In this document: piece by piece, positions 1 through 64,000 of the stretch
Layout: each line of letters opens with the position of its first letter
How positions within the stretch are numbered: position 1 is the stretch's first letter
Assembly (NCBI RefSeq): GCF_024584705.1
Contig: NZ_CP097384.1
Coordinates: 3,038,001 to 3,102,000, forward strand
Length of the DNA stretch: 64,000 nt
From: Blastopirellula sp. J2-11
GTDB taxonomy: Bacteria > Planctomycetota > Planctomycetia > Pirellulales > Pirellulaceae
Direction: 5' to 3'
Position numbers and translations under genes: made by a program
Notes under the pieces: model-generated
What the model was told of the DNA's origin: nothing
What the model saw: only the letters and a program-made list of their open reading frames with translations
Database searches by the model: none

Positions 1-2
1 GC

Positions 3-146
3 CCGCAGCGAGGATTGATCACCGCTCAACTAGCGGCCGAAAGCCGTGAAGAACTGATCGATCCGATTCCGCTGCAGATTCGCCACGCGAATTCGAATGC
101 GGAACTCGCGGCGACGGAGTACCTGACGACGATCTTGCGGCGCTAG
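3..146 (+). CDS. 3' end of an unidentified gene
   Basis: An open frame enters from the left edge and ends at TAG (144-146). About 47 C-terminal residues are visible, ending TEYLTTILRR. The fragment is too short for a family call. It has ordinary amino-acid composition for this genome and ends overlapping by 4 nt the stop of the convergent acetyltransferase gene, a tight tail-to-tail arrangement. The frame and overlap are seen directly; that it is a real gene is inference from the sustained open frame and composition. Confidence 0.5.
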   Translation, partial: PQRGLITAQLAAESREELIDPIPLQIRHANSNAELAATEYLTTILRR

Positions 147-1105
147 AATGTCTTCGCCATGCGCGTCGACTGATAGGCTTCGTCGAAGCCAAGCGTCCGC
201 AGCATGGCGTATCCGGCGAGATCTTCTTTGTCGATTTGGGTCTCGATCCGACCGACGCCGGTTTCGGCAAGTTGCCGCAGCGCCTCGCCGAGCAGATAAT
301 TCGACTTGGTCTGGTCGCCATCTTCCAGCGCTTCGACCGTGACCAGCGCGGCGGCGTGGACGCCCCAAAGTTGGCTGTAGTGCGGCAAGTCGATAAAGGT
401 AGCGGAAGCTGCGACTGCTGAATTTAATTTTGGAATCAAGTCAAATTGCGAACGTTCAAAATGCATATAGATGCAGGAATTGAGCCAGTCGAGCGGCGGC
501 GGACTGTAATTCGCTTCGACCGAAAAGCTGCGGCGAATCTGCATCATTTCGCGACTCACCGCCGGACGAAATCCGTGGATGTTGGATCGCATCGCCAAAT
601 ACTCGCCGATGACTTGATAGTCGCGCTGATCCAACTGATGCCGCAGAACCTCAAACGTCGACGGAACGCCCACGTTGTGCGATCCGCCGGCCAGCCCAAA
701 GTAAAAGGGCCCCAACGGCGGCGCTCCGCCGATGAGCAGTTGCGCTGCGCCAGCTTCCTGCGCCAAGGTCTCGGCCTGATCCAACAGCGCGTTGGTCACT
801 GCCGCATGATCGGCATGTCCGGCGACCAAGGCGAGAGAGAGATAGGCGTAGGAGACGCTTTCGGTTTGGTAATTTAAATCACGCGAGAGCGCCACATGTG
901 CGAAACCGACGAGCTGCCCTTGGTCGACGGCGACCAGGCAAGTTTCGGGATGGAAATAAGGCTTGGCGAAAACGTACGTTTCCATCGAGCCGACCGTCAT
1001 CGGCTGCGCAAGTTGCGCGCCTAACGGTTGGCTGTTCCAAATTTCCACCAACTTCGGTGGGTCGGAATTGAGAAAGCGGCGAACTTCGATCAAGGGCCAG
1101 GGCAA
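143..1105 (-). CDS. GNAT-like acetyltransferase
   Basis: 320 aa, probably a cytosolic acyl-CoA-dependent N-acetyltransferase of unknown substrate. Two regions look GNAT-like. Around residues 45-130 a predicted strand/helix pattern includes LVGFAHVALSRD and AEAGA-type helices. The C-terminal part holds a second acetyl-CoA-binding-like segment with LLGEALRQLAETGV and GYAMLRTLGFDEAY, the usual 'moves up one position in rank, larger catch' GNAT ending. This suggests a tandem or long GNAT. The start is TTG at 1105: an in-frame stop lies at about 1135 and no ATG comes earlier. It is the last gene of a probable four-gene minus-strand run (67 nt after the Rieske gene). The family is moderately sure, the substrate unknown. 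Confidence 0.7.
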   Translation of the reverse strand: MPWPLIEVRRFLNSDPPKLVEIWNSQPLGAQLAQPMTVGSMETYVFAKPYFHPETCLVAVDQGQLVGFAHVALSRDLNYQTESVSYAYLSLALVAGHADHAAVTNALLDQAETLAQEAGAAQLLIGGAPPLGPFYFGLAGGSHNVGVPSTFEVLRHQLDQRDYQVIGEYLAMRSNIHGFRPAVSREMMQIRRSFSVEANYSPPPLDWLNSCIYMHFERSQFDLIPKLNSAVAASATFIDLPHYSQLWGVHAAALVTVEALEDGDQTKSNYLLGEALRQLAETGVGRIETQIDKEDLAGYAMLRTLGFDEAYQSTRMAKTF

Positions 1106-1172
1106 TTTGGAAGTGACGATCGGGGTATTCTCTCAGGCTACCCGATCGCGAGCCTGCACAAAAGATGTCGCT

Positions 1173-1490
1173 CTAGGAACCGCGCTCTTCCATGTCGACG
1201 AAAAGTTCGTCGCCGCGTCGCTCTACCGGAAAGGTTTGCTGCCGAATTTCACTCAGTTCGTGTTTGCCTGACGTCACGTCATATTGCCAACCATGCCAGG
1301 GGCAAGTGACGATCGCGCCGCAGATTCCCCCTTTGCCGACAGGTCCCCCTTGATGGGCGCAAATGCCGTCGATCGCGAAATAGTGGTCATCGACGCAGAA
1401 GAGTCCGATGATGCGACCAGCGACGACCCGCTCCAGACCGCCGTCGGCGGGGACTTCGCGAATCTCGGCGACACGAACCCAATTTGGCAT
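1173..1490 (-). CDS. Rieske [2Fe-2S] ferredoxin-like protein
   Basis: 105 aa, single-domain Rieske protein of the soluble ferredoxin type (NirD/BphF-like), an electron carrier with one 2Fe-2S cluster. The ligand pattern is complete: C44-A-H46 in the first loop and C63-P-W-H66-G-W in the second. I chose ATG at 1490 (MPNWVRVAEI) rather than an upstream start, because the extra 37 residues in the longer frame are arginine/proline-rich and overlap the acyltransferase gene. There is no signal peptide or membrane anchor, so it is probably cytosolic. It sits 31 nt after the acyltransferase stop, so the two are likely co-transcribed. The partner oxidoreductase is not evident locally. Confidence 0.88.
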   Translation of the reverse strand: MPNWVRVAEIREVPADGGLERVVAGRIIGLFCVDDHYFAIDGICAHQGGPVGKGGICGAIVTCPWHGWQYDVTSGKHELSEIRQQTFPVERRGDELFVDMEERGS

Positions 1491-1521
1491 AAGACGGAAC
1501 AGGCAACTCGGCGGAAACGGT

Positions 1522-2490
1522 CTAAGCGGCGCGGCGCGGCGCGTCTGATTCAACGGCATCCGGCGCCGCGGTCTTTTTCGCCTTCTTCGGAGGGCGATCA
1601 TCGCGCCAGCGATTGTGGATCCACCAGTATTGTTCGGGATTGCGGCGGATCATTTTTTCGAGCTGTTCATTGTACCAGCTGGCGAGCTCTTTCACGCCCA
1701 ACGGCGTTTCCGCTTTTAGCGGGTCATAGATCGCGTCAACCGTATCGATCCCCATTTCAAATTGCATCGGCCGGTCGGTGCGACGAAAGTGGGTCACCAC
1801 CAGCGGCGCGCCGCTCGCCATCGAGAACAACGATATCGCCTTATGACATGATGCAGGTCGCCCCATGAAATCGACCCAGCAACCTTTCGGCCCGGCGTTC
1901 TGGTCGCACAACAAGCCGAGCGTGCCGCCATCGTTCATCAGCTTTTCAATCGCCGGTGCGCTCCCTTGTTTCGGCAGAATAAACTGCCCGGTAGCGCCCC
2001 GAAAGCGCTGGACAAAGTCGTGCAAAAATTTATTGTCGAGCGGCCGGGCCACCGTATAGGTCGGAAATCCCATCAACCCGGCACAGTAACCCATCAGCTC
2101 GAAATTGCCAAAATGCCCCAGCAAAATCACCACTGGCCGCTCGCTGAGCATGTAACCAATCTGATTCGAGACATTCTGCAAATCGACATAGTCGCGCCAA
2201 TTCGTGTCATGGATCTTGCGCGGCGCGTGGGCGATTTCGCAAACCATCAACAGCAGATGCCGCCAATTTCGTCGAGCCAGCTTTTTCCGCTCGGCGGCGG
2301 TCATCTCAGGAAAGGCATGCCGCAGATTGGAATCAAGCAGCTCGCCGCGAACTTTGAACACATCGCTGATGAGCCAGGCCAGAAACTGGGCCCCTTGGGC
2401 GCAACGGTCCATCGGGATCGCTTGGACGACGCAAATCGTCAAACGAACCGCCACATAGACCAGGTAATCCGCTACAAGTCGTAAGTTCAC
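1522..2490 (-). CDS. LpxL/HtrB-family lysophospholipid acyltransferase
   Basis: 322 aa, a membrane-associated acyltransferase related to the lipid A late acyltransferases LpxL/LpxM. Evidence: an N-terminal hydrophobic helix (about residues 6-40), the catalytic H-x4-E box as GHFGNFE (H126, E131), and family-typical blocks SNLRHAFPEM near residue 55 and LLCDQNAG in the centre. The C-terminus ends in a Lys/Arg/Ala-rich tail. GTG at 2490 was chosen because AGGGA lies about 10 nt upstream and the hydrophobic anchor starts there; an ATG at 2562 would add unrelated residues. It lies within a minus-strand run after the Gfo/Idh/MocA gene. It implies lipid A or another acylated envelope lipid; the exact acceptor is not determinable. 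Confidence 0.85.
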   Translation of the reverse strand: MNLRLVADYLVYVAVRLTICVVQAIPMDRCAQGAQFLAWLISDVFKVRGELLDSNLRHAFPEMTAAERKKLARRNWRHLLLMVCEIAHAPRKIHDTNWRDYVDLQNVSNQIGYMLSERPVVILLGHFGNFELMGYCAGLMGFPTYTVARPLDNKFLHDFVQRFRGATGQFILPKQGSAPAIEKLMNDGGTLGLLCDQNAGPKGCWVDFMGRPASCHKAISLFSMASGAPLVVTHFRRTDRPMQFEMGIDTVDAIYDPLKAETPLGVKELASWYNEQLEKMIRRNPEQYWWIHNRWRDDRPPKKAKKTAAPDAVESDAPRRAA

Positions 2491-2588
2491 CGACGCTTCC
2501 CTGCTTGGTGCTATCAAACTGCGCGATATTTTGCCGTGAAACCGGTTTGCGGAAAAGGGCAATTTGCCGATCCCGCTCGATCTTCCGG

Positions 2589-3671
2589 CTATTTGGCGGT
2601 GCGCGCCTTCAAAACTGGATCCGATTTCAGCGGCAACGGGACCGATTTGCCGGTTTCGGCCGCTTTGTAGATCGCCAGAATCACTTCGACGGCTCGGCGA
2701 CCTTCAGGCCCGTTAATCAGCGGCTCGCGGTCTTTTTTGATTGCGTCAACAAAGTCTTTGAACTGGGCGGTGTGACCATGGTGCCCGATCGCTTTCGGAT
2801 CGGCGGCCCCTCCGCCGGTGTGGGTTTTGCCGGCCAGCTTTTCTTGGATCGCCTGATCGCGCTTCGTCATCTTGGCGAATTCCCACTTTTTCAGGTCTTC
2901 CTCTTCCATGATGGCCGAGCCCTGCGAACCGCTGATCTCGATCCGCTTTAGAAAACCGGGATACGATGCGGTCGATGCCTGAATCACGCCGAGTGCGCCG
3001 CTGGCAAATTTCAGCGTCGCGACGGCGACATCCTCAACTTCGATCCGCTCGTGGGCCAGCAGCGACGTATAGGCCGAAATCTCGGCGACGTCTCCCATCA
3101 GCCAACAAAGCAGGTCAACGCTATGGATCGCTTGATTCATCAAAGCGCCGCCCCCATCCAACGCCCACGTGCCGCGCCACGCGCCGCTATCGTAATAGTC
3201 TTGCGTGCGAAACCATTTCACATAGGCGTCTCCCATCGTCAGCTTGCCGAAACGCCCGGCGTTGATCGCTTTTTTCAGCTCGACCGAAGGGCCATGAAAG
3301 CGGGATGGAAAGATCGTCGACAGTTTGACGCCCGCCTTCTCGCACACGTGGATCAGCTTGTCGCAGCGCTTTAGCGTGATTTCAAGCGGTTTTTCAATGA
3401 TGACATGCTTTCCCGCGCGAGCCGCCGCGACGCCGGGCTCCATATGAGCGCCGCTCGGCGTGCAGATCGACACGATATCGACGTTCTCGTCAGCCAGCAT
3501 TTCGTCCAGATCGCTGTAAGCAGCGCAGTCATGACTGGCGGCGAACTCGGCGGCCCGCTGCCCATTACGAGAAAAGCAGGCGACCAACTTGGCGCCGCGC
3601 AGGTCCGCAATAGCACGGGCGTGGAAATCGGCGATCATTCCACAACCAACAATGGCAAAGCCGAGCGACAT
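2589..3671 (-). CDS. Gfo/Idh/MocA-family oxidoreductase
   Basis: 360 aa, an NAD(P)-dependent oxidoreductase, probably acting on a sugar or polyol derivative. The N-terminal Rossmann fold begins at once (AIVGCGMIADFHARA, residues 6-20). The family EKP motif is at residues 93-95 (HVIIEKPLE). The C-terminal alpha/beta domain carries the WRGTWALDGGGALMNQ block, with D and H (QAIHSVDLL) at the positions expected for the active site. Length is normal and no signal peptide is seen. It is the first gene of the minus-strand run (98 nt before the acyltransferase). Planctomycetes carry many paralogues, so the substrate cannot be named. Confidence 0.9.
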   Translation of the reverse strand: MSLGFAIVGCGMIADFHARAIADLRGAKLVACFSRNGQRAAEFAASHDCAAYSDLDEMLADENVDIVSICTPSGAHMEPGVAAARAGKHVIIEKPLEITLKRCDKLIHVCEKAGVKLSTIFPSRFHGPSVELKKAINAGRFGKLTMGDAYVKWFRTQDYYDSGAWRGTWALDGGGALMNQAIHSVDLLCWLMGDVAEISAYTSLLAHERIEVEDVAVATLKFASGALGVIQASTASYPGFLKRIEISGSQGSAIMEEEDLKKWEFAKMTKRDQAIQEKLAGKTHTGGGAADPKAIGHHGHTAQFKDFVDAIKKDREPLINGPEGRRAVEVILAIYKAAETGKSVPLPLKSDPVLKARTAK

Positions 3672-4017
3672 CGTGTCGTCCTTTCTAAGGCAGGATGAGA
3701 ATCATTACGCGGGGGAAAGTCGCCCATTATAGACGCTCCGGCCCTCTCGAATACCCGTCCCGCACCAAGTGAAAGAAACCGACGGCGCTCAAAAAATTGG
3801 CGCAGACAAGCAAATGTCGATTCGCTATTTATTGCCCCGCCGCGTCGCTGACAGGGATGCGGCCGCAAAAATTGAATTTGGAAAGGCTCGTCGTTGCTCG
3901 CAAGTTTGCGGGAACGTGCGACAGCCCCCCTCCTGGGTCGAAGCTACTTTTGATGCCGGAGCACGTGGTTAACTGGGTCGACCGCGCCGGCATTCGCTTC
4001 ACGGCGAGTCTTTTTAG

Positions 4018-4052
4018 GCCCCTGGAACTTGTCCTATGCAAGCTCCAGGGGC
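4018..4052. repeat. Imperfect 14-bp hairpin
   Basis: Arms GCCCCTGGAACTTG (4018-4031) and CAAGCTCCAGGGGC (4039-4052) pair with one A-C mismatch around a 7-nt loop. It stands just before the terminator-like hairpin at 4066-4096, and no plus-strand gene is seen upstream. Confidence 0.65.
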
Positions 4053-4065
4053 TGGATATAAGCAA

Positions 4066-4096
4066 GGGTGAGAACCGCAGGGTTCTCGCCCTTTTT
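4066..4096 (+). terminator. Rho-independent terminator-like hairpin (orphan)
   Basis: Stem GGGTGAGAACC (4066-4076) with GGTTCTCGCCC (4081-4091), one G-U pair, a 4-nt loop, followed by TTTTT (4092-4096). It is well formed for the plus strand, but the nearest upstream gene reads leftwards. It may therefore end an unannotated plus-strand transcript. Confidence 0.6.
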
Positions 4097-4216
4097 CAAT
4101 TTCTTGGATCGGACCGTTCGATCAAAATTGTCGAAGGACAAATGGCTAAAGCAGGAGATCAGTGAGCATCGATCTTGGCTCTTCCTTCGTCATTCTCGCC
4201 GGGACCGGACAACATT

Positions 4217-4244
4217 GGACCGGACCGGACCGCTCCGTTTTTTT
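4217..4244. repeat. GGACC pentamer repeat with T-tract
   Basis: GGACCGGACCGGACCG (4217-4232), five bases, then seven T. A single related unit lies just before it (GGGACCGGAC at 4201-4210). The same arrangement recurs at 35398-35425 and 35656-35682, and degenerately at 35744 and 35584. Confidence 0.7.
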
Positions 4245-4285
4245 GGTGGGCTGCCCCAGCCCAGGACAGGACAACAACGTTCTTT

Positions 4286-4316
4286 ATTAGACATTCGTCC
4301 TTAGAAATTAGTCATT
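4286..4316. repeat. Solo arm of the palindrome at 42.1 kb
   Basis: ATTAGACATTCGTCCTT followed by a diverged tail matches 42100-42130, the right arm of the inverted repeat at 42038-42129. Only one arm is present here. Confidence 0.55.
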
Positions 4317-4462
4317 CATTCTCCTCTGAGACCGGGCCAGAAGCATCTGCGAAAAGGTCGTCCCCCGACCCGGGTGATCGGCGGCAGCAATCGGCGCGCA
4401 GCACACCAGCCTCGAATCGGCCTTCGCGGCCGGCGATCAGTCATGGTTGGTTCGGGATTTCC

Positions 4463-4507
4463 TGGGTAGTGGACCCCGGATGCGTGCGCTATGTCAAGCG
4501 ACAATCT
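4463..4507. repeat. Dispersed ~43-bp repeat shared with 37.2 kb
   Basis: Begins TGGGTAGTGGACCCC and includes GTGCGCTATGTCAAGCGACAA. It aligns with 37244-37287 at roughly 36 of 43 bases by eye. On the minus strand both copies carry CTTGAC near the right end, a possible -35 element. Confidence 0.6.
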
Positions 4508-5001
4508 TGACGCGACAGCGGCGGCCGAGAATAACATCCATCCATTTTCTTAGGCCCGGCGGGCCGTCCCAACGAGCCGAGGGCGAAGTCGCGAAGCGAC
4601 GCAGTCGTAGCGTCTACCTGCGACCTGCACTAACATCGCTGTGATGAACCACGCTGTGATCATCGGGCGACCATCAACGGGAAGATAAAGCAATCATGCA
4701 GCCGAATCAAAAAATAGGAATCGGAGTCTTCTAGCTTGTTCCGAGTCTCGAAATGGTAGAAAGAGAAGACACTGGCTGAAAAAGGCCAGTGATACCCAGC
4801 CGTATTTCTCGGCGTTTTTTGCGTTTTCTCGTTCCAGTAATTCTCTGAAAAGCACACGTTCTTTGACGTTTCGTCCATTATTTTGTGCATCTCTTTTGGG
4901 GCGGACATTTAGATTCTCACTGCCGCTCTTGCCTTTTAATTGCAGGACTGCAAATTGAGTTTTCCGAGTCGACAAGAAAGTACTCAAAATCCCTGGGTCG
5001 C

Positions 5002-7584
5002 CTACAGCCCGCGCCCTCGAGTACGACCGCTCTTCATCGGTGTTTCATTCGTGAGTTCTCGCTTCATCTGGTCGGTGTCTTCTAGACGCTCAGGAGACAA
5101 TTGGACGGGCTCAACACGAAACTCACGGAAAATCATTGGAACTAGCGGGCCGAATTCACGAACAATTGCGTCGGCATCGCTCGGTCGCGATTTGTACCAG
5201 AAGAATCGATGCCCACCGTCCTTGCCGTTCTTCGGGACCTCATATTCTGAATGAATAACTTGAAACTGTTCCAGCCTATCTTGATCACGTCTCAATGCAT
5301 CGAGCGCCGCCATTCGATCATCATACTCTTGCAGTCGATCTTTGCCTTTAAACAGAACGTCAAAAAGGGTTGTCACATCCTCGCGGCTCAGCATATTGTT
5401 GGTAGCTGGTCGAATCCTCTGAACGCGTTGCTGATAGCCGTCTGGCAGCTTGATCGGGAAAGAGCCAGGTTTGAACGTGAGCGGCCGATCCAATGCGTAG
5501 TAGACAAGCGGAGAAAAATTACAAATTTGCTGCTTGGCTTGCCAGGCAGCTTTGTGACCATCGGAACCCAGTGATTCATTGTTCGCAGATTGGGCGATCG
5601 CATCCAAATCGACCATCGATCCATTTGTCGTCTCTTTCCACGACTCTTCGGCAAACTTGCGCAATTTAGGATGATCAAGTTCGACGGCGATTTTATGGGC
5701 GATTTGCTGGATGACATCGTCTGGCACGTGGTATCTGTTTTTCGTTTTGAGATATCGAAAAATGCCTGGGGTGAGCGTTTCAATTCTCTTTTTGCTTTTG
5801 GCACGGTCAATTTCGTTTTGCCGCTTAACGTCTATTAGCAACTTTGCCCCGAAGTTGAGTGTAACCTCTAAATTGCTCGTATCGAGATCGGCCGCTAGCC
5901 ACGGACCTTGCAAACGCTTGACCATCGTCAAACCTTCGCGTTTGACAAACTCCGAATAAGTTCGCATCACGGAATCCTCATCAAGCGATCGACCAATGTA
6001 TGCGTCATCCGCAAATCGCAGCGTCGAAAGCGTGATCGCCGGAACCCGGTAGAACCTTCCTTTTTCGCGATAGATAAAGTCATCATGCTTCAGAATTGCG
6101 TCGCATATGACGCCGCAATGATAGTCTTCTGCTTTTTCATCATAGTAAGAATTGGTCGTGTAGAGTTGAAGCCGAAGCGTCGGTCCGCTGGTTGTCCCAA
6201 TTCCTGCTGAATGCAAGTACGTTGTCCATTCACGCTTCGCCCACTCTTTATTCACGCCAAAATTCAAGAGACCGATCGATTCTTCCCGAACCCAAAAATC
6301 CCCTAGTCGCACGCTTGGGATCTTAGGCATGGGCGTCGCATAGACATTCATGCAAAAAGGAGCCCACTGCGGCGAGTCCTTAATAAGTGCTTTCGTCTTT
6401 TCAGTCCACTCATCCTCCGGCACCGCTAAATTGAAACTAAGATCGGCTATCTTTGCCTCCAAATGGGTTGCTTCTGCTTGGTAAAAAGTTGAAAACGCAT
6501 CACGGAGGCGATCTAACTTATTGCGTTGACTGTTTTCTGACGCATCGTTTTCATAATCGAGAAGTTTCGCCAGTGGACTCCAATCACGCGAACTTGCCTC
6601 GCGGCTTTTCAAGTCCTTGGTCATCGCTTCAATCGCAGTGCGCATCATCTTGGCCACCTCGTCCTGGGACGCCCACTTCCCGGCTCGGGAATCCATCCCG
6701 CGGGCAACGATTGCAACAACTGGGCGAAACTCTCCCTCGACAAACACGAAGCCGCGCCGTATCAAATAGGCCTTAACGAGCAAGGTTTGATGTTTTTTCT
6801 CTTCGTCGAAAAGGAGATCGTAGTCGACCAATACGAAAGGCTTGTCGATCGAAACATTGTTTTCATGGGTGAAGATTTTTCCGATCGTAAAACCGGATCG
6901 CGCTAGTTCGGCTTCTGCGACATCGTCGAAGTCAGGATAATGCTCTCTGACGAATGGATCTCTTACATAAACGCCCGCCATCGCTTGCCACAACTTGTTT
7001 TGGGTAGCCGCAGGCGCAGCGTTCAATTGTTGTAGCAACTTCAAATCCTCGGGATTCATTCCTAATCCCTGATCACGATCGCGAGAGGTTGACGCCGCTT
7101 TAAGAGATTCTCGAACTTTCTCTAACGCCTGCTGTGGTTGCATCGGCGGTGCTGTGGCTGTTTGTGGGGTGTCCATGAAACTTGCCATCGCAAGAATGCC
7201 AGCGCCTCCACAGAGCAGTACGAAGAAACCCATCGCGCTCACGACAATCGCGACAAGAGTGCCGCGCGAGAGCGAGCTTATCGACGAAACGCTAGCCTGC
7301 GGCTCGGAGTCGTTTTCTGGGTCGGGCGTGACTTTCGGTGGCTCGACAACATTCGTGATGGGTTGCACCAAGGGTTCGATCGTGGAGTCGGCCGCTGCTA
7401 GTTTATCAGCGGGAAACAGGCCTGCAACTCGTTGGGCTTTCGCCCACTTCTTCATCCCCTCCCGGAAGACCAGCGTTTCACGCGTAATTTTGCCGCTTTG
7501 TGCAAGATCTCGCAATTGTCGAGAAGTAACAGGCCCTCGTCGCACGCCATCTTGCTGAAAATACCACTCTGTATTTGTTGACAT
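5002..7584 (-). CDS. Large GYF_2-domain membrane protein, function unknown
   Basis: 860 aa. Residues 1-55 form a GYF_2 (DUF4339) domain: EWYFQQDGVRRGPVTSRQL, then a GKITRETLVFREGMKKWAKA-type segment. Such modules bind proline-rich peptides and often precede membrane segments. A spacer rich in P/E/D follows, then one strong transmembrane helix (about residues 105-130: GTLVAIVVSAMGFFVLLCGG). The remaining ~720 residues are a large globular region with no motif I recognise. ATG at 7584 is chosen because GAGGAAA stands 7 nt upstream and the GYF fold begins there; the longer frame to 7770 adds nothing conserved. GC is lower than in the housekeeping parts. It is probably a single-gene unit at the left edge of the accessory island. 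No function is proposed. Confidence 0.75.
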   Translation of the reverse strand: MSTNTEWYFQQDGVRRGPVTSRQLRDLAQSGKITRETLVFREGMKKWAKAQRVAGLFPADKLAAADSTIEPLVQPITNVVEPPKVTPDPENDSEPQASVSSISSLSRGTLVAIVVSAMGFFVLLCGGAGILAMASFMDTPQTATAPPMQPQQALEKVRESLKAASTSRDRDQGLGMNPEDLKLLQQLNAAPAATQNKLWQAMAGVYVRDPFVREHYPDFDDVAEAELARSGFTIGKIFTHENNVSIDKPFVLVDYDLLFDEEKKHQTLLVKAYLIRRGFVFVEGEFRPVVAIVARGMDSRAGKWASQDEVAKMMRTAIEAMTKDLKSREASSRDWSPLAKLLDYENDASENSQRNKLDRLRDAFSTFYQAEATHLEAKIADLSFNLAVPEDEWTEKTKALIKDSPQWAPFCMNVYATPMPKIPSVRLGDFWVREESIGLLNFGVNKEWAKREWTTYLHSAGIGTTSGPTLRLQLYTTNSYYDEKAEDYHCGVICDAILKHDDFIYREKGRFYRVPAITLSTLRFADDAYIGRSLDEDSVMRTYSEFVKREGLTMVKRLQGPWLAADLDTSNLEVTLNFGAKLLIDVKRQNEIDRAKSKKRIETLTPGIFRYLKTKNRYHVPDDVIQQIAHKIAVELDHPKLRKFAEESWKETTNGSMVDLDAIAQSANNESLGSDGHKAAWQAKQQICNFSPLVYYALDRPLTFKPGSFPIKLPDGYQQRVQRIRPATNNMLSREDVTTLFDVLFKGKDRLQEYDDRMAALDALRRDQDRLEQFQVIHSEYEVPKNGKDGGHRFFWYKSRPSDADAIVREFGPLVPMIFREFRVEPVQLSPERLEDTDQMKRELTNETPMKSGRTRGRGL

Positions 7585-7888
7585 GGATTTCCTCGAAGAC
7601 CGGTAAACCATTGGGGAATGATTTATCGTCATCAATTTGGTGTTGATGCGAACAGAGACGCGAACAGCATGCTCGTCTTCGCCACTCGAAAGAAAGCGGC
7701 AACCGACTTTAATTTTAGTTTGCCAAGCATTGTCTTGAACTGGAAGGAAACAAACAGTATCCCACCCCATGAACTAGTTGCCAATCCCCATTGGAGGTTG
7801 TTGTCAAGTCTCGTGTTCTAGCCCAGGCTCAAGCCGCGTAATAGTACTTGTGTGCGAAGTTGCAACGTGTGGGAAGTATCCGTTGAAC
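7585..7888. other. Intergenic region left of IS630 element
   Basis: About 300 nt between the GYF gene start and the IS630 transposase stop. No gene seen. The left end of the IS630-family element must lie in its right half (about 7815-7885), but I could not match a confident terminal inverted repeat to the other side. Confidence 0.4.
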
Positions 7889-8434
7889 CTATTGACGTCT
7901 GCGCAAGCAATTCAAAACAAGTCCCGCACTACGGAAATGGCTGCGTAACAAGTCTTCACTAGCGGCTTGAGCATCGAAGTCTTCATGGACGCCGCCTGCT
8001 AGATCGTAAATATCTTCGGCCGGCCAGTTGCAAAGCCGACCCCACTTGGTCGTTGACCAGACATGTTCGACTGGGTTCAACTCGGGGCAGTACGGCGGCA
8101 GCCATTCAAACTTCGCCCAGGGGATCTTTAGCGTGCGGAAGGCTCGCGCTGCTTTGCGATGTGCGCCAAGTCGGTCCCACACGATGATCAGCTTACGCTG
8201 TAGTTGCTGGTGAAGCATTTGCAGAAATTCGACGAAGTCTTCCGCAGTCGCGTTATGGTTGAGCAACTGAAAGTGAAGCTGCACACGACAATTGATCGGC
8301 GTCCAGCAGAGAGCGGCCAAGGCCGTGACGCGATCGTGTCGATCCCAGTTTCGCATCACAGGCGTTGCTCCTTGTGGGGCCCAGGTTCTGCGCACCAACG
8401 GTTGCAATTGAAAGCCGCTTTCATCGATCAGCAC
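7889..8434 (-). CDS. IS630-family transposase, C-terminal DDE part
   Basis: 181 aa from a GTG; the open frame extends slightly further upstream (RSEASV). Catalytic DDE domain with VLIDESGF (first Asp), LIIVWDRLGAH (second Asp) and PPYCPELNPVEHVW (Glu), all intact. Relative to the upstream HTH frame it lies in +1 (equivalently -2), not the -1 frame usual for programmed shifting in this family. Either a shift or slippage occurs at the A6G4 run, or a base change there has inactivated the element. Confidence 0.8.
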   Translation of the reverse strand: MLIDESGFQLQPLVRRTWAPQGATPVMRNWDRHDRVTALAALCWTPINCRVQLHFQLLNHNATAEDFVEFLQMLHQQLQRKLIIVWDRLGAHRKAARAFRTLKIPWAKFEWLPPYCPELNPVEHVWSTTKWGRLCNWPAEDIYDLAGGVHEDFDAQAASEDLLRSHFRSAGLVLNCLRRRQ

Positions 8435-8438
8435 GACG

Positions 8439-8918
8439 CTAGCTTCGCTGCGTTGGCCCCTTTTTTATCCGTGGCCAGTTGCTACGCCGCCACTCGACGA
8501 TCGCTTGCGGATCTTGCTCGCGAGCCTGCTTCGTTGGCTTCTGACAGCTAAAGCCAAGATCGTGCAAGATTCGGCCGAGGTGATCGGCGTTGTAATTGAT
8601 GTCGAACTCGCGCCGCACGACTTCCGCCACGCGCTTCGTCGTCCAGAGATCCGTCGGAAAGCCTGCTGCAGCCGCCCCTTTCATCAGAAGCGAGCGGAGT
8701 TGCCGTTTTTGCGATGCGCTAAGTCGGCACTGTGGCACGTGCTGCGGTTTCGACTTGATCGCCCGCTTGCCGCCAGGCGTGTTCTTCCAAGTCGAAACGG
8801 TCGTGGCTGATACCCCCAACGCCTCGGCGACATCCTTGACGCGCCAACCTTGGCGAACCAAATCCAACGCCTTCATCCGTCGAGCTTCCAATTCCGCCGC
8901 CGTGCCGTGAGGACGCAT
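8439..8918 (-). CDS. IS630-family transposase, N-terminal HTH part
   Basis: 159 aa. Helix-turn-helix DNA-binding half of the transposase: ARRMKALDLVRQGWRVKDVA and EALGVSATTVSTWKN form the first HTH, and a second winged HTH (WTTKRVAEVVRREFDINYNA) follows. The frame ends shortly after WPRIKKG, where single-frame relatives continue into the catalytic domain. ATG at 8918 is preceded by GGAG at 8-nt spacing. The catalytic half lies in another frame directly downstream. Confidence 0.8.
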   Translation of the reverse strand: MRPHGTAAELEARRMKALDLVRQGWRVKDVAEALGVSATTVSTWKNTPGGKRAIKSKPQHVPQCRLSASQKRQLRSLLMKGAAAAGFPTDLWTTKRVAEVVRREFDINYNADHLGRILHDLGFSCQKPTKQAREQDPQAIVEWRRSNWPRIKKGPTQRS

Positions 8919-9139
8919 CGCACTTACTCCATTTGCACGCACCAATCGCCTTGCCGTAAGATAATTTTACAACGGCGTCGCGTTTTGGGGCAAGCAAAGA
9001 GAAGCTTTGATTACTAGCGCAGTCGTCAATAAGCTTTGATGCACCTTATGTAATGCAAAAAATATGCATTCGCAAACATGAGCCTTTTTTTCTTTTTCCT
9101 GTAAAAACCCACGAGTATAGTACATACGAAAAAGGATGC

Positions 9140-9628
9140 ATGGGACTGAACATGCTTCGTTTAAATTTCTATGGCGAGGCGTTCAACGCTCAGGGTGCTC
9201 GTGCGTTTGAAAATTTGCCGGCCGCAGTCAAGGCACAAGAAGAGATGATTCGCACAAATTCCAAAGATACTCGAATTGTCATCACAGTCTACCAGAGCAA
9301 CTATCTTAACTCGCAACTCACCCACCTTTTAAAACCTGGCTCGAATGCTGAGTATGATCTGGACGCAATTAAAATGGTCAGGGGTTCGGTTCCAGGTGTT
9401 ACGCCAATGGGCAAACTCACTGTTTTTGATTTTGTGACGGTCCATCAAAACAACGATCTTTCCGTCCGCTTCTATGAGACTATGGACTATGGCGTTAGTC
9501 AGAATCCAAACCTCACTGTAAAACATAAGTCGGCGCTGTATTCCGCTGATATAGCTGGATCAATTTATATTGTGACTCCAATAAAAGAGCACATCCGAAC
9601 TCCACTATGCCCACGGGGCGTCAAGTAA
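9140..9628 (+). CDS. Hypothetical protein in accessory island
   Basis: 162 aa, not recognised. Predicted mixed alpha/beta, no signal peptide or membrane segment. Visible segments: MLRLNFYGEAFNAQGARAF near the start, a long helix rich in K/E (AAVKAQEEMIRTNSKD), then strands. Base composition is more AT-rich than the flanking housekeeping genes, and it stands between two insertion sequences, pointing to acquired cargo. ATG 9140 has AAGGA close upstream; ATG 9152 is a possible alternative. The stop lies only 17 nt before the next gene, so the two may form an operon. Confidence 0.5.
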   Translation: MGLNMLRLNFYGEAFNAQGARAFENLPAAVKAQEEMIRTNSKDTRIVITVYQSNYLNSQLTHLLKPGSNAEYDLDAIKMVRGSVPGVTPMGKLTVFDFVTVHQNNDLSVRFYETMDYGVSQNPNLTVKHKSALYSADIAGSIYIVTPIKEHIRTPLCPRGVK

Positions 9629-9645
9629 AAAACAAGGACAACCTG

Positions 9646-10086
9646 ATGCGACTTCCAGTGTTGTTGATCCTCCTTGCAGTTTGGGCCGGTTGTCATAGCC
9701 ATGCATCTATCCCATCGCTTCGTCCGATTTCCAAAATATCCGCAAAAGTTCGCGAAGTACCCGAACTTAATTTTTCGGCGATTGATTCCGTCGAAGTTCC
9801 CGAAGAGAGCATTGAAGAATTTGCATTTCTGATCAGGCCAGTCGCACCCTGCACGCAAACGATTAATCCGAAATTTGATTACCATGTCGCAGACGTCATA
9901 CTACAACACCCAGATGGATCCACGACCACTCTGCTTGTGCGCTGGACAGGACACAATCCGGCAGGAATTTCGTTAGACGATCGCAACTATTACTATGGCG
10001 GCACAGGTAAATTTCCGGACGGAGCGACGAGAATCGTTCAACTACTCAACCAATATCATTTTCAATCGCTTGAGCCTGACGATTGA
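9646..10086 (+). CDS. Predicted lipoprotein, function unknown
   Basis: 146 aa. A lipoprotein signal peptide is evident: MRLPVLLILLAVWAGC with Cys16 in a lipobox (WAGC). The mature part has no recognised family; it contains a beta-rich stretch (HVADVILQHPDGSTTTLLVR) and a tail with YYYGGTGKFPDGATRIVQLL. ATG 9646 is favoured over an upstream ATG at 9607, because AAGGA stands 7 nt before it and the signal peptide starts there. AT-richer than core genes. Probably co-transcribed with the preceding unknown gene. Confidence 0.6.
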   Translation: MRLPVLLILLAVWAGCHSHASIPSLRPISKISAKVREVPELNFSAIDSVEVPEESIEEFAFLIRPVAPCTQTINPKFDYHVADVILQHPDGSTTTLLVRWTGHNPAGISLDDRNYYYGGTGKFPDGATRIVQLLNQYHFQSLEPDD

Positions 10087-10134
10087 TATTCCTTTTCGTT
10101 CTGCGCTTAGAGCCTATTCGATGATGCCCAAAAC

Positions 10135-10175
10135 GGACGTGTAAAAAGGGGACGGCGTTGAATGGCACTGTCAAA
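10135..10175. repeat. IS4 left terminal inverted repeat
   Basis: GGACGTGTAAAAAGGGGACG, then a variable stretch, then GAATGGCACTGTCAAA. Matches the complement of 11767-11806 with a few differences. Confidence 0.8.
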
Positions 10176-10283
10176 ATTCAATCTGCGCGTAAGTTGATCT
10201 TGGCTTGAGCGGGATTTCTTTTTATACCCGATCAAGCTTGAAGTTATTCAAGTTTTTCGCCCTCCCAGGCGATGTTGTTTACG

Positions 10284-10330
10284 CCCTCCTTGGTTTCACT
10301 TGCCGTGATTCGACCAAGGAGGGTTTTTTT
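10284..10330 (+). terminator. Terminator hairpin directly before the IS4 transposase start
   Basis: Perfect 11-bp stem CCCTCCTTGGT (10284-10294) with ACCAAGGAGGG (10313-10323), then seven T (10324-10330), then the ATG at 10331. The 3' arm includes the Shine-Dalgarno AAGGAGG. It should therefore both stop read-through transcripts entering the element and mask the ribosome site in any that pass. Confidence 0.85.
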
Positions 10331-11755
10331 ATGGCTGCTTTACCAAATTCTGAATCGCCATGCAGCTCCGATTTTCAAAAGATCACCGACGCTTTCTTGG
10401 CGCGTGAGGGATTGCCATTTGCCGATCTCCTCTCGGCCGAGCGGATTGCGGAAGTCTTCGCCAAGCATCGAAACCTGTTCGGCTTGGGGGCCGTTTACAG
10501 CACCGCCGTGATGGTCTGGTCGTTTCTTGGTCAAGTGCTGCGCGACGGCAAAGAAGCTTCTTGTCAATCCGCGGTGGCGCGTGTCGTGACGTACTGCATT
10601 CAGCGCGGCGAGCAGCCGCCGACCTCAGACACCGGCGACTATTGTCGCGCGCGGGCGAAGCTTTCCGAACAGGCGCTCCACGAACTGGCCGCCGCCATTG
10701 CTGCGGACGTGGAGTCGGCCGCTGATCCAAGCTGGCTGTGGAAGGGGATGCACGCCAAGCTGGTCGACGGCTTTACGTTCAACATGCCGGACACGCCAAA
10801 GAACCAGGCCGAGTATCCGCAACAGAAAGGGCAGAAACCGGGATGTGGATTTCCCGTTGCCCGCGCGGTTGCGATCGTTTCGCTAGCGACGGCGTGCGTC
10901 ATGGATGCGGCGATCGGCCCTTACCAAGGAAAGCAGACCGGAGAAACCGCACTGCTGCGTTCGCTGCTTTGGCGGTTCACCAAAGGAGATGTCGCCGTGA
11001 TGGATCGCTACTACTGCTCCTTCATGATGATCGCGGCGCTCGTTGGCCAGGGAGCTCAGGTCTGCGCTCGCAAGCATCACTTGCGACATAGTGATTTCCG
11101 GCGCGGCATGCGATTGGGAAAATACGATCACCAGATCTTGTGGGAACGCCCTCAACGCCCGAAGTGGATGGACGTGGAAACGTACCAGTTAATCCCCCCG
11201 ACGCTTATCTTGAGAGAGATTCGTTACTGGGTTGTCGAGAAAGGTCGTCGCACGAAATCATTGACGGTTATCACGACGCTGCTGGCTCCTCGCCAATACG
11301 ACAAGCAATCGATCGCCGACCTCTACGGCTTTCGCTGGAACGCGGAAACGGACATCGGCCACATCAAGACTTCGCTGAACCCGTGGCAGGTACGCTGCAA
11401 ATCTCCCCAGATGGTTCGCCGTGAACTCTGGGCGACGCTTCTGGCCTACAATCTGATCCGCACGACTGCGGCCGGCGCCGCTTTCGTGCACCAAAAGCTT
11501 CCCCGTCAGATCAGCTTTACCAACACCTGCCAATACCTCTTGTCGACTTGGATGCTGACCGCCGCTGGACAGCTGAGCGCTGCAACCTTCTCGCTGCAAA
11601 TGGAAATCGCGCTCCAGCACATCGCACGCTGCGAGGTCGCCAATCGCCCGGGGCGACAGGAACCACGCGTCCTCAAACGAAGACCGAAGCAGTACGATCT
11701 AATGCAAAAGCCGCGAAACGTCCCGCGGACCGAAATCGCTAAAGGATGCACCTGA
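10331..11755 (+). CDS. IS4-family transposase
   Basis: 474 aa, apparently intact. DDE catalytic residues fit the IS4 pattern: first Asp in KLVDGFTFNMPD, second in AVMDRYYCS, and the Y-x2-R-x3-E-x6-K signature exactly as YGFRWNAETDIGHIK. An N-terminal domain (about 1-110) precedes the split catalytic core; the C-terminus is Arg/Lys-rich. ATG 10331 follows GGAGGG and a T-run. The reading frame continues upstream to 10205, but that part encodes the hairpin and leader and is not expected in the protein. Confidence 0.9.
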   Translation: MAALPNSESPCSSDFQKITDAFLAREGLPFADLLSAERIAEVFAKHRNLFGLGAVYSTAVMVWSFLGQVLRDGKEASCQSAVARVVTYCIQRGEQPPTSDTGDYCRARAKLSEQALHELAAAIAADVESAADPSWLWKGMHAKLVDGFTFNMPDTPKNQAEYPQQKGQKPGCGFPVARAVAIVSLATACVMDAAIGPYQGKQTGETALLRSLLWRFTKGDVAVMDRYYCSFMMIAALVGQGAQVCARKHHLRHSDFRRGMRLGKYDHQILWERPQRPKWMDVETYQLIPPTLILREIRYWVVEKGRRTKSLTVITTLLAPRQYDKQSIADLYGFRWNAETDIGHIKTSLNPWQVRCKSPQMVRRELWATLLAYNLIRTTAAGAAFVHQKLPRQISFTNTCQYLLSTWMLTAAGQLSAATFSLQMEIALQHIARCEVANRPGRQEPRVLKRRPKQYDLMQKPRNVPRTEIAKGCT

Positions 11756-11766
11756 AGCGACTTACG

Positions 11767-11806
11767 TTTGACAGTGCCATTCACCATCGTCCCCTTTTTC
11801 ACGTCC
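11767..11806. repeat. IS4 right terminal inverted repeat
   Basis: Starts TTTGACAGTGCCATTC (11767-11782), then CACCATCGTCCCCTTTTTCACGTCC broken by small differences relative to the left end. Confidence 0.8.
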
Positions 11807-11882
11807 TTACCAGGTCGGAGCGAGTACCAGCGACATTGTCCTTGGGGCCGGCCTTGGCGCAGCATTCGGAGCGATCAATCCA

Positions 11883-12773
11883 TTGGGGGGAATTGGCTCG
11901 CTCGTCGGCTCCGTCGGCGCCGCGGGAACGACATCCGCCCTAGGAGGAACTCCAGGTCAAGTCGGAATGGCTTGGTCTGCAGGAGGCCTAGTCGGCGGAC
12001 TCGCAGGCGATTTCTCCAGCGGCGCATTGACGGCGGCGAAATTCGGCACGCAGCGGGCGCTGATGAGTGGTATAGTTAAAATTGGCCCCGACCTAGTGGG
12101 CGCCGGAGCGGGCGCGATTGCGGGATATGCAATCGACGGCACTACGGCAGGGACGTTGCATGGCGCTATGCTAGGGATGATGGTTGGAGGAATTGCTGGG
12201 GGATTGATTGGGCGGCTGCGCGGTTCTGCCCTTTCCCCCCGGTCAGTTAATGGTCCCTTCGGCGCAAGAGGACAAGGCCTAATTGGCTTAGTTCAACCCG
12301 GCGGAACGGTGGATGATAGTTTGAAGGAGGTTTACTTGGCAATCGCTCGCTCACCGGAGATGGCGAAGGCTATCCGCCGCTACAACCGAATTGCCGGACG
12401 TTTGGGCCAAAAGCATTCGGTTGGGGTTGATGACATCGTAACGGCACTGGAAAACGACGTAACTTTTGCAAGAACAGAGCACATTTTTTCAGGTTTGTTC
12501 CCATTCGGAAGAGAAGGATACGTGGTGTATGCTCGTAACCGAGTGGTCGTTCCAAAGAAGTACTGGCTCCAAGGAACCCCAACAACAGCTTATGGAAGGC
12601 GGGCCGGTCGTCACGAACTATTGCACTTAGGCGCGTCTCTTAACGGCCAAGGAGATGAGTATCTGCACGAATTTGCGGTGCAGGCTGCATCTACACCGGA
12701 AAATCTTGTCATTGGCGGCGCAGCGCTCGGGGGCATCTTTTCATACGGGTTTTATCGGTGGATAAACGAATGA
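11883..12773 (+). CDS. Truncated polymorphic (Rhs-like) toxin with zincin C-terminus
   Basis: 296 aa from a TTG. The same frame is open upstream to about 11772, across the IS4 right repeat, without an ATG, so this is the 3' part of a larger gene. Residues 1-110 are Gly/Ala-rich hydrophobic zippers (GAGAGAIAGYAIDG, GMMVGGIAGGLIG), as in the pre-toxin region of Rhs and related secreted toxins. The C-terminal ~170 residues carry RHELLHLGAS, a zinc HExxH motif (H244, E245, H248), with a further Glu in YLHEFAVQA (E263) as a candidate third ligand. This resembles metallopeptidase toxin domains of polymorphic toxins. The next gene overlaps its stop by ATGA and is a likely immunity protein. Expression is uncertain because the native start is lost; an ATG at 11967 is internal. 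Confidence 0.6.
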   Translation: MGGIGSLVGSVGAAGTTSALGGTPGQVGMAWSAGGLVGGLAGDFSSGALTAAKFGTQRALMSGIVKIGPDLVGAGAGAIAGYAIDGTTAGTLHGAMLGMMVGGIAGGLIGRLRGSALSPRSVNGPFGARGQGLIGLVQPGGTVDDSLKEVYLAIARSPEMAKAIRRYNRIAGRLGQKHSVGVDDIVTALENDVTFARTEHIFSGLFPFGREGYVVYARNRVVVPKKYWLQGTPTTAYGRRAGRHELLHLGASLNGQGDEYLHEFAVQAASTPENLVIGGAALGGIFSYGFYRWINE

Positions 12774-12955
12774 TTCGCGGGAAGGCCTTTCTTTACCTTG
12801 GGTTTGTAGTTTCCGTTTTGGTTGCTTGGGCTATTGCGATTTCCGTGAAGGAATTCTGGGGCACCCCAAGCACAGGAATGATGGCGGTGTTGTTTGTGAC
12901 GCCGTACATTGTCTTCGTAATATACTCGTACATTGTTTACAAGATGGGGGGGTAA
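12770..12955 (+). CDS. Small two-TM protein, putative immunity partner
   Basis: 61 aa with two predicted membrane helices (about residues 6-26, FLYLGFVVSVLVAWAIAISV, and 36-57). Its ATG overlaps the toxin-like gene's TGA in the sequence ATGA, the classic coupling of toxin and immunity genes. A GTG at 12758 is an alternative start. No family recognised. The immunity role is inference from position, size and membrane topology only. A hairpin (12996-13022) follows. Confidence 0.5.
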   Translation: MIRGKAFLYLGFVVSVLVAWAIAISVKEFWGTPSTGMMAVLFVTPYIVFVIYSYIVYKMGG

Positions 12956-12995
12956 TCATATCTCTAACTCTGCCATCGCAAACTAACTCCCTTCT

Positions 12996-13022
12996 CCCCT
13001 CACGGCGATTGCGCCATGAGGG
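12996..13022 (+). terminator. Possible terminator hairpin after the toxin/immunity pair
   Basis: CCCCTCA (12996-13002) pairs with TGAGGGG (13016-13022) around a 13-nt loop that has some internal pairing. No T-run follows, so this is weak. Confidence 0.3.
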
Positions 13023-13111
13023 GCATTCTGTGACAATCCGGCAAGAGCGTCTCGCAGTTTTGTGATCGCTGGGTTGCGGCCAGGCGTTCGTTTTTCAGAA
13101 ACGTCTTTGGC

Positions 13112-13282
13112 ATGCCCTCTTCCAATGCTTCGCTTCAACAGCACTTTGCGGAGTTGACCGATCCACGCACGCGCAAGGTCACCTATCCGCTAGTCAACGT
13201 CGTGACGATGGCGCTGCGCGCCATGCTGAGCGGGGCGGACGATTTTGTTGCGATCGCCATTTGGGCCAAAGCGAAGAAGGAG
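13112..13282 (+). pseudogene. ISAs1-family transposase remnant (N-terminus only)
   Basis: 57 codons match the start of ISAs1/H-repeat transposases: LQQHFAELTDPRTRKVTYPL, then NVVTMALRAMLSGADDFVAI and WAKAKKE. The frame then runs into 15-bp tandem repeats and the RAYT element, and the rest of the transposase is absent. A fusion frame continues through into the RAYT gene (to 14071), but it is an accident of insertion. Confidence 0.75.
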
Positions 13283-13285
13283 GGC

Positions 13286-13315
13286 GTGCATAAAGGGGAC
13301 GTGCATAAAGGGGAC
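13286..13315. repeat. Tandem 15-bp repeat at RAYT left end
   Basis: GTGCATAAAGGGGAC occurs twice in direct succession (13286-13300, 13301-13315). The second copy merges into the element's left inverted repeat. Confidence 0.75.
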
Positions 13316-14094
13316 GGGGGTCTTTTTTGTGTCGGGAAAATCTGTTATCCTGTTTTCGTTCAAGTTCGGGCCACTCTGTTCGCGGGAAAAAACATGCCCA
13401 GACAAAAGCGTGCGGATGAAGGGGGTTCGATTTACCATGCTCTGAATCGTGGAAATGCGCGGCAAACGCTCTTTCACAAAGAGGAAGACTACGAAGCGTT
13501 TCTTCGCGTGTTGGGCGAAGGTCTGCAGCGGTATCCGGTCGAACTCTTTTCGTTGACGCTGATGCCAAATCATTGGCACATGGTTCTTCGGCCGTCGCAG
13601 GACGGCATGATGGGCCGGTTGCTGCGCTGGGTGACGGCGACCCATACGCAGCGCTACCACGCTCACTATCATACGGCAGGCGAAGGGCACTTGTACCAGT
13701 CTCGCTTCAAAAGTTTTCCGATTGCCGACGACGATCACTTCTTGGTTGTTTGCCGATACGTCGAGCGAAACCCGCTGCGAGCGAAATTGGTGAAGCGGGC
13801 CGAAGATTGGCGCTGGGGTTCGCTCTGGCGTTGGTCGCAGAAAGCGGATCGCAGCCCCGGCCTACTTTCACGTTGGCCGATTCCGCGGACGCCGAAGTGG
13901 ATCCAGCGTGTGAACCAGCCGCTCAGTGAAAAGGAGCTGAACGCATTGCGCGAGTGCGTCGGGCGTGGTCGACCGTACGGCGATGCCGAGTGGACGCAAA
14001 AGGTAGTGCAGCGGACAGGTTTGGGCTATACGCTGCGCCCCCGCGGTCGCCCTCGAAAAGACCGGGCGTGAAAAAAGACCCCCGTCCCCTTTTT
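13307..14094 (+). mobile_element. RAYT element with perfect 22-bp inverted repeats
   Basis: The left end AAAGGGGACGGGGGTC plus TTTTTT (13307-13328) is the exact complement of 14071-14092, bracketing one tyrosine transposase gene in 0.79 kb. The left end lies in an ISAs1 remnant; the right end supplies the stop codon of the VKOR gene. The G-rich then T-rich ends resemble the REP-like sequences used by this transposase class. Confidence 0.75.
13394..14071 (+). CDS. REP-associated tyrosine transposase (Y1, IS200-like)
   Basis: 225 aa, single-strand DNA transposase of the RAYT branch of IS200/IS605. Evidence: an N-terminal GGSIYHALNRGNARQTLF block; the HUH-type metal site as HWH in LTLMPNHWHMVL; GHLYQSRFKSFPI; and VCRYVERNPLRAKLV, where the Tyr is the expected nucleophile. 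A basic tail (RPRGRPRKDR) ends the protein. ATG 13394 follows GCGGGAAAAAAC. The TGA overlaps the right inverted repeat of its own element. All visible catalytic residues are intact. Confidence 0.88.
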   Translation: MPRQKRADEGGSIYHALNRGNARQTLFHKEEDYEAFLRVLGEGLQRYPVELFSLTLMPNHWHMVLRPSQDGMMGRLLRWVTATHTQRYHAHYHTAGEGHLYQSRFKSFPIADDDHFLVVCRYVERNPLRAKLVKRAEDWRWGSLWRWSQKADRSPGLLSRWPIPRTPKWIQRVNQPLSEKELNALRECVGRGRPYGDAEWTQKVVQRTGLGYTLRPRGRPRKDRA

Positions 14095-15289
14095 AGTTGC
14101 CGGGGGCGCCGAAGTCGACTTCAAAGGGTTGCATGATTTCTTCGAGTTGCGAAAACGCGCCTTCGGAGACTTGGGTTTTGCCGATGATCGCCGGCATGAG
14201 GCCGAACAGCGGTTTGGGGCGCTCGGGATCGGCGAGTCGGAGCGCTTCGTCGATGAACTGCGCCGGCGTATCATCTTGGATCAGCTTGTCGACAAATTCA
14301 CTACCATACTTCTTGTCGAGATAGGCGAGCGTTTCTTCTTGCGTATGGAACTCGTCGCCTGCGAACAACCAGTGATGGAACTCGTCAAAATCTTCCGGCT
14401 TGTTGCGCCATAGATTGATCGCCAGATAGGCGAGTTGGCAGGCGCTTTCATGTTCGGGTTCGGTCTCCGGCACGTAAGCGTTGCAGTGGTGGGAGAGCGG
14501 CAGCGGCATCACGATCACCGCCAACTTGCCATCGTACTGCTTGCGGGCTTCATCCAGAAAATGACTCGCATCGCGGCAATAGTCGCAGGTATAGTCCATC
14601 ACGTCGATCACGACAAACTCGGCTTCGGGATCGCCCAAGATTGGCCAAGCGTAGGTGTCGATCTCGACACTGTCGCCGGCGAACAAGTAAGGACGCGACT
14701 TTTCGGTCGTTTCTTCCTCGGGCGACTTCAAACGAAGTTCGACCTTGAGGCGTTGCTCTAATTGCACGACGGCGTTGCGCGGGCCTTCTGGTTCGGGCAT
14801 CGCGACTTGACCAAAGACCAGCAGCACCAAACCGAGGAAGCTGACGACGCCGGCCGACGTCGCCTGACGTACTTGTGGAGGAAACGCGATCCAGGCCAAG
14901 ACGACGGCGATCAGCGAGCAGGCATGCGCGGCCATGCAATACGGGCAAAATTTGCCCAAAACGCCAGCTTGAATTCCGATAAACCAAACCGCCGAAGCCG
15001 CCGCCAGAGTCATCAGGATGACGACGAATTGTCCGCCTTGCTGACGGGTTTCTTCTGGAATCGGGCAGAGCGTCATTACCAAGATTCCGAGCGCCGACGC
15101 GTAGAGCGCAAACCCCACGACGCTGACCGGCAGCGTAAACCATTTTGACCATTCGCTGGTGAGAACGTCATGGCACGAGGAATGGAATCCACAGCCGGCG
15201 ACCGGCGACGCGGTCAAACTGGCGTAGGTTAAATAGCCGCACAACGCCAGGCCGACAATCAACACAGCCAACAAAGCAGAACGAAGCAT
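14093..15289 (-). CDS. VKOR-DsbA fusion, disulfide-bond formation
   Basis: 398 aa membrane protein pairing a vitamin K epoxide reductase domain (four or five helices, residues 1-160) with a periplasmic thioredoxin-fold domain (about 205-395). The VKOR part has the shuttle Cys pair C33/C39 (AGCGFHSSC) and active-site C115-P-Y-C118. The thioredoxin part has C235-D-Y-C238. Such fusions oxidise exported proteins and pass electrons to quinone. Start ATG 15289. The last codons (GAPGN) and TAA run directly into the RAYT right end, so the native C-terminus may have been altered slightly by the insertion. Confidence 0.9.
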   Translation of the reverse strand: MLRSALLAVLIVGLALCGYLTYASLTASPVAGCGFHSSCHDVLTSEWSKWFTLPVSVVGFALYASALGILVMTLCPIPEETRQQGGQFVVILMTLAAASAVWFIGIQAGVLGKFCPYCMAAHACSLIAVVLAWIAFPPQVRQATSAGVVSFLGLVLLVFGQVAMPEPEGPRNAVVQLEQRLKVELRLKSPEEETTEKSRPYLFAGDSVEIDTYAWPILGDPEAEFVVIDVMDYTCDYCRDASHFLDEARKQYDGKLAVIVMPLPLSHHCNAYVPETEPEHESACQLAYLAINLWRNKPEDFDEFHHWLFAGDEFHTQEETLAYLDKKYGSEFVDKLIQDDTPAQFIDEALRLADPERPKPLFGLMPAIIGKTQVSEGAFSQLEEIMQPFEVDFGAPGN

Positions 15290-15434
15290 AAGTCATCAGG
15301 GGGTGTTAAACATGGGAGGAAACGCTCCGTCTATTGTAGTTGCCGCCGAGTCCCATTTCCTGTGCGTTGACAGGCCAGCCGGCCGGTTCTAGGTTGATTC
15401 ACGCAGAAGTTACGCCTTTTGGGAGGGGATATTC

Positions 15435-16214
15435 GTGTCGAAAAGCTTGCCTGTCGCTGTGGTTACTGGCAGTTCGCGAGGAATTGGACGAGCGATTGCG
15501 ACCGCTTTGGCGGCCGATGGATTTGCAGTTACGATCAACTACAACAGTCGCCGTGACGCCGCCGACGAGGTGGTCGCCGAGATCGAAGCGGCCGGCGGAC
15601 GTGCGATCGCCGTGGGGGCCAGTGTCGCCGAACCGGCCGGGCGAACCGCTCTGTTAGAGAAGACGCTCGCCGCGTTTGGTCGACTCGATTTGTTGGTCAA
15701 CAACGCTGGGATCACTTCGCCAGGGCGGAAAGATCTGCTGGAAGCGACCGAGGAAAATTGGGACCTGGTGTTTGACACCAATTTGAAAGGGCCGTTCTTT
15801 CTCAGTCAGTCGGCGGCCTTGTCGATGATTGATCAGATCGGCGCGAAGCAGATCCCAAGTGGTAAGATCATCAATATCTCGTCGCTGTCGTCCTATGCGG
15901 TGTCGGCGAACCGGGCCGACTATTGTATGGCCAAAGCAGGCCTGCAAATGATGACCTGGCTGCTGGCCGAACGGTTGGCCGATGATGGGATTCAGGTTTT
16001 CGAGATTTGTCCCGGCGTGATCGCAAGTGATATGACGGCGCCGGTCAAAGAAAAGTACGATCAGTTGATCGCCGACGGCATGACGCCGATTCGCCGCTGG
16101 GGTCAGCCGCAAGATGTCGCCAAAGCGATCTTGGCGATTGCTCGCGACTTGTTTCCCTTTAGCACCGGCGAGCGGATCAATGTGGACGGCGGTTTCCATC
16201 TGCGAAAGCTCTAG
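15435..16214 (+). CDS. SDR-family oxidoreductase (FabG-like)
   Basis: 259 aa, classical short-chain dehydrogenase/reductase. Cofactor motif TGSSRGIGRAIA (residues 12-23), NNAG in LLVNNAGIT, catalytic Ser in INISSLSSYA and the YxxxK pair as ADYCMAKAG. The C-terminus has the typical GERINVDGGFHLRKL ending. The start GTG at 15435 is preceded by GGGAGGGG. It is named FabG-like by similarity; planctomycetes have many SDRs and the substrate is not known. It is followed 21 nt later by a Gfo/Idh-like gene, so the two are probably co-transcribed. Confidence 0.88.
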   Translation: MSKSLPVAVVTGSSRGIGRAIATALAADGFAVTINYNSRRDAADEVVAEIEAAGGRAIAVGASVAEPAGRTALLEKTLAAFGRLDLLVNNAGITSPGRKDLLEATEENWDLVFDTNLKGPFFLSQSAALSMIDQIGAKQIPSGKIINISSLSSYAVSANRADYCMAKAGLQMMTWLLAERLADDGIQVFEICPGVIASDMTAPVKEKYDQLIADGMTPIRRWGQPQDVAKAILAIARDLFPFSTGERINVDGGFHLRKL

Positions 16215-16235
16215 TCCCTTTTGAAAGGGGAAGCG

Positions 16236-17351
16236 ATGCGTCTCGGTTTGCTTGGATGCGACGAAGATACGCTTCGATTGGCGCAGGCGGCGCAGCGACT
16301 TGGTCATCAAGTCGTGGCCGCCGTCGATGCGCAAACTTGCGCCGAAGAGTTAGCGAGCCGATTTCCGCAGCTGCGGTTTTTCGCCGGTTGGGAAGAATAT
16401 CTCGGCGGCGTGGTCGACGCGGCGATCGTCACACGGTCGAACAAGCCAGAACAGGAATCGGCGCTGCGAGCCTATGTGCAAGAAGGGTTGCCGTTGTTGC
16501 TGGTCCATCCGGCTTGCGAAATGATCTTTGCGCTAGAGTTGGAGATGATTCGTCGCGATACCGGCTGCGTACTAGTGAGTTGTTGTCCCAATCTAGAGAG
16601 TGAAGCTAGTTTTGCGATTCGACAAACGGCGGAACTGCCTGAAGATCTGGGAGCGATTGATCAAATTGTGATCGAGCGCCAGGCCCGCGATACGTCGCGC
16701 GCGGCGATCTTGAAGTCACTGGCCGGCGATATTGCGTGGGTGGTCGCGACGTTTGGCGAGATCACGTCGATCTCGGCGACTGGGCCGACGCCGACGGCGG
16801 ATGATTTCTCGCGGTTGACGGTGCAAATGGGGACCCGTACCGGTCAGGCGATCCGCTGGGATCTGCTGCGCGGGGATCGATCGCTCGAGGTCATGTTTCT
16901 GGCCGAACATGATCGCCCGCGCTGGCAGTTGCGTGCGGCGCTGACCGACGAAGACGCCGAGTTCGCGCTGGCCGAGTTGCAACAAGCGATCCGCGGCGAG
17001 CCTGCGACGCTGGCCTGGAACGAAGCGGCGCATGCGCTGGAAGCGAGTGAAGCGGTGCTGATAAGCCTGCGCCGCCAACGCATGATTGCGCTGCGCGAAA
17101 ATGAGATCTCGGAAGAGTCGACCTTCAAAGCGATGATGGCGACCGGCGGTTGTCTGTTGTTGCTAGCGACAATGGGGATCGCGATGGCGATGGTCGTGTG
17201 GGGCGTCTTCATCCCCGATCGCGCCGATAGCTGGCTAGGACGCAACTGGCCGCTAGGATTGCTAGCCGTGCTGGCGATCTTTCTCGGGATGCAACTTCTG
17301 CGACTTGTCTTCCGCAGCGAAGCGACGCCGACCGAGAAGCTGGAAAAATAG
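16236..17351 (+). CDS. Gfo/Idh/MocA-like protein with two C-terminal TM helices
   Basis: 371 aa. The N-terminal Rossmann-like domain starts MRLGLLGCDEDTLRLAQAA, and the order of elements follows the Gfo/Idh/MocA fold, but the EKP catalytic motif is replaced (LLLVHPACEM), so it may not be an active dehydrogenase. The C-terminal ~75 residues contain two strong membrane helices (CLLLLATMGIAMAMVVWGVF and PLGLLAVLAIFLGMQLL). ATG 16236 has AAGGGGAAG upstream. It sits just after an SDR gene. A membrane-tethered sensor or degenerate enzyme is possible; this is inference. Confidence 0.7.
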   Translation: MRLGLLGCDEDTLRLAQAAQRLGHQVVAAVDAQTCAEELASRFPQLRFFAGWEEYLGGVVDAAIVTRSNKPEQESALRAYVQEGLPLLLVHPACEMIFALELEMIRRDTGCVLVSCCPNLESEASFAIRQTAELPEDLGAIDQIVIERQARDTSRAAILKSLAGDIAWVVATFGEITSISATGPTPTADDFSRLTVQMGTRTGQAIRWDLLRGDRSLEVMFLAEHDRPRWQLRAALTDEDAEFALAELQQAIRGEPATLAWNEAAHALEASEAVLISLRRQRMIALRENEISEESTFKAMMATGGCLLLLATMGIAMAMVVWGVFIPDRADSWLGRNWPLGLLAVLAIFLGMQLLRLVFRSEATPTEKLEK

Positions 17352-17437
17352 AGCGACTTTGCCGATTTCGGCGAAGTTGACGCCGCTGGCGCGACGATGA
17401 ATATAGCCAGGTAACATTGCGCCCTGTGGATGGATCA

Positions 17438-17977
17438 ATGAAGGCAAGCTGGCGCCATCTCGGAATTCTTTTGATATCAACGCAGGCCGTTGGCTGTTTT
17501 GGCGTGCGATATCGTGACTCGATGGCGCCGCCGACATGCAACGCGGCTTGCCAGACCGCTACGGTGGGAGCATCGCACGGGCACAATGCTCAAGGGCCGG
17601 ATCATCAGGTGGTCTCTTATGACCAGCCGATGATTCCGCCGCGACCAAAATTTCATCCGGTGCCGACGCGGCCCGCGTTTGCTCCTCGGGTCGAATATTC
17701 GCCCCCTGAGTTGATGCGGCGAACGGTCGAAGTAGAGATGCCGTTGTCGCCCGAGATCGCGCCGCCAGCGCCGATTCAGGCTCCCGCTCTGATGCCGGCG
17801 CCGCCAGCCGAGGCGATTTCGATCCCGCCGGTTAAAACCAATCCGCCGCAACCTTTGCCGCCGCCGACGGTCCATGCCAGACCGATCATCGCGCCCCTGC
17901 CGCAGCAAATTGACCTGGATCAACCAGCCGAGATTCGCCCGATTCAAGGGATGTGGCGCACGAAGTCAGCGCCGTAA
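17438..17977 (+). CDS. Proline-rich predicted lipoprotein
   Basis: 179 aa. The N-terminus ILLISTQAVGC gives a lipobox with Cys near residue 20. The mature chain is Pro-rich (for example PPAPIQAPALMPAPPAEAIS) with no folded domain recognised, ending PIQGMWRTKSAP. It may be an envelope spacer or anchor. ATG 17438 was chosen for the signal peptide; the upstream ATG 17417 adds seven polar residues. Function unknown. Confidence 0.6.
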   Translation: MKASWRHLGILLISTQAVGCFGVRYRDSMAPPTCNAACQTATVGASHGHNAQGPDHQVVSYDQPMIPPRPKFHPVPTRPAFAPRVEYSPPELMRRTVEVEMPLSPEIAPPAPIQAPALMPAPPAEAISIPPVKTNPPQPLPPPTVHARPIIAPLPQQIDLDQPAEIRPIQGMWRTKSAP

Positions 17978-18198
17978 ACTCGAGCTATTTCCCAAGTTTT
18001 GCGCAGCAGCGCAATCGACGCGTGAAGTGCTAGCTGGCAGGTTGTCAAACTAGGTCGAGTCTGCGGGTTGTCGGCAGACGTATCAAGCGGAGAATCCCGC
18101 TGTTCCGATGAAAGTTTCGAGCCTAATTGCCTGCGTCGTTTCGCCGGTTGGGCGTACGAAGCCGAACTCGACTCGACTCACGGAACGACGAGACCTCT

Positions 18199-19536
18199 AT
18201 GCGTCACCCTGCCTCGCGTCATCCCCTAAGCCTGTTCGTTCTGGCCTGCTTGGCGTCCTGCCTGACGTTACGCACTGCGGCCGGCACCGAACTCCGTGTG
18301 ACGCCGATCGTCAAAGCGGTGCAAGGGGTGAAAGAGTCGATCGTGAATATTCACGGTCACAAGACGATTTCTACGGCCAGCGCCATTGGCGACGCACCCC
18401 GCCAGGTAAACGGCATGGGGACTGGCGTCGTTGTGGACGATCGCGGCTATATCATCACCAACCAGCATGTCGTTGAAGGCGTGCGGCGGATTCAGGTGAC
18501 GCTGCATGACGGCACCACTTACATCGCCCAGCTAATTGCGTTCGACGAAAAGACGGACTTGGCGCTGATCAAGGTCGACGCCGAAAAGCCGCTGCCGATC
18601 GTCAAGACAGGCACCTCCTCGGATCTGATGCCGGGCGAGACGGTAATCGCCGTCGGAAACGCCTACGGCTATGAAAACTCGGTGACTCGCGGCATCATCA
18701 GCGCCTTGCACCGCACCGTACAAGTCAGCGACACGCAGAAGTATTACGACCTGATCCAAACGGACGCCAGCATCAACCCCGGCAACAGCGGCGGTCCGCT
18801 GTTGAACATCGACGGCGAGATGATCGGTATCAACGTCGCCGTTCGCGTCGGCGCCCAGGGGATCGGCTTCGCGATTCCGGTTGATACCGTGATGGATATC
18901 GCTTCGCAGCTGATGTCAATTGAGCGTCTCGATCGACACTGGCACGGCATCACCGGCGAAACCAAGTTCGTCGACGGCGTCGCTCAAATGCACGTTAAGT
19001 CGGTCGATCCGAACAGCCCTGCTTCCCTTTGCGGCGTGCAGGCAGGGGACGTGATTACTTCGGTCGACGAACTCGATATCTGCTGGATGTTGGATATTGA
19101 ACGAGCGTTGCTCGATCACGAGACAGGCGAAGAGGTCTCGCTGAAGGTGCAGCGGGGCGAAGGAGACGAAAAGTCGCTCGCCCTGGTCCTGCAAAGCCAA
19201 GGAGGCGCCAACGCTCTGGTCGACGCCGCTTGGGACCTGCTCGGTATTCGCGTTCAGTCGGTGCCGACCAACGAGTTCCGCTCGAATAACACTCGGTACC
19301 GCGGCGGCCTGAAGATTACGGCTGTCAAAGCTTATAGCCCAGCGGCTCGCCATCAGATTCGTGTAGGCGACGTTTTGGTTGGGATGCACGAATGGGAAAC
19401 GATCTCGGTCGATAACCTGGAATATATCTTGAAGAGCGACATTATCGCTCAGAAGCGTCCGATCAAGTTTTACATTCTTCGCGACAACGAAACCTATTAT
19501 GGGGACATCGCAGTCGCCAACTATCGCGTGCGATAG
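18199..19536 (+). CDS. HtrA/DegP-like serine protease with two PDZ domains
   Basis: 445 aa, secreted (signal peptide FVLACLASCLTLRTAAG), periplasmic quality-control protease. Trypsin-like triad: H90 in ITNQHVVEG, D120 in EKTDLALIK and S197 in NPGNSGGPLL. The first PDZ domain (about 265-335) contains VDPNSPASLCGVQAGDVITS; the second (about 355-440) contains AYSPAARHQIRVGDVLVGMH. Both are of normal length. ATG 18199 was selected because the signal peptide begins there; an in-frame ATG at 18127 adds 24 charged residues. An SMR gene follows 16 nt later. Confidence 0.9.
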   Translation: MRHPASRHPLSLFVLACLASCLTLRTAAGTELRVTPIVKAVQGVKESIVNIHGHKTISTASAIGDAPRQVNGMGTGVVVDDRGYIITNQHVVEGVRRIQVTLHDGTTYIAQLIAFDEKTDLALIKVDAEKPLPIVKTGTSSDLMPGETVIAVGNAYGYENSVTRGIISALHRTVQVSDTQKYYDLIQTDASINPGNSGGPLLNIDGEMIGINVAVRVGAQGIGFAIPVDTVMDIASQLMSIERLDRHWHGITGETKFVDGVAQMHVKSVDPNSPASLCGVQAGDVITSVDELDICWMLDIERALLDHETGEEVSLKVQRGEGDEKSLALVLQSQGGANALVDAAWDLLGIRVQSVPTNEFRSNNTRYRGGLKITAVKAYSPAARHQIRVGDVLVGMHEWETISVDNLEYILKSDIIAQKRPIKFYILRDNETYYGDIAVANYRVR

Positions 19537-19552
19537 AAAATAACCCGAGGCG

Positions 19553-19888
19553 ATGAACATGATGCAACCTTGGGTATTTTTGGCCGGCGCCATTTTGCTA
19601 GAAGTCGCCGGCACGACGTCGATGAAAATGTCGGAGGGCTTTACACGCCCTCTGCCGTCGCTGTTGCTCTTCTTCTTTTATGCGGGCTCTTTTACAGCTC
19701 TGACGTTCGCGCTGAATAAGATCGACGTCAGCCACGCCTATGCGATCTGGTCGGGCGTCGGTACGGCGCTGATCGCCGTGATCGGCATTTGTTTTTTTCG
19801 TGAGACCTTCTCGCCGGTCAAACTGATCAGCATTCTGTTGATCATCGCCGGCGTAGTCGGGCTGAATGCCTGCGGTACGAAGCACTAG
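19553..19888 (+). CDS. SMR-family small multidrug transporter
   Basis: 111 aa, four membrane helices. It has the essential membrane Glu (E17 in GAILLEVAGTTSMK), the SHAYAIWSGVGTALIA helix-3 signature and a final helix ISILLIIAGVVGLNAC. It fits EmrE/SugE-type proton-coupled exporters of cationic compounds; guanidinium exporters belong to the same family, so the substrate is open. SD GAGG is 2-3 nt before the ATG. It is close behind the HtrA gene and convergent with the MurE-like gene, separated by a palindrome. Confidence 0.9.
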   Translation: MNMMQPWVFLAGAILLEVAGTTSMKMSEGFTRPLPSLLLFFFYAGSFTALTFALNKIDVSHAYAIWSGVGTALIAVIGICFFRETFSPVKLISILLIIAGVVGLNACGTKH

Positions 19889-19892
19889 ATCC

Positions 19893-19966
19893 GTAGGGCA
19901 GCCCGTGCCTGTAAAGTTTAGTCGATCGATGCGCTGATCATGAGCGGCAGGCACGGCCTGCCTTAC
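19893..19966. repeat. Imperfect palindrome between convergent genes
   Basis: GTAGGGCAGCCCGTGCCTG (19893-19911) pairs with CAGGCACGGCCTGCCTTAC (19948-19966), 17 of 19 bases, around a 36-nt spacer. It separates the SMR gene from the convergent MurE-like gene, whose stop lies at 19968. It may act as a bidirectional terminator or be a small transposable palindrome. Confidence 0.6.
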
Positions 19967-19967
19967 G

Positions 19968-21494
19968 TTACCCGCGCGGAAATTTCAACAGCACTGGGCC
20001 ATCATCTTCGACCGGGGCTTCTTTCGGGACGTCATTATAGAGCCAGCTTTGAGCGATTTGTACGTCGTCGAGCGGCAGTTCTTCTTCTCGCAACGTTTGC
20101 AGATTGGGAGTTCCACGACCGGCGATCAGCACTGTATCTCCGGTTTGCGCTTCGGACAGCGCCCACTCAATCGCGGCGGCGCGATTGGGGATGACATGGG
20201 CTCGGGCCGGGCGTTCGTAGCCGTCTAAAATGTCATGAATGACTTCCAGCGGACTTTCGTCGCCGGGATTGGCGCTGGTGATCAGCGAAAGATCAGCGCC
20301 ACGTTCGGCGACGCGGCCCAACAGCGGACGCTTGCTGGGATCACCTAAGCCATCGGCGCCAAAGACGCAAATCACGCGACCATGCGTCACACGACGCAGC
20401 GATTTGAGCGCCATCGCCAACGCGTCGTGGGTGTGAGCCAGGTCGACGAAGACGCCAAACGGCTGACCACACTCGATCCGCTGCATCCGGCCGGGGATCG
20501 AATCGACCCGTTCCAGGCCACGTACGACGGTCTTCAGGTCAACGCCGTAAACCAATCCAACCGCCGCGGCGACCAGACAGTTATAAACATGGTGATCTCC
20601 GATCATCCGTGTACAAACCGGGACCGTTTCGTCGCCGGCGGACAGCAAAAAGGTTTGTTCGCTTTTGTGGCGTTCGACGACGCTCGCAGTGATTTCGGCG
20701 GCGCCATGCAGCGCGACCGACAACGCAGGCGTATCGATCTGTGAGAGAAGTTTGTTACAGGCGGCGTCGTCCGCATTAACAACGGCGAAACCCGTTTCGC
20801 GCAATCTGCCGAGAATTTTCTTTTTGGCTCGGTGATAATTGGTGACCGAACCATGAACGTCGAGATGATCTTGGCGCAAATTGGTGATCGCCACCGCGTC
20901 CAGTTCGATCCCATCCAAGCGATCCCGTGAGAGAGCTTCGCTAGAGGCTTCGACGACGGCGTGCGTGCAGCCGTTGAATTCCATCCGAGAGAGGAGATCG
21001 GCCAAAACAGCAGCGTTAGGCGTGGTGCAGTCCCACGGTTGGCGATCGTATCCGTTGTCGTATCCGAGCGAAGAGGACATGCCGACCGTCGCTCCGGCCG
21101 TTTCCATGATCGATTGAATCAGGCGGCAAACGGTTGTTTTGCCGTTGGTGCCGGTGACGCCGATCACCCGCATCCGTTTGGAGGGATCTCCAGCCAAGGC
21201 CTGGCAGATTTGTGCGTAGGCGCTGTGGGTGTTCTCGACGATGCAAACCGGTCGGGTCGTCGGCAAGGATCGCTCGGACAAAATCGCCGACGCGCCGTTG
21301 GCGACCGCTTCTTCGACAAAATCGTGCCCATCTTGATGGGCGCCGACCATCGCGACAAACAGGTCGTCAGGCAGACAAAGCTTCGAATTCGCCGCACAAG
21401 AGCGGACGACGATGTCCTCGGCGCCCAGGATTTTGGCTCCGGGCAACAACCGGCGAAGCGATACCGCGGACGTTGGCTGCGTAGACAAAGTCAT
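19968..21494 (-). CDS. MurE-like Mur ligase, divergent
   Basis: 508 aa. Three Mur-ligase domains in MurE order. ATP-binding TGTNGKTT at 114-121, CTTPNA at 156-161, NLRQDHLD near 205-212 and the Lys in NYHRAKKKIL are all as expected. Several MurE positions differ. The DNPR motif that binds the third amino acid reads ANPG (408-411, SANPGDESP), the usual DYAHTPD reads DLAHTHD (351-357), and EVSSHAL reads EASSEAL (182-188). This suggests a paralogue with another substrate, or an unusual stem peptide. ATG 21494 has GGAGG at ideal spacing. It stands alone, outside any division/cell-wall cluster. Confidence 0.8.
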   Translation of the reverse strand: MTLSTQPTSAVSLRRLLPGAKILGAEDIVVRSCAANSKLCLPDDLFVAMVGAHQDGHDFVEEAVANGASAILSERSLPTTRPVCIVENTHSAYAQICQALAGDPSKRMRVIGVTGTNGKTTVCRLIQSIMETAGATVGMSSSLGYDNGYDRQPWDCTTPNAAVLADLLSRMEFNGCTHAVVEASSEALSRDRLDGIELDAVAITNLRQDHLDVHGSVTNYHRAKKKILGRLRETGFAVVNADDAACNKLLSQIDTPALSVALHGAAEITASVVERHKSEQTFLLSAGDETVPVCTRMIGDHHVYNCLVAAAVGLVYGVDLKTVVRGLERVDSIPGRMQRIECGQPFGVFVDLAHTHDALAMALKSLRRVTHGRVICVFGADGLGDPSKRPLLGRVAERGADLSLITSANPGDESPLEVIHDILDGYERPARAHVIPNRAAAIEWALSEAQTGDTVLIAGRGTPNLQTLREEELPLDDVQIAQSWLYNDVPKEAPVEDDGPVLLKFPRG

Positions 21495-21771
21495 GTTCGG
21501 CCTCCTTGCCTGCTGCGACTTTGATCGAATGGGACGTGCTATCGGAATCCGTTCCAACAGTCCTACGTCGCCGCGGCCGAGAAGTTCTAGCGAGCGAATC
21601 TTTTCGCAAGCAACTGACGACCGTTTCGATTTCCCAAGAATGTTTCCCAAAAAGGCTCAAGAGTCAACCCGGCTTTGCCGTCAATCATTTTGCTAGCGGG
21701 GCGGGTTGGACGAAAACCGCTCGTCGCATAGATTGAAGCAATGCCCCCAAACTCCCTTCTGGGTTCTTCCG

Positions 21772-22476
21772 ATGGCTAGCCAGGATTTCGATATCGATCA
21801 ACTTGCCGCGTACCTCCATTTGACCCCGCCGCAGGTCGAAAAGCTCGCGAATCGAGGGACCGTTCCCGGCCGCAAGGTCGCCGGACAATGGCGTTTTAGC
21901 CAAGCCGACATCCATCATTGGTTGGAAGATCGGATCGGACTTTCGGACGAAGCCGAGCTCGTGCAGGTCGAAAGCGTGCTCGATCGCAGCGGCTCGAACG
22001 ACGATGAAGTGGTTTCGATCGCCGGCATGCTTCGCCCCGAGACGATCAAAACTCCACTAATGGGGAAATCGCCGCGAAAAATTATTTCGGAACTTTGCGA
22101 GCTTGCCGCCGAAGCTGGCCTGCTGTGGGATCCGGCGAAAATGTCAGACGCCGTCCTGACTCGCGAAAATATGCATACCACCGCGCTCGATAACGGCGTC
22201 GCGCTGCTTCACCCGCGGCGACCTTTGCCTGACATCATCAGCGAAGGCTTTCTCTGTCTGGGTCGCACCTATCAAGGGGTCCCGTTCGGCGGCAGTCGAG
22301 GAATTTTGACCGATGTTTTTTTTCTAATCGCGTCGGTCGATGATCGATCGCACCTGCGGACGTTGGCTCGGCTGAGCCGCGTCATCAGCGACTCCGCGTT
22401 TTATACGAAACTGCGTGACGCCGCCGACCCGATCGCGACGATCGAAATGATCGCCGAATTTGAAGAAGACTTGTAA
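21772..22476 (+). CDS. HTH-EIIA (PtsN-like) putative regulator
   Basis: 234 aa. The N-terminal ~55 residues form an excisionase/MerR-type helix-turn-helix (DIDQLAAYLHLTPPQVEKLA, then GRKVAGQWRFSQADIHHWLE). Residues ~90-234 match PTS EIIA of the nitrogen type, with the phospho-accepting His in GVALLHPRRPLPD and the FFLIASVDDRSHLRTLARL core. This domain pairing suggests a DNA-binding protein controlled by phosphorylation, or a sensor for a partial PTS, but no PTS genes are in the window. ATG 21772 begins the HTH. It is followed 12 nt later by a receiver-like protein gene, probably in one operon. Confidence 0.8.
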   Translation: MASQDFDIDQLAAYLHLTPPQVEKLANRGTVPGRKVAGQWRFSQADIHHWLEDRIGLSDEAELVQVESVLDRSGSNDDEVVSIAGMLRPETIKTPLMGKSPRKIISELCELAAEAGLLWDPAKMSDAVLTRENMHTTALDNGVALLHPRRPLPDIISEGFLCLGRTYQGVPFGGSRGILTDVFFLIASVDDRSHLRTLARLSRVISDSAFYTKLRDAADPIATIEMIAEFEEDL

Positions 22477-22487
22477 AGGCGAACCCA

Positions 22488-23270
22488 ATGCAGCGATCTG
22501 TGCTGGTCGTGGGAGACGCTTCAGCGACCGAATTTTCTGCGGCGGTTGCTGGATTACGCCAACAGGGTGACTGCCGATTCTCACTCTCGGCCAAGGTTTC
22601 TGAGGATGCAGAGTCGCCGCCGCCGCATTGGATTGTCGTCCTGCAAAGCCGTATTGGGCAGTTTCCCCTGGCCGAACTCGCCGCCCTTCGGCGGCGCTAT
22701 CCGCTGGCCCGCTGGATTGCGATCGCCGGATTTTGGACGGCCGGAGAATTGCGAACCGGCAAATTGATCCCCGGAGCGGAGTGGATCCCGTGGCAATCCG
22801 CCGCCGATCGCTTGGAGTCGCTGTTCACTTCGACCGGCGAACTCTCGCCGCTCACCGCGCCGCCGGAAGAAACGATACTGCGTGATCTGGAGAGAATGGA
22901 GGATCTGTCAGGTTTGGCCGTGATCGCCGCTGCTCGGCAGGTCGATTTCCAATTTTGGGCCGACGCGGTGCAAAGTTTCGGCTTGTCGGCCGTTTGGCGA
23001 GCTGGCGGCGGTAAAGTGCGAGCCTCCGCGATTGCCTGCGTGTTGTACCAGCCATGGGATTGGGGGCCTAAGTCGGTCGACGATGCGACCCAGTTTCTCG
23101 CCGATCATCCCTCCGCCAGCCGGATCTTATGCATCGGCTTGCCCCGCTGGGAGGATCAGCAGTTGGCCCGCAAAGTAGGATTTACGGCGATTCTGGGCCA
23201 ACCATTCCGTTTGCGCGACCTGCAATTGGCCGTTTCGGCCAGATTAACGACGGGGAATACCGCATCTTAG
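22488..23270 (+). CDS. Double pseudo-receiver-like protein
   Basis: 260 aa. Two successive segments have the strand/helix rhythm of response-regulator receivers. Segment 1 (about 3-115) includes HWIVVLQSRIGQFPLAELAA, where the phospho-accepting Asp would be; here Gln stands in its place. Segment 2 (about 140-255) ends ARKVGFTAILGQPFRLRDLQ, like the last receiver helix, but with Gln for the usual Lys. Neither half shows a complete acidic pocket. It likely works with the HTH-EIIA protein upstream. The fold call is from pattern only. Confidence 0.55.
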   Translation: MQRSVLVVGDASATEFSAAVAGLRQQGDCRFSLSAKVSEDAESPPPHWIVVLQSRIGQFPLAELAALRRRYPLARWIAIAGFWTAGELRTGKLIPGAEWIPWQSAADRLESLFTSTGELSPLTAPPEETILRDLERMEDLSGLAVIAAARQVDFQFWADAVQSFGLSAVWRAGGGKVRASAIACVLYQPWDWGPKSVDDATQFLADHPSASRILCIGLPRWEDQQLARKVGFTAILGQPFRLRDLQLAVSARLTTGNTAS

Positions 23271-23443
23271 CGGGTTTCGCCTCTCGCCGATTTCGCCTGC
23301 GAAGAGTAGGATAAAGGTTTTCCGCGCGGGCTTTCCCTTCGATCAGAGGGTGAACGCCGGGCGTGGAACTCGCCACCGCTGGTCGTCTTTCAGCCCCTGG
23401 CGAATCGACATCGGCTCACTGGAGCCTGGATCAAAGATATTCG

Positions 23444-24856
23444 ATGACGCAACTACCAATACTCGATCAATCCGCTTCACCCGCTACCTCGTGCAAGTCG
23501 TCCGGCGAGTCGAAGGGTTCCTATTCCTTCGTCAGTCTTGGCTGCCCGAAAAACCTGGTCGACAGCGAGCGGATGCTTGGTCTGCTGCAGATCGACGGTT
23601 ATTCGTTGGTGCAGGAGCCGGTTGGCGCCGATTTTGTGGTGGTCAACACTTGCGGATTTATCGAAGCGGCTCGCACCGAATCGTTCGCCGCGATTCATGA
23701 GATGCTCGAGCTGAAGCGTCAAGGCAAGATCCGCGGCGTCGTCGTTTGCGGCTGTCTGGCCGAACGTCAAAAAGAACAACTGCTGATTGATTGCCCCGAG
23801 ATCGATCAAGTGGTCGGCGTCTTTGGGCGCGAAGAGATCACCAAGGTCGCCGATCGTCTGGTGGGGAACTTGGATGAGCAGCGCGAAGTCTTCCGCCCTG
23901 CCCCGGTTCGTGCGCTCGAAGATCGTCATCGTCTGCGAATCACGCCGAAGCACTTCGCCTATCTGAAAGTTTCGGAAGGTTGCGATCGGCTGTGCACTTT
24001 CTGCGCGATCCCCAAGATGCGCGGCAAGCACGCGACCAAGCCGATGGAAGAAGTGATTCGCGAAGCGGAAGAGCTGGCCGCCGACGGCGTGCGCGAATTG
24101 ATCGTCGTCGCGCAAGACACCACCTACTACGGGCTCGATCTGTACGGCGAACCCCGGTTGGCTCAGTTGCTGAAGCAACTGAACGAGGTAAAGGGTTTCG
24201 ACTGGATCCGTTTGATGTACTTCTACCCGATGTACATTGACGATCATCTGCTGCAAACGATCGCCGACGCTGACAAGATTGTCCCTTACATCGACATGCC
24301 GCTGCAGCATATCAATGACAACATGCTGCGTCGCATGTCGCGCCGCGTGACGCGTAGCTCGACCGAAGACACAATCGCACGGATGCGGAAGTTCATTCCG
24401 GATCTTGCGATTCGCACCACGTTCATCACCGGCTTCCCCGGCGAAACCGACGAGCAATTTGACGAACTGTGCGGCTTTGTCGCCGAGCAAAAATTCGAGC
24501 GCGTCGGCGTCTTCACCTACTCGCGCGAAGAAGGAACGCCGGCGGTTAAACTGCCCGATGCATTGCCGGAAGAAGTTGCCGCCGAGCGTCGTGATCGTCT
24601 GATGGAAGTGCAGCAAAATGTCGTCTTCGATCGCAACGACGCGCTGGTCGGTACGACGATGGACGTCATCCTGGATCAGCAAGTGCCGGGACAAGCGACC
24701 GCGTGGATCGGCCGAACCAAGCATGACGCGCCCGACGTTGATTGCGTGGTGTTCGTCTCGGGAGAAGGACTCGCAGCCGGGCAGATCGTACCAACCGAGA
24801 TTGTCGCGACGCACGAATACGATTTGATTGGCGCAGCGGTCGATACGCCTCGTTAG
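23444..24856 (+). CDS. rimO: Ribosomal protein S12 methylthiotransferase RimO
   Basis: 470 aa radical-SAM enzyme that adds a methylthio group to the conserved Asp of ribosomal protein S12. UPF0004 domain cysteines are present ([28 protein letters not shown]), with radical-SAM C180-x3-C184-x2-C187 ([16 protein letters not shown]) and GFPGET in the SAM region. A C-terminal TRAM domain (about 400-465) contains [11 protein letters not shown] and ends near AAVDTPR. The [12 protein letters not shown] and CAIPKMRG motifs favour RimO over MiaB. ATG 23444 was picked because the long frame to 23363 is non-conserved. It leads a rimO-pgsA-CPBP run. Confidence 0.93.
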
Positions 24857-24885
24857 TCGAGCCGAGTGCAGTTCGCGGGCTTTCA

Positions 24886-24929
24886 GGCGCCATGCTCTTA
24901 CCGCGAAGACGTCGTAAGAGCATGGCGCC
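24886..24929. repeat. Perfect 16-bp palindrome between rimO and pgsA
   Basis: GGCGCCATGCTCTTAC (24886-24901) and GTAAGAGCATGGCGCC (24914-24929), with a 12-nt loop and partly paired flanks. No T-run follows. It lies in the 100-nt gap between rimO and pgsA, where it may attenuate transcription or be an inserted palindromic repeat. Confidence 0.7.
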
Positions 24930-24955
24930 CTAAATCCGAACTCTCCTCTCTGGCG

Positions 24956-25579
24956 ATGGGCATCATGACTGCTGCTGACACCAAGCCGACGGCGTCGACC
25001 AAAGTGGTCAACGTGCCGAATGCGATCACGCTGGCCCGTTTTCTCTTGTCCATCGCGGTCTTTGTGCTGTTGCCGCTGGGGCAATATGTCGCGGCGGCGA
25101 TTGTCTTTATCATTGCGGCCGCGACCGATTGGATGGATGGCTATTGGGCCCGCAAATATAACGAGGTGACCCAGGTCGGCCGCGTCTTTGATCCCTTCGT
25201 CGACAAGATCATCATCTGCGGCACGTTTATCTTTCTCGCCGCCGAGCCGGGTTCGCAGATTGCGGCCTGGATGGCGGTCGTGATCGCCGGCCGCGAGATG
25301 CTGGTGACGGTGCTCCGCAGTTTTATCGAACAGCATGGCGGCGATTTTTCGGCCAATATGCCGGGCAAGATCAAAATGGTGCTGCAATGCGTCGCGGCGG
25401 TCGCATCGATGGTTGTTTTGGCGTATGTTCAAAAGACGACAGCGGGTCCCTACACGCTGGCGCTAGAATGGACGGCGCTCGTCTCCGCCTGGTTGGCGGT
25501 CGCATCGACGGTTCATTCCGGCGTCATTTACATCTTTGCTGCGGCGAAGATGATTCGCGATCAATCGACCACCACGTGA
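24956..25579 (+). CDS. pgsA: CDP-diacylglycerol-glycerol-3-phosphate phosphatidyltransferase
   Basis: 207 aa, multi-pass membrane enzyme of phosphatidylglycerol synthesis. The CDP-alcohol phosphotransferase motif D-x2-DG-x2-AR-x8-G-x3-D-x3-D is complete: DWMDGYWARKY, then GRVFDPFVDK. The NVPNAITLARF start is typical of PgsA. About five helices. ATG 24956 is chosen, with ATG 24965 equally possible. The start is separated from rimO by a palindrome, and the CPBP gene begins 8 nt after its stop. The substrate could in principle be another alcohol acceptor, but the N-terminal signature favours PgsA. Confidence 0.9.
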   Translation: MGIMTAADTKPTASTKVVNVPNAITLARFLLSIAVFVLLPLGQYVAAAIVFIIAAATDWMDGYWARKYNEVTQVGRVFDPFVDKIIICGTFIFLAAEPGSQIAAWMAVVIAGREMLVTVLRSFIEQHGGDFSANMPGKIKMVLQCVAAVASMVVLAYVQKTTAGPYTLALEWTALVSAWLAVASTVHSGVIYIFAAAKMIRDQSTTT

Positions 25580-25586
25580 GTCTCGC

Positions 25587-26705
25587 ATGGGACAAATAAT
25601 ATTCGGATTCGCGGTGCTTTGCTTGATGGCGCTGCTGCTGGTGATCTGCATCTCCGGCTGGAGTTGGTCGCTGCGCCAGCTATTGCGGGGCGAGCCGATC
25701 TTGCGACAAGAGACAGGCGAACCGATTAGTTGGGGCCTGATTGATATCGTGGCCACGATCGTGATTGCGTTGATGTTGATGGCCGGCTTTCAGGGTATCG
25801 CCATGGCGGTGACCGGGGCCAAGCTGCCGATCAAAGAAGATTCGCTGGATGCAGTCCAACAAGCGGCGATGATCTTGGCCTTTTCTGGCGCCGAACTTTT
25901 GTCGCTGCTCGCGGTTTCAGGGCTGATCGTCGTGCGCGGTTATGGGCTGCAACTGTTTGGCCACCGCGGCGAGAAGTTTTTCGCCGACTTGTTGTTGGGG
26001 ATCGCTGCCTTCGGCATGCTGGTCGTGCCGACCTTGATCCTGCAGGCAATTCTCGCCTACTTAAAGCCGTACGAGCACCCGTTGATCGACATGCTGATCA
26101 AAGACAAAAGCGTGCCGATGGCTGTCGCATCGGTGGCCGCGGCGGTGGTCGCAGCGCCGTTGTTTGAAGAGTTTTTCTTTCGCGGGCTCTTTCAGGGTTG
26201 GCTGCAAGATACCGTCGACGGGCGTTTGAAAATCAGCAACGTCTTGTTGGGGCGAGTCCGTTGGCTGTCGCAAGAGGATGCGTCGCCGCCAGAACTGGTG
26301 ACGGCGGAGGTTGATTCAGCGGCGGAACAAGAGCCGAAAGAAGAAATCATTACGGCCGTCTCCGCTTCCGGCGGACGAGAGAATCCGTTTGACTCGCCGA
26401 CAACGGCGCCGGTGGTTCCGACGACCGAATATGAATCGCTGGCAGCGTCGCGTCAGCGAAGCTTATTGCAAATCTGCGGACCGATTTTGCTCAGCGCGTC
26501 GTTCTTCGCGCTGATGCATCTGGGGCAAGGTCTCGCACCGATTCCCCTCTTTTTTCTCGCCCTGGGGCTAGGGTATCTCTATCAACGGACGCGGCGCTTG
26601 ACGCCGTGCGTCGTTGTCCATTTTCTGCTCAACGGCCAATCGATGGCGTTGCTGCTGATTCAGGTTTTTGTTCTCGGCGAGGACGCCGCGCTGATCGCTA
26701 ACTGA
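25587..26705 (+). CDS. CPBP-family intramembrane metalloprotease
   Basis: 372 aa, multi-pass membrane protein of the CPBP/Abi family (PF02517 type), related to Rce1 prenyl-protease. The catalytic motif EExxxR is at residues 194-199 (FEEFFFRGLFQG), the second motif His in FFALMHLGQG and the third in VVVHFLLNGQ. Between the first and second motifs stands an unusually long charged insertion (about residues 215-290, rich in E/A/P/T), predicted outside the membrane. The gene starts 8 nt after pgsA and is probably translated with it. Substrate unknown. Confidence 0.85.
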   Translation: MGQIIFGFAVLCLMALLLVICISGWSWSLRQLLRGEPILRQETGEPISWGLIDIVATIVIALMLMAGFQGIAMAVTGAKLPIKEDSLDAVQQAAMILAFSGAELLSLLAVSGLIVVRGYGLQLFGHRGEKFFADLLLGIAAFGMLVVPTLILQAILAYLKPYEHPLIDMLIKDKSVPMAVASVAAAVVAAPLFEEFFFRGLFQGWLQDTVDGRLKISNVLLGRVRWLSQEDASPPELVTAEVDSAAEQEPKEEIITAVSASGGRENPFDSPTTAPVVPTTEYESLAASRQRSLLQICGPILLSASFFALMHLGQGLAPIPLFFLALGLGYLYQRTRRLTPCVVVHFLLNGQSMALLLIQVFVLGEDAALIAN

Positions 26706-27219
26706 ACGCGGCTTACCAACTTCTTGCGACTGGCGACCGCGTTTGAACCGCTAGTAAGCGATTCCTGGAAGTGCCGACTTATTCTCGTTTCCCCGCGCGC
26801 ATCGACTCTTGGCGCCGCCCAGGGAGTTACAAAAAGTCTCATTTTCAATCTCCCTGAGTACGGAAGCCATTACGGCGATTCCCGGAAAAAAAAGCAGTAC
26901 CTCTGCTATTTCTTGGCGGAAGCAAAATATTGGGCGGCAAGAAGTTATGTAAAAATTGTCATCTAAACAAAAAGATACTGTTTTCTTATACCCTGATTTA
27001 GCTTCCTTCATTGGAGGGGGCGGTGTAAAACATGGCTTGTTTAATTTTTTGTCAGACAAGCCTCCTGCAACACAATCTGGGACGTTTCCGTCAACTTGCC
27101 TGCACAACAGGTATGCAGGAATCTAAGAACGCAGCAATCCAGCAAGGTTTCTTTGGCAGCTGAGTTCAACATCGTTTTCTCATCTCGACGCATTCATTGA
27201 TTATGAAAGAGAGTTACCC
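26706..27219. other. Intergenic region before DUF1559 gene
   Basis: About 510 nt, becoming AT-rich from about 26880. No credible gene: the minus-strand frame at 26751-27107 has no motif and odd composition. It probably holds the promoter and leader of the DUF1559 gene at 27220. No tRNA or hairpin of note seen. Confidence 0.5.
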
Positions 27220-28194
27220 ATGGAACTTCTCAGGACGCGACGACGTGGTTTTACTTTGGTCGAACTATTAGTTGTCATCGCAATTATTGGGGTGCTTATC
27301 GCTCTGCTCTTGCCGGCCGTACAGCAGGCCCGGGAAGCTGCACGACGGATGCAATGCGCTAACCATCTGAAGCAATTGGCCCTGGCTCTGCACAACTATC
27401 ACGACACTTTCAGTACGTTTCCCTCTGCGGCCTACTGCGTGACTGCGGGGGCCGCCGACGCTTCGGGAAGGACGGATATCGCTCATTGTCACACTTGGAT
27501 CGAGTCGTTGATGCCGTTCATCGAGCAGAACGCCGTCTACGACCAGATCAATTTCAACACGGCGAACAATTTAGGCGACAATCCGAGCGTCTTGAATGAC
27601 TTGCTGATTTCGAGCCTGCTTTGTCCGTCCGATCCTGATAGCGGGTTGTTTCCTAATTCTCGCGAAAGTGGTTATACGCCGGGGACAGGCGATTCAATGG
27701 GCGCCAACTATGTGCCATCGGTCGGCCCAATCCATATGAACAGTTGTGCGATCGCCGCCCAAAGCCCGAACGTGAATTGCAAATCAACCGGCGGGGCTCG
27801 GCTCGATGTCGATGCTCCCGGCATGTTCAACGGCGGTCGCGACGCCTACAAGTTGGCGCTGTGCATGGACGGAACGAGCAATACGTTTCTGATCGGAGAG
27901 ACGCTGCCGATCTACAGTTCGTTCCATATGTATTTCGCCTCGCATATGCATATCGGCTCGACGAACACTCCGCCGAATTATCAGAAGATCTACGGCGACG
28001 CGTGCCCCATGTCCCGTGATTCGCGCATCGGCTCTTGCTACGTCCAAATGGGCGGTTACAAGAGTCGGCACCCCAACGGCGTGCAGATGGCGCTAGCCGA
28101 CGCCAGCGTCCGTTTCATCCCCGATACGATCGATTATCACACGTGGGTATTTCTCGGCGACCGCGATGATGGTAACGCCGTGGGAGAATTTTGA
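27220..28194 (+). CDS. DUF1559 protein with prepilin-like N-terminus (cassette I)
   Basis: 324 aa. A short basic leader (MELLRTRRR) is followed by [20 protein letters not shown], the type IV pilin-like cleavage/methylation motif, then [15 protein letters not shown]. The DUF1559 body follows, with LALHNYHDTFSTFPS, SLLCPSDP and DGTSNTFLIGE, and a C-terminal GVQMALADASVRFIPDTIDY. Known in planctomycetes as a large paralogous family of pseudopilin-like surface proteins; exact role unknown. A lipoprotein gene follows (28385), as in the three other cassettes here. Confidence 0.92.
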   Translation: MELLRTRRRGFTLVELLVVIAIIGVLIALLLPAVQQAREAARRMQCANHLKQLALALHNYHDTFSTFPSAAYCVTAGAADASGRTDIAHCHTWIESLMPFIEQNAVYDQINFNTANNLGDNPSVLNDLLISSLLCPSDPDSGLFPNSRESGYTPGTGDSMGANYVPSVGPIHMNSCAIAAQSPNVNCKSTGGARLDVDAPGMFNGGRDAYKLALCMDGTSNTFLIGETLPIYSSFHMYFASHMHIGSTNTPPNYQKIYGDACPMSRDSRIGSCYVQMGGYKSRHPNGVQMALADASVRFIPDTIDYHTWVFLGDRDDGNAVGEF

Positions 28195-28384
28195 TTGTTC
28201 CGCCTGGATCTGTTTGACGTTCGGTTCAGCCTCCTTTTCGCGATTCCACGTTCATCGTGATTTGCGAAGCGGCGTGATGCTTGCCTGTGAGGGCGCAGTA
28301 GGAAGTCGCTGCTACGTATCGCCTAGCGAACAACCAGGATTCCAATTCGTGCTTCCCTTCATTATCTAGCAGAGAAATTAAGGA

Positions 28385-28849
28385 ATGGAAAACGTCATGC
28401 GGTTTCTTACGCTTTTGCAATTGAGAACGACACTGGCGAGCGTCTTTGCGATCCTCACGATTGCAGTGACAATTTGCGGATGTGAATCCGCCGAAAATCC
28501 GCTGACTGCGGTTCATGGAAAAGTTACTCTGGATGGTCAGCCGATCACCAATGGGCAGATCACTTTTCACCCGATCGGCGGCGATTCCAATCGTCCCGCC
28601 ATCGGCCGAATCAACCAGAACGGAGAATACGTAATGAGCACCTACGCAGCCGGAGATGGCGTTCTCTCCGGCGAGTACTTAGTTCTTATCGACACCAGTA
28701 CCGATGGGCCGACGATTGAGGACCCGAAACGTCGAGAGAAATGGCTTGCTCCCAAACATTACGCTGACGCAAATACCAGCAAGCTGCGCATTTCAATCCC
28801 TTCCGATCGGCAGGGCGAAGTGACGCAGGATTTCGATCTAAAAAAATAA
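28385..28849 (+). CDS. Transthyretin-like lipoprotein (partner of DUF1559, cassette I)
   Basis: 154 aa. Lipoprotein signal peptide with ILTIAVTICGC as lipobox; mature part starts ESAENPLTAV. The body has VHGKVTLDGQPITNGQITFH, a carboxypeptidase-regulatory/transthyretin-like beta fold seen in the other three cassettes, and ends in a Lys tail. ATG 28385 or 28397 are both possible; spacing of AAGGA favours neither strongly. Its role is unknown; proximity suggests it works with the DUF1559 protein. Confidence 0.78.
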   Translation: MENVMRFLTLLQLRTTLASVFAILTIAVTICGCESAENPLTAVHGKVTLDGQPITNGQITFHPIGGDSNRPAIGRINQNGEYVMSTYAAGDGVLSGEYLVLIDTSTDGPTIEDPKRREKWLAPKHYADANTSKLRISIPSDRQGEVTQDFDLKK

Positions 28850-28866
28850 GAAGAGGTTAGGCTGCG

Positions 28867-29271
28867 TCAGCGCTCGGCCAGTTGCCTGGTTAAACCGCGC
28901 CGTAACTCGCGCGGTAAGTAATCACGCTCAATTAGTTCTGGGTCGTGCTGCGTCCAGGTCTCGCGACGCTGGATCGAGCGGACCTGCCGAATGACGTCTC
29001 CGTCACGCCAACTGGTGACGTAACCGCCGCGCTTCCAATCTCGTGTCGGAACTTGGGCGGGCGTTTTTAGAAGACGCCAAGCGACGACGTCGAAGCGAGC
29101 ATTCTTCGACGACCATTCATAGAAAATCACCTGATCGAACACGAGCCTTCCCTGCGGATCGTAGTAGTGGTTGATCTCGACAAGATCAACTCGATCCGTC
29201 ACCGCAGGGTCTCTCGGCTGTGCCGAAACGGCGGCCATCATGGCCGCAAACGCGAATGCAACGCCGCTCAT
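28867..29271 (-). CDS. Hypothetical secreted protein
   Basis: 134 aa, unrecognised. Signal peptide FAFAAMMAAVSA is followed by a mature domain with INHYYDPQGRLVFDQVIFYE and VVAWRLLKTPAQVPTRDW. ATG 29271 has AAGGAGG at good spacing; the upstream ATG at 29316 has none. Convergent with the lipoprotein gene at 28849, with 17 nt between the stops. Confidence 0.6.
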   Translation of the reverse strand: MSGVAFAFAAMMAAVSAQPRDPAVTDRVDLVEINHYYDPQGRLVFDQVIFYEWSSKNARFDVVAWRLLKTPAQVPTRDWKRGGYVTSWRDGDVIRQVRSIQRRETWTQHDPELIERDYLPRELRRGLTRQLAER

Positions 29272-29422
29272 TGCCGACCTCCTTGCCGGAAGTGTTGAGA
29301 CTGGCAGCAAAATCACAGTAGGCCGTATCTAATGCGATTTTCGTCATACAGCAACGCCGAACTATCAAAAATTATGAAGTTTGGCGCAATTCCGCATCAA
29401 AAAATGCAAACGGACGGCAATG

Positions 29423-29719
29423 CTAGCTGGAGAGCGTCGCTTCGCGGAGATGTTCCCAGGTAAAGAGCCCGGTGTCGTGGCCGTCGGTCCAGCGAATTTT
29501 GATCGCGTAGCCGCCGACCAGTTCCATCGAGTCGATGCTGACGTCGCGCGGCACGTCGTCGGGGTTCAAGATCCGCTCGCCGGTATGTTCGCTAATGCAG
29601 CGAGCACAACGACAGCTGACGCGCAGCGACCAAAAATCGACCGACCCTATCTGGCCATCCGACCACTCGATCTTGAGTGTGCGGAGAGCGCGGTCGGCTT
29701 GGATATCGGCAGGCGTCAT
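29423..29719 (-). CDS. DUF971 domain protein
   Basis: 98 aa, a stand-alone DUF971 (gamma-butyrobetaine hydroxylase N-terminal-like) domain. Typical segments: LKIEWSDGQIGSVDFWSLRV, CRCARCISEHTGERIL with a Cys pair, DVPRDVSIDSMELVGGYAIK and WTDGHDTGLFTWEHLRE. The Cys/Asp pattern in the family suggests metal binding; function unclear. It is 10 nt after the DUF4105 gene stop, so probably co-transcribed. Confidence 0.82.
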   Translation of the reverse strand: MTPADIQADRALRTLKIEWSDGQIGSVDFWSLRVSCRCARCISEHTGERILNPDDVPRDVSIDSMELVGGYAIKIRWTDGHDTGLFTWEHLREATLSS

Positions 29720-29729
29720 AGTGAGAAAA

Positions 29730-30581
29730 TCATCGCCGGCGAATTTTGGCGGAGAAGTCAGGATCGTATTCGTATTTTTCGGCCAGCTCGCTAATGAGCG
29801 ACCGCTTCTTCAACTCTTCAAAAGGAACGCTTTGATCGAGCAATCCTAACTCGTAGGCGTAGGAGTCGCTATAGCCGGTCAGCAGAACTTTGTAGTTGTA
29901 GTGAACTTTATCCGGCGCCAGATCGTTAACGTGTCGCACGATGTTGGTCGTGCAGTTGTTGGTGACGGTGTTGTAAAACTCGGGTTTTACGGCCAATTGG
30001 TTGGCTCTTTCCAACACGTCGATCAACAACGCTTGCGACTGCTGCGGCGTTGCGATTGTCGGATAAAGATAGACGTCGCTCTTATATTCGTTCGAGCTAA
30101 GGTTGATGATGTCGCGTTCGTCGCCGATGACGTACATCAATTCGTACTGGTTCAAAAAGCCTTTCCAGGCCGAGTACTCTTCGTCTGCTTCTTTGCGGAT
30201 TTCGACCGACGAAACAATCTGATCGCCGCCGGCCAGGCCAAAGCTCAGCATCGTATGCGCGACCGCAGGCGTATCGTTAAACGGCGCAACGATAAAGTCG
30301 ACCGACTCCACATCGCTGAGATTGAATTGCTTCTCGTAGTACTGAATCACATAATTATCAGACGACGCGTAGCGACAGTTTCTAACGTTGTGAATGGTGA
30401 TCTGCCCGCCAACATTTTCGTAGGATGGCAACCGCGTTTGATCGGGCGCCCAGTTGCGGCTGTTGTTCGGAATTATTGAAGCACATCCCGAAAAGAAGAG
30501 CGCACACGCGGCCCAAACCCAAATGCAGAGCATTTTGGTGGAAAAAAAAGAGGGCGGTCTTCCGCGTTGAAATGGTTTCAC
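29730..30581 (-). CDS. DUF4105-like lipoprotein
   Basis: 283 aa. N-terminal signal with lipobox AACALFFSGC, so probably anchored at a membrane. The body resembles DUF4105 proteins: VDFIVAPFNDTPAVAHTMLS, LFINQYELMYV-type strands and the Cys-containing FYNTVTNNCTTNIVRHVNDL, where the Cys and an upstream His may form a papain-like dyad. Start GTG 30581; ATG 30533 is an alternative, and neither has a clear SD. The DUF971 gene follows 10 nt later. Confidence 0.72.
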   Translation of the reverse strand: MKPFQRGRPPSFFSTKMLCIWVWAACALFFSGCASIIPNNSRNWAPDQTRLPSYENVGGQITIHNVRNCRYASSDNYVIQYYEKQFNLSDVESVDFIVAPFNDTPAVAHTMLSFGLAGGDQIVSSVEIRKEADEEYSAWKGFLNQYELMYVIGDERDIINLSSNEYKSDVYLYPTIATPQQSQALLIDVLERANQLAVKPEFYNTVTNNCTTNIVRHVNDLAPDKVHYNYKVLLTGYSDSYAYELGLLDQSVPFEELKKRSLISELAEKYEYDPDFSAKIRRR

Positions 30582-30765
30582 GGCTCGCGGCTGCTGGGCT
30601 CAAGTTCTTTATTCGTCGCGGGTTATAGCAACGGATCGACACTCACTGCAACATCGGTTTCTGCGACCCTACGGCCCATTGGGAGAGTTGAACCATTTTG
30701 CCCAGACCGCAAAAATGCGAGTCTTCGAACGGAGTCCTTCCACCCCTACCCCCCCAGAATGCAAT

Positions 30766-31278
30766 ATGACGGATCAGAAGAAGATTCTTGCGCTCACAGT
30801 CTTGCTTGCCCTCGCGGCTTCGCTGCATGCCGAGGACGCTAGCGTCAAACCGCAAGCGACTGACGACAATGCAGACGCCGAAGTTAAAGATAAGTTTCTC
30901 CATAATCACCCCAGCCTGGTGAAGATGTGGAAACACTCCAACGCAGTGCGCGGGCAATACAACTTGCCGGCGCAACGGATGAACCCCGAACTAACCAAAG
31001 CCGCCCAGGATCATGCTTGGTACATGGCCAAAACCGGTCAGTTCAGTCACCATGTGAACGGCGGCTTCGTCGCTCGCGCTCGTCGACACAATTTCCAAGG
31101 AAGCCCGTCAGGCGAGATCATTCTCTGGAACGCCAAGTCGATCGAAGCGACGTTCCAAGGCTGGTTGAACAGCCCTGGCCATCGCGCTATTTTGCTCAGC
31201 GGCGCTCGTCAAGTTGGTTACGGCTATGCCGTCGCACGAGACGGATCGACCTATTGGGTCGGCGTCTTTGGCAACTAA
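30766..31278 (+). CDS. CAP/SCP-like secreted protein
   Basis: 170 aa. Signal peptide ILALTVLLALAASLHAE, then a CAP (cysteine-rich secretory/antigen 5/PR-1) domain. Conserved His in NPELTKAAQDHAWYMA, FSHHVNG, and GWLNSPGHRAILL, the C-terminal CAP signature. Bacterial CAP proteins are envelope proteins with largely unknown function. ATG 30766 begins the signal peptide; the frame before it is not conserved. Convergent with the AI-2E permease gene. Confidence 0.85.
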   Translation: MTDQKKILALTVLLALAASLHAEDASVKPQATDDNADAEVKDKFLHNHPSLVKMWKHSNAVRGQYNLPAQRMNPELTKAAQDHAWYMAKTGQFSHHVNGGFVARARRHNFQGSPSGEIILWNAKSIEATFQGWLNSPGHRAILLSGARQVGYGYAVARDGSTYWVGVFGN

Positions 31279-31294
31279 GCGAGGCGCCAGAAAC

Positions 31295-31330
31295 CAAGGG
31301 CATGCTGCGTCTCGACGCACCTTGCCCTTG
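31295..31330. terminator. Hairpin between convergent genes
   Basis: CAAGGGCA (31295-31302) pairs with TGCCCTTG (31323-31330), with partial inner pairing (GCGTC/GACGC). No T-run. Position between the convergent CAP and AI-2E genes suggests a bidirectional termination site. Confidence 0.4.
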
Positions 31331-31333
31331 ACG

Positions 31334-32410
31334 CTATTCGTGCTCCGGCAAGATGCCGGCCATCAAATTGCCGATCACGCGGGTTGTCTCAAATCGCAGC
31401 ATCACGATCCGCAGGGTCGCCGTGATCGGCACGGCCAACACCATGCCGACTGGTCCCCAGAGCATGCCCCAGAAAGTGAGACTCAGCAGGATCGTCACTG
31501 GGTGCAGTTGCAAACCATCTCCCATGATCTTCGGTTCGATCACATTGCCGAGCGTCATTTGAATCGCGCCGGGAACGCCGATCACCAGCACGATCATCCA
31601 GACGCTGTCAAAGTCAACGATCGCCAGCGGAATCGGCAGCAGCGTCGCAATGATGGAGCCGACTGACGGGATGAAGTTCAACATGAACGCCATCAACCCG
31701 AACAGCGACGCCAACCGCATTCCCATCATCGCCAGACAAACCCAGACCAAGATTCCGGTGACGGCCGAAATCATGAACTTGGTCGCGATGTAGCGGCGGA
31801 TCTTCTGGTCGATCTCGGCGTACATTCCTTTGGAGACTTTGTACGGATCGCGTCCGGCCAACATAAAGCCGACAAAAATCGTCGTCAGCGCGGTGCTTGA
31901 GACCAGACTCATCAACAATGCCCCCAACTGCTGGGCGTACGACGGCATTTGCGAAATTAAATTGGTTTTGATCGCGGCGATGATCAATTCCGAGTCAGGC
32001 CGATCAAATTGGACTCCCAGCCAGCTATCGGCCAGCGCATATCCCTGAATCACGATCGCATCAAGCTTGCGTTGCAGATCAAATTCAAGCTGTCTCAACA
32101 TTTGCGGATCTGAAATGCTTTGGATCACCAGCAAGACTAAGAAACTCATGCTGACTAGCGCCAGGCCGACTACCAACAGGGCCAGCGACACGGCGGCAAA
32201 TTTGGAAAACCGCAGGCGAACCATCGAAAAATCGACGATCGGCGCGACCAGGTAGTTCAAGAAGATCGCCAGCGTAAAGGGAATCAAAATGCTGCGGGCA
32301 TAGGCGACGGCAAAAGAGACCGCAACCGCCGCTAGTATTAGCAAAGCGCCTGTTTGCAGGTTCGATCGCTCTTCGCTCAGCTTGGGTAGAGTCGCCTGTT
32401 CTGAATTCAT
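31334..32410 (-). CDS. AI-2E family transporter
   Basis: 358 aa, polytopic membrane protein of the AI-2E/UPF0118 family (PF01594 type), seven or eight helices. Helix rhythm and blocks match: FTLAIFLNYLVAPIVDF in the first third, a long middle domain (about 100-190), then GMRLASLFGLMAFMLNFIPS and VLVIGVPGAIQMTLGNVIEP, IMGDGLQLHPVTILLSL, WGPVGMVLAVPITA. The family name implies export of AI-2, but members also include Na+/H+ antiporters, so substrate is open. ATG 32410. Confidence 0.9.
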   Translation of the reverse strand: MNSEQATLPKLSEERSNLQTGALLILAAVAVSFAVAYARSILIPFTLAIFLNYLVAPIVDFSMVRLRFSKFAAVSLALLVVGLALVSMSFLVLLVIQSISDPQMLRQLEFDLQRKLDAIVIQGYALADSWLGVQFDRPDSELIIAAIKTNLISQMPSYAQQLGALLMSLVSSTALTTIFVGFMLAGRDPYKVSKGMYAEIDQKIRRYIATKFMISAVTGILVWVCLAMMGMRLASLFGLMAFMLNFIPSVGSIIATLLPIPLAIVDFDSVWMIVLVIGVPGAIQMTLGNVIEPKIMGDGLQLHPVTILLSLTFWGMLWGPVGMVLAVPITATLRIVMLRFETTRVIGNLMAGILPEHE

Positions 32411-32614
32411 CGATTATTCCGCGCTTTCGCCCACGGGGCGGCCAGATTGGTAAGAAGCTGCGACCGATTATGTCCGCCTGGGGGCGGAAGATACAACCGC
32501 TACGGCGGCCGGTTCCTAGCAGACAACGGACATAAATTGCGGTAAAATCACTCTCTTGGTGAGGACGGCATGTTCGTGTTCATTTTGTGCAACTTTGTGG
32601 AAAGAGATTGACGC

Positions 32615-35323
<2,709 letters not shown>

Positions 35324-35353
35324 TCGCCCCCAGCAACTTCATGGTTCAAAACC

Positions 35354-35388
35354 AACGGCCGCAAGCAGCAATTCTTGCGGCCGTTTTT
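35354..35388 (+). terminator. Rho-independent terminator of acnA
   Basis: Perfect 12-bp stem AACGGCCGCAAG (35354-35365) with CTTGCGGCCGTT (35374-35385) and an 8-nt loop, followed by a T-run. The stop of acnA is 31 nt upstream. Confidence 0.85.
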
Positions 35389-35397
35389 GTTTCCTCC

Positions 35398-35425
35398 GGA
35401 CCGGACCGGACCGCAACGATTTTTT
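35398..35425. repeat. GGACC pentamer repeat with T-tract
   Basis: GGACCGGACCGGACCG (35398-35413) followed, after a few bases, by six T. Near-identical to 4217-4244 and 35656-35682. Confidence 0.7.
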
Positions 35426-35490
35426 CGCCCCGCACAACCATCCTCATTGCCGAGGTAGTTTCCACGGCAGGGTGAATCGACGCCACCATT

Positions 35491-35555
35491 GTCGCCTTTC
35501 GCTCCCGCGAAAGTAGCGCGCATAAGACGCTACTTTCGCGGGAGCGAAAGGCGAC
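35491..35555. repeat. Perfect 28-bp palindrome A at helicase 3' end
   Basis: Arms GTCGCCTTTCGCTCCCGCGA and AAGTAGCG (35491-35518) and the exact complement (35528-35555), loop 9 nt. The helicase stop codon begins at the palindrome's right edge. The sequence family also occurs as palindrome B (37319-37394). Confidence 0.85.
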
Positions 35556-37171
35556 TATGGGGCAGATTCGGTCGGGTGCGCAAACCGGTCCGGTTGATTT
35601 TTCGATAGTGAAATCGATTGCGGTGTTCTCACCCGCCCTACGATTTTAGAGAGGCGGACCGGACCGGACCGTTGCTTTTTTTCTGGCGGGGTTGAATAGT
35701 CAATCCAGCGGTAGGTGGGGCGGCGTTCTGATTTTTGTGCGGCGGACCGGACCAGTCCGATTTTTCCGGACTCCAGCAAGCGATTCCATGTGGCCGCGAA
35801 GCGGGTTCCGTTGATGCCGCATTGATCGCGAATTCGCGATTTGGTCGCTTTCGTTTCCTCAACCTTAGTCATTGTCGCGCGAATTTTCGCTTGCAGCCGC
35901 TCCTCATGCGCGGCCGTTTCGCAGGCCTTCGTTTCCGCTTCGATCGCGTCGGCGTCGCGGAGCGTTACGCGCCAACTTCTTCCTTGCGGGGCCGCCAATT
36001 TTCCTTCGTCGATATCGACGCCCCAAACTCCTCCTTGCCCGGCGCAGCCGCCGCAGGTCAGACGCAACCGATGCAGACCGCCGCCAGGCGAATAATTTTC
36101 GCGGCGCTGAATCAACATCCATTGCCGCGCGAAATCGAGACATGCCGAAACATCGGTCGCCAGAGTCGCGCTGCGCGAGATCGCTTGGCGAGACTGACAA
36201 CACAAGATCGGCGTCGCGCCGGCCATGACGCAGCATTTGACCAGGTGTTGCAACTGCTCTGCCTGCGTCTGCTTGTCGGTCGAAGTCAGACGCAACGCGT
36301 CGATCACAATCACTTCCAGTTGATGACGGCGGATCCACGCCCGCAGATGCTCCAAGTGCTTCGAATCGGCAGGGTTGGCGACCGCCAGAGACCAGATCAG
36401 ATTCGGCAAATTGGCTGGGTCAACTTCGCTGGATTCGCTCCAGCGCCGCGCCAGATCGGCCAGCGCTTGCCGCTCGTCATGACGGCTGACATAGCCGACG
36501 CGAAACGGGCGATCGACGGCGATCTGCCCTAAAAACTTGCCGCCGCTCGCCAGCGCCGCGCACAAGTCGACGGCGATCGAAGACTTCATGCTTTTGCTCG
36601 GCCCGACGATCACGGCCGGCTCCTGTCGCACGAACATCCCCGGCAACAGCCACTCGAGCGGCTCTTGCTGCGCGATCAATTGATCGGTGGTCAGATCGAG
36701 AAACGGATTGCCGCCGCCGGCGATGTCGAGCCGAACGAGTTGGCTCTCCGGCGCCAATTGGAACGCCGCCTGATGGGCCTCAAAACGTTTGTGCAAGGTC
36801 GCCGCGTAGTCTTCAAATTTTTTGATTTCGCCGCGGCAATACAAAACGTCGCACAGCATTTCGATCGCGCTCTCTTCGTTATATCCGGCCGCCGCCAACC
36901 GCTTGAAGAGCTCTGGCAGGTCGTTGCAACGGATCCCTTGGGCCCGCATTTCCAGCATCGCGCTGCTGATGTCGTAATGCGACTGATGTTCAAAATATTC
37001 ATGCCGCACCGGGCAAGTCGAAAACAGATCAGGCCGCATCAAAACCACGGCCAGCCAACGCGCTTCGGCGATTTCGCCCCGCGTCAGATTGCGGGTTTCA
37101 AAGTCAACGTGCGGCGTTCTTTGATTCTCGGTCAAGTGGGCGATCAGCCGACGAAGTTGATGGAGCGACAT
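35555..37171 (-). CDS. RepA/DnaB-like helicase or primase-helicase
   Basis: 538 aa. The N-terminal ~130 residues match a DnaB-N-like helical domain (EIAEARWLAVVLMRPDLFST, DISSAMLEMRAQGIRCNDLP). Residues ~175-390 are a RecA-like AAA_25 core with Walker A GPSKSMKSSI, Walker B LEVIVIDALRLT and the motif PILCCQSRQ. The C-terminal ~150 residues are basic with a winged-helix-like segment (GINGTRFAATWNRLLESGKI). It resembles RepA-type hexameric helicases of plasmids, phages and integrated elements. ATG 37171 has GAGGAGG at 8-nt spacing, and the frame upstream encodes palindrome B. Palindromes lie at both sides, and GGACC repeats occupy its 3' end, encoding odd residues such as RSGPVRLSK. Confidence 0.75.
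   Translation of the reverse strand: MSLHQLRRLIAHLTENQRTPHVDFETRNLTRGEIAEARWLAVVLMRPDLFSTCPVRHEYFEHQSHYDISSAMLEMRAQGIRCNDLPELFKRLAAAGYNEESAIEMLCDVLYCRGEIKKFEDYAATLHKRFEAHQAAFQLAPESQLVRLDIAGGGNPFLDLTTDQLIAQQEPLEWLLPGMFVRQEPAVIVGPSKSMKSSIAVDLCAALASGGKFLGQIAVDRPFRVGYVSRHDERQALADLARRWSESSEVDPANLPNLIWSLAVANPADSKHLEHLRAWIRRHQLEVIVIDALRLTSTDKQTQAEQLQHLVKCCVMAGATPILCCQSRQAISRSATLATDVSACLDFARQWMLIQRRENYSPGGGLHRLRLTCGGCAGQGGVWGVDIDEGKLAAPQGRSWRVTLRDADAIEAETKACETAAHEERLQAKIRATMTKVEETKATKSRIRDQCGINGTRFAATWNRLLESGKIGLVRSAAQKSERRPTYRWIDYSTPPEKKQRSGPVRLSKIVGRVRTPQSISLSKNQPDRFAHPTESAP
35656..35682. repeat. GGACC pentamer repeat inside helicase 3' end
   Basis: GGACCGGACCGGACCG (35656-35671) then a T-run ending at 35682. 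A degenerate copy starts at 35744 (GGACCGGACCAGTCCG, then T5), and a partial one stands at 35584 (ACCGGTCCGG). All fall within the coding region's last 200 nt. Confidence 0.65.
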
Positions 37172-37243
37172 AAGAATTGCCTCCTCGCGAAAAGTGAAAA
37201 CTTCAAACTCGCGCAGCGAAAAACCGCCACGAAACCGACCGAT

Positions 37244-37287
37244 TGGGTAGTCGACCCCAGTTCCGTGCGCTTCGTCAAGAGACAATT
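37244..37287. repeat. Dispersed repeat shared with 4.46 kb
   Basis: TGGGTAGTCGACCCC, then GTGCGCTTCGTCAAGAGACA, aligns with 4463-4507. Here it lies between the helicase start and palindrome B. Confidence 0.6.
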
Positions 37288-37318
37288 TTTGCCAGAGCAA
37301 AAAGCCCGGCGCGGCCAG

Positions 37319-37394
37319 CCATAGTCGCCTTTCGCTCCGCGAAAGTAGCGTCTTAAGGATCGCGCTACTTTCGCGGAGCGAAAGGCGACTATGG
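37319..37394. repeat. Perfect 32-bp palindrome B upstream of helicase
   Basis: Arms 37319-37350 and 37363-37394 are exact complements (CCATAGTCGCCTTTCGCTCC, then GCGAAAGTAGCG) with a 12-nt loop. It differs from palindrome A by CTCCG against CTCCCG, and the change is mirrored in both arms of each copy. Confidence 0.88.
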
Positions 37395-37469
37395 GGGCTC
37401 CGATGGGCGAAACCAAGACCGTGCGTTATGACTTTTGCGGCAATTTTAAGAGAGGAGAGCATGCGCCGT

Positions 37470-38753
37470 TTATTCGGCTTGCTTCGTATTTCGCCGGTTT
37501 TTCCAATAGGCGGCTTGCAGGTAGAAGATCCCGCAACTGGAGACTTTTTCGCTATCGAGGCGCAGGATGGCTTCGGCTAGAAACGCTTGTTGTTGGGGAG
37601 GGAAACTTTCGCTGGGGGCAATTAACTGCGCTAACGCCGCCTCGCCGCTTTCGCGAATGCAGTACCAAACCTTGCGATAACGACCTGTCGAGGTAAGTCC
37701 TTCGCCGGTTCGCCAGTCGGTGCAAAGCATGGTTAGATCGAGCGTCTCGGCTCTTTGGTTCGCATGACGAGCGCGGTCAGCGCATCGCGCGGCGATCGAG
37801 GTCGAAATCTGCGTGATCGCCTCTTTCAGTTTGGCGTCTTGCTCCAAAACGTAAAGCAACTCGAGAGAAGCTTGCATTTGCAACAGAGCATAGGTCGGCG
37901 TGTGCTCTTCGATCGTGTGGGATTGCTCAATCGCCGGCCGCAGATACTTTTGATACTGGTCGTAGTATTCACGTTTTCCGGTGACATCCCAAGCCGCCGC
38001 ATAGATCATCGGCAGTCGCGCGACTTCGTGCCCTTTGACTTGCCACATCCGGCTATTGCCGCGCACCGCGCGAGAGCCATCAGCGCGGAGCGAATCATAG
38101 TTATTCGCTTCGATCACGGTCGCCGTCATGCGATCGGCGATGGCCGAGAGGATCTCGCCGATTTCCGTTCGCGCTGCTGGACTGCAAAGGGGGCTACGAG
38201 AATAAAGCCACATGCCGTGGACGGCATGCGTGTATTGGTCGCGCGAAGAACTGAGGTAGATTGACTTCAAGTCGTCGGCGCTGACGGCTCTGGCGACAAA
38301 TCCGGGAACGCCGTGCGCGGTCGCGGAAAGTTTGATTCCGGCAAACACATCTTTGGCGCAGCGGCGTAACTCTTCGTCGCCGGTCACCGCATATTTGTCG
38401 ACGATCAGCGACATCATGACTCCAGCTGAAATCATGCCGTCTTCCATGCCGGTGTCATAGCCGCAATCGTTGGGAAATTCTCGCTGGATCTCATCTAATG
38501 ACGGCAAGTGATCCAGTTCGTGACCGGGCTCATAGCTCGACAGATAATCATAGAAAAGGTGGGTTCGCGGCAAATAAAACCGCTCCCACGTGACGTCCCA
38601 CAGGCCCTCGATCCGATCCTTGACTGGGAGGGCGCTAAGGCGATCGCCGCTGGCTGCTTCCGCAGAAGAATGCTCTGGATTGGATTCGTCGGCCATCAGC
38701 AAACGAACCGAAAGACAGAAAACTAGCAGCAAGAGAATCTTAGCTCGTGACAT
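37470..38753 (-). CDS. Secreted protein of predicted alpha/alpha-barrel type
   Basis: 427 aa, family not recognised. Signal peptide ILLLLVFCLSVRLLMA, then a helical protein with Trp/Tyr-rich motifs (LWDVTWERFYLPRTHLFYDY, DTGMEDGMISAGVMMSLI, DQYTHAVHGMWLYSRSPL). The repeating helix pattern and acid/aromatic clusters resemble (alpha/alpha)6 glycosidase or lyase folds. ATG 38753 starts the signal peptide. Enzyme identity is not claimed; a polysaccharide-related role is a guess from fold resemblance. Confidence 0.65.
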   Translation of the reverse strand: MSRAKILLLLVFCLSVRLLMADESNPEHSSAEAASGDRLSALPVKDRIEGLWDVTWERFYLPRTHLFYDYLSSYEPGHELDHLPSLDEIQREFPNDCGYDTGMEDGMISAGVMMSLIVDKYAVTGDEELRRCAKDVFAGIKLSATAHGVPGFVARAVSADDLKSIYLSSSRDQYTHAVHGMWLYSRSPLCSPAARTEIGEILSAIADRMTATVIEANNYDSLRADGSRAVRGNSRMWQVKGHEVARLPMIYAAAWDVTGKREYYDQYQKYLRPAIEQSHTIEEHTPTYALLQMQASLELLYVLEQDAKLKEAITQISTSIAARCADRARHANQRAETLDLTMLCTDWRTGEGLTSTGRYRKVWYCIRESGEAALAQLIAPSESFPPQQQAFLAEAILRLDSEKVSSCGIFYLQAAYWKNRRNTKQAE

Positions 38754-39561
38754 GGCGATAAATATCGAAGCGTGGAAGTAGAAGTTGGTGGGAATGGGCA
38801 AGGTCTCGCAGTGACAATGACGCACTTTCCTACGTCGAATCGACTAGGAACGAGTCCGCATGAATGATAGTCCAACCAGGTAGGCAGGGCAACGCGATCT
38901 CAAGCGGCGGCGGCAAGGCATACATTCGATGTTAGGTGAGTATAAGTACTCGCACGTCGAATGAAGCGAGAAAGTCAAAGGTGTATCGATAGAAAATAAC
39001 CCATGGGAAATTTATTGACGGTATCGGGGGCCCTCTGTATACTGCGGAATCGATGTTTGCTGTAATGAATGCAGCTGCGTTTTTTGTTGCAGATGTGATC
39101 GTTTATTGCCTTGCATCAATGGTTTGTTGACGCCGTCAGGTGTTGTAGCCAAAGTCTGGTTTACTGTTGTCTTGAAGTGATGAATTGCTTGCAGTTCGAG
39201 CTGTCGAAGCCAGACTGGTTAGCCCTTTCGCGACTGCAGTCCCTTGCTTTGAGTGGCAATCATTCACAAAGCTCAGGTTGAGTGGGCCATTTTTTTCGCG
39301 TTGTAAATCCATTGCCGAACAGGTCACGCCTTGGGTTGCTCGACGGACCATTGCTGGCGTTTTCATCACAGCTGAATTTCAGGCGAAAGAATCGCGACAT
39401 CGGTTGGTGGATTCTAGGCGTCAGAGATGCAAAGAAATTCATAAGTACATAGATGAGTATCATTGTGAGTCGTGTGACTTTGATGTTCCTGGTTGTAAGA
39501 TAATTTTGTATGTATATATTGTTGTTGTCATTATTGTCGTAATTCGTCTTGAGGAAAAATT
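38754..39561. other. Long intergenic region before DUF1559 gene
   Basis: About 800 nt, GC falling towards the right. No credible gene or RNA found; the small frames have no motif. The last 70 nt carry a promoter-like sequence (39493-39520) and the SD GAGGAAAAAT of the DUF1559 gene. Confidence 0.5.
39493..39520 (+). promoter_or_regulatory. Candidate promoter of DUF1559 cassette II
   Basis: TTGTAA (39493-39498), a 16-nt spacer and TATATT (39515-39520), ~40 nt before the ATG at 39562. Pattern-based only. Confidence 0.35.
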
Positions 39562-40584
39562 ATGCAGTCACCTACTCGATCCGCCCGAGGTTTTACCTTG
39601 GTGGAATTGTTGGTTGTCATCGCCATTATCGGCGTGTTGATCGCGCTCTTGTTACCAGCCGTTCAGCAAGCGCGTGAAGCGGCGCGACGCATGCAGTGCT
39701 CCAACAACTTGAAGCAATTGGGGTTGGGCGTTCACAACTGGCACGACACGTTTGGCAAACTTCCACCGCTGGTGCTGAATTCTGGCCGTGCGAGCTTTTT
39801 CGTACAGATTTTGCCACAAATGGAGCAACGGGCCGCGTTTGACATGCTGAACGGCGGAAATGCAGATTCGGCGAATCCGACGCACATGGGCGATGAGATG
39901 GAGACCAATTGGGATCGTCTGAATGATACGGAGAAAGAGGGCTTAGCGAACATTAACTATATGACTTGCCCGTCTCGCCGCTCTTCGAGTGAAGCAATTC
40001 GCCCGAGCGGCGCCGCGCGGGGCCCGCTGGGCGACTACGCCGCTGTCGCAATTGGATTGGATGTTTACTCGACATCCACGCTGACCGACTCGTTGTGGTG
40101 GCAGCATCATGATGCGGCCGACTCGGCGAGCGCCAACCGTCTGAAGTCGGCTTTGATTGTCGCCAAGCCTGGCCCGTCGTCGGTAGCGGCCCCTGAGCGT
40201 TGGGCCCAAGGAACCTCGAGAAATTCGTTCGCCAATATTACGGATGGACTCAGCAATACGGCGATCGTCGGTGAGAAGCATGTTGCGGCCAAAGAAATCG
40301 GCAAGTGCTGCAGCGGCAACGACAATTCGGATGGAAGCTGGTTGTTTAACAGCCATACAGGACGCGAGTACAACGTAGCTCGTAACCTGCGTGCTCGTAT
40401 GGGACGCGGACCCAATGACATTGACGTTCGCCCCAGTATCTTGATTGGATTCGGCAGTTGGCACCCCGGCATCAGTCAGTTTCTACTTGCAGATGGATCG
40501 GTTACCAACCTTTCCAATACGACGCCAGAGCTGGTGCGTCGCCAGTACGGCCACATTAGCGACGGCACGGTCATCTCCGAGTAA
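39562..40584 (+). CDS. DUF1559 protein with prepilin-like N-terminus (cassette II)
   Basis: 340 aa. A short leader (MQSPTRSAR) then [54 protein letters not shown], and a C-terminal [36 protein letters not shown] replaces the usual LCPSD block. Pseudopilin-like family, role unknown. ATG 39562 follows GAGGAAAAAT. A hairpin (40638-40667) and then a lipoprotein gene (40747) follow. Confidence 0.92.
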
Positions 40585-40637
40585 CTCTCCTTTCCCTCTT
40601 ACTGCTGGGACTTGGACTGGGGTGAAGGCAAACCCGA

Positions 40638-40667
40638 ACGCCAGAACCGTTTGCACGGTTCTGGCGT
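40638..40667. terminator. Perfect 13-bp hairpin after DUF1559 gene
   Basis: ACGCCAGAACCGT (40638-40650) and ACGGTTCTGGCGT (40655-40667) with a TTGC loop. No T-run, so it may be a processing or stabilising element, or an attenuator between the DUF1559 gene and its lipoprotein partner, instead of a full terminator. Confidence 0.5.
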
Positions 40668-40746
40668 GACGACGTTAGGTTGGTCGCAATGTGCCGAGCG
40701 TTGAATGATTGTTTCGGCGGCGGCATTCTGAAACTGGGAGAGTCAA

Positions 40747-41136
40747 GTGAAACGTATTGATCTGGCGATATTATGTGCGGCGGTTTTCGTGTTGCCCCTG
40801 GTCGTAGGCTGTTGGAGCAATTACGAAAACACCGTAACGGCGACGGTAACTTATGAAGATGGAGCGCCGGTGCCCACCGGCACGGTGAGTTTCACCAAGA
40901 ATAATTTCGAGACGTTCGGCAAAATTGAGAATGGTCGCGTCAATATCGGAAACATGGATGGAGGGGTTCCCGACGGAACCTACAAAATCGCTGTGCGCGC
41001 GTTCGTGCAAAAGTCCGAAACGGACTTTACGTTAGAGTCGATCGTCGCACGCAAATTCGAGGATCCAGAAACCTCCGGAATCGTCATCGAAGTCCAAGGT
41101 AATAAGAGCATCGAGATTGTCGTCGCGAGACCGTAG
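40747..41136 (+). CDS. Transthyretin-like lipoprotein (cassette II)
   Basis: 129 aa. GTG start with GGGAGAG upstream. Lipoprotein signal AAVFVLPLVVGC. Mature domain: VTATVTYEDGAPVPTGTVSF and DGGVPDGTYKIAVRAFV, a single beta-sandwich of the carboxypeptidase-regulatory type, shorter than the other three partners. Function unknown. Convergent with the lipoprotein gene of cassette III. Confidence 0.75.
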   Translation: MKRIDLAILCAAVFVLPLVVGCWSNYENTVTATVTYEDGAPVPTGTVSFTKNNFETFGKIENGRVNIGNMDGGVPDGTYKIAVRAFVQKSETDFTLESIVARKFEDPETSGIVIEVQGNKSIEIVVARP

Positions 41137-41163
41137 TCGCTGACGACTTCCAATCACGCTGTT

Positions 41164-41697
41164 TTAGGATTTGGAACCCAGGTCTAATTTATACGGTTCC
41201 ATCCCTTCTCCTACTTCGACGATCAAGGGAGACGTCGTCTCTGACCTGTAGACGGCAGGGATGCGTTCTTTGGCTGCCTTGCGGCGGACAGGCTGAATCA
41301 TGCTGATCGCAGCAGGAGGCCCGATCCCTTCGATCGATTCGCCTTGGATCGATTCCAGGGGAAGCGATCCTTCTGAATTGGCGGCATGGATAGGAAACAT
41401 CGGCTCTTGGACAATCACGTGATAGCGTCCAGGCTGACAGCCGCGGTAGTCGCGCACCGCGCCGGGAACGATTGTCAGCAAGTTGAACTTTCCTTCCGCA
41501 TCGGTGTTGCCGGAGGCGCCTTGTCCGTCTGTTCCATCGACGGGGTAAAAGGTAATGCTCTTGAAGGGAAGCGGTTTCCCATCCAGCGTCAGTATTCCCT
41601 GGGCTGGAAATCGCGCTGGGCCTGGATCGCTGCAACCGACGGCGCCGATTGCGATCAAGACAAAGGTTATTTTCGATAGCTGGATCATCAGACTCAT
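41164..41697 (-). CDS. Transthyretin-like lipoprotein (cassette III)
   Basis: 177 aa. Signal TFVLIAIGAVGCSDPG with a lipobox Cys. Body: AQGILTLDGKPLPFKSITFY, GNTDAEGKFNLLTIVPGA and YHVIVQEPMF, the beta-sandwich seen in the partner proteins. It continues with a longer C-terminal part ending MEPYKLDLGSKS. ATG 41697 or 41688 are both possible; AGGA spacing suits 41688 better. It follows the DUF1559 gene at 42149-43252, with a palindromic region between. Confidence 0.72.
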   Translation of the reverse strand: MSLMIQLSKITFVLIAIGAVGCSDPGPARFPAQGILTLDGKPLPFKSITFYPVDGTDGQGASGNTDAEGKFNLLTIVPGAVRDYRGCQPGRYHVIVQEPMFPIHAANSEGSLPLESIQGESIEGIGPPAAISMIQPVRRKAAKERIPAVYRSETTSPLIVEVGEGMEPYKLDLGSKS

Positions 41698-41780
41698 CCT
41701 GTATTTTGATAAATAATCGCACTGATCATGCGCGACTTGAAAATATGGAATGTTAAGCCACCTTTTCTTCGTAGCCCGAC

Positions 41781-42011
41781 GCGCGAGTTTTGAAGTTGCG
41801 CTATTTCGAATCAATCGAACGCTAGCCCGCCAGCGCAAGCGAGGGAATACGGCTCGCCACTTCAATCCGGGTTAGGATCGCCAACTCTATTCCCTCGCTG
41901 GCGCTGGCGGGCTAGTGTGACGATTTTCGGTGGATTCGGCCCCTGTTTGATCGTGCTTCACCCGTGTTCAACACTTCCTGAATTGCTAAATAGCGCAACC
42001 TCAATACGCGC
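41781..42011. repeat. Nested inverted-repeat element
   Basis: Outer arms 41781-41806 and 41988-42011 (GTTGCGCTATTT and its complement with imperfect flanks) enclose inner arms 41822-41849 and 41888-41915. The inner arms pair at 27 of 28 bases (CTAGCCCGCCAGCGC plus GAGGGAATA). About 230 bp, no gene; it looks like a non-autonomous palindromic (MITE-like) element. Confidence 0.65.
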
Positions 42012-42037
42012 GAGCGAGGGAAACGCGTTTGGATAAA

Positions 42038-42129
42038 ATGCCGAATGTCTAAATCCTAATGTCTAATGAAGACCGAACGGCCGAGTCGTTTCTTCCTTCA
42101 TTAGACATTCGTCCTTCGACATTAGGCAT
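42038..42129. repeat. Inverted repeat with a solo copy at 4.29 kb
   Basis: Arms 42038-42071 and 42096-42129 are about 34 nt each, with several mismatches; the right arm reads CTTCATTAGACATTCGTCC then TTCGACATTAGGCAT. It ends 20 nt from the DUF1559 stop at 42149. One arm recurs at 4286-4316. Confidence 0.6.
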
Positions 42130-42148
42130 TCTAGTTGAGATGCATGTG

Positions 42149-43252
42149 CTAACGAAGCGAGACTACTTTTCCATCCGCCATCGTGGTCAGATTTAGCAAG
42201 GTTGGCTTATCGATGGTCTCTGCGATGAATTGAACCGATCCGTCCCCCATGACAAAGTGACAACCGCCGGGATGCAAACTGGCGGCTGCGACCCACCAAC
42301 TACGTGCGCGACCACGAATGGGAGTGAAGGGAGGATTTTCCCAAGTTACATGAGCCCACGGTTGATGCCAGACGTTGATGCCGCCATAGGTCGCATCGCG
42401 ATGGGGATCAATGCCGGTCATGGTCCAGCCGCGATAAGCCCAAGCAAACGCACCGCCGTTGACGTGATACTTGGTGGTCTCTCCTAGCATGAATGTGTTG
42501 GACAGGCCATCCACAACTTCGGCCAGACGCGTATTGACGTCGGATCCAAACATTCGTTTCGTTTCGGCAGACGCCTTCACGTAGGCATTGCAATCATAGA
42601 GTTCCGGAATGCAGGAAACGATGAATTCATAATTGGTCGCGGCGCCGGAATAAGATCCGCCTGGGCCATAGGCGGATCCCGCACATCTCCCTTTGACCGG
42701 ATTGTTGTCGGAAACGCAGAGGAACGCTTCTAGTTCCGTTTCGGCTAGTGCGGCGTTTCCATTGGTGACTGGGTCACCCACGATTGTGCCGCCGAGCGCA
42801 TATTGGTGAGTCGTCGAGATCGCGTAGGCTTCTTTGTGGTTGAATTGGTCGTACAGGTTTTGTTGCTCGATATAGGGAAGCAGCGACACAAGCCCATTGG
42901 CGTTTTTGATCTCGCCGTTCACAGGCCCCAGATCGTCACATCCACCGTAGCCGCGACTTGACGCTGGGAGTGCGCTATGGGTCGAAACATAGTTATGTAC
43001 GGCCAGGCCCAACTGTTTCATTTTGTTGCTGCAGTCCATGCGTCGCGCCGCTTCGCGGGCTTGTTGCACCGCCGGCAGCAACAGTGCGATCAACACGCCG
43101 ATGATGGCGATCACCACGAGCAATTCGACCAAGGTAAAGCCGGGCCGGATTGGGAGAGTTTGCCGAGAAAGTTTCGGGATGGAAGGTGGTGATTGAACAG
43201 CCAGCCGAACGCGAGAAGAACCAGCGAGAAGGAGTCGATAAGAGCGAGCCAT
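42149..43252 (-). CDS. DUF1559 protein with long leader (cassette III)
   Basis: 367 aa. [20 protein letters not shown] begins only after about 37 leader residues (MARSYRLLLAGSSR and onward), much longer than in cassettes I and II. A later start cannot be excluded. Body: [56 protein letters not shown] and GGCHFVMGDGSVQFIAETID. ATG 43252 has GGAG upstream. The gene has a near-identical leader and promoter region in cassette IV (45396), showing recent duplication. Confidence 0.9.
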   Translation of the reverse strand: MARSYRLLLAGSSRVRLAVQSPPSIPKLSRQTLPIRPGFTLVELLVVIAIIGVLIALLLPAVQQAREAARRMDCSNKMKQLGLAVHNYVSTHSALPASSRGYGGCDDLGPVNGEIKNANGLVSLLPYIEQQNLYDQFNHKEAYAISTTHQYALGGTIVGDPVTNGNAALAETELEAFLCVSDNNPVKGRCAGSAYGPGGSYSGAATNYEFIVSCIPELYDCNAYVKASAETKRMFGSDVNTRLAEVVDGLSNTFMLGETTKYHVNGGAFAWAYRGWTMTGIDPHRDATYGGINVWHQPWAHVTWENPPFTPIRGRARSWWVAAASLHPGGCHFVMGDGSVQFIAETIDKPTLLNLTTMADGKVVSLR

Positions 43253-43831
43253 GAGAGGAAATCTCCGAATGATATTACGGGATATTACCGCGAGTAACGC
43301 AACCATCCGCCAGGATCACAAGATCGAGTCTATCGCTTTTTGACACAAAATCGACACTTCATTTGATACAATAATTTGAAATGGCAGCTTGCAATAGATG
43401 CAATCGATGGGGTGAAGCGAGCGAATGTCGATGATCCACGCAATATCACTGCACTAACTGGAATTCTCTTCCCAGAAGCGGCCGATCGCGCGAATGCCGG
43501 CAGCCCCGGGTGTCGAGAAATAAAGAGAGACGCAGTGCGAGTAAAACCGCAGAACATGGATTTCAGAGCTGAATCAGCAAGAGCTGGGGCTCGCTTTCAC
43601 TCTAGATGGGCTGCCTTGGTTGGCGGTGCGACGACAGGCGCCCAGCGCTTTCATTCCAGGCAGAGCTTGTCTGCGATGGGACTGCCGATCGCCGCTGAAA
43701 AATTATCCGAACAGTCGGAGACCTTCTACGAGACGCACGATAAAGCCGGATGGACCCCAAAAAAGAGATTTGCAAAGCAGGATTCGCAAGCCTCTCTGTG
43801 AAAGATCGGAGGATTACCGGAGGGCTTTCCC
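43253..43831. other. Intergenic region with duplicated leader
   Basis: About 580 nt. The first ~150 nt (43253-43400) nearly match 45397-45545 upstream of cassette IV and contain the candidate promoter. The remainder has an open plus-strand frame (43376-43801) without motif or SD, which I regard as chance. Confidence 0.55.
43366..43394 (-). promoter_or_regulatory. Candidate promoter of DUF1559 cassette III
   Basis: On the minus strand TTGCAA (43394-43389), a 17-nt spacer and TTGTAT (43371-43366). It lies in the conserved block shared with 45510-45538, about 110 nt upstream of the ATG. Conservation in both copies strengthens it somewhat. Confidence 0.4.
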
Positions 43832-44293
43832 CTACTTTTTCGTAGTCAGCTTCAATTCCACAGGTTGTCCCGAAGCCACAGTCGCTCTCAATGCAGACTG
43901 TTCCTGGCTTGAGTATCTGGAAGGGAGTGATTCCCTGGCCGGCGATTCGATGGGAGGCGTGGTGTCATTTTCCGGAACCGGGGCCCCATCGGGCATCAGA
44001 CGATAGCTTACCGCCACTCGGTAGTCGCCTGCCGGCAAACCCTGACCTCCCCGGTAATAAACAATTTCGAACTCGCCTTCTTCTCGGGTTCGACCTTTTC
44101 CCCCGATACCCGGCGTGTCATTGATCGGCAGAAAATAAACGTCGGCATTCACCAGCGGCTTATCATCCAACATCACCATTCCAGTAGCGGGCGTTAGTTC
44201 AGGGCCTTCCTCACTGGATCCACAACCGGCACAAACTCCACTTATCAGTAGGACGATCGCGATCATTGACAGCCGGAACTCGATAGCACTCAT
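43832..44293 (-). CDS. Transthyretin-like lipoprotein (cassette IV)
   Basis: 153 aa. Signal peptide SMIAIVLLISGVCAGC with lipobox AGC. Body: TGMVMLDDKPLVNADVYFLP, EEGEFEIVYYRGGQGLPAGD, YRVAVSYRLMP and a C-terminal KLTTKK. The family is shared with the partners of cassettes I-III. ATG 44293 is preceded by GAGG at 7 nt; an earlier TTG frame start lacks an SD. Located 41 nt after the DUF1559 stop, so certainly close enough to be co-transcribed. Confidence 0.78.
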   Translation of the reverse strand: MSAIEFRLSMIAIVLLISGVCAGCGSSEEGPELTPATGMVMLDDKPLVNADVYFLPINDTPGIGGKGRTREEGEFEIVYYRGGQGLPAGDYRVAVSYRLMPDGAPVPENDTTPPIESPARESLPSRYSSQEQSALRATVASGQPVELKLTTKK

Positions 44294-44334
44294 GGACAAC
44301 CTCAAATAAAGAGAACAGAAAAGTATCAGCAGGC

Positions 44335-45396
44335 TTAAGGGATTTGCACCACAGAGCCATCAGAAATTTTTCCCAGCCCTATCAATATTGTGAGGTCCAT
44401 ATTCTCGGGAAAGAAACTCACTGCGCCACTGCCCAACGCGAAATGAGCACCACCCTTGTGCAGGCTTCCGACCTGTCCCCAGCTGTTTAAATTTCCAACA
44501 TCAGGGCGAGTCCATCCAGTCGGAATGTCCCAGACGTTGATCCCAGGATCGACATCACCGCCAGATGCCACCCAGCCACGCATCCCCCAGGCAGGCGCGT
44601 CGCCGTTGTAAACTTCCCGAGTCGTTTCACAGACCATGATCGTATTGGACGTGCCGTCTGTGACATCACGGATTTTACACTTGCTGTTTTCGCCAAACAT
44701 TTTACGTGAGGCGCCTCCCTGGGTCGCCCAGTAATTACAACTAATTGTCTGATCTGAACTCAATTCATAATTTGTTTTGGCAGGCCCCGGTGCGACCGTC
44801 GTTCCATAGGCTGCGCTGGTTCCCAAGTGGGTGCTTCCAGAATCGGAAGGACAGAGAAAGACATCAAGCAGGGTCGTCATCTCATCGGCATTATCAGCCG
44901 GATCGCCAGCCAGCGGCGCACCCGCTCCCGTATAACTGCAGCAATAGCCGGTGTTCTGGGCACTGTTGGCCGAATTCTGATTGATGCTGTCGTAGAGGGC
45001 CGACTGTTCGAGAAAAGGCAGCAGGAAGGACAGGCCATTTTTGTTATGTGTGGTTCTATCGGGATCTGGAGTTCCCAGGGTGCACCACCCGTAGTTGACG
45101 CCGGCCGGAGGAAAGACGCTGTGCGTATCGTGGTAGATATGTAACGCGAGGCCAACTTGCTTTATTTTGTTGATACAAGTAGCACGCCGCGCCGCTTCGC
45201 GAGCTTGTTGCACCGCTGGCAGCAGCAGCGCGATTAAGACGCCGATGATTGCGATCACCACCAGCAGTTCGACCAAGGTAAAGCCGGGTCGAATTCGGCG
45301 AGTTGGTCGAGAAGGCTTCCGGCTGGAAGGTGGTGATTGAACAGCCGGCTGAACGTGAAAAGAACATGCGAGAAGGAGTCGATGAGAGCGAGCCAT
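44335..45396 (-). CDS. DUF1559 protein with long leader (cassette IV)
   Basis: 353 aa. Leader MARSHRLLLACSFHVQPAVQ is almost that of cassette III, then [20 protein letters not shown] and [15 protein letters not shown]. Later blocks: VGLALHIYHDTHSVFPPAGV, DVFLCPSDSGSTHLG, DGTSNTIMVCETTREV and HFALGSGAVSFFPENMD. The body is clearly diverged from cassette III although the leader and promoter are nearly identical, suggesting conversion or duplication of the 5' part. ATG 45396. Confidence 0.9.
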   Translation of the reverse strand: MARSHRLLLACSFHVQPAVQSPPSSRKPSRPTRRIRPGFTLVELLVVIAIIGVLIALLLPAVQQAREAARRATCINKIKQVGLALHIYHDTHSVFPPAGVNYGWCTLGTPDPDRTTHNKNGLSFLLPFLEQSALYDSINQNSANSAQNTGYCCSYTGAGAPLAGDPADNADEMTTLLDVFLCPSDSGSTHLGTSAAYGTTVAPGPAKTNYELSSDQTISCNYWATQGGASRKMFGENSKCKIRDVTDGTSNTIMVCETTREVYNGDAPAWGMRGWVASGGDVDPGINVWDIPTGWTRPDVGNLNSWGQVGSLHKGGAHFALGSGAVSFFPENMDLTILIGLGKISDGSVVQIP

Positions 45397-45740
45397 GAGA
45401 GGAAATCTCCGAATGATATTACGGGATATTACCGCGAACAACGCAACCATCCGCCAGGATCACAAGATCGAGTGTATCGCTATTTGGCATAAAATCGACA
45501 CTTCATTTGATACAGTAATTTGAAATGGCAGCTTGCAATAGATGCAATTAATGGAAAGGGTATCGTAGATGTTCTAGAATGCCTCACTAACGCCTTACAA
45601 CAAAGAAATCTCTTCCCTGTAACCGCGAAAGCGCTACCGATGGGCTGTCTGGTCGGTTTCTAAAACGGATGCGCGTTTCGAGAAAAAACGTCTGAGGAGA
45701 GTCGTCGCCGACTTGTTACATGCTCAAAAAAGCTTGCTTG
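45397..45740. other. Intergenic region upstream of DUF1559 cassette IV
   Basis: 344 nt holding the duplicated promoter block (to about 45545) and then nothing recognised up to the DUF309 stop at 45741. Confidence 0.5.
45510..45538 (-). promoter_or_regulatory. Candidate promoter of DUF1559 cassette IV
   Basis: Minus strand TTGCAA (45538-45533), a 17-nt spacer and CTGTAT (45515-45510). This is the copy of the element at 43366-43394; the -10 differs by one base. Confidence 0.4.
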
Positions 45741-46244
45741 TTATGCGGTCGTGATCGCGACGGCAAAGATGCGTCGGACCGGCGCCGTTTCCTGGTTTTG
45801 ATAGGCGTCGGGGTGCGCAGTGAGATCTGCGGCGAGTTGGCGAATTGCCAACAGATGGATGGGTAAGATCGATTCGTCGGCGGCGCTAAGCAGTTCTAAC
45901 GCTCGGGCCGCATGTCGCGCGACGCCTATCGGCGCTCCTTCGCGCGCCTTGACTCCGGCGGCGGCTAGCTTGATGAGGCCTTTGATCGCATCGGCTTGCT
46001 CTCCTCCTCTTCCCAAGGCTTGCCAGACGGCTTCCCAGGCCTCGTGCGCTTCCCAATAGTAGCCGGTGTTAAAGAGATCGATTCCCCACAAAAAGCATTC
46101 GCAAGTTCGCAGCTCGACCGGCGTCGCGAGCTTTGGCGGATGCATCTGGTAGCTATGTCCGTCAGGATGCGACAGCGGATGAACGTGCATCCCCGGCACG
46201 TAGGAATAAGGAGGAAGCTGCAGGTGGGGGACGTAACGATGCAT
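45741..46244 (-). CDS. DUF309 protein
   Basis: 167 aa, a DUF309-type helical protein. The family signature is clear: FNTGYYWEAHEAWEAVWQAL (the H-x-x-W-E-x-x-W core), then EQADAIKGLIKLAAAGVKAR. An N-terminal extension rich in His/Pro (HLQLPPYSYVPGMHVHPLSH) precedes it. Function unknown; conserved His/Glu/Trp residues may bind metal. ATG 46244; the much longer frame to 46658 overlaps the divergent SDR gene and is not real. Confidence 0.85.
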   Translation of the reverse strand: MHRYVPHLQLPPYSYVPGMHVHPLSHPDGHSYQMHPPKLATPVELRTCECFLWGIDLFNTGYYWEAHEAWEAVWQALGRGGEQADAIKGLIKLAAAGVKAREGAPIGVARHAARALELLSAADESILPIHLLAIRQLAADLTAHPDAYQNQETAPVRRIFAVAITTA

Positions 46245-46329
46245 CGGCGGCTCTGGTTTTCTCCAACGGACTGGGGCCGTATGCTGAGTAGGAGCGAACG
46301 GCCGACGGCAATCGTAAGGATAGCGACAA

Positions 46330-47019
46330 GTGAGCGAAGCGAAAGTTATTGTGGTCACAGGAGCCACCCGCGGGCTAGGCCGGGCGCTGGTGTCCAAGTT
46401 TGCCGACGCGGGACATACGGTCATCGGCTGCGGGCGAAATGCGGAGCATGTCGCCAAGTTAACGGAGCAGTTGGGAGGCCCGCATCGGTTTGACGTGCTC
46501 GACGTGACGCAGTACGAAGCGGTCGCGGCTTGGGGTGCCGAGGTGATCGCCCAGTTTGGTCCGCCTGATCTGCTGGTCAACAACGCCGCGTTGATGAACG
46601 AGTCCAAAGTGCTGTGGGAGATTGATCCCCAAGAATTCAGCAATCTGATGGACGTCAATCTGAAAGGGATGTTTTACGTCCTCCGCAGCTTCGTACCGGC
46701 GATGGTCGCACGCCAGCAGGGGGTGATCGTCAACTTCAGTTCGGGCTGGGGCCGTTCGGTTTCGCCGAAAGTAGCGCCCTACTGCAGCACCAAATATGGG
46801 GTCGAAGGAATGACGCTGGCGCTGGCGAAAGAACTTCCCCGCGGCATGGCGGCGGTTCCGTTTAGTCCCGGCGCGGTGAACACCGATATGTTGCAGATTT
46901 GTTTGGGCGAAAGTGCGAATGGATTTTCCTCGGCCGAGAAATGGGCCGAGGTCGGCGCCCCCTTTTTGTTGAAACTTGGTCCCCGCGACAACGGCAAGTC
47001 GCTTACCGCATCTGTCTAA
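46330..47019 (+). CDS. SDR-family oxidoreductase
   Basis: 229 aa, classical short-chain dehydrogenase. GATRGLGRALVSKFADAG is the nucleotide motif, LLVNNAALMNES the NNAG variant, VIVNFSSGWGRS contains the catalytic Ser and YCSTKYGVEGM the YxxxK. GTG start at 46330. The C-terminus is shorter than usual. Substrate unknown. Its TAA directly touches the GTG of the next gene, so translation of the two is probably coupled. Divergent from DUF309. Confidence 0.86.
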   Translation: MSEAKVIVVTGATRGLGRALVSKFADAGHTVIGCGRNAEHVAKLTEQLGGPHRFDVLDVTQYEAVAAWGAEVIAQFGPPDLLVNNAALMNESKVLWEIDPQEFSNLMDVNLKGMFYVLRSFVPAMVARQQGVIVNFSSGWGRSVSPKVAPYCSTKYGVEGMTLALAKELPRGMAAVPFSPGAVNTDMLQICLGESANGFSSAEKWAEVGAPFLLKLGPRDNGKSLTASV

Positions 47020-47538
47020 GTGACCCGTCGCATGCGCGAACATCCCGCCGATCAGAACGAAGATCGCCTTTTGGGCGAGTGCGACATGCGCCGCGAGCGG
47101 CGCAGCGGCCCGGGGGGGCAGCACCGGAACAAAGTGGAGACCGCCGTCGTATTGACCCATCAGCCGACCAAGATCAGTGCCGAAGCGAACGAGCGCCGGT
47201 CCCAGGCCGAAAATCGCCAAATTGCGATCTTTCGGCTAAGATTACGCTTGGCGGTGCAGGTTCGTTGCGAGACTTCGCTCGACGCTTCCCCCAGTTCGCT
47301 CTGGAAATCGCGGGTGCGGGGAGGCAAGATCGCCGTGAATCCAACGCATGATGACTTTCCGTCGCTGTTGGCCGAAGGGCTCGATTACCTCGCGGCGGCC
47401 GATTGGGATGCAAAACGAACGGCTCAGGCGTTATCTTGCAGTACGACGCAGTTGGTCCGTTTTCTTAAAGACGAGCCTGCCGCGTTTCAACAATTCAATC
47501 AACAGCGGGCCGAGCGTGGTTTGCGCCCGTTGACATAG
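47020..47538 (+). CDS. Release-factor-like GGQ protein
   Basis: 172 aa. The RF-1 family catalytic loop is present: RRSGPGGQHRNKVETAVVLTH, the GGQ-containing signature of class I release factors and rescue factors. It lacks the codon-recognition domains of RF1/RF2 and is in the size range of ArfB/YaeJ or the planctomycete stand-alone RF-like proteins. The C-terminal part (about 105-170) has two predicted helices (TQLVRFLKDEPAAFQQFNQQ), not the typical basic ArfB tail. Ribosome rescue is likely, but a different target is possible. It starts at GTG immediately after the SDR stop; GTG 47020 or ATG 47032 are possible. Confidence 0.8.
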   Translation: MTRRMREHPADQNEDRLLGECDMRRERRSGPGGQHRNKVETAVVLTHQPTKISAEANERRSQAENRQIAIFRLRLRLAVQVRCETSLDASPSSLWKSRVRGGKIAVNPTHDDFPSLLAEGLDYLAAADWDAKRTAQALSCSTTQLVRFLKDEPAAFQQFNQQRAERGLRPLT

Positions 47539-47615
47539 TTACTCGCGAACCGCACCCAGCGGACCGTTCCTAGGGAAGGAGCGAGCGAGTGGACGCTTCA
47601 ACCAAGGATAGTGCG

Positions 47616-50369
47616 ATGCGAATTTGGATAGCTTTGCTCGGAATCAGCGTCATGTCGCTGGCCTCTTCTGGCGCCGCCGCCGCCGAGGCGATCGCGATCA
47701 GCGGACAACCGTTCGGCGTTGGTCAAATCACGGTCTCGTTTCAAAAAGCGGACTTTGGCGACCCGATCGACAGCAACGGTTTTTCGATCCATGAAACCGA
47801 TAACCGGATCTTCTATCCCGCGTTTGAAAAACAACGCGTGCTTGGATTCCTGCAGGCGCTGACGGGGATCAACAACGTCACGCCGCCGCAACGGTTGACG
47901 ATTTACTTTTTGTTCACGGGGACCGAACCGCTCGACATTACGGTTGCAACGCCGACTCCGCAAAAATTTCGCCTGACGCCGACTCCTCCGCCGCATGCAT
48001 CGATGCTGACAGCGATGGAGATGCTCTGGTGGCGCAAGTATCACGAGAATCTACGTGAACAAAAAGAGTGGGCCAACTACCCGATGGTGATGGAGACCTA
48101 CATGACCGCGATGCTGTCGCGGCGATTGGGTTTGCCGGCGCCTCCGCTATCGCAAAATGATTTGAAAGATCGAGACGCGTTCAGTCCTGAACAGTCGGTC
48201 TTCGTGCTGCTCAACTCTGACAAAGTTCGCGCCGCCGAGATGCGTTCGGTGATGCTGGACGAATCGATTACCGACCCGGCTGATTTACCGGCGCCGCGGC
48301 CGATCAACTGGTCTGATATTATCGCGCCCCGGCCGGCCTCTGATGTTCCGATAGAACCGCTGGCGAAAGCGGCGCCGCCCGACTGCTTTTACATCCGCTT
48401 CGGCAAGTTGAGCAACTATCTTTGGTTCAACAAGCTGATGGAGGAAAACGGCGGCGATCTGGGGATGATGATCGCGAATCGCGGCGTCAAGCTTGAGCTG
48501 AACGAAGTTGTCCAAAAGCAGTTGGCGTTGAAACAGTCGGAACTGTCCGAGCTGTTTGGCGATTCGGTCGTCGCCGACGTCGCGATGATCGGTCGTGACG
48601 CCTACACCCGCGAGGGAGCGGCGTTTGGGTTGCTCTTTCAGGCCAAATCGAATGACCTGCTCGCAAACGACATCAACACCAATCGGAAAGAATCGCTGAA
48701 GCTGAACAAAAAGCTAGGCGCCAAACTAGAAACGATCACGATCGCCGGCAAGGAGATCTCGGCGTTAACGACGCCGGACAACAAGATTCGTTCGTTCTAC
48801 GCTCGTCGGGGTGATTTTCACCTGGTGACCACTTCGCGCACGATCGCCGAACGATTTGTCACGTTAAACCCCGATACCGACAGCCTGGGGGCGACGGCCG
48901 AGTTTCAACAGGCGCGCACCTTTTTGCCGCTGAAGCGGGAAGACACGATTTTCTGCTACATGTCGTCGCAGTTCTTTCAGGGGTTGTATAGCCCGCAGTA
49001 CCGCGTCGAACTGCGCCGCCGATTGCGCGCGACGACCGAGATCGAACTGCTGAAAATGGCGCGAGCGGCGGCGATGAACGAAGGGTTTGTCAAACTCTCG
49101 GAGGATGAGTTGATCGAACGCGGCTTTTTGCCGACTTCGTTCGGACGCCGCAGCGACGGCAGTCGAGTTGTGGAGATTGATGGAGCGCTGCAAGATTCGT
49201 TGCGCGGAGCGCCGGGCAACTTTTTACCGATTGCCGATGTTCCGGTGACCAAGGTCAACGTCGCGGAGGCTCGCGATTTTGAGCGTGTTCGTGAATTTCA
49301 CGTCTCTCATTGGAGCCAGATGGATCCGCTCATGGCGGGCATCTACCGCTTTAAGCTTGACGACAAGGGGACGGAACGACTGACGATTGATGCGCGGATG
49401 ACGCCGTTTGTCGAAGAGAAATACGGCATGCTGACCGATCGGTTAGGCCCGCCGCTAAAACGTCAAATTGCTCCGGCTGCGCGTGACGTCGCGATGCTTC
49501 AGTTTGTGCTGAAGGGGGACTTGGACAATCAACTGTATCACTACGCGCTCGGTTTGCAGGATGTGCCGTTTCCGATCGATAACTACGCCAGCGGCGGAAT
49601 TCTCAATACGTTGCGGATGATGCAGGCGACGCCCGGCTATCTGACCGCGTGGCCGAAGCCTGGTTTGCTGGACAAAATTCCGGTGATCGGTGCGTTCGCC
49701 GCGCCGGATCAATATGGTTACTCGCAGTTTCCGCTGGGACTTTGGCGGCGCGAGTACAACGGCTTCTCGACGCTGTCGTTCCACTTTGACATTTTGCGGA
49801 ACGTAACGCCGCAGTTGGCGCTGACCGAGGACGAGCATCCTGCTCAGGCGCGCTTACACATCGGCGACATCTCGGACGCCGATGTGACTCCCCTCGCCAA
49901 CGCGATGGCGCAGTCTTGGGCGAAACGAGGCTCGCTGGGAAGTGCGCGCTTGTTTAACGCGGTTTCCGCGCAGCTCGGCGTGCCGGAGGAGAAAGCGAAA
50001 GACTTTGTGGAAGACCTGCTGGCCCTGCAGTTTGTCTGTCCGCTGGAAGGAACCTATGAGATCACCGGCACGGGAGACGCGATGCGGTGGCAATCGACCG
50101 CCTGGGGAGACGAGCAACTAGAGTTTGAAGCCAACTTCTTGAAATGGTTCCGCGGCCTGAACGCGCGCGTCAACATGGGAGACGGGCAAGTGGTGCTCAA
50201 CGCCGAACTCGATATGTGGCGCGAAAAACCAGAGCCGTCGCTGAAGCTGCCGACCTTCAACTTCTTTGGTCTCGGCGCTGCGCCGAAAGCGAAAGAGGAG
50301 AAGAAGCCGGTGAAGAAAAAGCCGGCGGAAGAAATCGCTCCTCCGCAGACGGAAGGGCGCGACTTCTAG
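47616..50369 (+). CDS. Large secreted planctomycete protein, function unknown
   Basis: 917 aa. Signal peptide MRIWIALLGISVMSLASSGA. No catalytic motif is recognised. Features: FGVGQITVSFQKADFGDPID near the start, a helical middle part (for example RVELRRRLRATTEIELLKMA), and a Lys/Pro-rich C-terminal tail (KAKEEKKPVKKKPAEE). It looks like a large periplasmic or surface protein with several globular parts. ATG 47616 has AAGGA at 8 nt and begins the signal peptide; a GTG at 47589 also has AAGGAG, so either start is possible. It stands alone between operons. Confidence 0.72.
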   Translation: MRIWIALLGISVMSLASSGAAAAEAIAISGQPFGVGQITVSFQKADFGDPIDSNGFSIHETDNRIFYPAFEKQRVLGFLQALTGINNVTPPQRLTIYFLFTGTEPLDITVATPTPQKFRLTPTPPPHASMLTAMEMLWWRKYHENLREQKEWANYPMVMETYMTAMLSRRLGLPAPPLSQNDLKDRDAFSPEQSVFVLLNSDKVRAAEMRSVMLDESITDPADLPAPRPINWSDIIAPRPASDVPIEPLAKAAPPDCFYIRFGKLSNYLWFNKLMEENGGDLGMMIANRGVKLELNEVVQKQLALKQSELSELFGDSVVADVAMIGRDAYTREGAAFGLLFQAKSNDLLANDINTNRKESLKLNKKLGAKLETITIAGKEISALTTPDNKIRSFYARRGDFHLVTTSRTIAERFVTLNPDTDSLGATAEFQQARTFLPLKREDTIFCYMSSQFFQGLYSPQYRVELRRRLRATTEIELLKMARAAAMNEGFVKLSEDELIERGFLPTSFGRRSDGSRVVEIDGALQDSLRGAPGNFLPIADVPVTKVNVAEARDFERVREFHVSHWSQMDPLMAGIYRFKLDDKGTERLTIDARMTPFVEEKYGMLTDRLGPPLKRQIAPAARDVAMLQFVLKGDLDNQLYHYALGLQDVPFPIDNYASGGILNTLRMMQATPGYLTAWPKPGLLDKIPVIGAFAAPDQYGYSQFPLGLWRREYNGFSTLSFHFDILRNVTPQLALTEDEHPAQARLHIGDISDADVTPLANAMAQSWAKRGSLGSARLFNAVSAQLGVPEEKAKDFVEDLLALQFVCPLEGTYEITGTGDAMRWQSTAWGDEQLEFEANFLKWFRGLNARVNMGDGQVVLNAELDMWREKPEPSLKLPTFNFFGLGAAPKAKEEKKPVKKKPAEEIAPPQTEGRDF

Positions 50370-50541
50370 CACGGAATGAGTGATAGAGGAAATCGTTCTA
50401 GATCAATGACGGAGCGATTGGATTCGATGGAAAACTTGACAAGCTGCACGCAGGATACTTCGAGTGAAGCGGAAACAGTGCAGCGCGAATTTATGGCGTT
50501 CGCTTTCAGACTTAGCGCCGAGATGTGAGCGAGTCAAGGTT

Positions 50542-52542
50542 TTACCCTTCCTCTTCTCCCCGCATCGCGCGCCACATTTCGGCTAATTCGCGCTCGAATC
50601 CTCCCGAGAGGATCGGAAAGCGGCACCAGGTTTTCGGGTCTAGGTTCTCGTCATCCAAGTGGAAGCTGGGAGCGTAACGCTCGCGCTTCCACTGGTTGCG
50701 CGACCAGAGCTTGAAGAACCGCTCGATCCAGACGGCCAATTGCTGCTCGTCGTATTGCGGAAGCTGGGCCAGCATTTGGCGATACGTTTCTAGCGGCGAT
50801 TGCTTGTCGCGGATCGCCGCCCGTTCGATGGCGTCGAGCAAGTCGTACGGCATCAGGTCGTCTTCGTCGGTCTGCTTTGACTCTTGCGGGCGAAGTTCGG
50901 CGGTCGGCGCTTGAACGTTGATTGCGTTCAATTCGGGCGTCGCACCAAAGCCAGCCGGTCCGGTCGTTTCCATCCAGCTGAGCCATAGTCGCAAAAAGGC
51001 TTTGTCGATGCCGGCGATCGGACAGAGCCCGCCGCTGGTGTCGCCGTCCATGGTTGCGTATCCAACCGCCGCTTCCGAGCGATTGCTGGTCGACAACAGC
51101 AACGAACCGCGCAGATTCGCCAGCAGCCAGACGCTGGGCGAACGTGTGCGAGCCTGGATGTTTTGCAGCGCGATGTCGTCGGTCGCCCACGTGAGGGGGC
51201 GCCCCAACGCCTGCGCGCCAAGTTCCGTATACAGTTCGACCAGGCGATCGATGTGAAAGTGATGAAAGTTGGCGTGGATCGCGGCGGCGACCTGCTTGGC
51301 CGCTTGAAGCGTGGTTTCTCCGCTGTTGCGAGTCGCTTGATAAACGCAATCGAGAGTCGCGGTCACCAGCGCCTCGATCGACTCGGCTTCTTTGGCGGCC
51401 GGAATAAAAGGGAGGGACTCTTTTAACGCTCCAAAGCCCAACTCTTCGGCCGCCATGCGTAGCGACAGACTGCACAACAGCGCGGTCGCGGCCGAATCGG
51501 CGCCTCCGCTGAGCGAAACGACATAGCCGCGCGAATGACTCTTGCGCAGATAGTCGTAAAGCCCCAGCGCGACGGCGCGGGTGAACTCTTCCTGCTTGAC
51601 ATCGCTCCCTGTTTCCCATGTCGCTCGTTCAAAGTGACTTGGCTCCGGCTCGATTTCGGGAAGGGTAAAGGGAACGCGAACAACCGGTTGCAGCGTACCT
51701 TGATAGTCGGGGCGGAACGCATCGCTACGAGCGCGATACATGCGCGTCAGATCGAGATCGATCACCGCCGTCGTGACCAGATAGGCATGGAACGAGAGTC
51801 GCGGGCCAACCGTCAACATGCGGCCGCCGGAAGCGATCATCGCGTCGCCGTCATAGATGGCGCGGCCTGCTTCGTTCCCCAGCAGATTGGCGTAAACGTA
51901 ACTGGTGTGAAACGCTCTCGATCCCTCCAGCACAAATCGCTGACGGATTTCATGCTTGCCGAACGCAAAGTGGCTGGCGCTTGGATTTAAGATAATGTCG
52001 ACGCCGATTCGCGCCTGTCGACTGCCAGGGCGATCGGCGACCCAAGCGTCTTCGCAGATTTCTAATCCGATCAACGCATCATCAATGCGGAAGACCAAAT
52101 CGCCAAACGGGTACGAGCGACCCTCGATTTCGACTTCGGCCCGCAGTCCTTCAGGCCAAGGTTTAAACCAGCGAGGCTCGTAATGAATGCCGTCGCCGGC
52201 CAGATTTTGTTTGGGGACGAAGCCGGCGATCTCGCCGTCGGCCAGGACCGCGACCACATTGTAGAGCACGCCGCGGTAAGGCATCGGCAAGCCGAGCGTG
52301 ACAAACATGTCGCGCGTGTGCGGCGCGATCTTTTGCAGTATCGCCAACGCGGTATGTTGCATGTCGGCCGAAAGAAACGCATCCTCACAACCGTAGCCGG
52401 TAATGCACAGCTCCGGCAGGCACAGGATCGACGCTTCGTTGAGATTTGCTTCTTCGATCGCGGCGAGGATACGGTCGCAGTTTCCCTGCCAATCGAGCGG
52501 CGTTTGATTGACGACGGCGGCAGCGACCTTGACCAGTTTCAC
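50542..52542 (-). CDS. nadE: Glutamine-dependent NAD+ synthetase
   Basis: 666 aa, the last step of NAD synthesis, with an N-terminal nitrilase-type glutaminase (about 1-290) and a C-terminal ammonia-using NAD synthetase. Glutaminase triad Glu (CLPELCITGYG), Lys (PKQNLAGDG) and Cys (LEICEDAW) are visible. The synthetase P-loop is YVVSLSGGADSAA, and the C-terminal SNRSEAAVGYATMDGDTSGG is typical. GTG 52542 is chosen so the protein starts MKLVKVAAA, with AAAGGG 8 nt upstream; a TTG at 52545 is one codon earlier. Confidence 0.95.
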   Translation of the reverse strand: MKLVKVAAAVVNQTPLDWQGNCDRILAAIEEANLNEASILCLPELCITGYGCEDAFLSADMQHTALAILQKIAPHTRDMFVTLGLPMPYRGVLYNVVAVLADGEIAGFVPKQNLAGDGIHYEPRWFKPWPEGLRAEVEIEGRSYPFGDLVFRIDDALIGLEICEDAWVADRPGSRQARIGVDIILNPSASHFAFGKHEIRQRFVLEGSRAFHTSYVYANLLGNEAGRAIYDGDAMIASGGRMLTVGPRLSFHAYLVTTAVIDLDLTRMYRARSDAFRPDYQGTLQPVVRVPFTLPEIEPEPSHFERATWETGSDVKQEEFTRAVALGLYDYLRKSHSRGYVVSLSGGADSAATALLCSLSLRMAAEELGFGALKESLPFIPAAKEAESIEALVTATLDCVYQATRNSGETTLQAAKQVAAAIHANFHHFHIDRLVELYTELGAQALGRPLTWATDDIALQNIQARTRSPSVWLLANLRGSLLLSTSNRSEAAVGYATMDGDTSGGLCPIAGIDKAFLRLWLSWMETTGPAGFGATPELNAINVQAPTAELRPQESKQTDEDDLMPYDLLDAIERAAIRDKQSPLETYRQMLAQLPQYDEQQLAVWIERFFKLWSRNQWKRERYAPSFHLDDENLDPKTWCRFPILSGGFERELAEMWRAMRGEEEG

Positions 52543-52633
52543 CAAATGGACCCTTTAAGGTGTCGAAATAACACTATCTATAGAATAACTAGATGCCGCC
52601 CGAGGAAAAGAGGTTCGCGGTCGGCACTCTATT

Positions 52634-53347
52634 CTACGCTAGCAGAAAGAGGCTGCTGGCCGATTTGAGATCGGCTTGCGAATAGGCGGCTTCCGCTTCT
52701 TGGGCGAAATAGCTGATGATCGACGATTTGGCTGCGGCGTCGGCGTTGCTTGGGCCGGAGGACGCATTCACGTCGACCCTGGCGAGGAGCGAATCGCCAT
52801 CGAGCCCCTCTTCTGCCGTTGGGTCTGCGTTTTGTTGTTGCAGCTCTTGCTGGGCCGACTGAATCAGTTGGACCGCGGCTGCAGCGACCGCTTGATCTTG
52901 CGATGAGGGCTCACTGGGCGAAAGGGCGGCCGCTTGAATCACTCGAGCCTTTTGGAGCGTCGCTTCAGGGTCTCCGTCGATGGGAGACGTATCGATTTGG
53001 ACTTCGCCGCCGATCGCATATCGCTGGCCGTCTGGGCCTTGCTGATAGGTGAACGTCGGGCCTCCCAGGGCAAAGCCGCCAGCCGCCGCCAAATGGGCTT
53101 GTTCGTGTTGACGAACCTCTTGGTCGCGGCTCTCGAGCTTCTGGACTTGTTCTTGCTCTTCCGGCGTCAGCTCTGTCGCAGCGGCTGCGGCCTGGGCTTC
53201 GGGAGAGAGGGTGAGTTCATCCTCGGGCTGCGTCGACGGTTTGGCGTCATCACTGGAAACGCAATTGGAGCAAGCCGACGTCGATCCGCTGCGCAGCGTC
53301 GAGCCGATGAGGCTGGTCGACGAAAGTAGCAACGGTTGAACGTGCAT
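52634..53347 (-). CDS. SprA-related putative metalloprotease
   Basis: 237 aa. A SprA-related domain (PF12118 type) spans about 60-150, with the zinc HExxH motif VRQHEQAHLAAAGG (H81, E82, H85) and FTYQQGPDGQRYAIGGEVQI. N-terminal residues hold SACSNCVSSDD, a low-complexity linker. Function unknown; the HExxH suggests metal-dependent hydrolysis. It is between nadE and another zincin-like gene. Confidence 0.8.
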   Translation of the reverse strand: MHVQPLLLSSTSLIGSTLRSGSTSACSNCVSSDDAKPSTQPEDELTLSPEAQAAAAATELTPEEQEQVQKLESRDQEVRQHEQAHLAAAGGFALGGPTFTYQQGPDGQRYAIGGEVQIDTSPIDGDPEATLQKARVIQAAALSPSEPSSQDQAVAAAAVQLIQSAQQELQQQNADPTAEEGLDGDSLLARVDVNASSGPSNADAAAKSSIISYFAQEAEAAYSQADLKSASSLFLLA

Positions 53348-53460
53348 GGCCAGAGTGCGGTTTGAAAATGGGAATGCTCCATTTTCAATTTCGACCTTGG
53401 GCGGCGAAGTCTTGGCTAGTTTTCCGAAAATACTGGTTATGCAACCAGAAATTGTCGCGA

Positions 53461-53856
53461 TTAGCCGTAGCCAAGCTCTTGCAGGTCGTCTTCTGAGAGC
53501 CCGTGAAAATGCCCAAGTTCATGCAGGACGGTGATGCGAATTTGATTCCGGAGCTCATCGCGCGTCAGGTTTCCGGCGACCGAGATCGTTTGGGCGATGA
53601 TCCCTTCGCGAAATATCTGGATCGCGTCTGACAAGATTCCGCTGTGCGTCACGCTTTTTTCGGTCAGCGGAATGCCGGTGTAGAGGCCACAGAGGTGACT
53701 GCGGTGCTGGATCTGCAATTGCTTCATCAAGCCGAGTGACGGATAGTCTTCGACGTACAGAGGGACTTGATCAAGGATTTGATGGACCGCTTCGGGCAGC
53801 GCGGCCAAAACGGCGTCGAGTTCCGTGTCGAAATGATCTCGTAGTTCTGAATTCAT
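53461..53856 (-). CDS. Zincin-like metallopeptidase family protein
   Basis: 131 aa, PF06262-type (zincin_1) protein. Zinc motif H112-E-L-G-H116 in TVLHELGHFHGLSEDDLQEL, which also supplies the typical downstream Asp. Residues 30-100 include VPLYVEDYPS and HLCGLYTGIPLTEKS, common in the family. Its biological substrate is not known. ATG 53856; the frame from 53970 adds non-conserved residues. Two such putative metalloproteases lie head-to-tail here. Confidence 0.85.
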   Translation of the reverse strand: MNSELRDHFDTELDAVLAALPEAVHQILDQVPLYVEDYPSLGLMKQLQIQHRSHLCGLYTGIPLTEKSVTHSGILSDAIQIFREGIIAQTISVAGNLTRDELRNQIRITVLHELGHFHGLSEDDLQELGYG

Positions 53857-54012
53857 GGAAGATAATTCTCGGGACAAACGCGACCAGCTACGAATAACCA
53901 TAGGGAAAAATGGCCGCTTAGCCAAGATTGCGCCCCCCTGGTCGAACAGTGGATAGGGGACGAGATTCACAATATTCTTGAAAACCTCGCTAAGTCGAAG
54001 ACAATAGGCGAC

Positions 54013-54303
54013 ATGTTAGGACTGCAATTTACGATTCGAAGCATGTTGCTCAGCACCGCCGTGCTGGCGATGGTCTGTTGGACATTGGCCAGCGCCGTGC
54101 GTGGTCACGGTTGGGCGATCGCCGTCATGCTGTCGCTGGTCGCGCTGGCTATTTGGGTGCTTGGCCAGGCGATGTTGTTCTCGGTTGCGGCGCTTGCCTC
54201 GGCGGTATTTGGGGCGACGCAACGCAAAACGCTCCGTTCTCCGTTCGCCAACGAGACCCCTGCTCCACAGATTTTGCCGACCGATCACCATGTCGCCGAT
54301 TAA
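54013..54303 (+). CDS. Small membrane protein
   Basis: 96 aa. Two or three hydrophobic helices (MLLSTAVLAMVCWTLASAV, AIAVMLSLVALAIWVLGQAM, LFSVAALASAVF), then a polar tail. No family recognised. It precedes the large membrane protein gene by 40 nt, so may belong to the same export module. Confidence 0.6.
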   Translation: MLGLQFTIRSMLLSTAVLAMVCWTLASAVRGHGWAIAVMLSLVALAIWVLGQAMLFSVAALASAVFGATQRKTLRSPFANETPAPQILPTDHHVAD

Positions 54304-54343
54304 CGCCGGTTGTCGCCGCCGCTTTCTCAGGAACCACCATCCA

Positions 54344-56590
54344 ATGCAGGCAGACAAGCGAACATGGCGTGCGCTAGGGATTGTACTATTGATCCTGACA
54401 TCGACCGCAACGGCGTGGGGGCAAAATTGGGGAATCGTTCCGTTTCCCCAAAAGGGAAAGACGGTCAAGCATGGCCTGACGATGACCGTCGAGACGAACT
54501 GGGTGGAGAATAGCGGCTATCGACCGATATGGGTCACCGTGAACACTTCGAACGGCATGCCGACCAAGGCGGATCGTGTGTTGACGGTCGAGCTGAGCGG
54601 CGCCGATCAATGGTATTGGCGGAACCGTCAGACGATTAGCGCCGTAGTGGAACTGCCGCAAGGAGCGACCACGGTGACCACCGAGGTTCCGGCGCCCTCG
54701 ACGGCGCTCTGGTACCAGATGGATGTAACGACCTATGAAGATGGGACCCAGCTGAAAGACCTATCAACCGGCAGCGCCGGTCCCGTGGCGATTACAGACG
54801 GACTCTACAGTGCGAGCGAGTCGTTTCCGGCGACCGTCGTGATTGATTCCGACGCTCCCAATCGCATGCAACGAGCGTCCTGGTACAACGAGCAAGTAAA
54901 GCGGATCCTCGACAAAAAGGGGAAGTCGCCGATTCCTGATTTGCGCGTCTTGATCAACGAGACCGGCACTTCAGCTCGCGGATCGGTGAGCGCGCTGGTC
55001 GGCGGTGGGCAAACGGGATTGGAGGTCATCAATACGCTTTGGTCGATGGGGCGAATGGACGTCTTAAACCCGAGTGAAATGCCCAAGCAGTGGATCAATC
55101 TGACCTCCGTCGATCTGGCGTTTGTCTCGTTGTCTGATCTGCGAGGGATGAAAGCGAACCAGTCGGAGCAGTTCGCGGCGCTTACCGAGTGGATTCGTTG
55201 CGGCGGCAATCTGCTGGTGACCGACCTGGGAACGGAGGAGAAATCATTTTCCACCGATCGCAGTGAACTGGCGAAGCTGTTGGGAATGCCCCCGACCAGC
55301 GAGAATGACGATTGGCTCGATCAAAGTCCGTTCGCGCGCCGCGCCGGAGTCGATCAGCTACGGACGCGGGGCTACTACGGCAACAACTATGTCGGCTCGT
55401 ACGTGGGAGACGACGGCACGTTTCGCGCCGGAACCAATCCGAAGGGACCTCTTCCACCGATCGAAATCAAGATGCGAGCCTGGCAAATGGGATTGGTCGT
55501 AGCGATCGAAGGTTCTCCCTTTCCAGGCGACACGCGGCAATGGAAAGATCTGCTTGACCGGGTTGGGAGCGATCGATGGATGTGGTTTCAGCGAAACGGT
55601 CTCTCGCAATTGCGAGAGAACCAGCATTACTGGCAATTTATGATTCCCGGAGTCGGTCAGGCGCCGGTGACGTCATTCCAGTTTCTGATTTCACTGTTCG
55701 TGATCGTGATCGGCCCTGTCAATTATTTTCTGTTGCGTAGTGCGGGTCGACTCAACTGGATTATTGTGACCGTACCGGTAGGCGCCGCGATGGTGACCAT
55801 GGCGCTGGTCGGCTTTGCGTTGTTCTCTGACGGCTTTGGGGTCAAGCTGCGTACGCGGGGAATCACGCTGCTGGACCAACGCTCAGGCGACGCCGTCACC
55901 TGGTCGCGGCAAGCCTACTATGCAGGATTAGCGCCGTCATCAGGCTTTACCTTCCCGCGGTCGGCGGCGGTGTTTGAGATTAATCAACTGCCAAGCGATC
56001 GAGGGCAAGATCATGTTTTGGTGGTTAGCGATGATGCCCAACACTTGAAACGGGGCTATTTTCGCTCGCGCGTAACGCATCAAATGCTGGTAGTGCAGCC
56101 GAACAAAACCGAACTTAAATTAGCGATCACCGAGCAAGGAGACGCGCTGGTCGTCGAGAACTTGTTGGGGGTCGACGTCTCAATGGTCGTGATCACAGGG
56201 AAGGACGACAAGCATCTCTATACGGCGACCGATTTGAAAGCGGGCGAAAAGAGAACGCTGACGTACAGCACGCCAAAAACGGCGGGCGAAATTCGCAGCC
56301 TGCTTAGTGGCTTTGATCTGCAACTGCCGATCGGCTTTGATCAGTACGCCTATCGCGCCAGCAATCGCTCGCGCAACCAATATTACTATCAGCAGATTCC
56401 GGAAGAGTCGATATCAGTGTCGCACGCGACAAGTCGGTTGGAGCGGGAACTGAACGAATCGGTCCGGTCCGGTTTTCCCAACGCTCCCTACACCTACGAA
56501 GCGTTGGTCGAACGGTCTGCGTGGACGCCAGTCGGAGTCCCCCGCTTTCGTTCAGAAATGAGCGTCGAAGTGATTCGAGGAAAATGGTAA
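54344..56590 (+). CDS. Large membrane protein, putative ABC-module accessory
   Basis: 748 aa. Signal peptide ALGIVLLILTSTATAWG. Residues ~230-330 contain LTEWIRCGGNLLVTDLG, resembling GATase/DUF4159-like Rossmann segments of gliding/exporter accessory proteins. About three TM helices (FQFLISLFVIVIGPVNYFLL, TVPVGAAMVTMALVGFALF) divide a large periplasmic part. ATG 54344 has AGGAA at 9 nt. The stop is 4 nt before the ABC ATPase gene, so they form one operon; a GldG-like role is an inference. Confidence 0.65.
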   Translation: MQADKRTWRALGIVLLILTSTATAWGQNWGIVPFPQKGKTVKHGLTMTVETNWVENSGYRPIWVTVNTSNGMPTKADRVLTVELSGADQWYWRNRQTISAVVELPQGATTVTTEVPAPSTALWYQMDVTTYEDGTQLKDLSTGSAGPVAITDGLYSASESFPATVVIDSDAPNRMQRASWYNEQVKRILDKKGKSPIPDLRVLINETGTSARGSVSALVGGGQTGLEVINTLWSMGRMDVLNPSEMPKQWINLTSVDLAFVSLSDLRGMKANQSEQFAALTEWIRCGGNLLVTDLGTEEKSFSTDRSELAKLLGMPPTSENDDWLDQSPFARRAGVDQLRTRGYYGNNYVGSYVGDDGTFRAGTNPKGPLPPIEIKMRAWQMGLVVAIEGSPFPGDTRQWKDLLDRVGSDRWMWFQRNGLSQLRENQHYWQFMIPGVGQAPVTSFQFLISLFVIVIGPVNYFLLRSAGRLNWIIVTVPVGAAMVTMALVGFALFSDGFGVKLRTRGITLLDQRSGDAVTWSRQAYYAGLAPSSGFTFPRSAAVFEINQLPSDRGQDHVLVVSDDAQHLKRGYFRSRVTHQMLVVQPNKTELKLAITEQGDALVVENLLGVDVSMVVITGKDDKHLYTATDLKAGEKRTLTYSTPKTAGEIRSLLSGFDLQLPIGFDQYAYRASNRSRNQYYYQQIPEESISVSHATSRLERELNESVRSGFPNAPYTYEALVERSAWTPVGVPRFRSEMSVEVIRGKW

Positions 56591-56594
56591 GCCG

Positions 56595-57542
56595 ATGATC
56601 GCGACTTCGTTTCCGATGATTGAACTGCGGCGCTTGCATCGCTTTTTTGGCGCGACGAAAGCGGTGAACGATATCTCGTTCGAAGTCGAAGCGGGGCAAG
56701 TGTTTGGCTATATCGGCCCCAATGGCGCCGGCAAAACGACAAGCATGCGCATTTTGGCGACGCTGGATCTGCCTACTGCAGGCGACGCGCTGATTGATGG
56801 GTTCTCAGTCATCAATGACCCGGATCGCGTCCGCCGTCGGTTGGGGTTCATGCCTGATTATTTTGGCACTTACTCGAACGTGAACTGCTGGGAGTATCTC
56901 GACTTTTTCGCGAGAGCGTATGGGCTGCGCGGCAATGATCGCCGCAAAGCGCTGAACTATACGATGGACTTTACCGGGCTCGATCTGCTGGCGAAAAAGG
57001 CGATAAACGGCCTCTCGAAAGGGATGAAGCAGCGACTTTGCCTAGGGCGTGCGATGATCCATGACCCGGCCGTCTTGATCCTGGACGAACCAGCCGCCGG
57101 ATTGGATCCACGCGCGCGGATCGAATTGCGGGAAATGATCAGCCGTCTGGCGAGCGACGGCAAGTCGGTTCTGGTCAGTTCGCATATTCTGACCGAACTG
57201 GCCGAGATGTGCGATATTGTCGGGATTATCGAACAAGGTCAATTGCTGGCGACCGGCAGCGTCGCCGACATTCAACGCGGCAGAGTCACCCATGCGACGG
57301 TGCGAGTTCGTTGTTTAGAAAACGCCGCCGGGTTAGCGGCCTGGTTGACCGAGCGCGAAGATATGTCAAATGTTCTGGTCGATGGCGAACTGGTGATGTT
57401 CTCGCATGCCGGCGATCGCGTCTCGGAAGCGGCGCTGTTGCGTGAAATGATCAAAGCGAATTTTATCGTCGCTGAATTCGGCGCCAAACATACGTCGCTG
57501 GAAGACGTTTTTCTGACAGTGACCCAGGGAAGAGTGCAATGA
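56595..57542 (+). CDS. ABC transporter ATP-binding protein
   Basis: 315 aa, nucleotide-binding subunit for an ABC-2 type exporter. Walker A GPNGAGKTT, signature LSKGMKQRL, Walker B AVLILDEPAAGLDPRARIEL and the switch His in SSHILTEL. A C-terminal extension (about 220-315) is common in drug/antibiotic/lipid exporters. ATG 56595 or 56616. Its TGA overlaps the permease ATG by 4 nt, so the two products are translated together. Substrate unknown. Confidence 0.93.
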   Translation: MIATSFPMIELRRLHRFFGATKAVNDISFEVEAGQVFGYIGPNGAGKTTSMRILATLDLPTAGDALIDGFSVINDPDRVRRRLGFMPDYFGTYSNVNCWEYLDFFARAYGLRGNDRRKALNYTMDFTGLDLLAKKAINGLSKGMKQRLCLGRAMIHDPAVLILDEPAAGLDPRARIELREMISRLASDGKSVLVSSHILTELAEMCDIVGIIEQGQLLATGSVADIQRGRVTHATVRVRCLENAAGLAAWLTEREDMSNVLVDGELVMFSHAGDRVSEAALLREMIKANFIVAEFGAKHTSLEDVFLTVTQGRVQ

Positions 57543-59191
57543 CGACGGTGGAGTCGGCCGCAACCAGCGAAGAGAAGCAAGCGACCGCGCCCCCCGCGAG
57601 CCGTTGGGAGCGTTTTGATCAGTGGGTCGAATATGGGAGCGAATTTCTCAATCCCATTTTGGTGAAGGAGACGCGGCAAGCGCTCAAAAGCCGTCAATTC
57701 GCCGTCACGTTCATCTTGGTGCTGGCCTGTGGTTGGGCCTGGTCGCTGCTAGGCGTGGCCATTAACTCGCCGGCGATTTACTATTCGGCCAACGGGCCGA
57801 TCATGTTGGTCGGCTACGTCGATATTTTGCTCTTCCCATTGATGGTGATCATCCCGTTTACCGCGTTTCGCTCGTTAGCGGGAGAACGTGAGGATGGAAC
57901 GTATGAGTTGCTGTCGGTGTCGACCTTGCCGCCAGAGAAGATCATCAGCGGGAAATTGGGGAGCGCCGTCTTGCAGATGATCGTCTATCTCTCGGCGCTG
58001 GCTCCCTGCGTCGCGTTCACCTATTTGCTGCGCGGCATCGACATTATCACGATCTGTTATGTGATGATGGCCGCAACGCTGGCTTCCGTCTTGTTGTCGA
58101 TGGCGGGCCTGTTGTTGGCGACGGTCACCAGTTCCAAGTCTTGGCAATCAGTATTGTCCGTCGCGGTCATCATCCTGTTTCTGATCGCCTTCTTCGCGGC
58201 GATTGGACTGACCTGGGGCGCGGTGGTCGAAGATTCTGGCTGGCGGCGCTATGACGACCCCATGTTCTGGACGATTACGGTCTGCGCTCTTACCTTTTAC
58301 TTCAGCTATCTCGCGCTTCTCTATTTCGCGGCGGCGGCGGCGATTTCGTTCGCCAGTGAGAATCGTTCGACAAAGTTGCGCATCGTCATGCTGACGCAAC
58401 ACTTCCTTTTTTTCATCTGGTTTTGTTGGGGCTTCATCGAATCCTCCTATGACACCGGTGCGTTGATGGCAATGGTGACGTTTTTGGCGATTCATTGGGG
58501 AGTGCATGGTGCGTTGATGGTCGGCGAAAGTCCGGCTCTCTCGCCGCGCGTTCGTCGCTCGATTCCCAAATCGACTTTCCGTCGCTTGTTTTCCAATTGG
58601 TTTTTGCCGGGGCCGGCGCGCGGATATTTATTTGCGACCAGCGGCATGATTAGCGGAGCCGTGTCGATCATCGTGCTGGCTGCCGCCACGCAACAGTTAA
58701 GGATCGGCGCCGTCGCCGATCTCGAGATGCTCTTCGCGTTTGTGGCGGTCGCGACGGCGTATGTCGTGATTTATCTTGGCGTCGGAAGATTTCTGATGAT
58801 CGGTTTGCGCCGAATCGGCTCCGGCGATATTTTCCTGTCCGCGATTATTCACTTGTTGCTGCTGCTGTTGGGAGTTTTTATTCCCATCATCGTGCAGTTT
58901 TCGACCTATTGGCTGCCGAACGATGACTATAGCATCGTGCAAATCAGCAATCCCTTTTGGACGCTGGTTGCGATCAGCGATAGCGCGAACGTGGTTAGGA
59001 ACCCGGAACTTGGGGGGAGCGTTCTTATGCTGACGCTGGGAGGCGCCCTCATTTTTTTCCTGCAAATCTTGATTTCGGCCTCAGACATTGTTCCCACGAC
59101 GCAAGCGATCCCTCAACGTGTCAGCGAAGAAGATGAGTTGCTGGCCCCTCTCCGTTCGCCTGGCGCTGATAGTCCGTGGGATGATGCATGA
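57539..59191 (+). CDS. ABC-2 type permease
   Basis: 550 aa, about 12 predicted membrane helices (e.g. FAVTFILVLACGWAWSLLGV, MLVGYVDILLFPLMVIIPF, TCAASVLLSMAGLLLATV-type segments). NPILVKETRQALKSRQF near the N-terminus is the coupling segment typical of this permease class. It is longer than the usual ~250-350 aa ABC-2 permease, as is common in planctomycetes. It overlaps the ATPase gene by 4 nt. Export of a lipid, peptide or motility component is possible. Confidence 0.88.
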   Translation: MTTVESAATSEEKQATAPPASRWERFDQWVEYGSEFLNPILVKETRQALKSRQFAVTFILVLACGWAWSLLGVAINSPAIYYSANGPIMLVGYVDILLFPLMVIIPFTAFRSLAGEREDGTYELLSVSTLPPEKIISGKLGSAVLQMIVYLSALAPCVAFTYLLRGIDIITICYVMMAATLASVLLSMAGLLLATVTSSKSWQSVLSVAVIILFLIAFFAAIGLTWGAVVEDSGWRRYDDPMFWTITVCALTFYFSYLALLYFAAAAAISFASENRSTKLRIVMLTQHFLFFIWFCWGFIESSYDTGALMAMVTFLAIHWGVHGALMVGESPALSPRVRRSIPKSTFRRLFSNWFLPGPARGYLFATSGMISGAVSIIVLAAATQQLRIGAVADLEMLFAFVAVATAYVVIYLGVGRFLMIGLRRIGSGDIFLSAIIHLLLLLLGVFIPIIVQFSTYWLPNDDYSIVQISNPFWTLVAISDSANVVRNPELGGSVLMLTLGGALIFFLQILISASDIVPTTQAIPQRVSEEDELLAPLRSPGADSPWDDA

Positions 59192-59329
59192 CGATTGGGC
59201 CGATTGTTCCGGCTTTGCGGCGTTCGACGGTCGACTAGTCCGTCTGACTTCTCGGCTTGTGACCGCCGACAACTCGTTTTCGCCCTACGTTTGAAATAAG
59301 GATGTTTCTCAAGCTTGGGGGGTAGAAAG

Positions 59330-60022
59330 ATGATGACTTTTGTCCATGCGCTGTTCGGATCGATGGCGGATTTTGATCAAGCGGCGGCGCCGACGATCGC
59401 TGTGGCGATCATGTCGCTGGCGGTTGGCGTACTGGTCGGCTATTTGCTCACTAGCCGTTGGTGCAAGTCGATCGCAGCAGCCAAGCCGGACGCCAAAGCC
59501 AGCGAAGGTCGGCGTTCTCAGCTTTATGAAAAGCGACAAGTCATCCTCCGCCGCTTGCAAAAAGATCTCGACTTGCTGCTGGAAAACCAGATCGAAGTTC
59601 GCAGTCTGATGTCGACTCAGGTAGTTCGCGTGGCTCCGGGCCGTTCGGTGGTGGAAATGCGCCGCTTGATGAACGCCCAGCATTTGCGACATCTGGTCGT
59701 TGTCGATGAGACGGAACGCGCCGTCGGCGTGATTAGCGATCGAGATCTGCTCGCAGCCAAAGATGGCGTGGCCGCCGACCTGATGCATAGCCCGGTCATG
59801 GCCATCTCGCCGCAATCGATGTTGCTGCCGACGGTGTCGCACATGATTGAGAACAACATCTCCTGCTTGCCGGTGGTGGATGAGGATCGTGTTGTCGGCA
59901 TTATTACCACGACCGATCTGCTGCTCACGCTGCAAAGCGTCCTGCGCATTTTGCAGATGGAGCGAATATCGCGCGGCGAACCGTCGCAGCAGGAAGAGTA
60001 CGCCGAAGCCTGCTCCAACTAG
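59330..60022 (+). CDS. CBS-domain membrane-anchored protein
   Basis: 230 aa. One N-terminal membrane helix (PTIAVAIMSLAVGVLVGYLL), a coiled or linker region (about 50-90: RSQLYEKRQVILRRLQKDLD), then paired CBS domains: LMSTQVVRVAPGRSVVEMRR with VISDRDLLAAK, and DLMHSPVMAISPQSMLLPTV with GIITTTDLLLTLQ. CBS pairs bind adenine nucleotides, so an energy-sensing role is likely. ATG 59330 is preceded by GGGGGGTAG; an earlier TTG is not preferred. Independent of the ABC operon by a 138-nt gap. Confidence 0.85.
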   Translation: MMTFVHALFGSMADFDQAAAPTIAVAIMSLAVGVLVGYLLTSRWCKSIAAAKPDAKASEGRRSQLYEKRQVILRRLQKDLDLLLENQIEVRSLMSTQVVRVAPGRSVVEMRRLMNAQHLRHLVVVDETERAVGVISDRDLLAAKDGVAADLMHSPVMAISPQSMLLPTVSHMIENNISCLPVVDEDRVVGIITTTDLLLTLQSVLRILQMERISRGEPSQQEEYAEACSN

Positions 60023-60035
60023 AGTCGCCGACGTT

Positions 60036-63000
60036 CTAGTTGGCGCCTGGTCGCACGACGCGCAGTCGCATCGGCAACGAGGTTTGCTTTCCTTCGACCT
60101 TGGTTGACGCTTGAAACGTGCGCTGCGAAGCAGGCGTCCAAGCGGCCGCCGTCAAATGCAGCGTACGCTCTCGCTGACCAGCCGGAATCAGAACGCCGCT
60201 GAGTCCGATGTTGTCAACGATGACTCCATGCGGCAAGTTATTGACGTCGAACTGAATGCGGTCGTCGAAGCCGTTGCGATCCACGCGCAGTTGGCACGTG
60301 ATCGTTTCGCCGGCGACAATCGTTAATTCTTGAACCGCCGGAAATGGATAGTCGGGCATGGCCGGCGGCTCCTCTGTCGCGGACAAGCGAAAATGTCCAA
60401 GTTGATGACCGGCGTTTCCTTCGTGGCGCAGCTCGCAAATCAGCTTTCCGGCTTCCGACGTCGCCAAAGGTTGGGCCAATTCCAACACGGCGTAGTGGGC
60501 CGGATCTTCCCCATTTCTCTTGACAGGAAATTTGCCATCTTTGGGCTCGGCGATCGCCCAGCCGGTTTTCGCATCGTCATCGATTAGGCCCGTCGCACTG
60601 AAACCGTCTTGCGCATAATCAACGCTTGCTGCGGCGATATCGATGGGCTGCGGCGTTTGTCCGGCCGACTGATACGAGAACTTCACCTCGGTCAAAACAA
60701 AGTTGCCGTTGTCCGCGCCGCGACCAGGCGATCCGCTCGGCAACGACGCATGACCCAACGCATCGAGACGGATCGCATGCAGCGTCTCGCCTGCGGCCAG
60801 GGGAATTTCTAGCCGATAGTGATCGTGGTCTGGATTGGCGCCGATCGCTAACAGAGAACCATCGTTGAGCAGCGCGAGCTCGGAACTGTCCTCGCTGGTG
60901 GTGAACTGGTCCGCGCGCAACGATTTCCAAGTCCGCTCTGGCGGCGGATCGCCAAAGGGGCTGCCGGTCGAACTTTGCGGAGAAAGATAGACCGCCAGCT
61001 TGGGGCGCTCGGCGAGTTGGATTTTGCCGAGACTGCCGATCTCCTTCGTCACTTCCTGTCCATCGATCGTCGCTCGAGCGATCACCTTAGAGATCGCTTC
61101 ATTCGCCGCGGTTGGCGCCGGCGCCCAAGGCAGCGCCGAGAGTACCCCGGTCGCTTCTATATGACCAGCTTCGATCACCAGCGGCGATGTCGCCTGAAAA
61201 CCAGGGGGCAAGCCAGTGATTTTGATTTCTACCGGACCGTTGAAGTTGTCAAACCGTTCGATTTTGATGCTGAACTCTTTGCCGCTTCCGGCGTTGATGG
61301 TCGCATTGGCGCCGTTCAACTTGGCTGAAAAATCTGCGAACGGCCGCCGCGCAATCAGCTGATACTTGTAGTCGGCGCCTTCAAAGCCGCGCACATCGCG
61401 GACGCTTACCAGGTAATCGCCGGTATGCGGCGCAACAAAGGAGAGCTGTGAGTCGCCTGATCCGCGACCTGCGCTGTCGTCGTCATTCTGATAGTTCAGC
61501 GTAAACGTCGGCAGACCATTGTCGGGCAGCTCGGATCCCGGCGCGTACGGCTCGACGATATAGCAAGGTTCAAACAGCGCATGAGCATGGGCGGTCGTGT
61601 CAAAATAAGGTCGACGGTTTCCTTGTCCGGGATAAAAATTAAATCCAGAATCAGGTCCTTGCGGCATGCGATAGAGTCGCACGACTTCTCCCTGAATGTA
61701 GAGGAACTGGTTCAACTCCATCTCTTCCCAGTTGGTCGTGCGGCAGTCGATTGTCGAAGAATTGATTCCGCGGAAGGTCACCTCGGCGTCCCGTACGCCG
61801 CGTAGCAAGACGTTGGGTACAGGCGCTCCGTGCGCATCCAGAATCTCCAAACAGGTATCGGCGGGACTTTTGTCACGTGCGGCGCGCGTCTCGAAAATGA
61901 TCTGCTCGCCGGCTTGGGCCGTAAAGCGATAAAGATCGACATCAGCGCCCTCGCCATCATCCTGCAAAACGCCCCGAATGACTTGCGGCCAGACCAGCGA
62001 TCCTGCTTGTTCCACCACGTTGTTCGGTTCCGCTTCGTCGGCGCTGGGGAGCTTTTCCCAGGCGACTTGTTCGGCGGAACGAATTGCTGGCGGCGAGTGG
62101 TACGGAAGGCCGATCGTTTCGGCTGCATCGTTCAATTTGGCGCGAATCGCCGCGAGCGGTTCGACTTGCCAATCTCCGCGCGCCAGGGCGACCAGCGCTT
62201 GTTCTTGCGTCACCGCCAGCGATACCGGCCAGTCGGCCTGGTGCGGTGTCGCGCCCAACAATTCCATGTCGGCAAATCGCCAAAATCTTACGGTGCGGTC
62301 TTCGGCCGCCGAGACCAACAGTTGGCCGTCGGGAGAAAGAACGAGATCAAGAATCGGCGCATCATGAGCGAACTTCGTAAAGAGAAGCCGATTGGTTCCT
62401 TCAGCGGCCGATTTGCTTACCTGCCAGACGCGGATACGATTGTCGGCGCCGGCGGCGGCGACGCGATCTCCAGCGGGAGAAAAACAGACGGCGTTGGTCT
62501 CGTCTAGCGCTTCGCCAAAGGTTTCGAGCCGTTCGCCGGTGGCGATGTCCCACAATTTGACGGTCCGGTCAGCGCTGCATGTCGCTAGTACTTTCGAATC
62601 GTTGCGGAAAGCGAGATCGTAGATCGCATCGTTGTGCCCGGTCAGAGTCTCCAGCGGCGCGCCGGATTGCCGATCCCAAATAATCGCGTCTTTGTCATAG
62701 CTGCCGGTCGCCAGCACGCGAGCATCAGGCGAAAACGCGACGGAATAGATCGCGTCGCGATGTCCACGAATCGTTTGCTGCAACTGGCCCGTCGCGGCGT
62801 CCCAAATACGAACTTCGCCGCTCACGCCGACTTGCCCCCCTGCACCGGCAACCAGGGTTCCATCCGCCGAGAAGGCGATCTGGTTCACTTTGCCGGGAAA
62901 CTCTAACTGGAAAAGCGTTTTGTTAGCCGGAAACGTGGCGAGTTCTACTTTGCCATAGCGTGCGATCGCCATTTGTTCTCCCTGCGGAGAGAGTGCGATG

Positions 63001-63431
63001 CAGCTTGTGCCGGCTTGCAGATCGGCGCGGACCGCGATCTGCGGAATGTTCATCTTGGGAGACGCGTCGTCAGGCTGGGGGCCTTTCGCGCCGGCAAGAA
63101 TCCAACGCCGCAGCAAAGCGAGTTCTCCCGCCGTGGGCTGCGGCTCTTCTTCGGGGGGCATTTTGGGTTCGCCGTCTTTGGCGAGCACCGCCAATAGAAG
63201 GCTCTTGTCGGGGTGATCGGACGAGAGAAGCGGGCCGCTTGCGCCGCCAGCTTGCAGACCGTCATAGGTGGTCAAGATCAGATCTGCGTTCGCGTCGTCC
63301 GGATTGTGGCAACCGGCGCAATATTTGGTCAAAAGCGGGCCGATATCGCGCGTATAGTCGACGGTCGGCTCAGCGGCCGTCGCGGTGCTCGCAGCACAAA
63401 GCAGGACTGTGGTGAGAAGTAATATTCGCAT
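60036..63431 (-). CDS. Planctomycete cytochrome c / WD40 protein
   Basis: 1131 aa. Signal peptide (LTTVLLCAASTATA) followed by a PSCyt1-type heme segment with the CxxCH motif KYCAGCHNPDDAN. Residues ~125-400 carry about six WD40 repeats (for example VRIWDAATGQLQQTIRGH, AIIWDRQSGAPLETLTGH, VKLWDIATGERLETFG). The rest has beta-rich domains resembling pre-peptidase/PPC-like modules (AEPNNVVEQAGSLVWPQVIR, DVDLYRFTAQAGEQIIFETR). It is typical of the large multi-domain cytochromes of planctomycetes and is paired with a DUF1553 gene just upstream on the same strand. Confidence 0.9.
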   Translation of the reverse strand: MRILLLTTVLLCAASTATAAEPTVDYTRDIGPLLTKYCAGCHNPDDANADLILTTYDGLQAGGASGPLLSSDHPDKSLLLAVLAKDGEPKMPPEEEPQPTAGELALLRRWILAGAKGPQPDDASPKMNIPQIAVRADLQAGTSCIALSPQGEQMAIARYGKVELATFPANKTLFQLEFPGKVNQIAFSADGTLVAGAGGQVGVSGEVRIWDAATGQLQQTIRGHRDAIYSVAFSPDARVLATGSYDKDAIIWDRQSGAPLETLTGHNDAIYDLAFRNDSKVLATCSADRTVKLWDIATGERLETFGEALDETNAVCFSPAGDRVAAAGADNRIRVWQVSKSAAEGTNRLLFTKFAHDAPILDLVLSPDGQLLVSAAEDRTVRFWRFADMELLGATPHQADWPVSLAVTQEQALVALARGDWQVEPLAAIRAKLNDAAETIGLPYHSPPAIRSAEQVAWEKLPSADEAEPNNVVEQAGSLVWPQVIRGVLQDDGEGADVDLYRFTAQAGEQIIFETRAARDKSPADTCLEILDAHGAPVPNVLLRGVRDAEVTFRGINSSTIDCRTTNWEEMELNQFLYIQGEVVRLYRMPQGPDSGFNFYPGQGNRRPYFDTTAHAHALFEPCYIVEPYAPGSELPDNGLPTFTLNYQNDDDSAGRGSGDSQLSFVAPHTGDYLVSVRDVRGFEGADYKYQLIARRPFADFSAKLNGANATINAGSGKEFSIKIERFDNFNGPVEIKITGLPPGFQATSPLVIEAGHIEATGVLSALPWAPAPTAANEAISKVIARATIDGQEVTKEIGSLGKIQLAERPKLAVYLSPQSSTGSPFGDPPPERTWKSLRADQFTTSEDSSELALLNDGSLLAIGANPDHDHYRLEIPLAAGETLHAIRLDALGHASLPSGSPGRGADNGNFVLTEVKFSYQSAGQTPQPIDIAAASVDYAQDGFSATGLIDDDAKTGWAIAEPKDGKFPVKRNGEDPAHYAVLELAQPLATSEAGKLICELRHEGNAGHQLGHFRLSATEEPPAMPDYPFPAVQELTIVAGETITCQLRVDRNGFDDRIQFDVNNLPHGVIVDNIGLSGVLIPAGQRERTLHLTAAAWTPASQRTFQASTKVEGKQTSLPMRLRVVRPGAN

Positions 63432-63452
63432 CGCACGCCGGGGGAGAATGAT

Positions 63453-64000
63453 TTAGTGATTAAAGAGAAACTCTTTCGACGTGAGCAGGCTCCAGAAAAG
63501 ATCGTCTACTAATTCTTGACGATCCTCGGCTTGGAGTTGCTCAAACTCGGCGGAGATCGCTTCCGTTTCGGCGGTGGTCGGGAAGCGGCAAAGAGTCGCC
63601 AGGTAGGCCTCTTCAATGATTTCTGCTGCGGACTTGTCGCTTGTCGCTAATTGGCGCGAACGGCTATCTTTGGCGCCCAGCTTTTTCAGCAACGTCTCGC
63701 CGTTGTAGAGATGCAGCGCCTGCGTCATCGACGGCTCATCGCTCCGTTCGCACTCGCAGGTGATCAGACGTTCGGGACGACCAAAGGTCGCTAGAAAATC
63801 GGATTGAACGCTCGCATCGGGAAGCTGCATCGCGCGGGTGCCGGCGTCAAAGCCTTGGAAGGTCGACGGCGCCTTGGTTACGGCGGCGTAAGCGTCCAGG
63901 ATCACTTCTGCGGAAAGCCGACGCGGGTAGTAGCGAGAATAAAAGCGTCCGTCGTTTTCGTTTCTGGCGAGCGGTTGACTACTGCGCTGGTAGGCGGCCG
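63453..64000 (-). CDS. DUF1553-domain protein, 3' portion (runs off window)
   Basis: C-terminal part, at least 180 codons; the reading frame continues to base 64000. Segments: NDGRFYSRYYPRRLSAEVIL, KAPSTFQGFDAGTRAMQLPD, FGRPERLITCECERSDEPSM, EEAYLATLCRFPTTAET. These are diagnostic of the DUF1549/DUF1553 (PSD1) family, which often pairs with PSC1 cytochromes. It ends 22 nt before the cytochrome gene starts, so the two likely share one transcript. N-terminal DUF1549 part is outside. Confidence 0.88.
   Translation of the reverse strand, partial: AAYQRSSQPLARNENDGRFYSRYYPRRLSAEVILDAYAAVTKAPSTFQGFDAGTRAMQLPDASVQSDFLATFGRPERLITCECERSDEPSMTQALHLYNGETLLKKLGAKDSRSRQLATSDKSAAEIIEEAYLATLCRFPTTAETEAISAEFEQLQAEDRQELVDDLFWSLLTSKEFLFNH

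Follow-up and report, generated by a model that had tools for sequence, protein, structure and literature searches.

A gene for a DnaB/RepA-like helicase of Blastopirellula sp. J2-11 is bracketed by two long palindromes, and a preliminary description of the locus took these for the ends of a mobile or self-replicating unit, or for parts of a hairpin-end replication origin system. Here we ask whether the palindromes and the helicase gene form one element and, if they do not, with which sequences the helicase gene is associated instead. The stretch of DNA analysed, hereafter the window, is 64,000 nucleotides (nts) long, and the following features are referred to by their positions in it.

4202..4505, minus strand: gene-less locus of the same kind (promoter box 4482-4505, GTCC boxes 4202-4230)
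35398..35412, minus strand: GTCC box 3, a triple GTCC, with which the element is considered to end on its 3′ side; adjoins an inverted repeat and a T-run after acnA
35486..35560, no strand: TCCC-type REPIN-like palindrome, lying between GTCC box 2 and GTCC box 3; the helicase stop codon comes from its outer end
35555..37171, minus strand: helicase gene, 538 aa from the probable start ATG 37171 (Pfam, alignment of copies, AlphaFold model)
35656..35670, minus strand: GTCC box 2, a triple GTCC preceded by an A-run and contained in the helicase reading frame
35744..35752, minus strand: GTCC box 1, GTCCGGTCC, inside the helicase reading frame
37249..37291, minus strand: 5′ promoter-like box (sequence motif), core ATTGTCNNTTGACAAAGCGCACGG at 37263-37286 with one mismatch
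37319..37394, no strand: REPIN-like palindrome, TCC type, immediately outside the promoter box

Results

The palindromes and the helicase gene of the window

The downstream palindrome has arms of 33 nts (35486-35518 and 35528-35560) that are 97% complementary around a 9-nt loop and perfect over 28 nts (35491-35518 and 35528-35555), and the upstream palindrome has arms of 32 nts (37319-37350 and 37363-37394) that are 100% complementary around a 12-nt loop; the perfect arms of 28 and 32 bp described earlier are therefore real. When the 64-kb window was scanned for close inverted repeats, the remaining seven pairs were only 78-94% complementary. Each arm contains a small nested hairpin (CTTTCGC-TCC(C)-GCGAAAG), which indicates that each palindrome is built of a loop flanked by two inverted REP-like half-sites. 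The single-base difference reported as mirrored in both arms is confirmed: within each half, the small nested loop gains one C (TCC becomes TCCC), and this holds for both arms; the central loops of the two palindromes differ as well. The stop codon of the helicase frame, TAG at 35555-35557 on the minus strand, is part of the outer end of the downstream palindrome, in agreement with the earlier placement of that palindrome at the stop. Judging from the alignment of helicase copies, the natural start is probably ATG 37171, and the upstream palindrome would thus lie approximately 150 bp upstream of the gene; it is also outside the core of the promoter-like box (37263-37286). The GGACC repeats noted at the 3′ end of the gene were found at 35744-35753 and 35656-35670, and another, the final GTCC box of this locus, lies beyond the downstream palindrome at 35398-35412.

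The protein comprises an N-terminal DnaB-like helical domain, an AAA_25/RecA domain, a C-terminal HTH-like region and a low-complexity tail. Pfam AAA_25 matched with 68 bits, and the AlphaFold model (mean pLDDT 77, pTM 0.55) matched DnaB (2q6t, the best PDB match, E = 8.8 × 10-12) and also the RecA domain of RepA (1nlf). By its profile match and predicted fold, the gene product is a DnaB/RepA-type ATPase, as first proposed. Comparison with a defence catalogue, NCBIfam and PDB sequences gave nothing strong, and no PADLOC family was matched. Between the promoter box and the last GTCC box of the window locus we found no integrase, packaging, structural or other recognised gene and no transposase; the sole long conserved frame is the helicase, with AAA_25 as its only Pfam match.

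A small family of REPIN-like hairpins

A pattern search allowing up to 3 mismatches in the 6.43-Mb genome gave 19 palindrome half-sites, with none in the reversed control. A second pattern added four further places, including the downstream palindrome of the window, and reading of locus L108 added one more, bringing the loci examined in this genome to 15 full hairpins and two solo half-sites, which is a small number for a REPIN family. A promoter box or GTCC box was located within 500 bp of 12 of the 15 full hairpins (11 of 14 when L108, whose hairpin was met during the reading of a box locus, is left out), and the exceptions were one hairpin of a pair around a RAYT-like gene, 915 bp off, and those of L013 and L014, loci without a box. 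The hairpin family thus seems to favour the helicase and box loci.

The association with the helicase itself is loose. A full hairpin is present upstream of 4 and downstream of 2 of the 11 helicase copies in this genome, and on both sides only in the window copy and in L012. Of the 41 helicase copies of three congeners, none has a full hairpin in the 1.5 kb preceding it or the 1 kb following it (L053 being partly masked), and their helicase loci yielded one solo half-site, in L062. Three copies of this genome, L009, L010 and L012, are 97% alike over approximately 1.9-2.0 kb, and the likeness begins at the promoter box upstream of the hairpin. The palindromes are therefore members of a small scattered REPIN-like family and not the ends of the helicase unit. 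Their scatter, the alignment of the copies and the GTCC box beyond the downstream palindrome lead us to reject them as transposon ends, and the proposed pairing of palindromes around the helicase does not extend to the family. Nothing was found in support of the suggested hairpin-end replication origin system; a hairpin-ended replicon is rejected since the palindrome sites lie inside a 6.4-Mb contig.

A candidate for the gene that moves the hairpins was found in L011, where a gene at 4085-4759, encoding 224 aa with an RAYT-type HUH motif recognised by eye, is located between hairpins at 3970-4069 and 4759-4822. It matched NCBIfam REP_Tyr_transpos with 46 bits (cut-off 80) and Pfam Y1_Tnp with 17.6 (cut-off 23). 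From this arrangement we infer that the RAYT-like gene may move the palindromes. As described by Bertels and Rainey (2011, PMC3116915) and in a REP survey (PMC3733652), REPINs, or REP doublets with RAYT, likewise consist of inverted REP-like half-sites with nested hairpins; the present family is also dispersed and flanks a RAYT-like gene, and its change mirrored between the arms fits the compensatory changes in both arms that the former reports as common. Unlike those systems, the present family has only 15 full hairpins, most of them in or beside helicase or box loci, the RAYT-like gene stays below the curated cut-offs, and there is no clear 5′ GTAG or CGTC tag; by eye, the REP end shows GTAG on its inner and GTCG on its outer side.

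Other repeats of the window were seen during this analysis. A Y1_Tnp (IS200/RAYT-type) transposase match of 51.9 bits, one of 8 in the genome, is located at 13430-13771 on the plus strand in a 345-aa open frame, and a cluster of other inverted repeats with arms of 25-38 nts, related to repeats in L007, L008 and L013, occupies 41782-42133.

Taken together, two unrelated kinds of repeat meet at the window locus: the REPIN-like hairpins, and the helicase and box family considered below.

A helicase family multiplied within the genus

The helicase protein was found in 17 of 60 genomes at E ≤ 1e-10. Many copies are present only in four members of this genus, with 11 loci in this genome (G000), 16 in G001, 13 in G002 (Blastopirellula marina DSM 3645) and 14, two of them partial, in G003, and the other 13 genomes have 1-3 copies each. 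The partial copies L094 and L095 were left out of the alignments, the tree and the counts, and L037 and L044 were left out of the protein alignments on account of stops or a wrong frame. In all 52 copies used, the frame of the matched region is open, and approximately one-third of the copies are without most of the N-terminal region. Paralogs within a genome are up to 97-99% identical, and dN/dS among within-genome paralogs was 0.115-0.184 in six groups other than that of the window gene, indicating from the sequence comparison that helicase paralogs are under purifying selection. In the protein tree, the nearest neighbour of 44 of the 52 copies was in the same genome, and clades contained up to 8 near-identical copies per genome.

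Many copies occupy corresponding sites in different species, where the flanks are 70-94% identical and the genes between them usually differ more. This is the case for L010/L054 (flanks 93-94%, genes 81%), L046/L059 (flanks 89%, genes 67%) and L048/L060 (downstream flank 92%, upstream 84%, genes 73%), and an exception is L012/L055, where the gene (81%) falls in between flanks of 86% and 74%. Between this genome and B. marina, L050/L064 and L051/L065 gave dS of 0.32 and 0.35 and look simply inherited. In the remaining seven same-site pairs, again with B. marina, dS was 0.53-1.20, which suggests that these genes predate the species split or were replaced. One site is filled in all four species with copies of different clades (L012, L055, L068, L089), and several are occupied in two or three species.

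We also inspected sites where a copy is missing. At the L078 site, the gene is present in G001, the promoter and GTCC boxes without a helicase are present in this genome and in B. marina, and only 68 bp remain between the matched flanks in G003. The L079 site measures 135 bp in B. marina, and the L009 site has other genes in G001 and G003. When 14 gene-less loci were used as queries against B. marina, several matched an orthologous stretch, and in most of these there was material on both sides; one comparison (L144 with L128) gave a good near-empty candidate that is, however, N-masked in B. marina. Nearly empty sites were thus seen at L078 and L079. No clean insertion was found, nor were terminal inverted repeats or a target duplication; the near-empty sites are too diverged for a duplication to be read. 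As delimited here, the unit ends in a promoter box and a GTCC box, not in inverted repeats.

Several helicase loci carry repeats of other kinds. Tandem repeats of approximately 240-250 bp are located upstream of the helicase in L053, L054, L055 and L060, and in L054 every one contains a GTAGGGTGGGTG hairpin besides a promoter-like box. Further families of palindromic repeats (GTAGGGTCCGC... and GTAGGGCAGGCC...) were seen at helicase gene ends in L072, L078, L084 and L086, and the sequence shared by L078 and L079 ends at a hairpin of such a family.

Promoter-like boxes and GTCC boxes mark helicase loci and gene-less loci

The promoter-like box has a -35-like TTGAC within a TTGTC/GACAA dyad. Searching ATTGTCNNTTGACAAAGCGCACGG with up to 3 mismatches gave 75 sites, distributed over 68 loci, and none in the reversed control; 7 of these loci adjoin a helicase copy and 61 are gene-less. 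The 43-bp box is thus present at 7 of the 11 helicase copies and missing from L049-L052, and an exact GTCCRGTCC box is present at the 3′ end of 9 of the 11, the exceptions being L050 and L052. Ten gene-less loci were picked blind by their promoter box, out of the 61 (in part, the other gene-less loci read had been selected by their boxes), and all ten were followed on the same strand by GTCC boxes at a distance of 106-662 bp, with none on the opposite strand downstream and none upstream; counts in this sample and in the tandem arrays below also admit T at the middle base. Across the genome, GTCCRGTCC occurred 385 times, compared with 98 occurrences of the reversed pattern. The pattern of an A-run followed by the box, counted with overlaps, occurred 321, 568 and 320 times in the three congeners and 0, 0, 1 and 1 times in four genomes of other genera, in which the reversed controls gave 0-8.

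When 42 occurrences of the promoter box found with up to 5 mismatches were aligned, a few of them probably spurious (e.g. the minus-strand one of L110, one of those in L136, and that of L137), information was high only from approximately -5 to +37 and over the last GTCC box, and was near zero outside these two motifs. This result indicates that the motifs appear to be selected and that the remainder is free to drift. Over the 52 helicase copies of the genus, GTCC occurred 7.4 times per 500 bp at the gene end and 1.6 times in the flanks.

GTCC boxes are often arranged in tandem arrays with periods of, for example, 15, 18, 39-40 or 107-108 bp. A hairpin search in the 105-bp units gave 9 examples and no clear consensus. 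Rfam applied to 14 loci gave one match above the gathering score, and barely so (Acido-Lenti-1, L122 687-747); it lies upstream of the promoter box of that locus, and a known structured RNA at the box loci was rejected. One helicase copy (L061 of G002, also L104) has a very long 18-bp GTCC array within the 3′ end of its coding sequence, where it translates into SHDPVP repeats, and in L113 an IS3-like transposase pair, recognised by eye, is inside a 38-bp GTCC-box array (1072-2258, minus strand).

Many viral relatives carry GTCC repeats behind the helicase gene

Single-protein scans, run first on genome contigs and on viral contigs, gave no matches. Helicase relatives were found in 15 viral contigs, 29-33% identical in the matched region, and none exceeded 33% in two viral scans. 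Many of them have GTCC-core repeats right behind the stop codon; these are arranged about a short A/T palindrome and run in both orientations. The number of GTCC plus GGAC per 300 bp in viral loci averaged 10.3 at the gene end versus 2.5 elsewhere, and the gene-end density was unmatched by any other window in 8 of the 10 viral loci tested; these 8 represent, by our own reading, approximately 5 lineages, and the remaining 5 of the 15 loci had too little downstream sequence. Other planctomycete relatives showed such a peak in only 4 of 23 cases, with a mean of 3.5 versus 2.5. An identical GTCCGGTCC box was found behind the helicase in two viral contigs, L190 and L196, of which L196 is among the 8 of 41 loci that the count left out for lack of downstream sequence.

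The viral AAA_25-type replicative helicases therefore resemble the Blastopirellula family in the protein and, in most loci tested, in the GTCC-core repeats at the 3′ end, and differ in two respects. The phage protein of L194 starts with a region that is primase-polymerase-like by eye, whereas the window protein has a DnaB-like N-terminal domain, and the viral arrays are inverted around an A/T palindrome. Inverted iterons of that kind with the present box were found in none of the eight genomes searched, four of them Blastopirellula, suggesting that, if the boxes are phage-derived iterons, only the direct repeats have been kept. Searching viral contigs in the opposite direction, from the repeats, gave 13 stretches with inverted GTCC palindromes, in which the helicase model matched only the two contigs already known, and, among the 80 of 88 stretches with A-run boxes that were examined, two weak helicase-model matches.

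Discussion

Of the mobile or self-replicating unit first proposed for this locus, what stands is a multicopy dispersed unit found at many sites; its palindromic ends do not. As judged from sequence comparison, we consider the chances about even that a phage replication module has been dispersed in these genomes, with helicase copies that have no transposase of their own moving between box loci, and the box loci being under selection. The helicase family would derive from a phage module in which a replicative helicase gene has GTCC-core iterons directly behind it, and the helicase or a partner protein would act at the GTCC boxes. Helicase genes would have been repeatedly copied into, and lost from, pre-existing box loci, the shared boxes serving as landing or recombination sites. 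Box-only loci would be kept by selection, most likely for binding, and thereby titrating, a replication protein, either that of the element itself or that of phages of the same type.

This reading is favoured because the helicase is multicopy in four congeners, with purifying selection and within-genome bursts; because the promoter box has 75 sites against none in the control, and GTCC boxes follow it at ten of ten blind loci; because conservation is confined to two motifs, and the A-run box pattern is frequent in three congeners and nearly absent from four genomes of other genera (320-568 versus 0-1); because the L078 site has the gene in one species, only boxes in two and almost nothing in the fourth; and because GTCC/GGAC peaks at the helicase end in 8 of 10 viral loci, with an identical box in two contigs. 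Against it we count that the analysis brought up neither a transposase nor a clean insertion, and no terminal inverted repeats or target duplication, that the inverted phage array is absent from eight genomes and the GTCC peak appears in only 4 of 23 planctomycete relatives, that 4 of the 11 helicase copies of this genome have no promoter box and two have no exact GTCCRGTCC, and that the RAYT-like gene scores under the curated cut-offs of both matching models. The fuller statement, in which approximately 70 phage-type iteron loci coexist with amplified helicases that land at them and act on them, either as transposase-free spread or as origin-decoy immunity, is plausible, with a probability that we place somewhat short of one-half.

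The box loci may instead be defensive, as chromosomal decoys that titrate the replication proteins of infecting GTCC-iteron phages, with the helicases acting as dominant-negative or competing proteins. In its favour, this box and this helicase family do occur in viral contigs, the promoter and boxes look selected while the remainder has drifted, the tandem arrays with periods of 15 to 108 bp are iteron-like, and the window protein has a DnaB-like N domain, in contrast to the primase-polymerase-like start (by eye) of the L194 phage protein. A precedent is lactococcal Per, for which PMC8965321 indicates that phage origin repeats placed outside the phage could compete for the replication protein; the Per elements described there are cloned, whereas the Blastopirellula boxes are natural, many and chromosomal. 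Nevertheless, the helicase matches nothing in PADLOC, the inverted array of the phages is absent from the genomes searched, and the within-genome gene bursts look selfish, so that we regard a defensive role of this kind as rather unlikely.

A similarly low probability is assigned to a selfish satellite, in which the helicase unit is amplified along with the phage or plasmid replicon that serves as its helper, and then recombines back into the chromosome, leaving gene-less loci as decayed remnants. Up to 8 near-identical copies per genome in clades, the identical REPIN carried along in three copies and the gene-less box loci at a site occupied elsewhere speak for it, but gene-less loci conserve the promoter and boxes only and not the sequence between them, the unit has no integrase, and neither viral scan gave a relative above 33% identity. 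Phage satellites such as PICI, PLE and P4 are small, phage-derived and equipped with replication genes, and they carry integrases together with packaging or interference genes; the present unit, in contrast, is one gene without an integrase in 11-16 copies per genome.

Alternatively, the helicases could be old residents of fixed intergenic sites that evolve in concert by gene conversion, the boxes being regulatory RNA or termination elements unrelated to replication. The site of L012, L055, L068 and L089 is filled in four species and several others in two or three, flanks at these sites are in most cases better conserved than the genes they enclose, some same-site pairs are mutually closest between two genomes (e.g. 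the window copy with L053, L048/L060, L051/L065 and L080/L091), and an A-run plus a G/C box resembles half a terminator. Same-site copies, however, often come from different clades, some sites are gene-less or nearly empty in sister species, and GTCC repeats recur behind the phage homologues, and we therefore hold this explanation to be doubtful. The palindrome-ended mobile or self-replicating unit is highly improbable, since, although the window copy and L012 (2 of 11) have a palindrome on both sides, palindromes are scattered, missing at most copies, and located inside or outside the box boundaries.

In a literature search covering largely titles and abstract openings, a multicopy family of helicases and GTCC boxes in Planctomycetes was not described. 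The palindromes alone are of modest interest as a new small REPIN-like family. The bursts of the helicase raise the question of how copies of a gene can accumulate in one genome when the gene has no transposase of its own. If the boxes bind the helicase or phage replication proteins, the dispersed phage replication module would be a genomic element built on a replication module and not on a transposase, and would possibly be a natural version of origin-decoy resistance.
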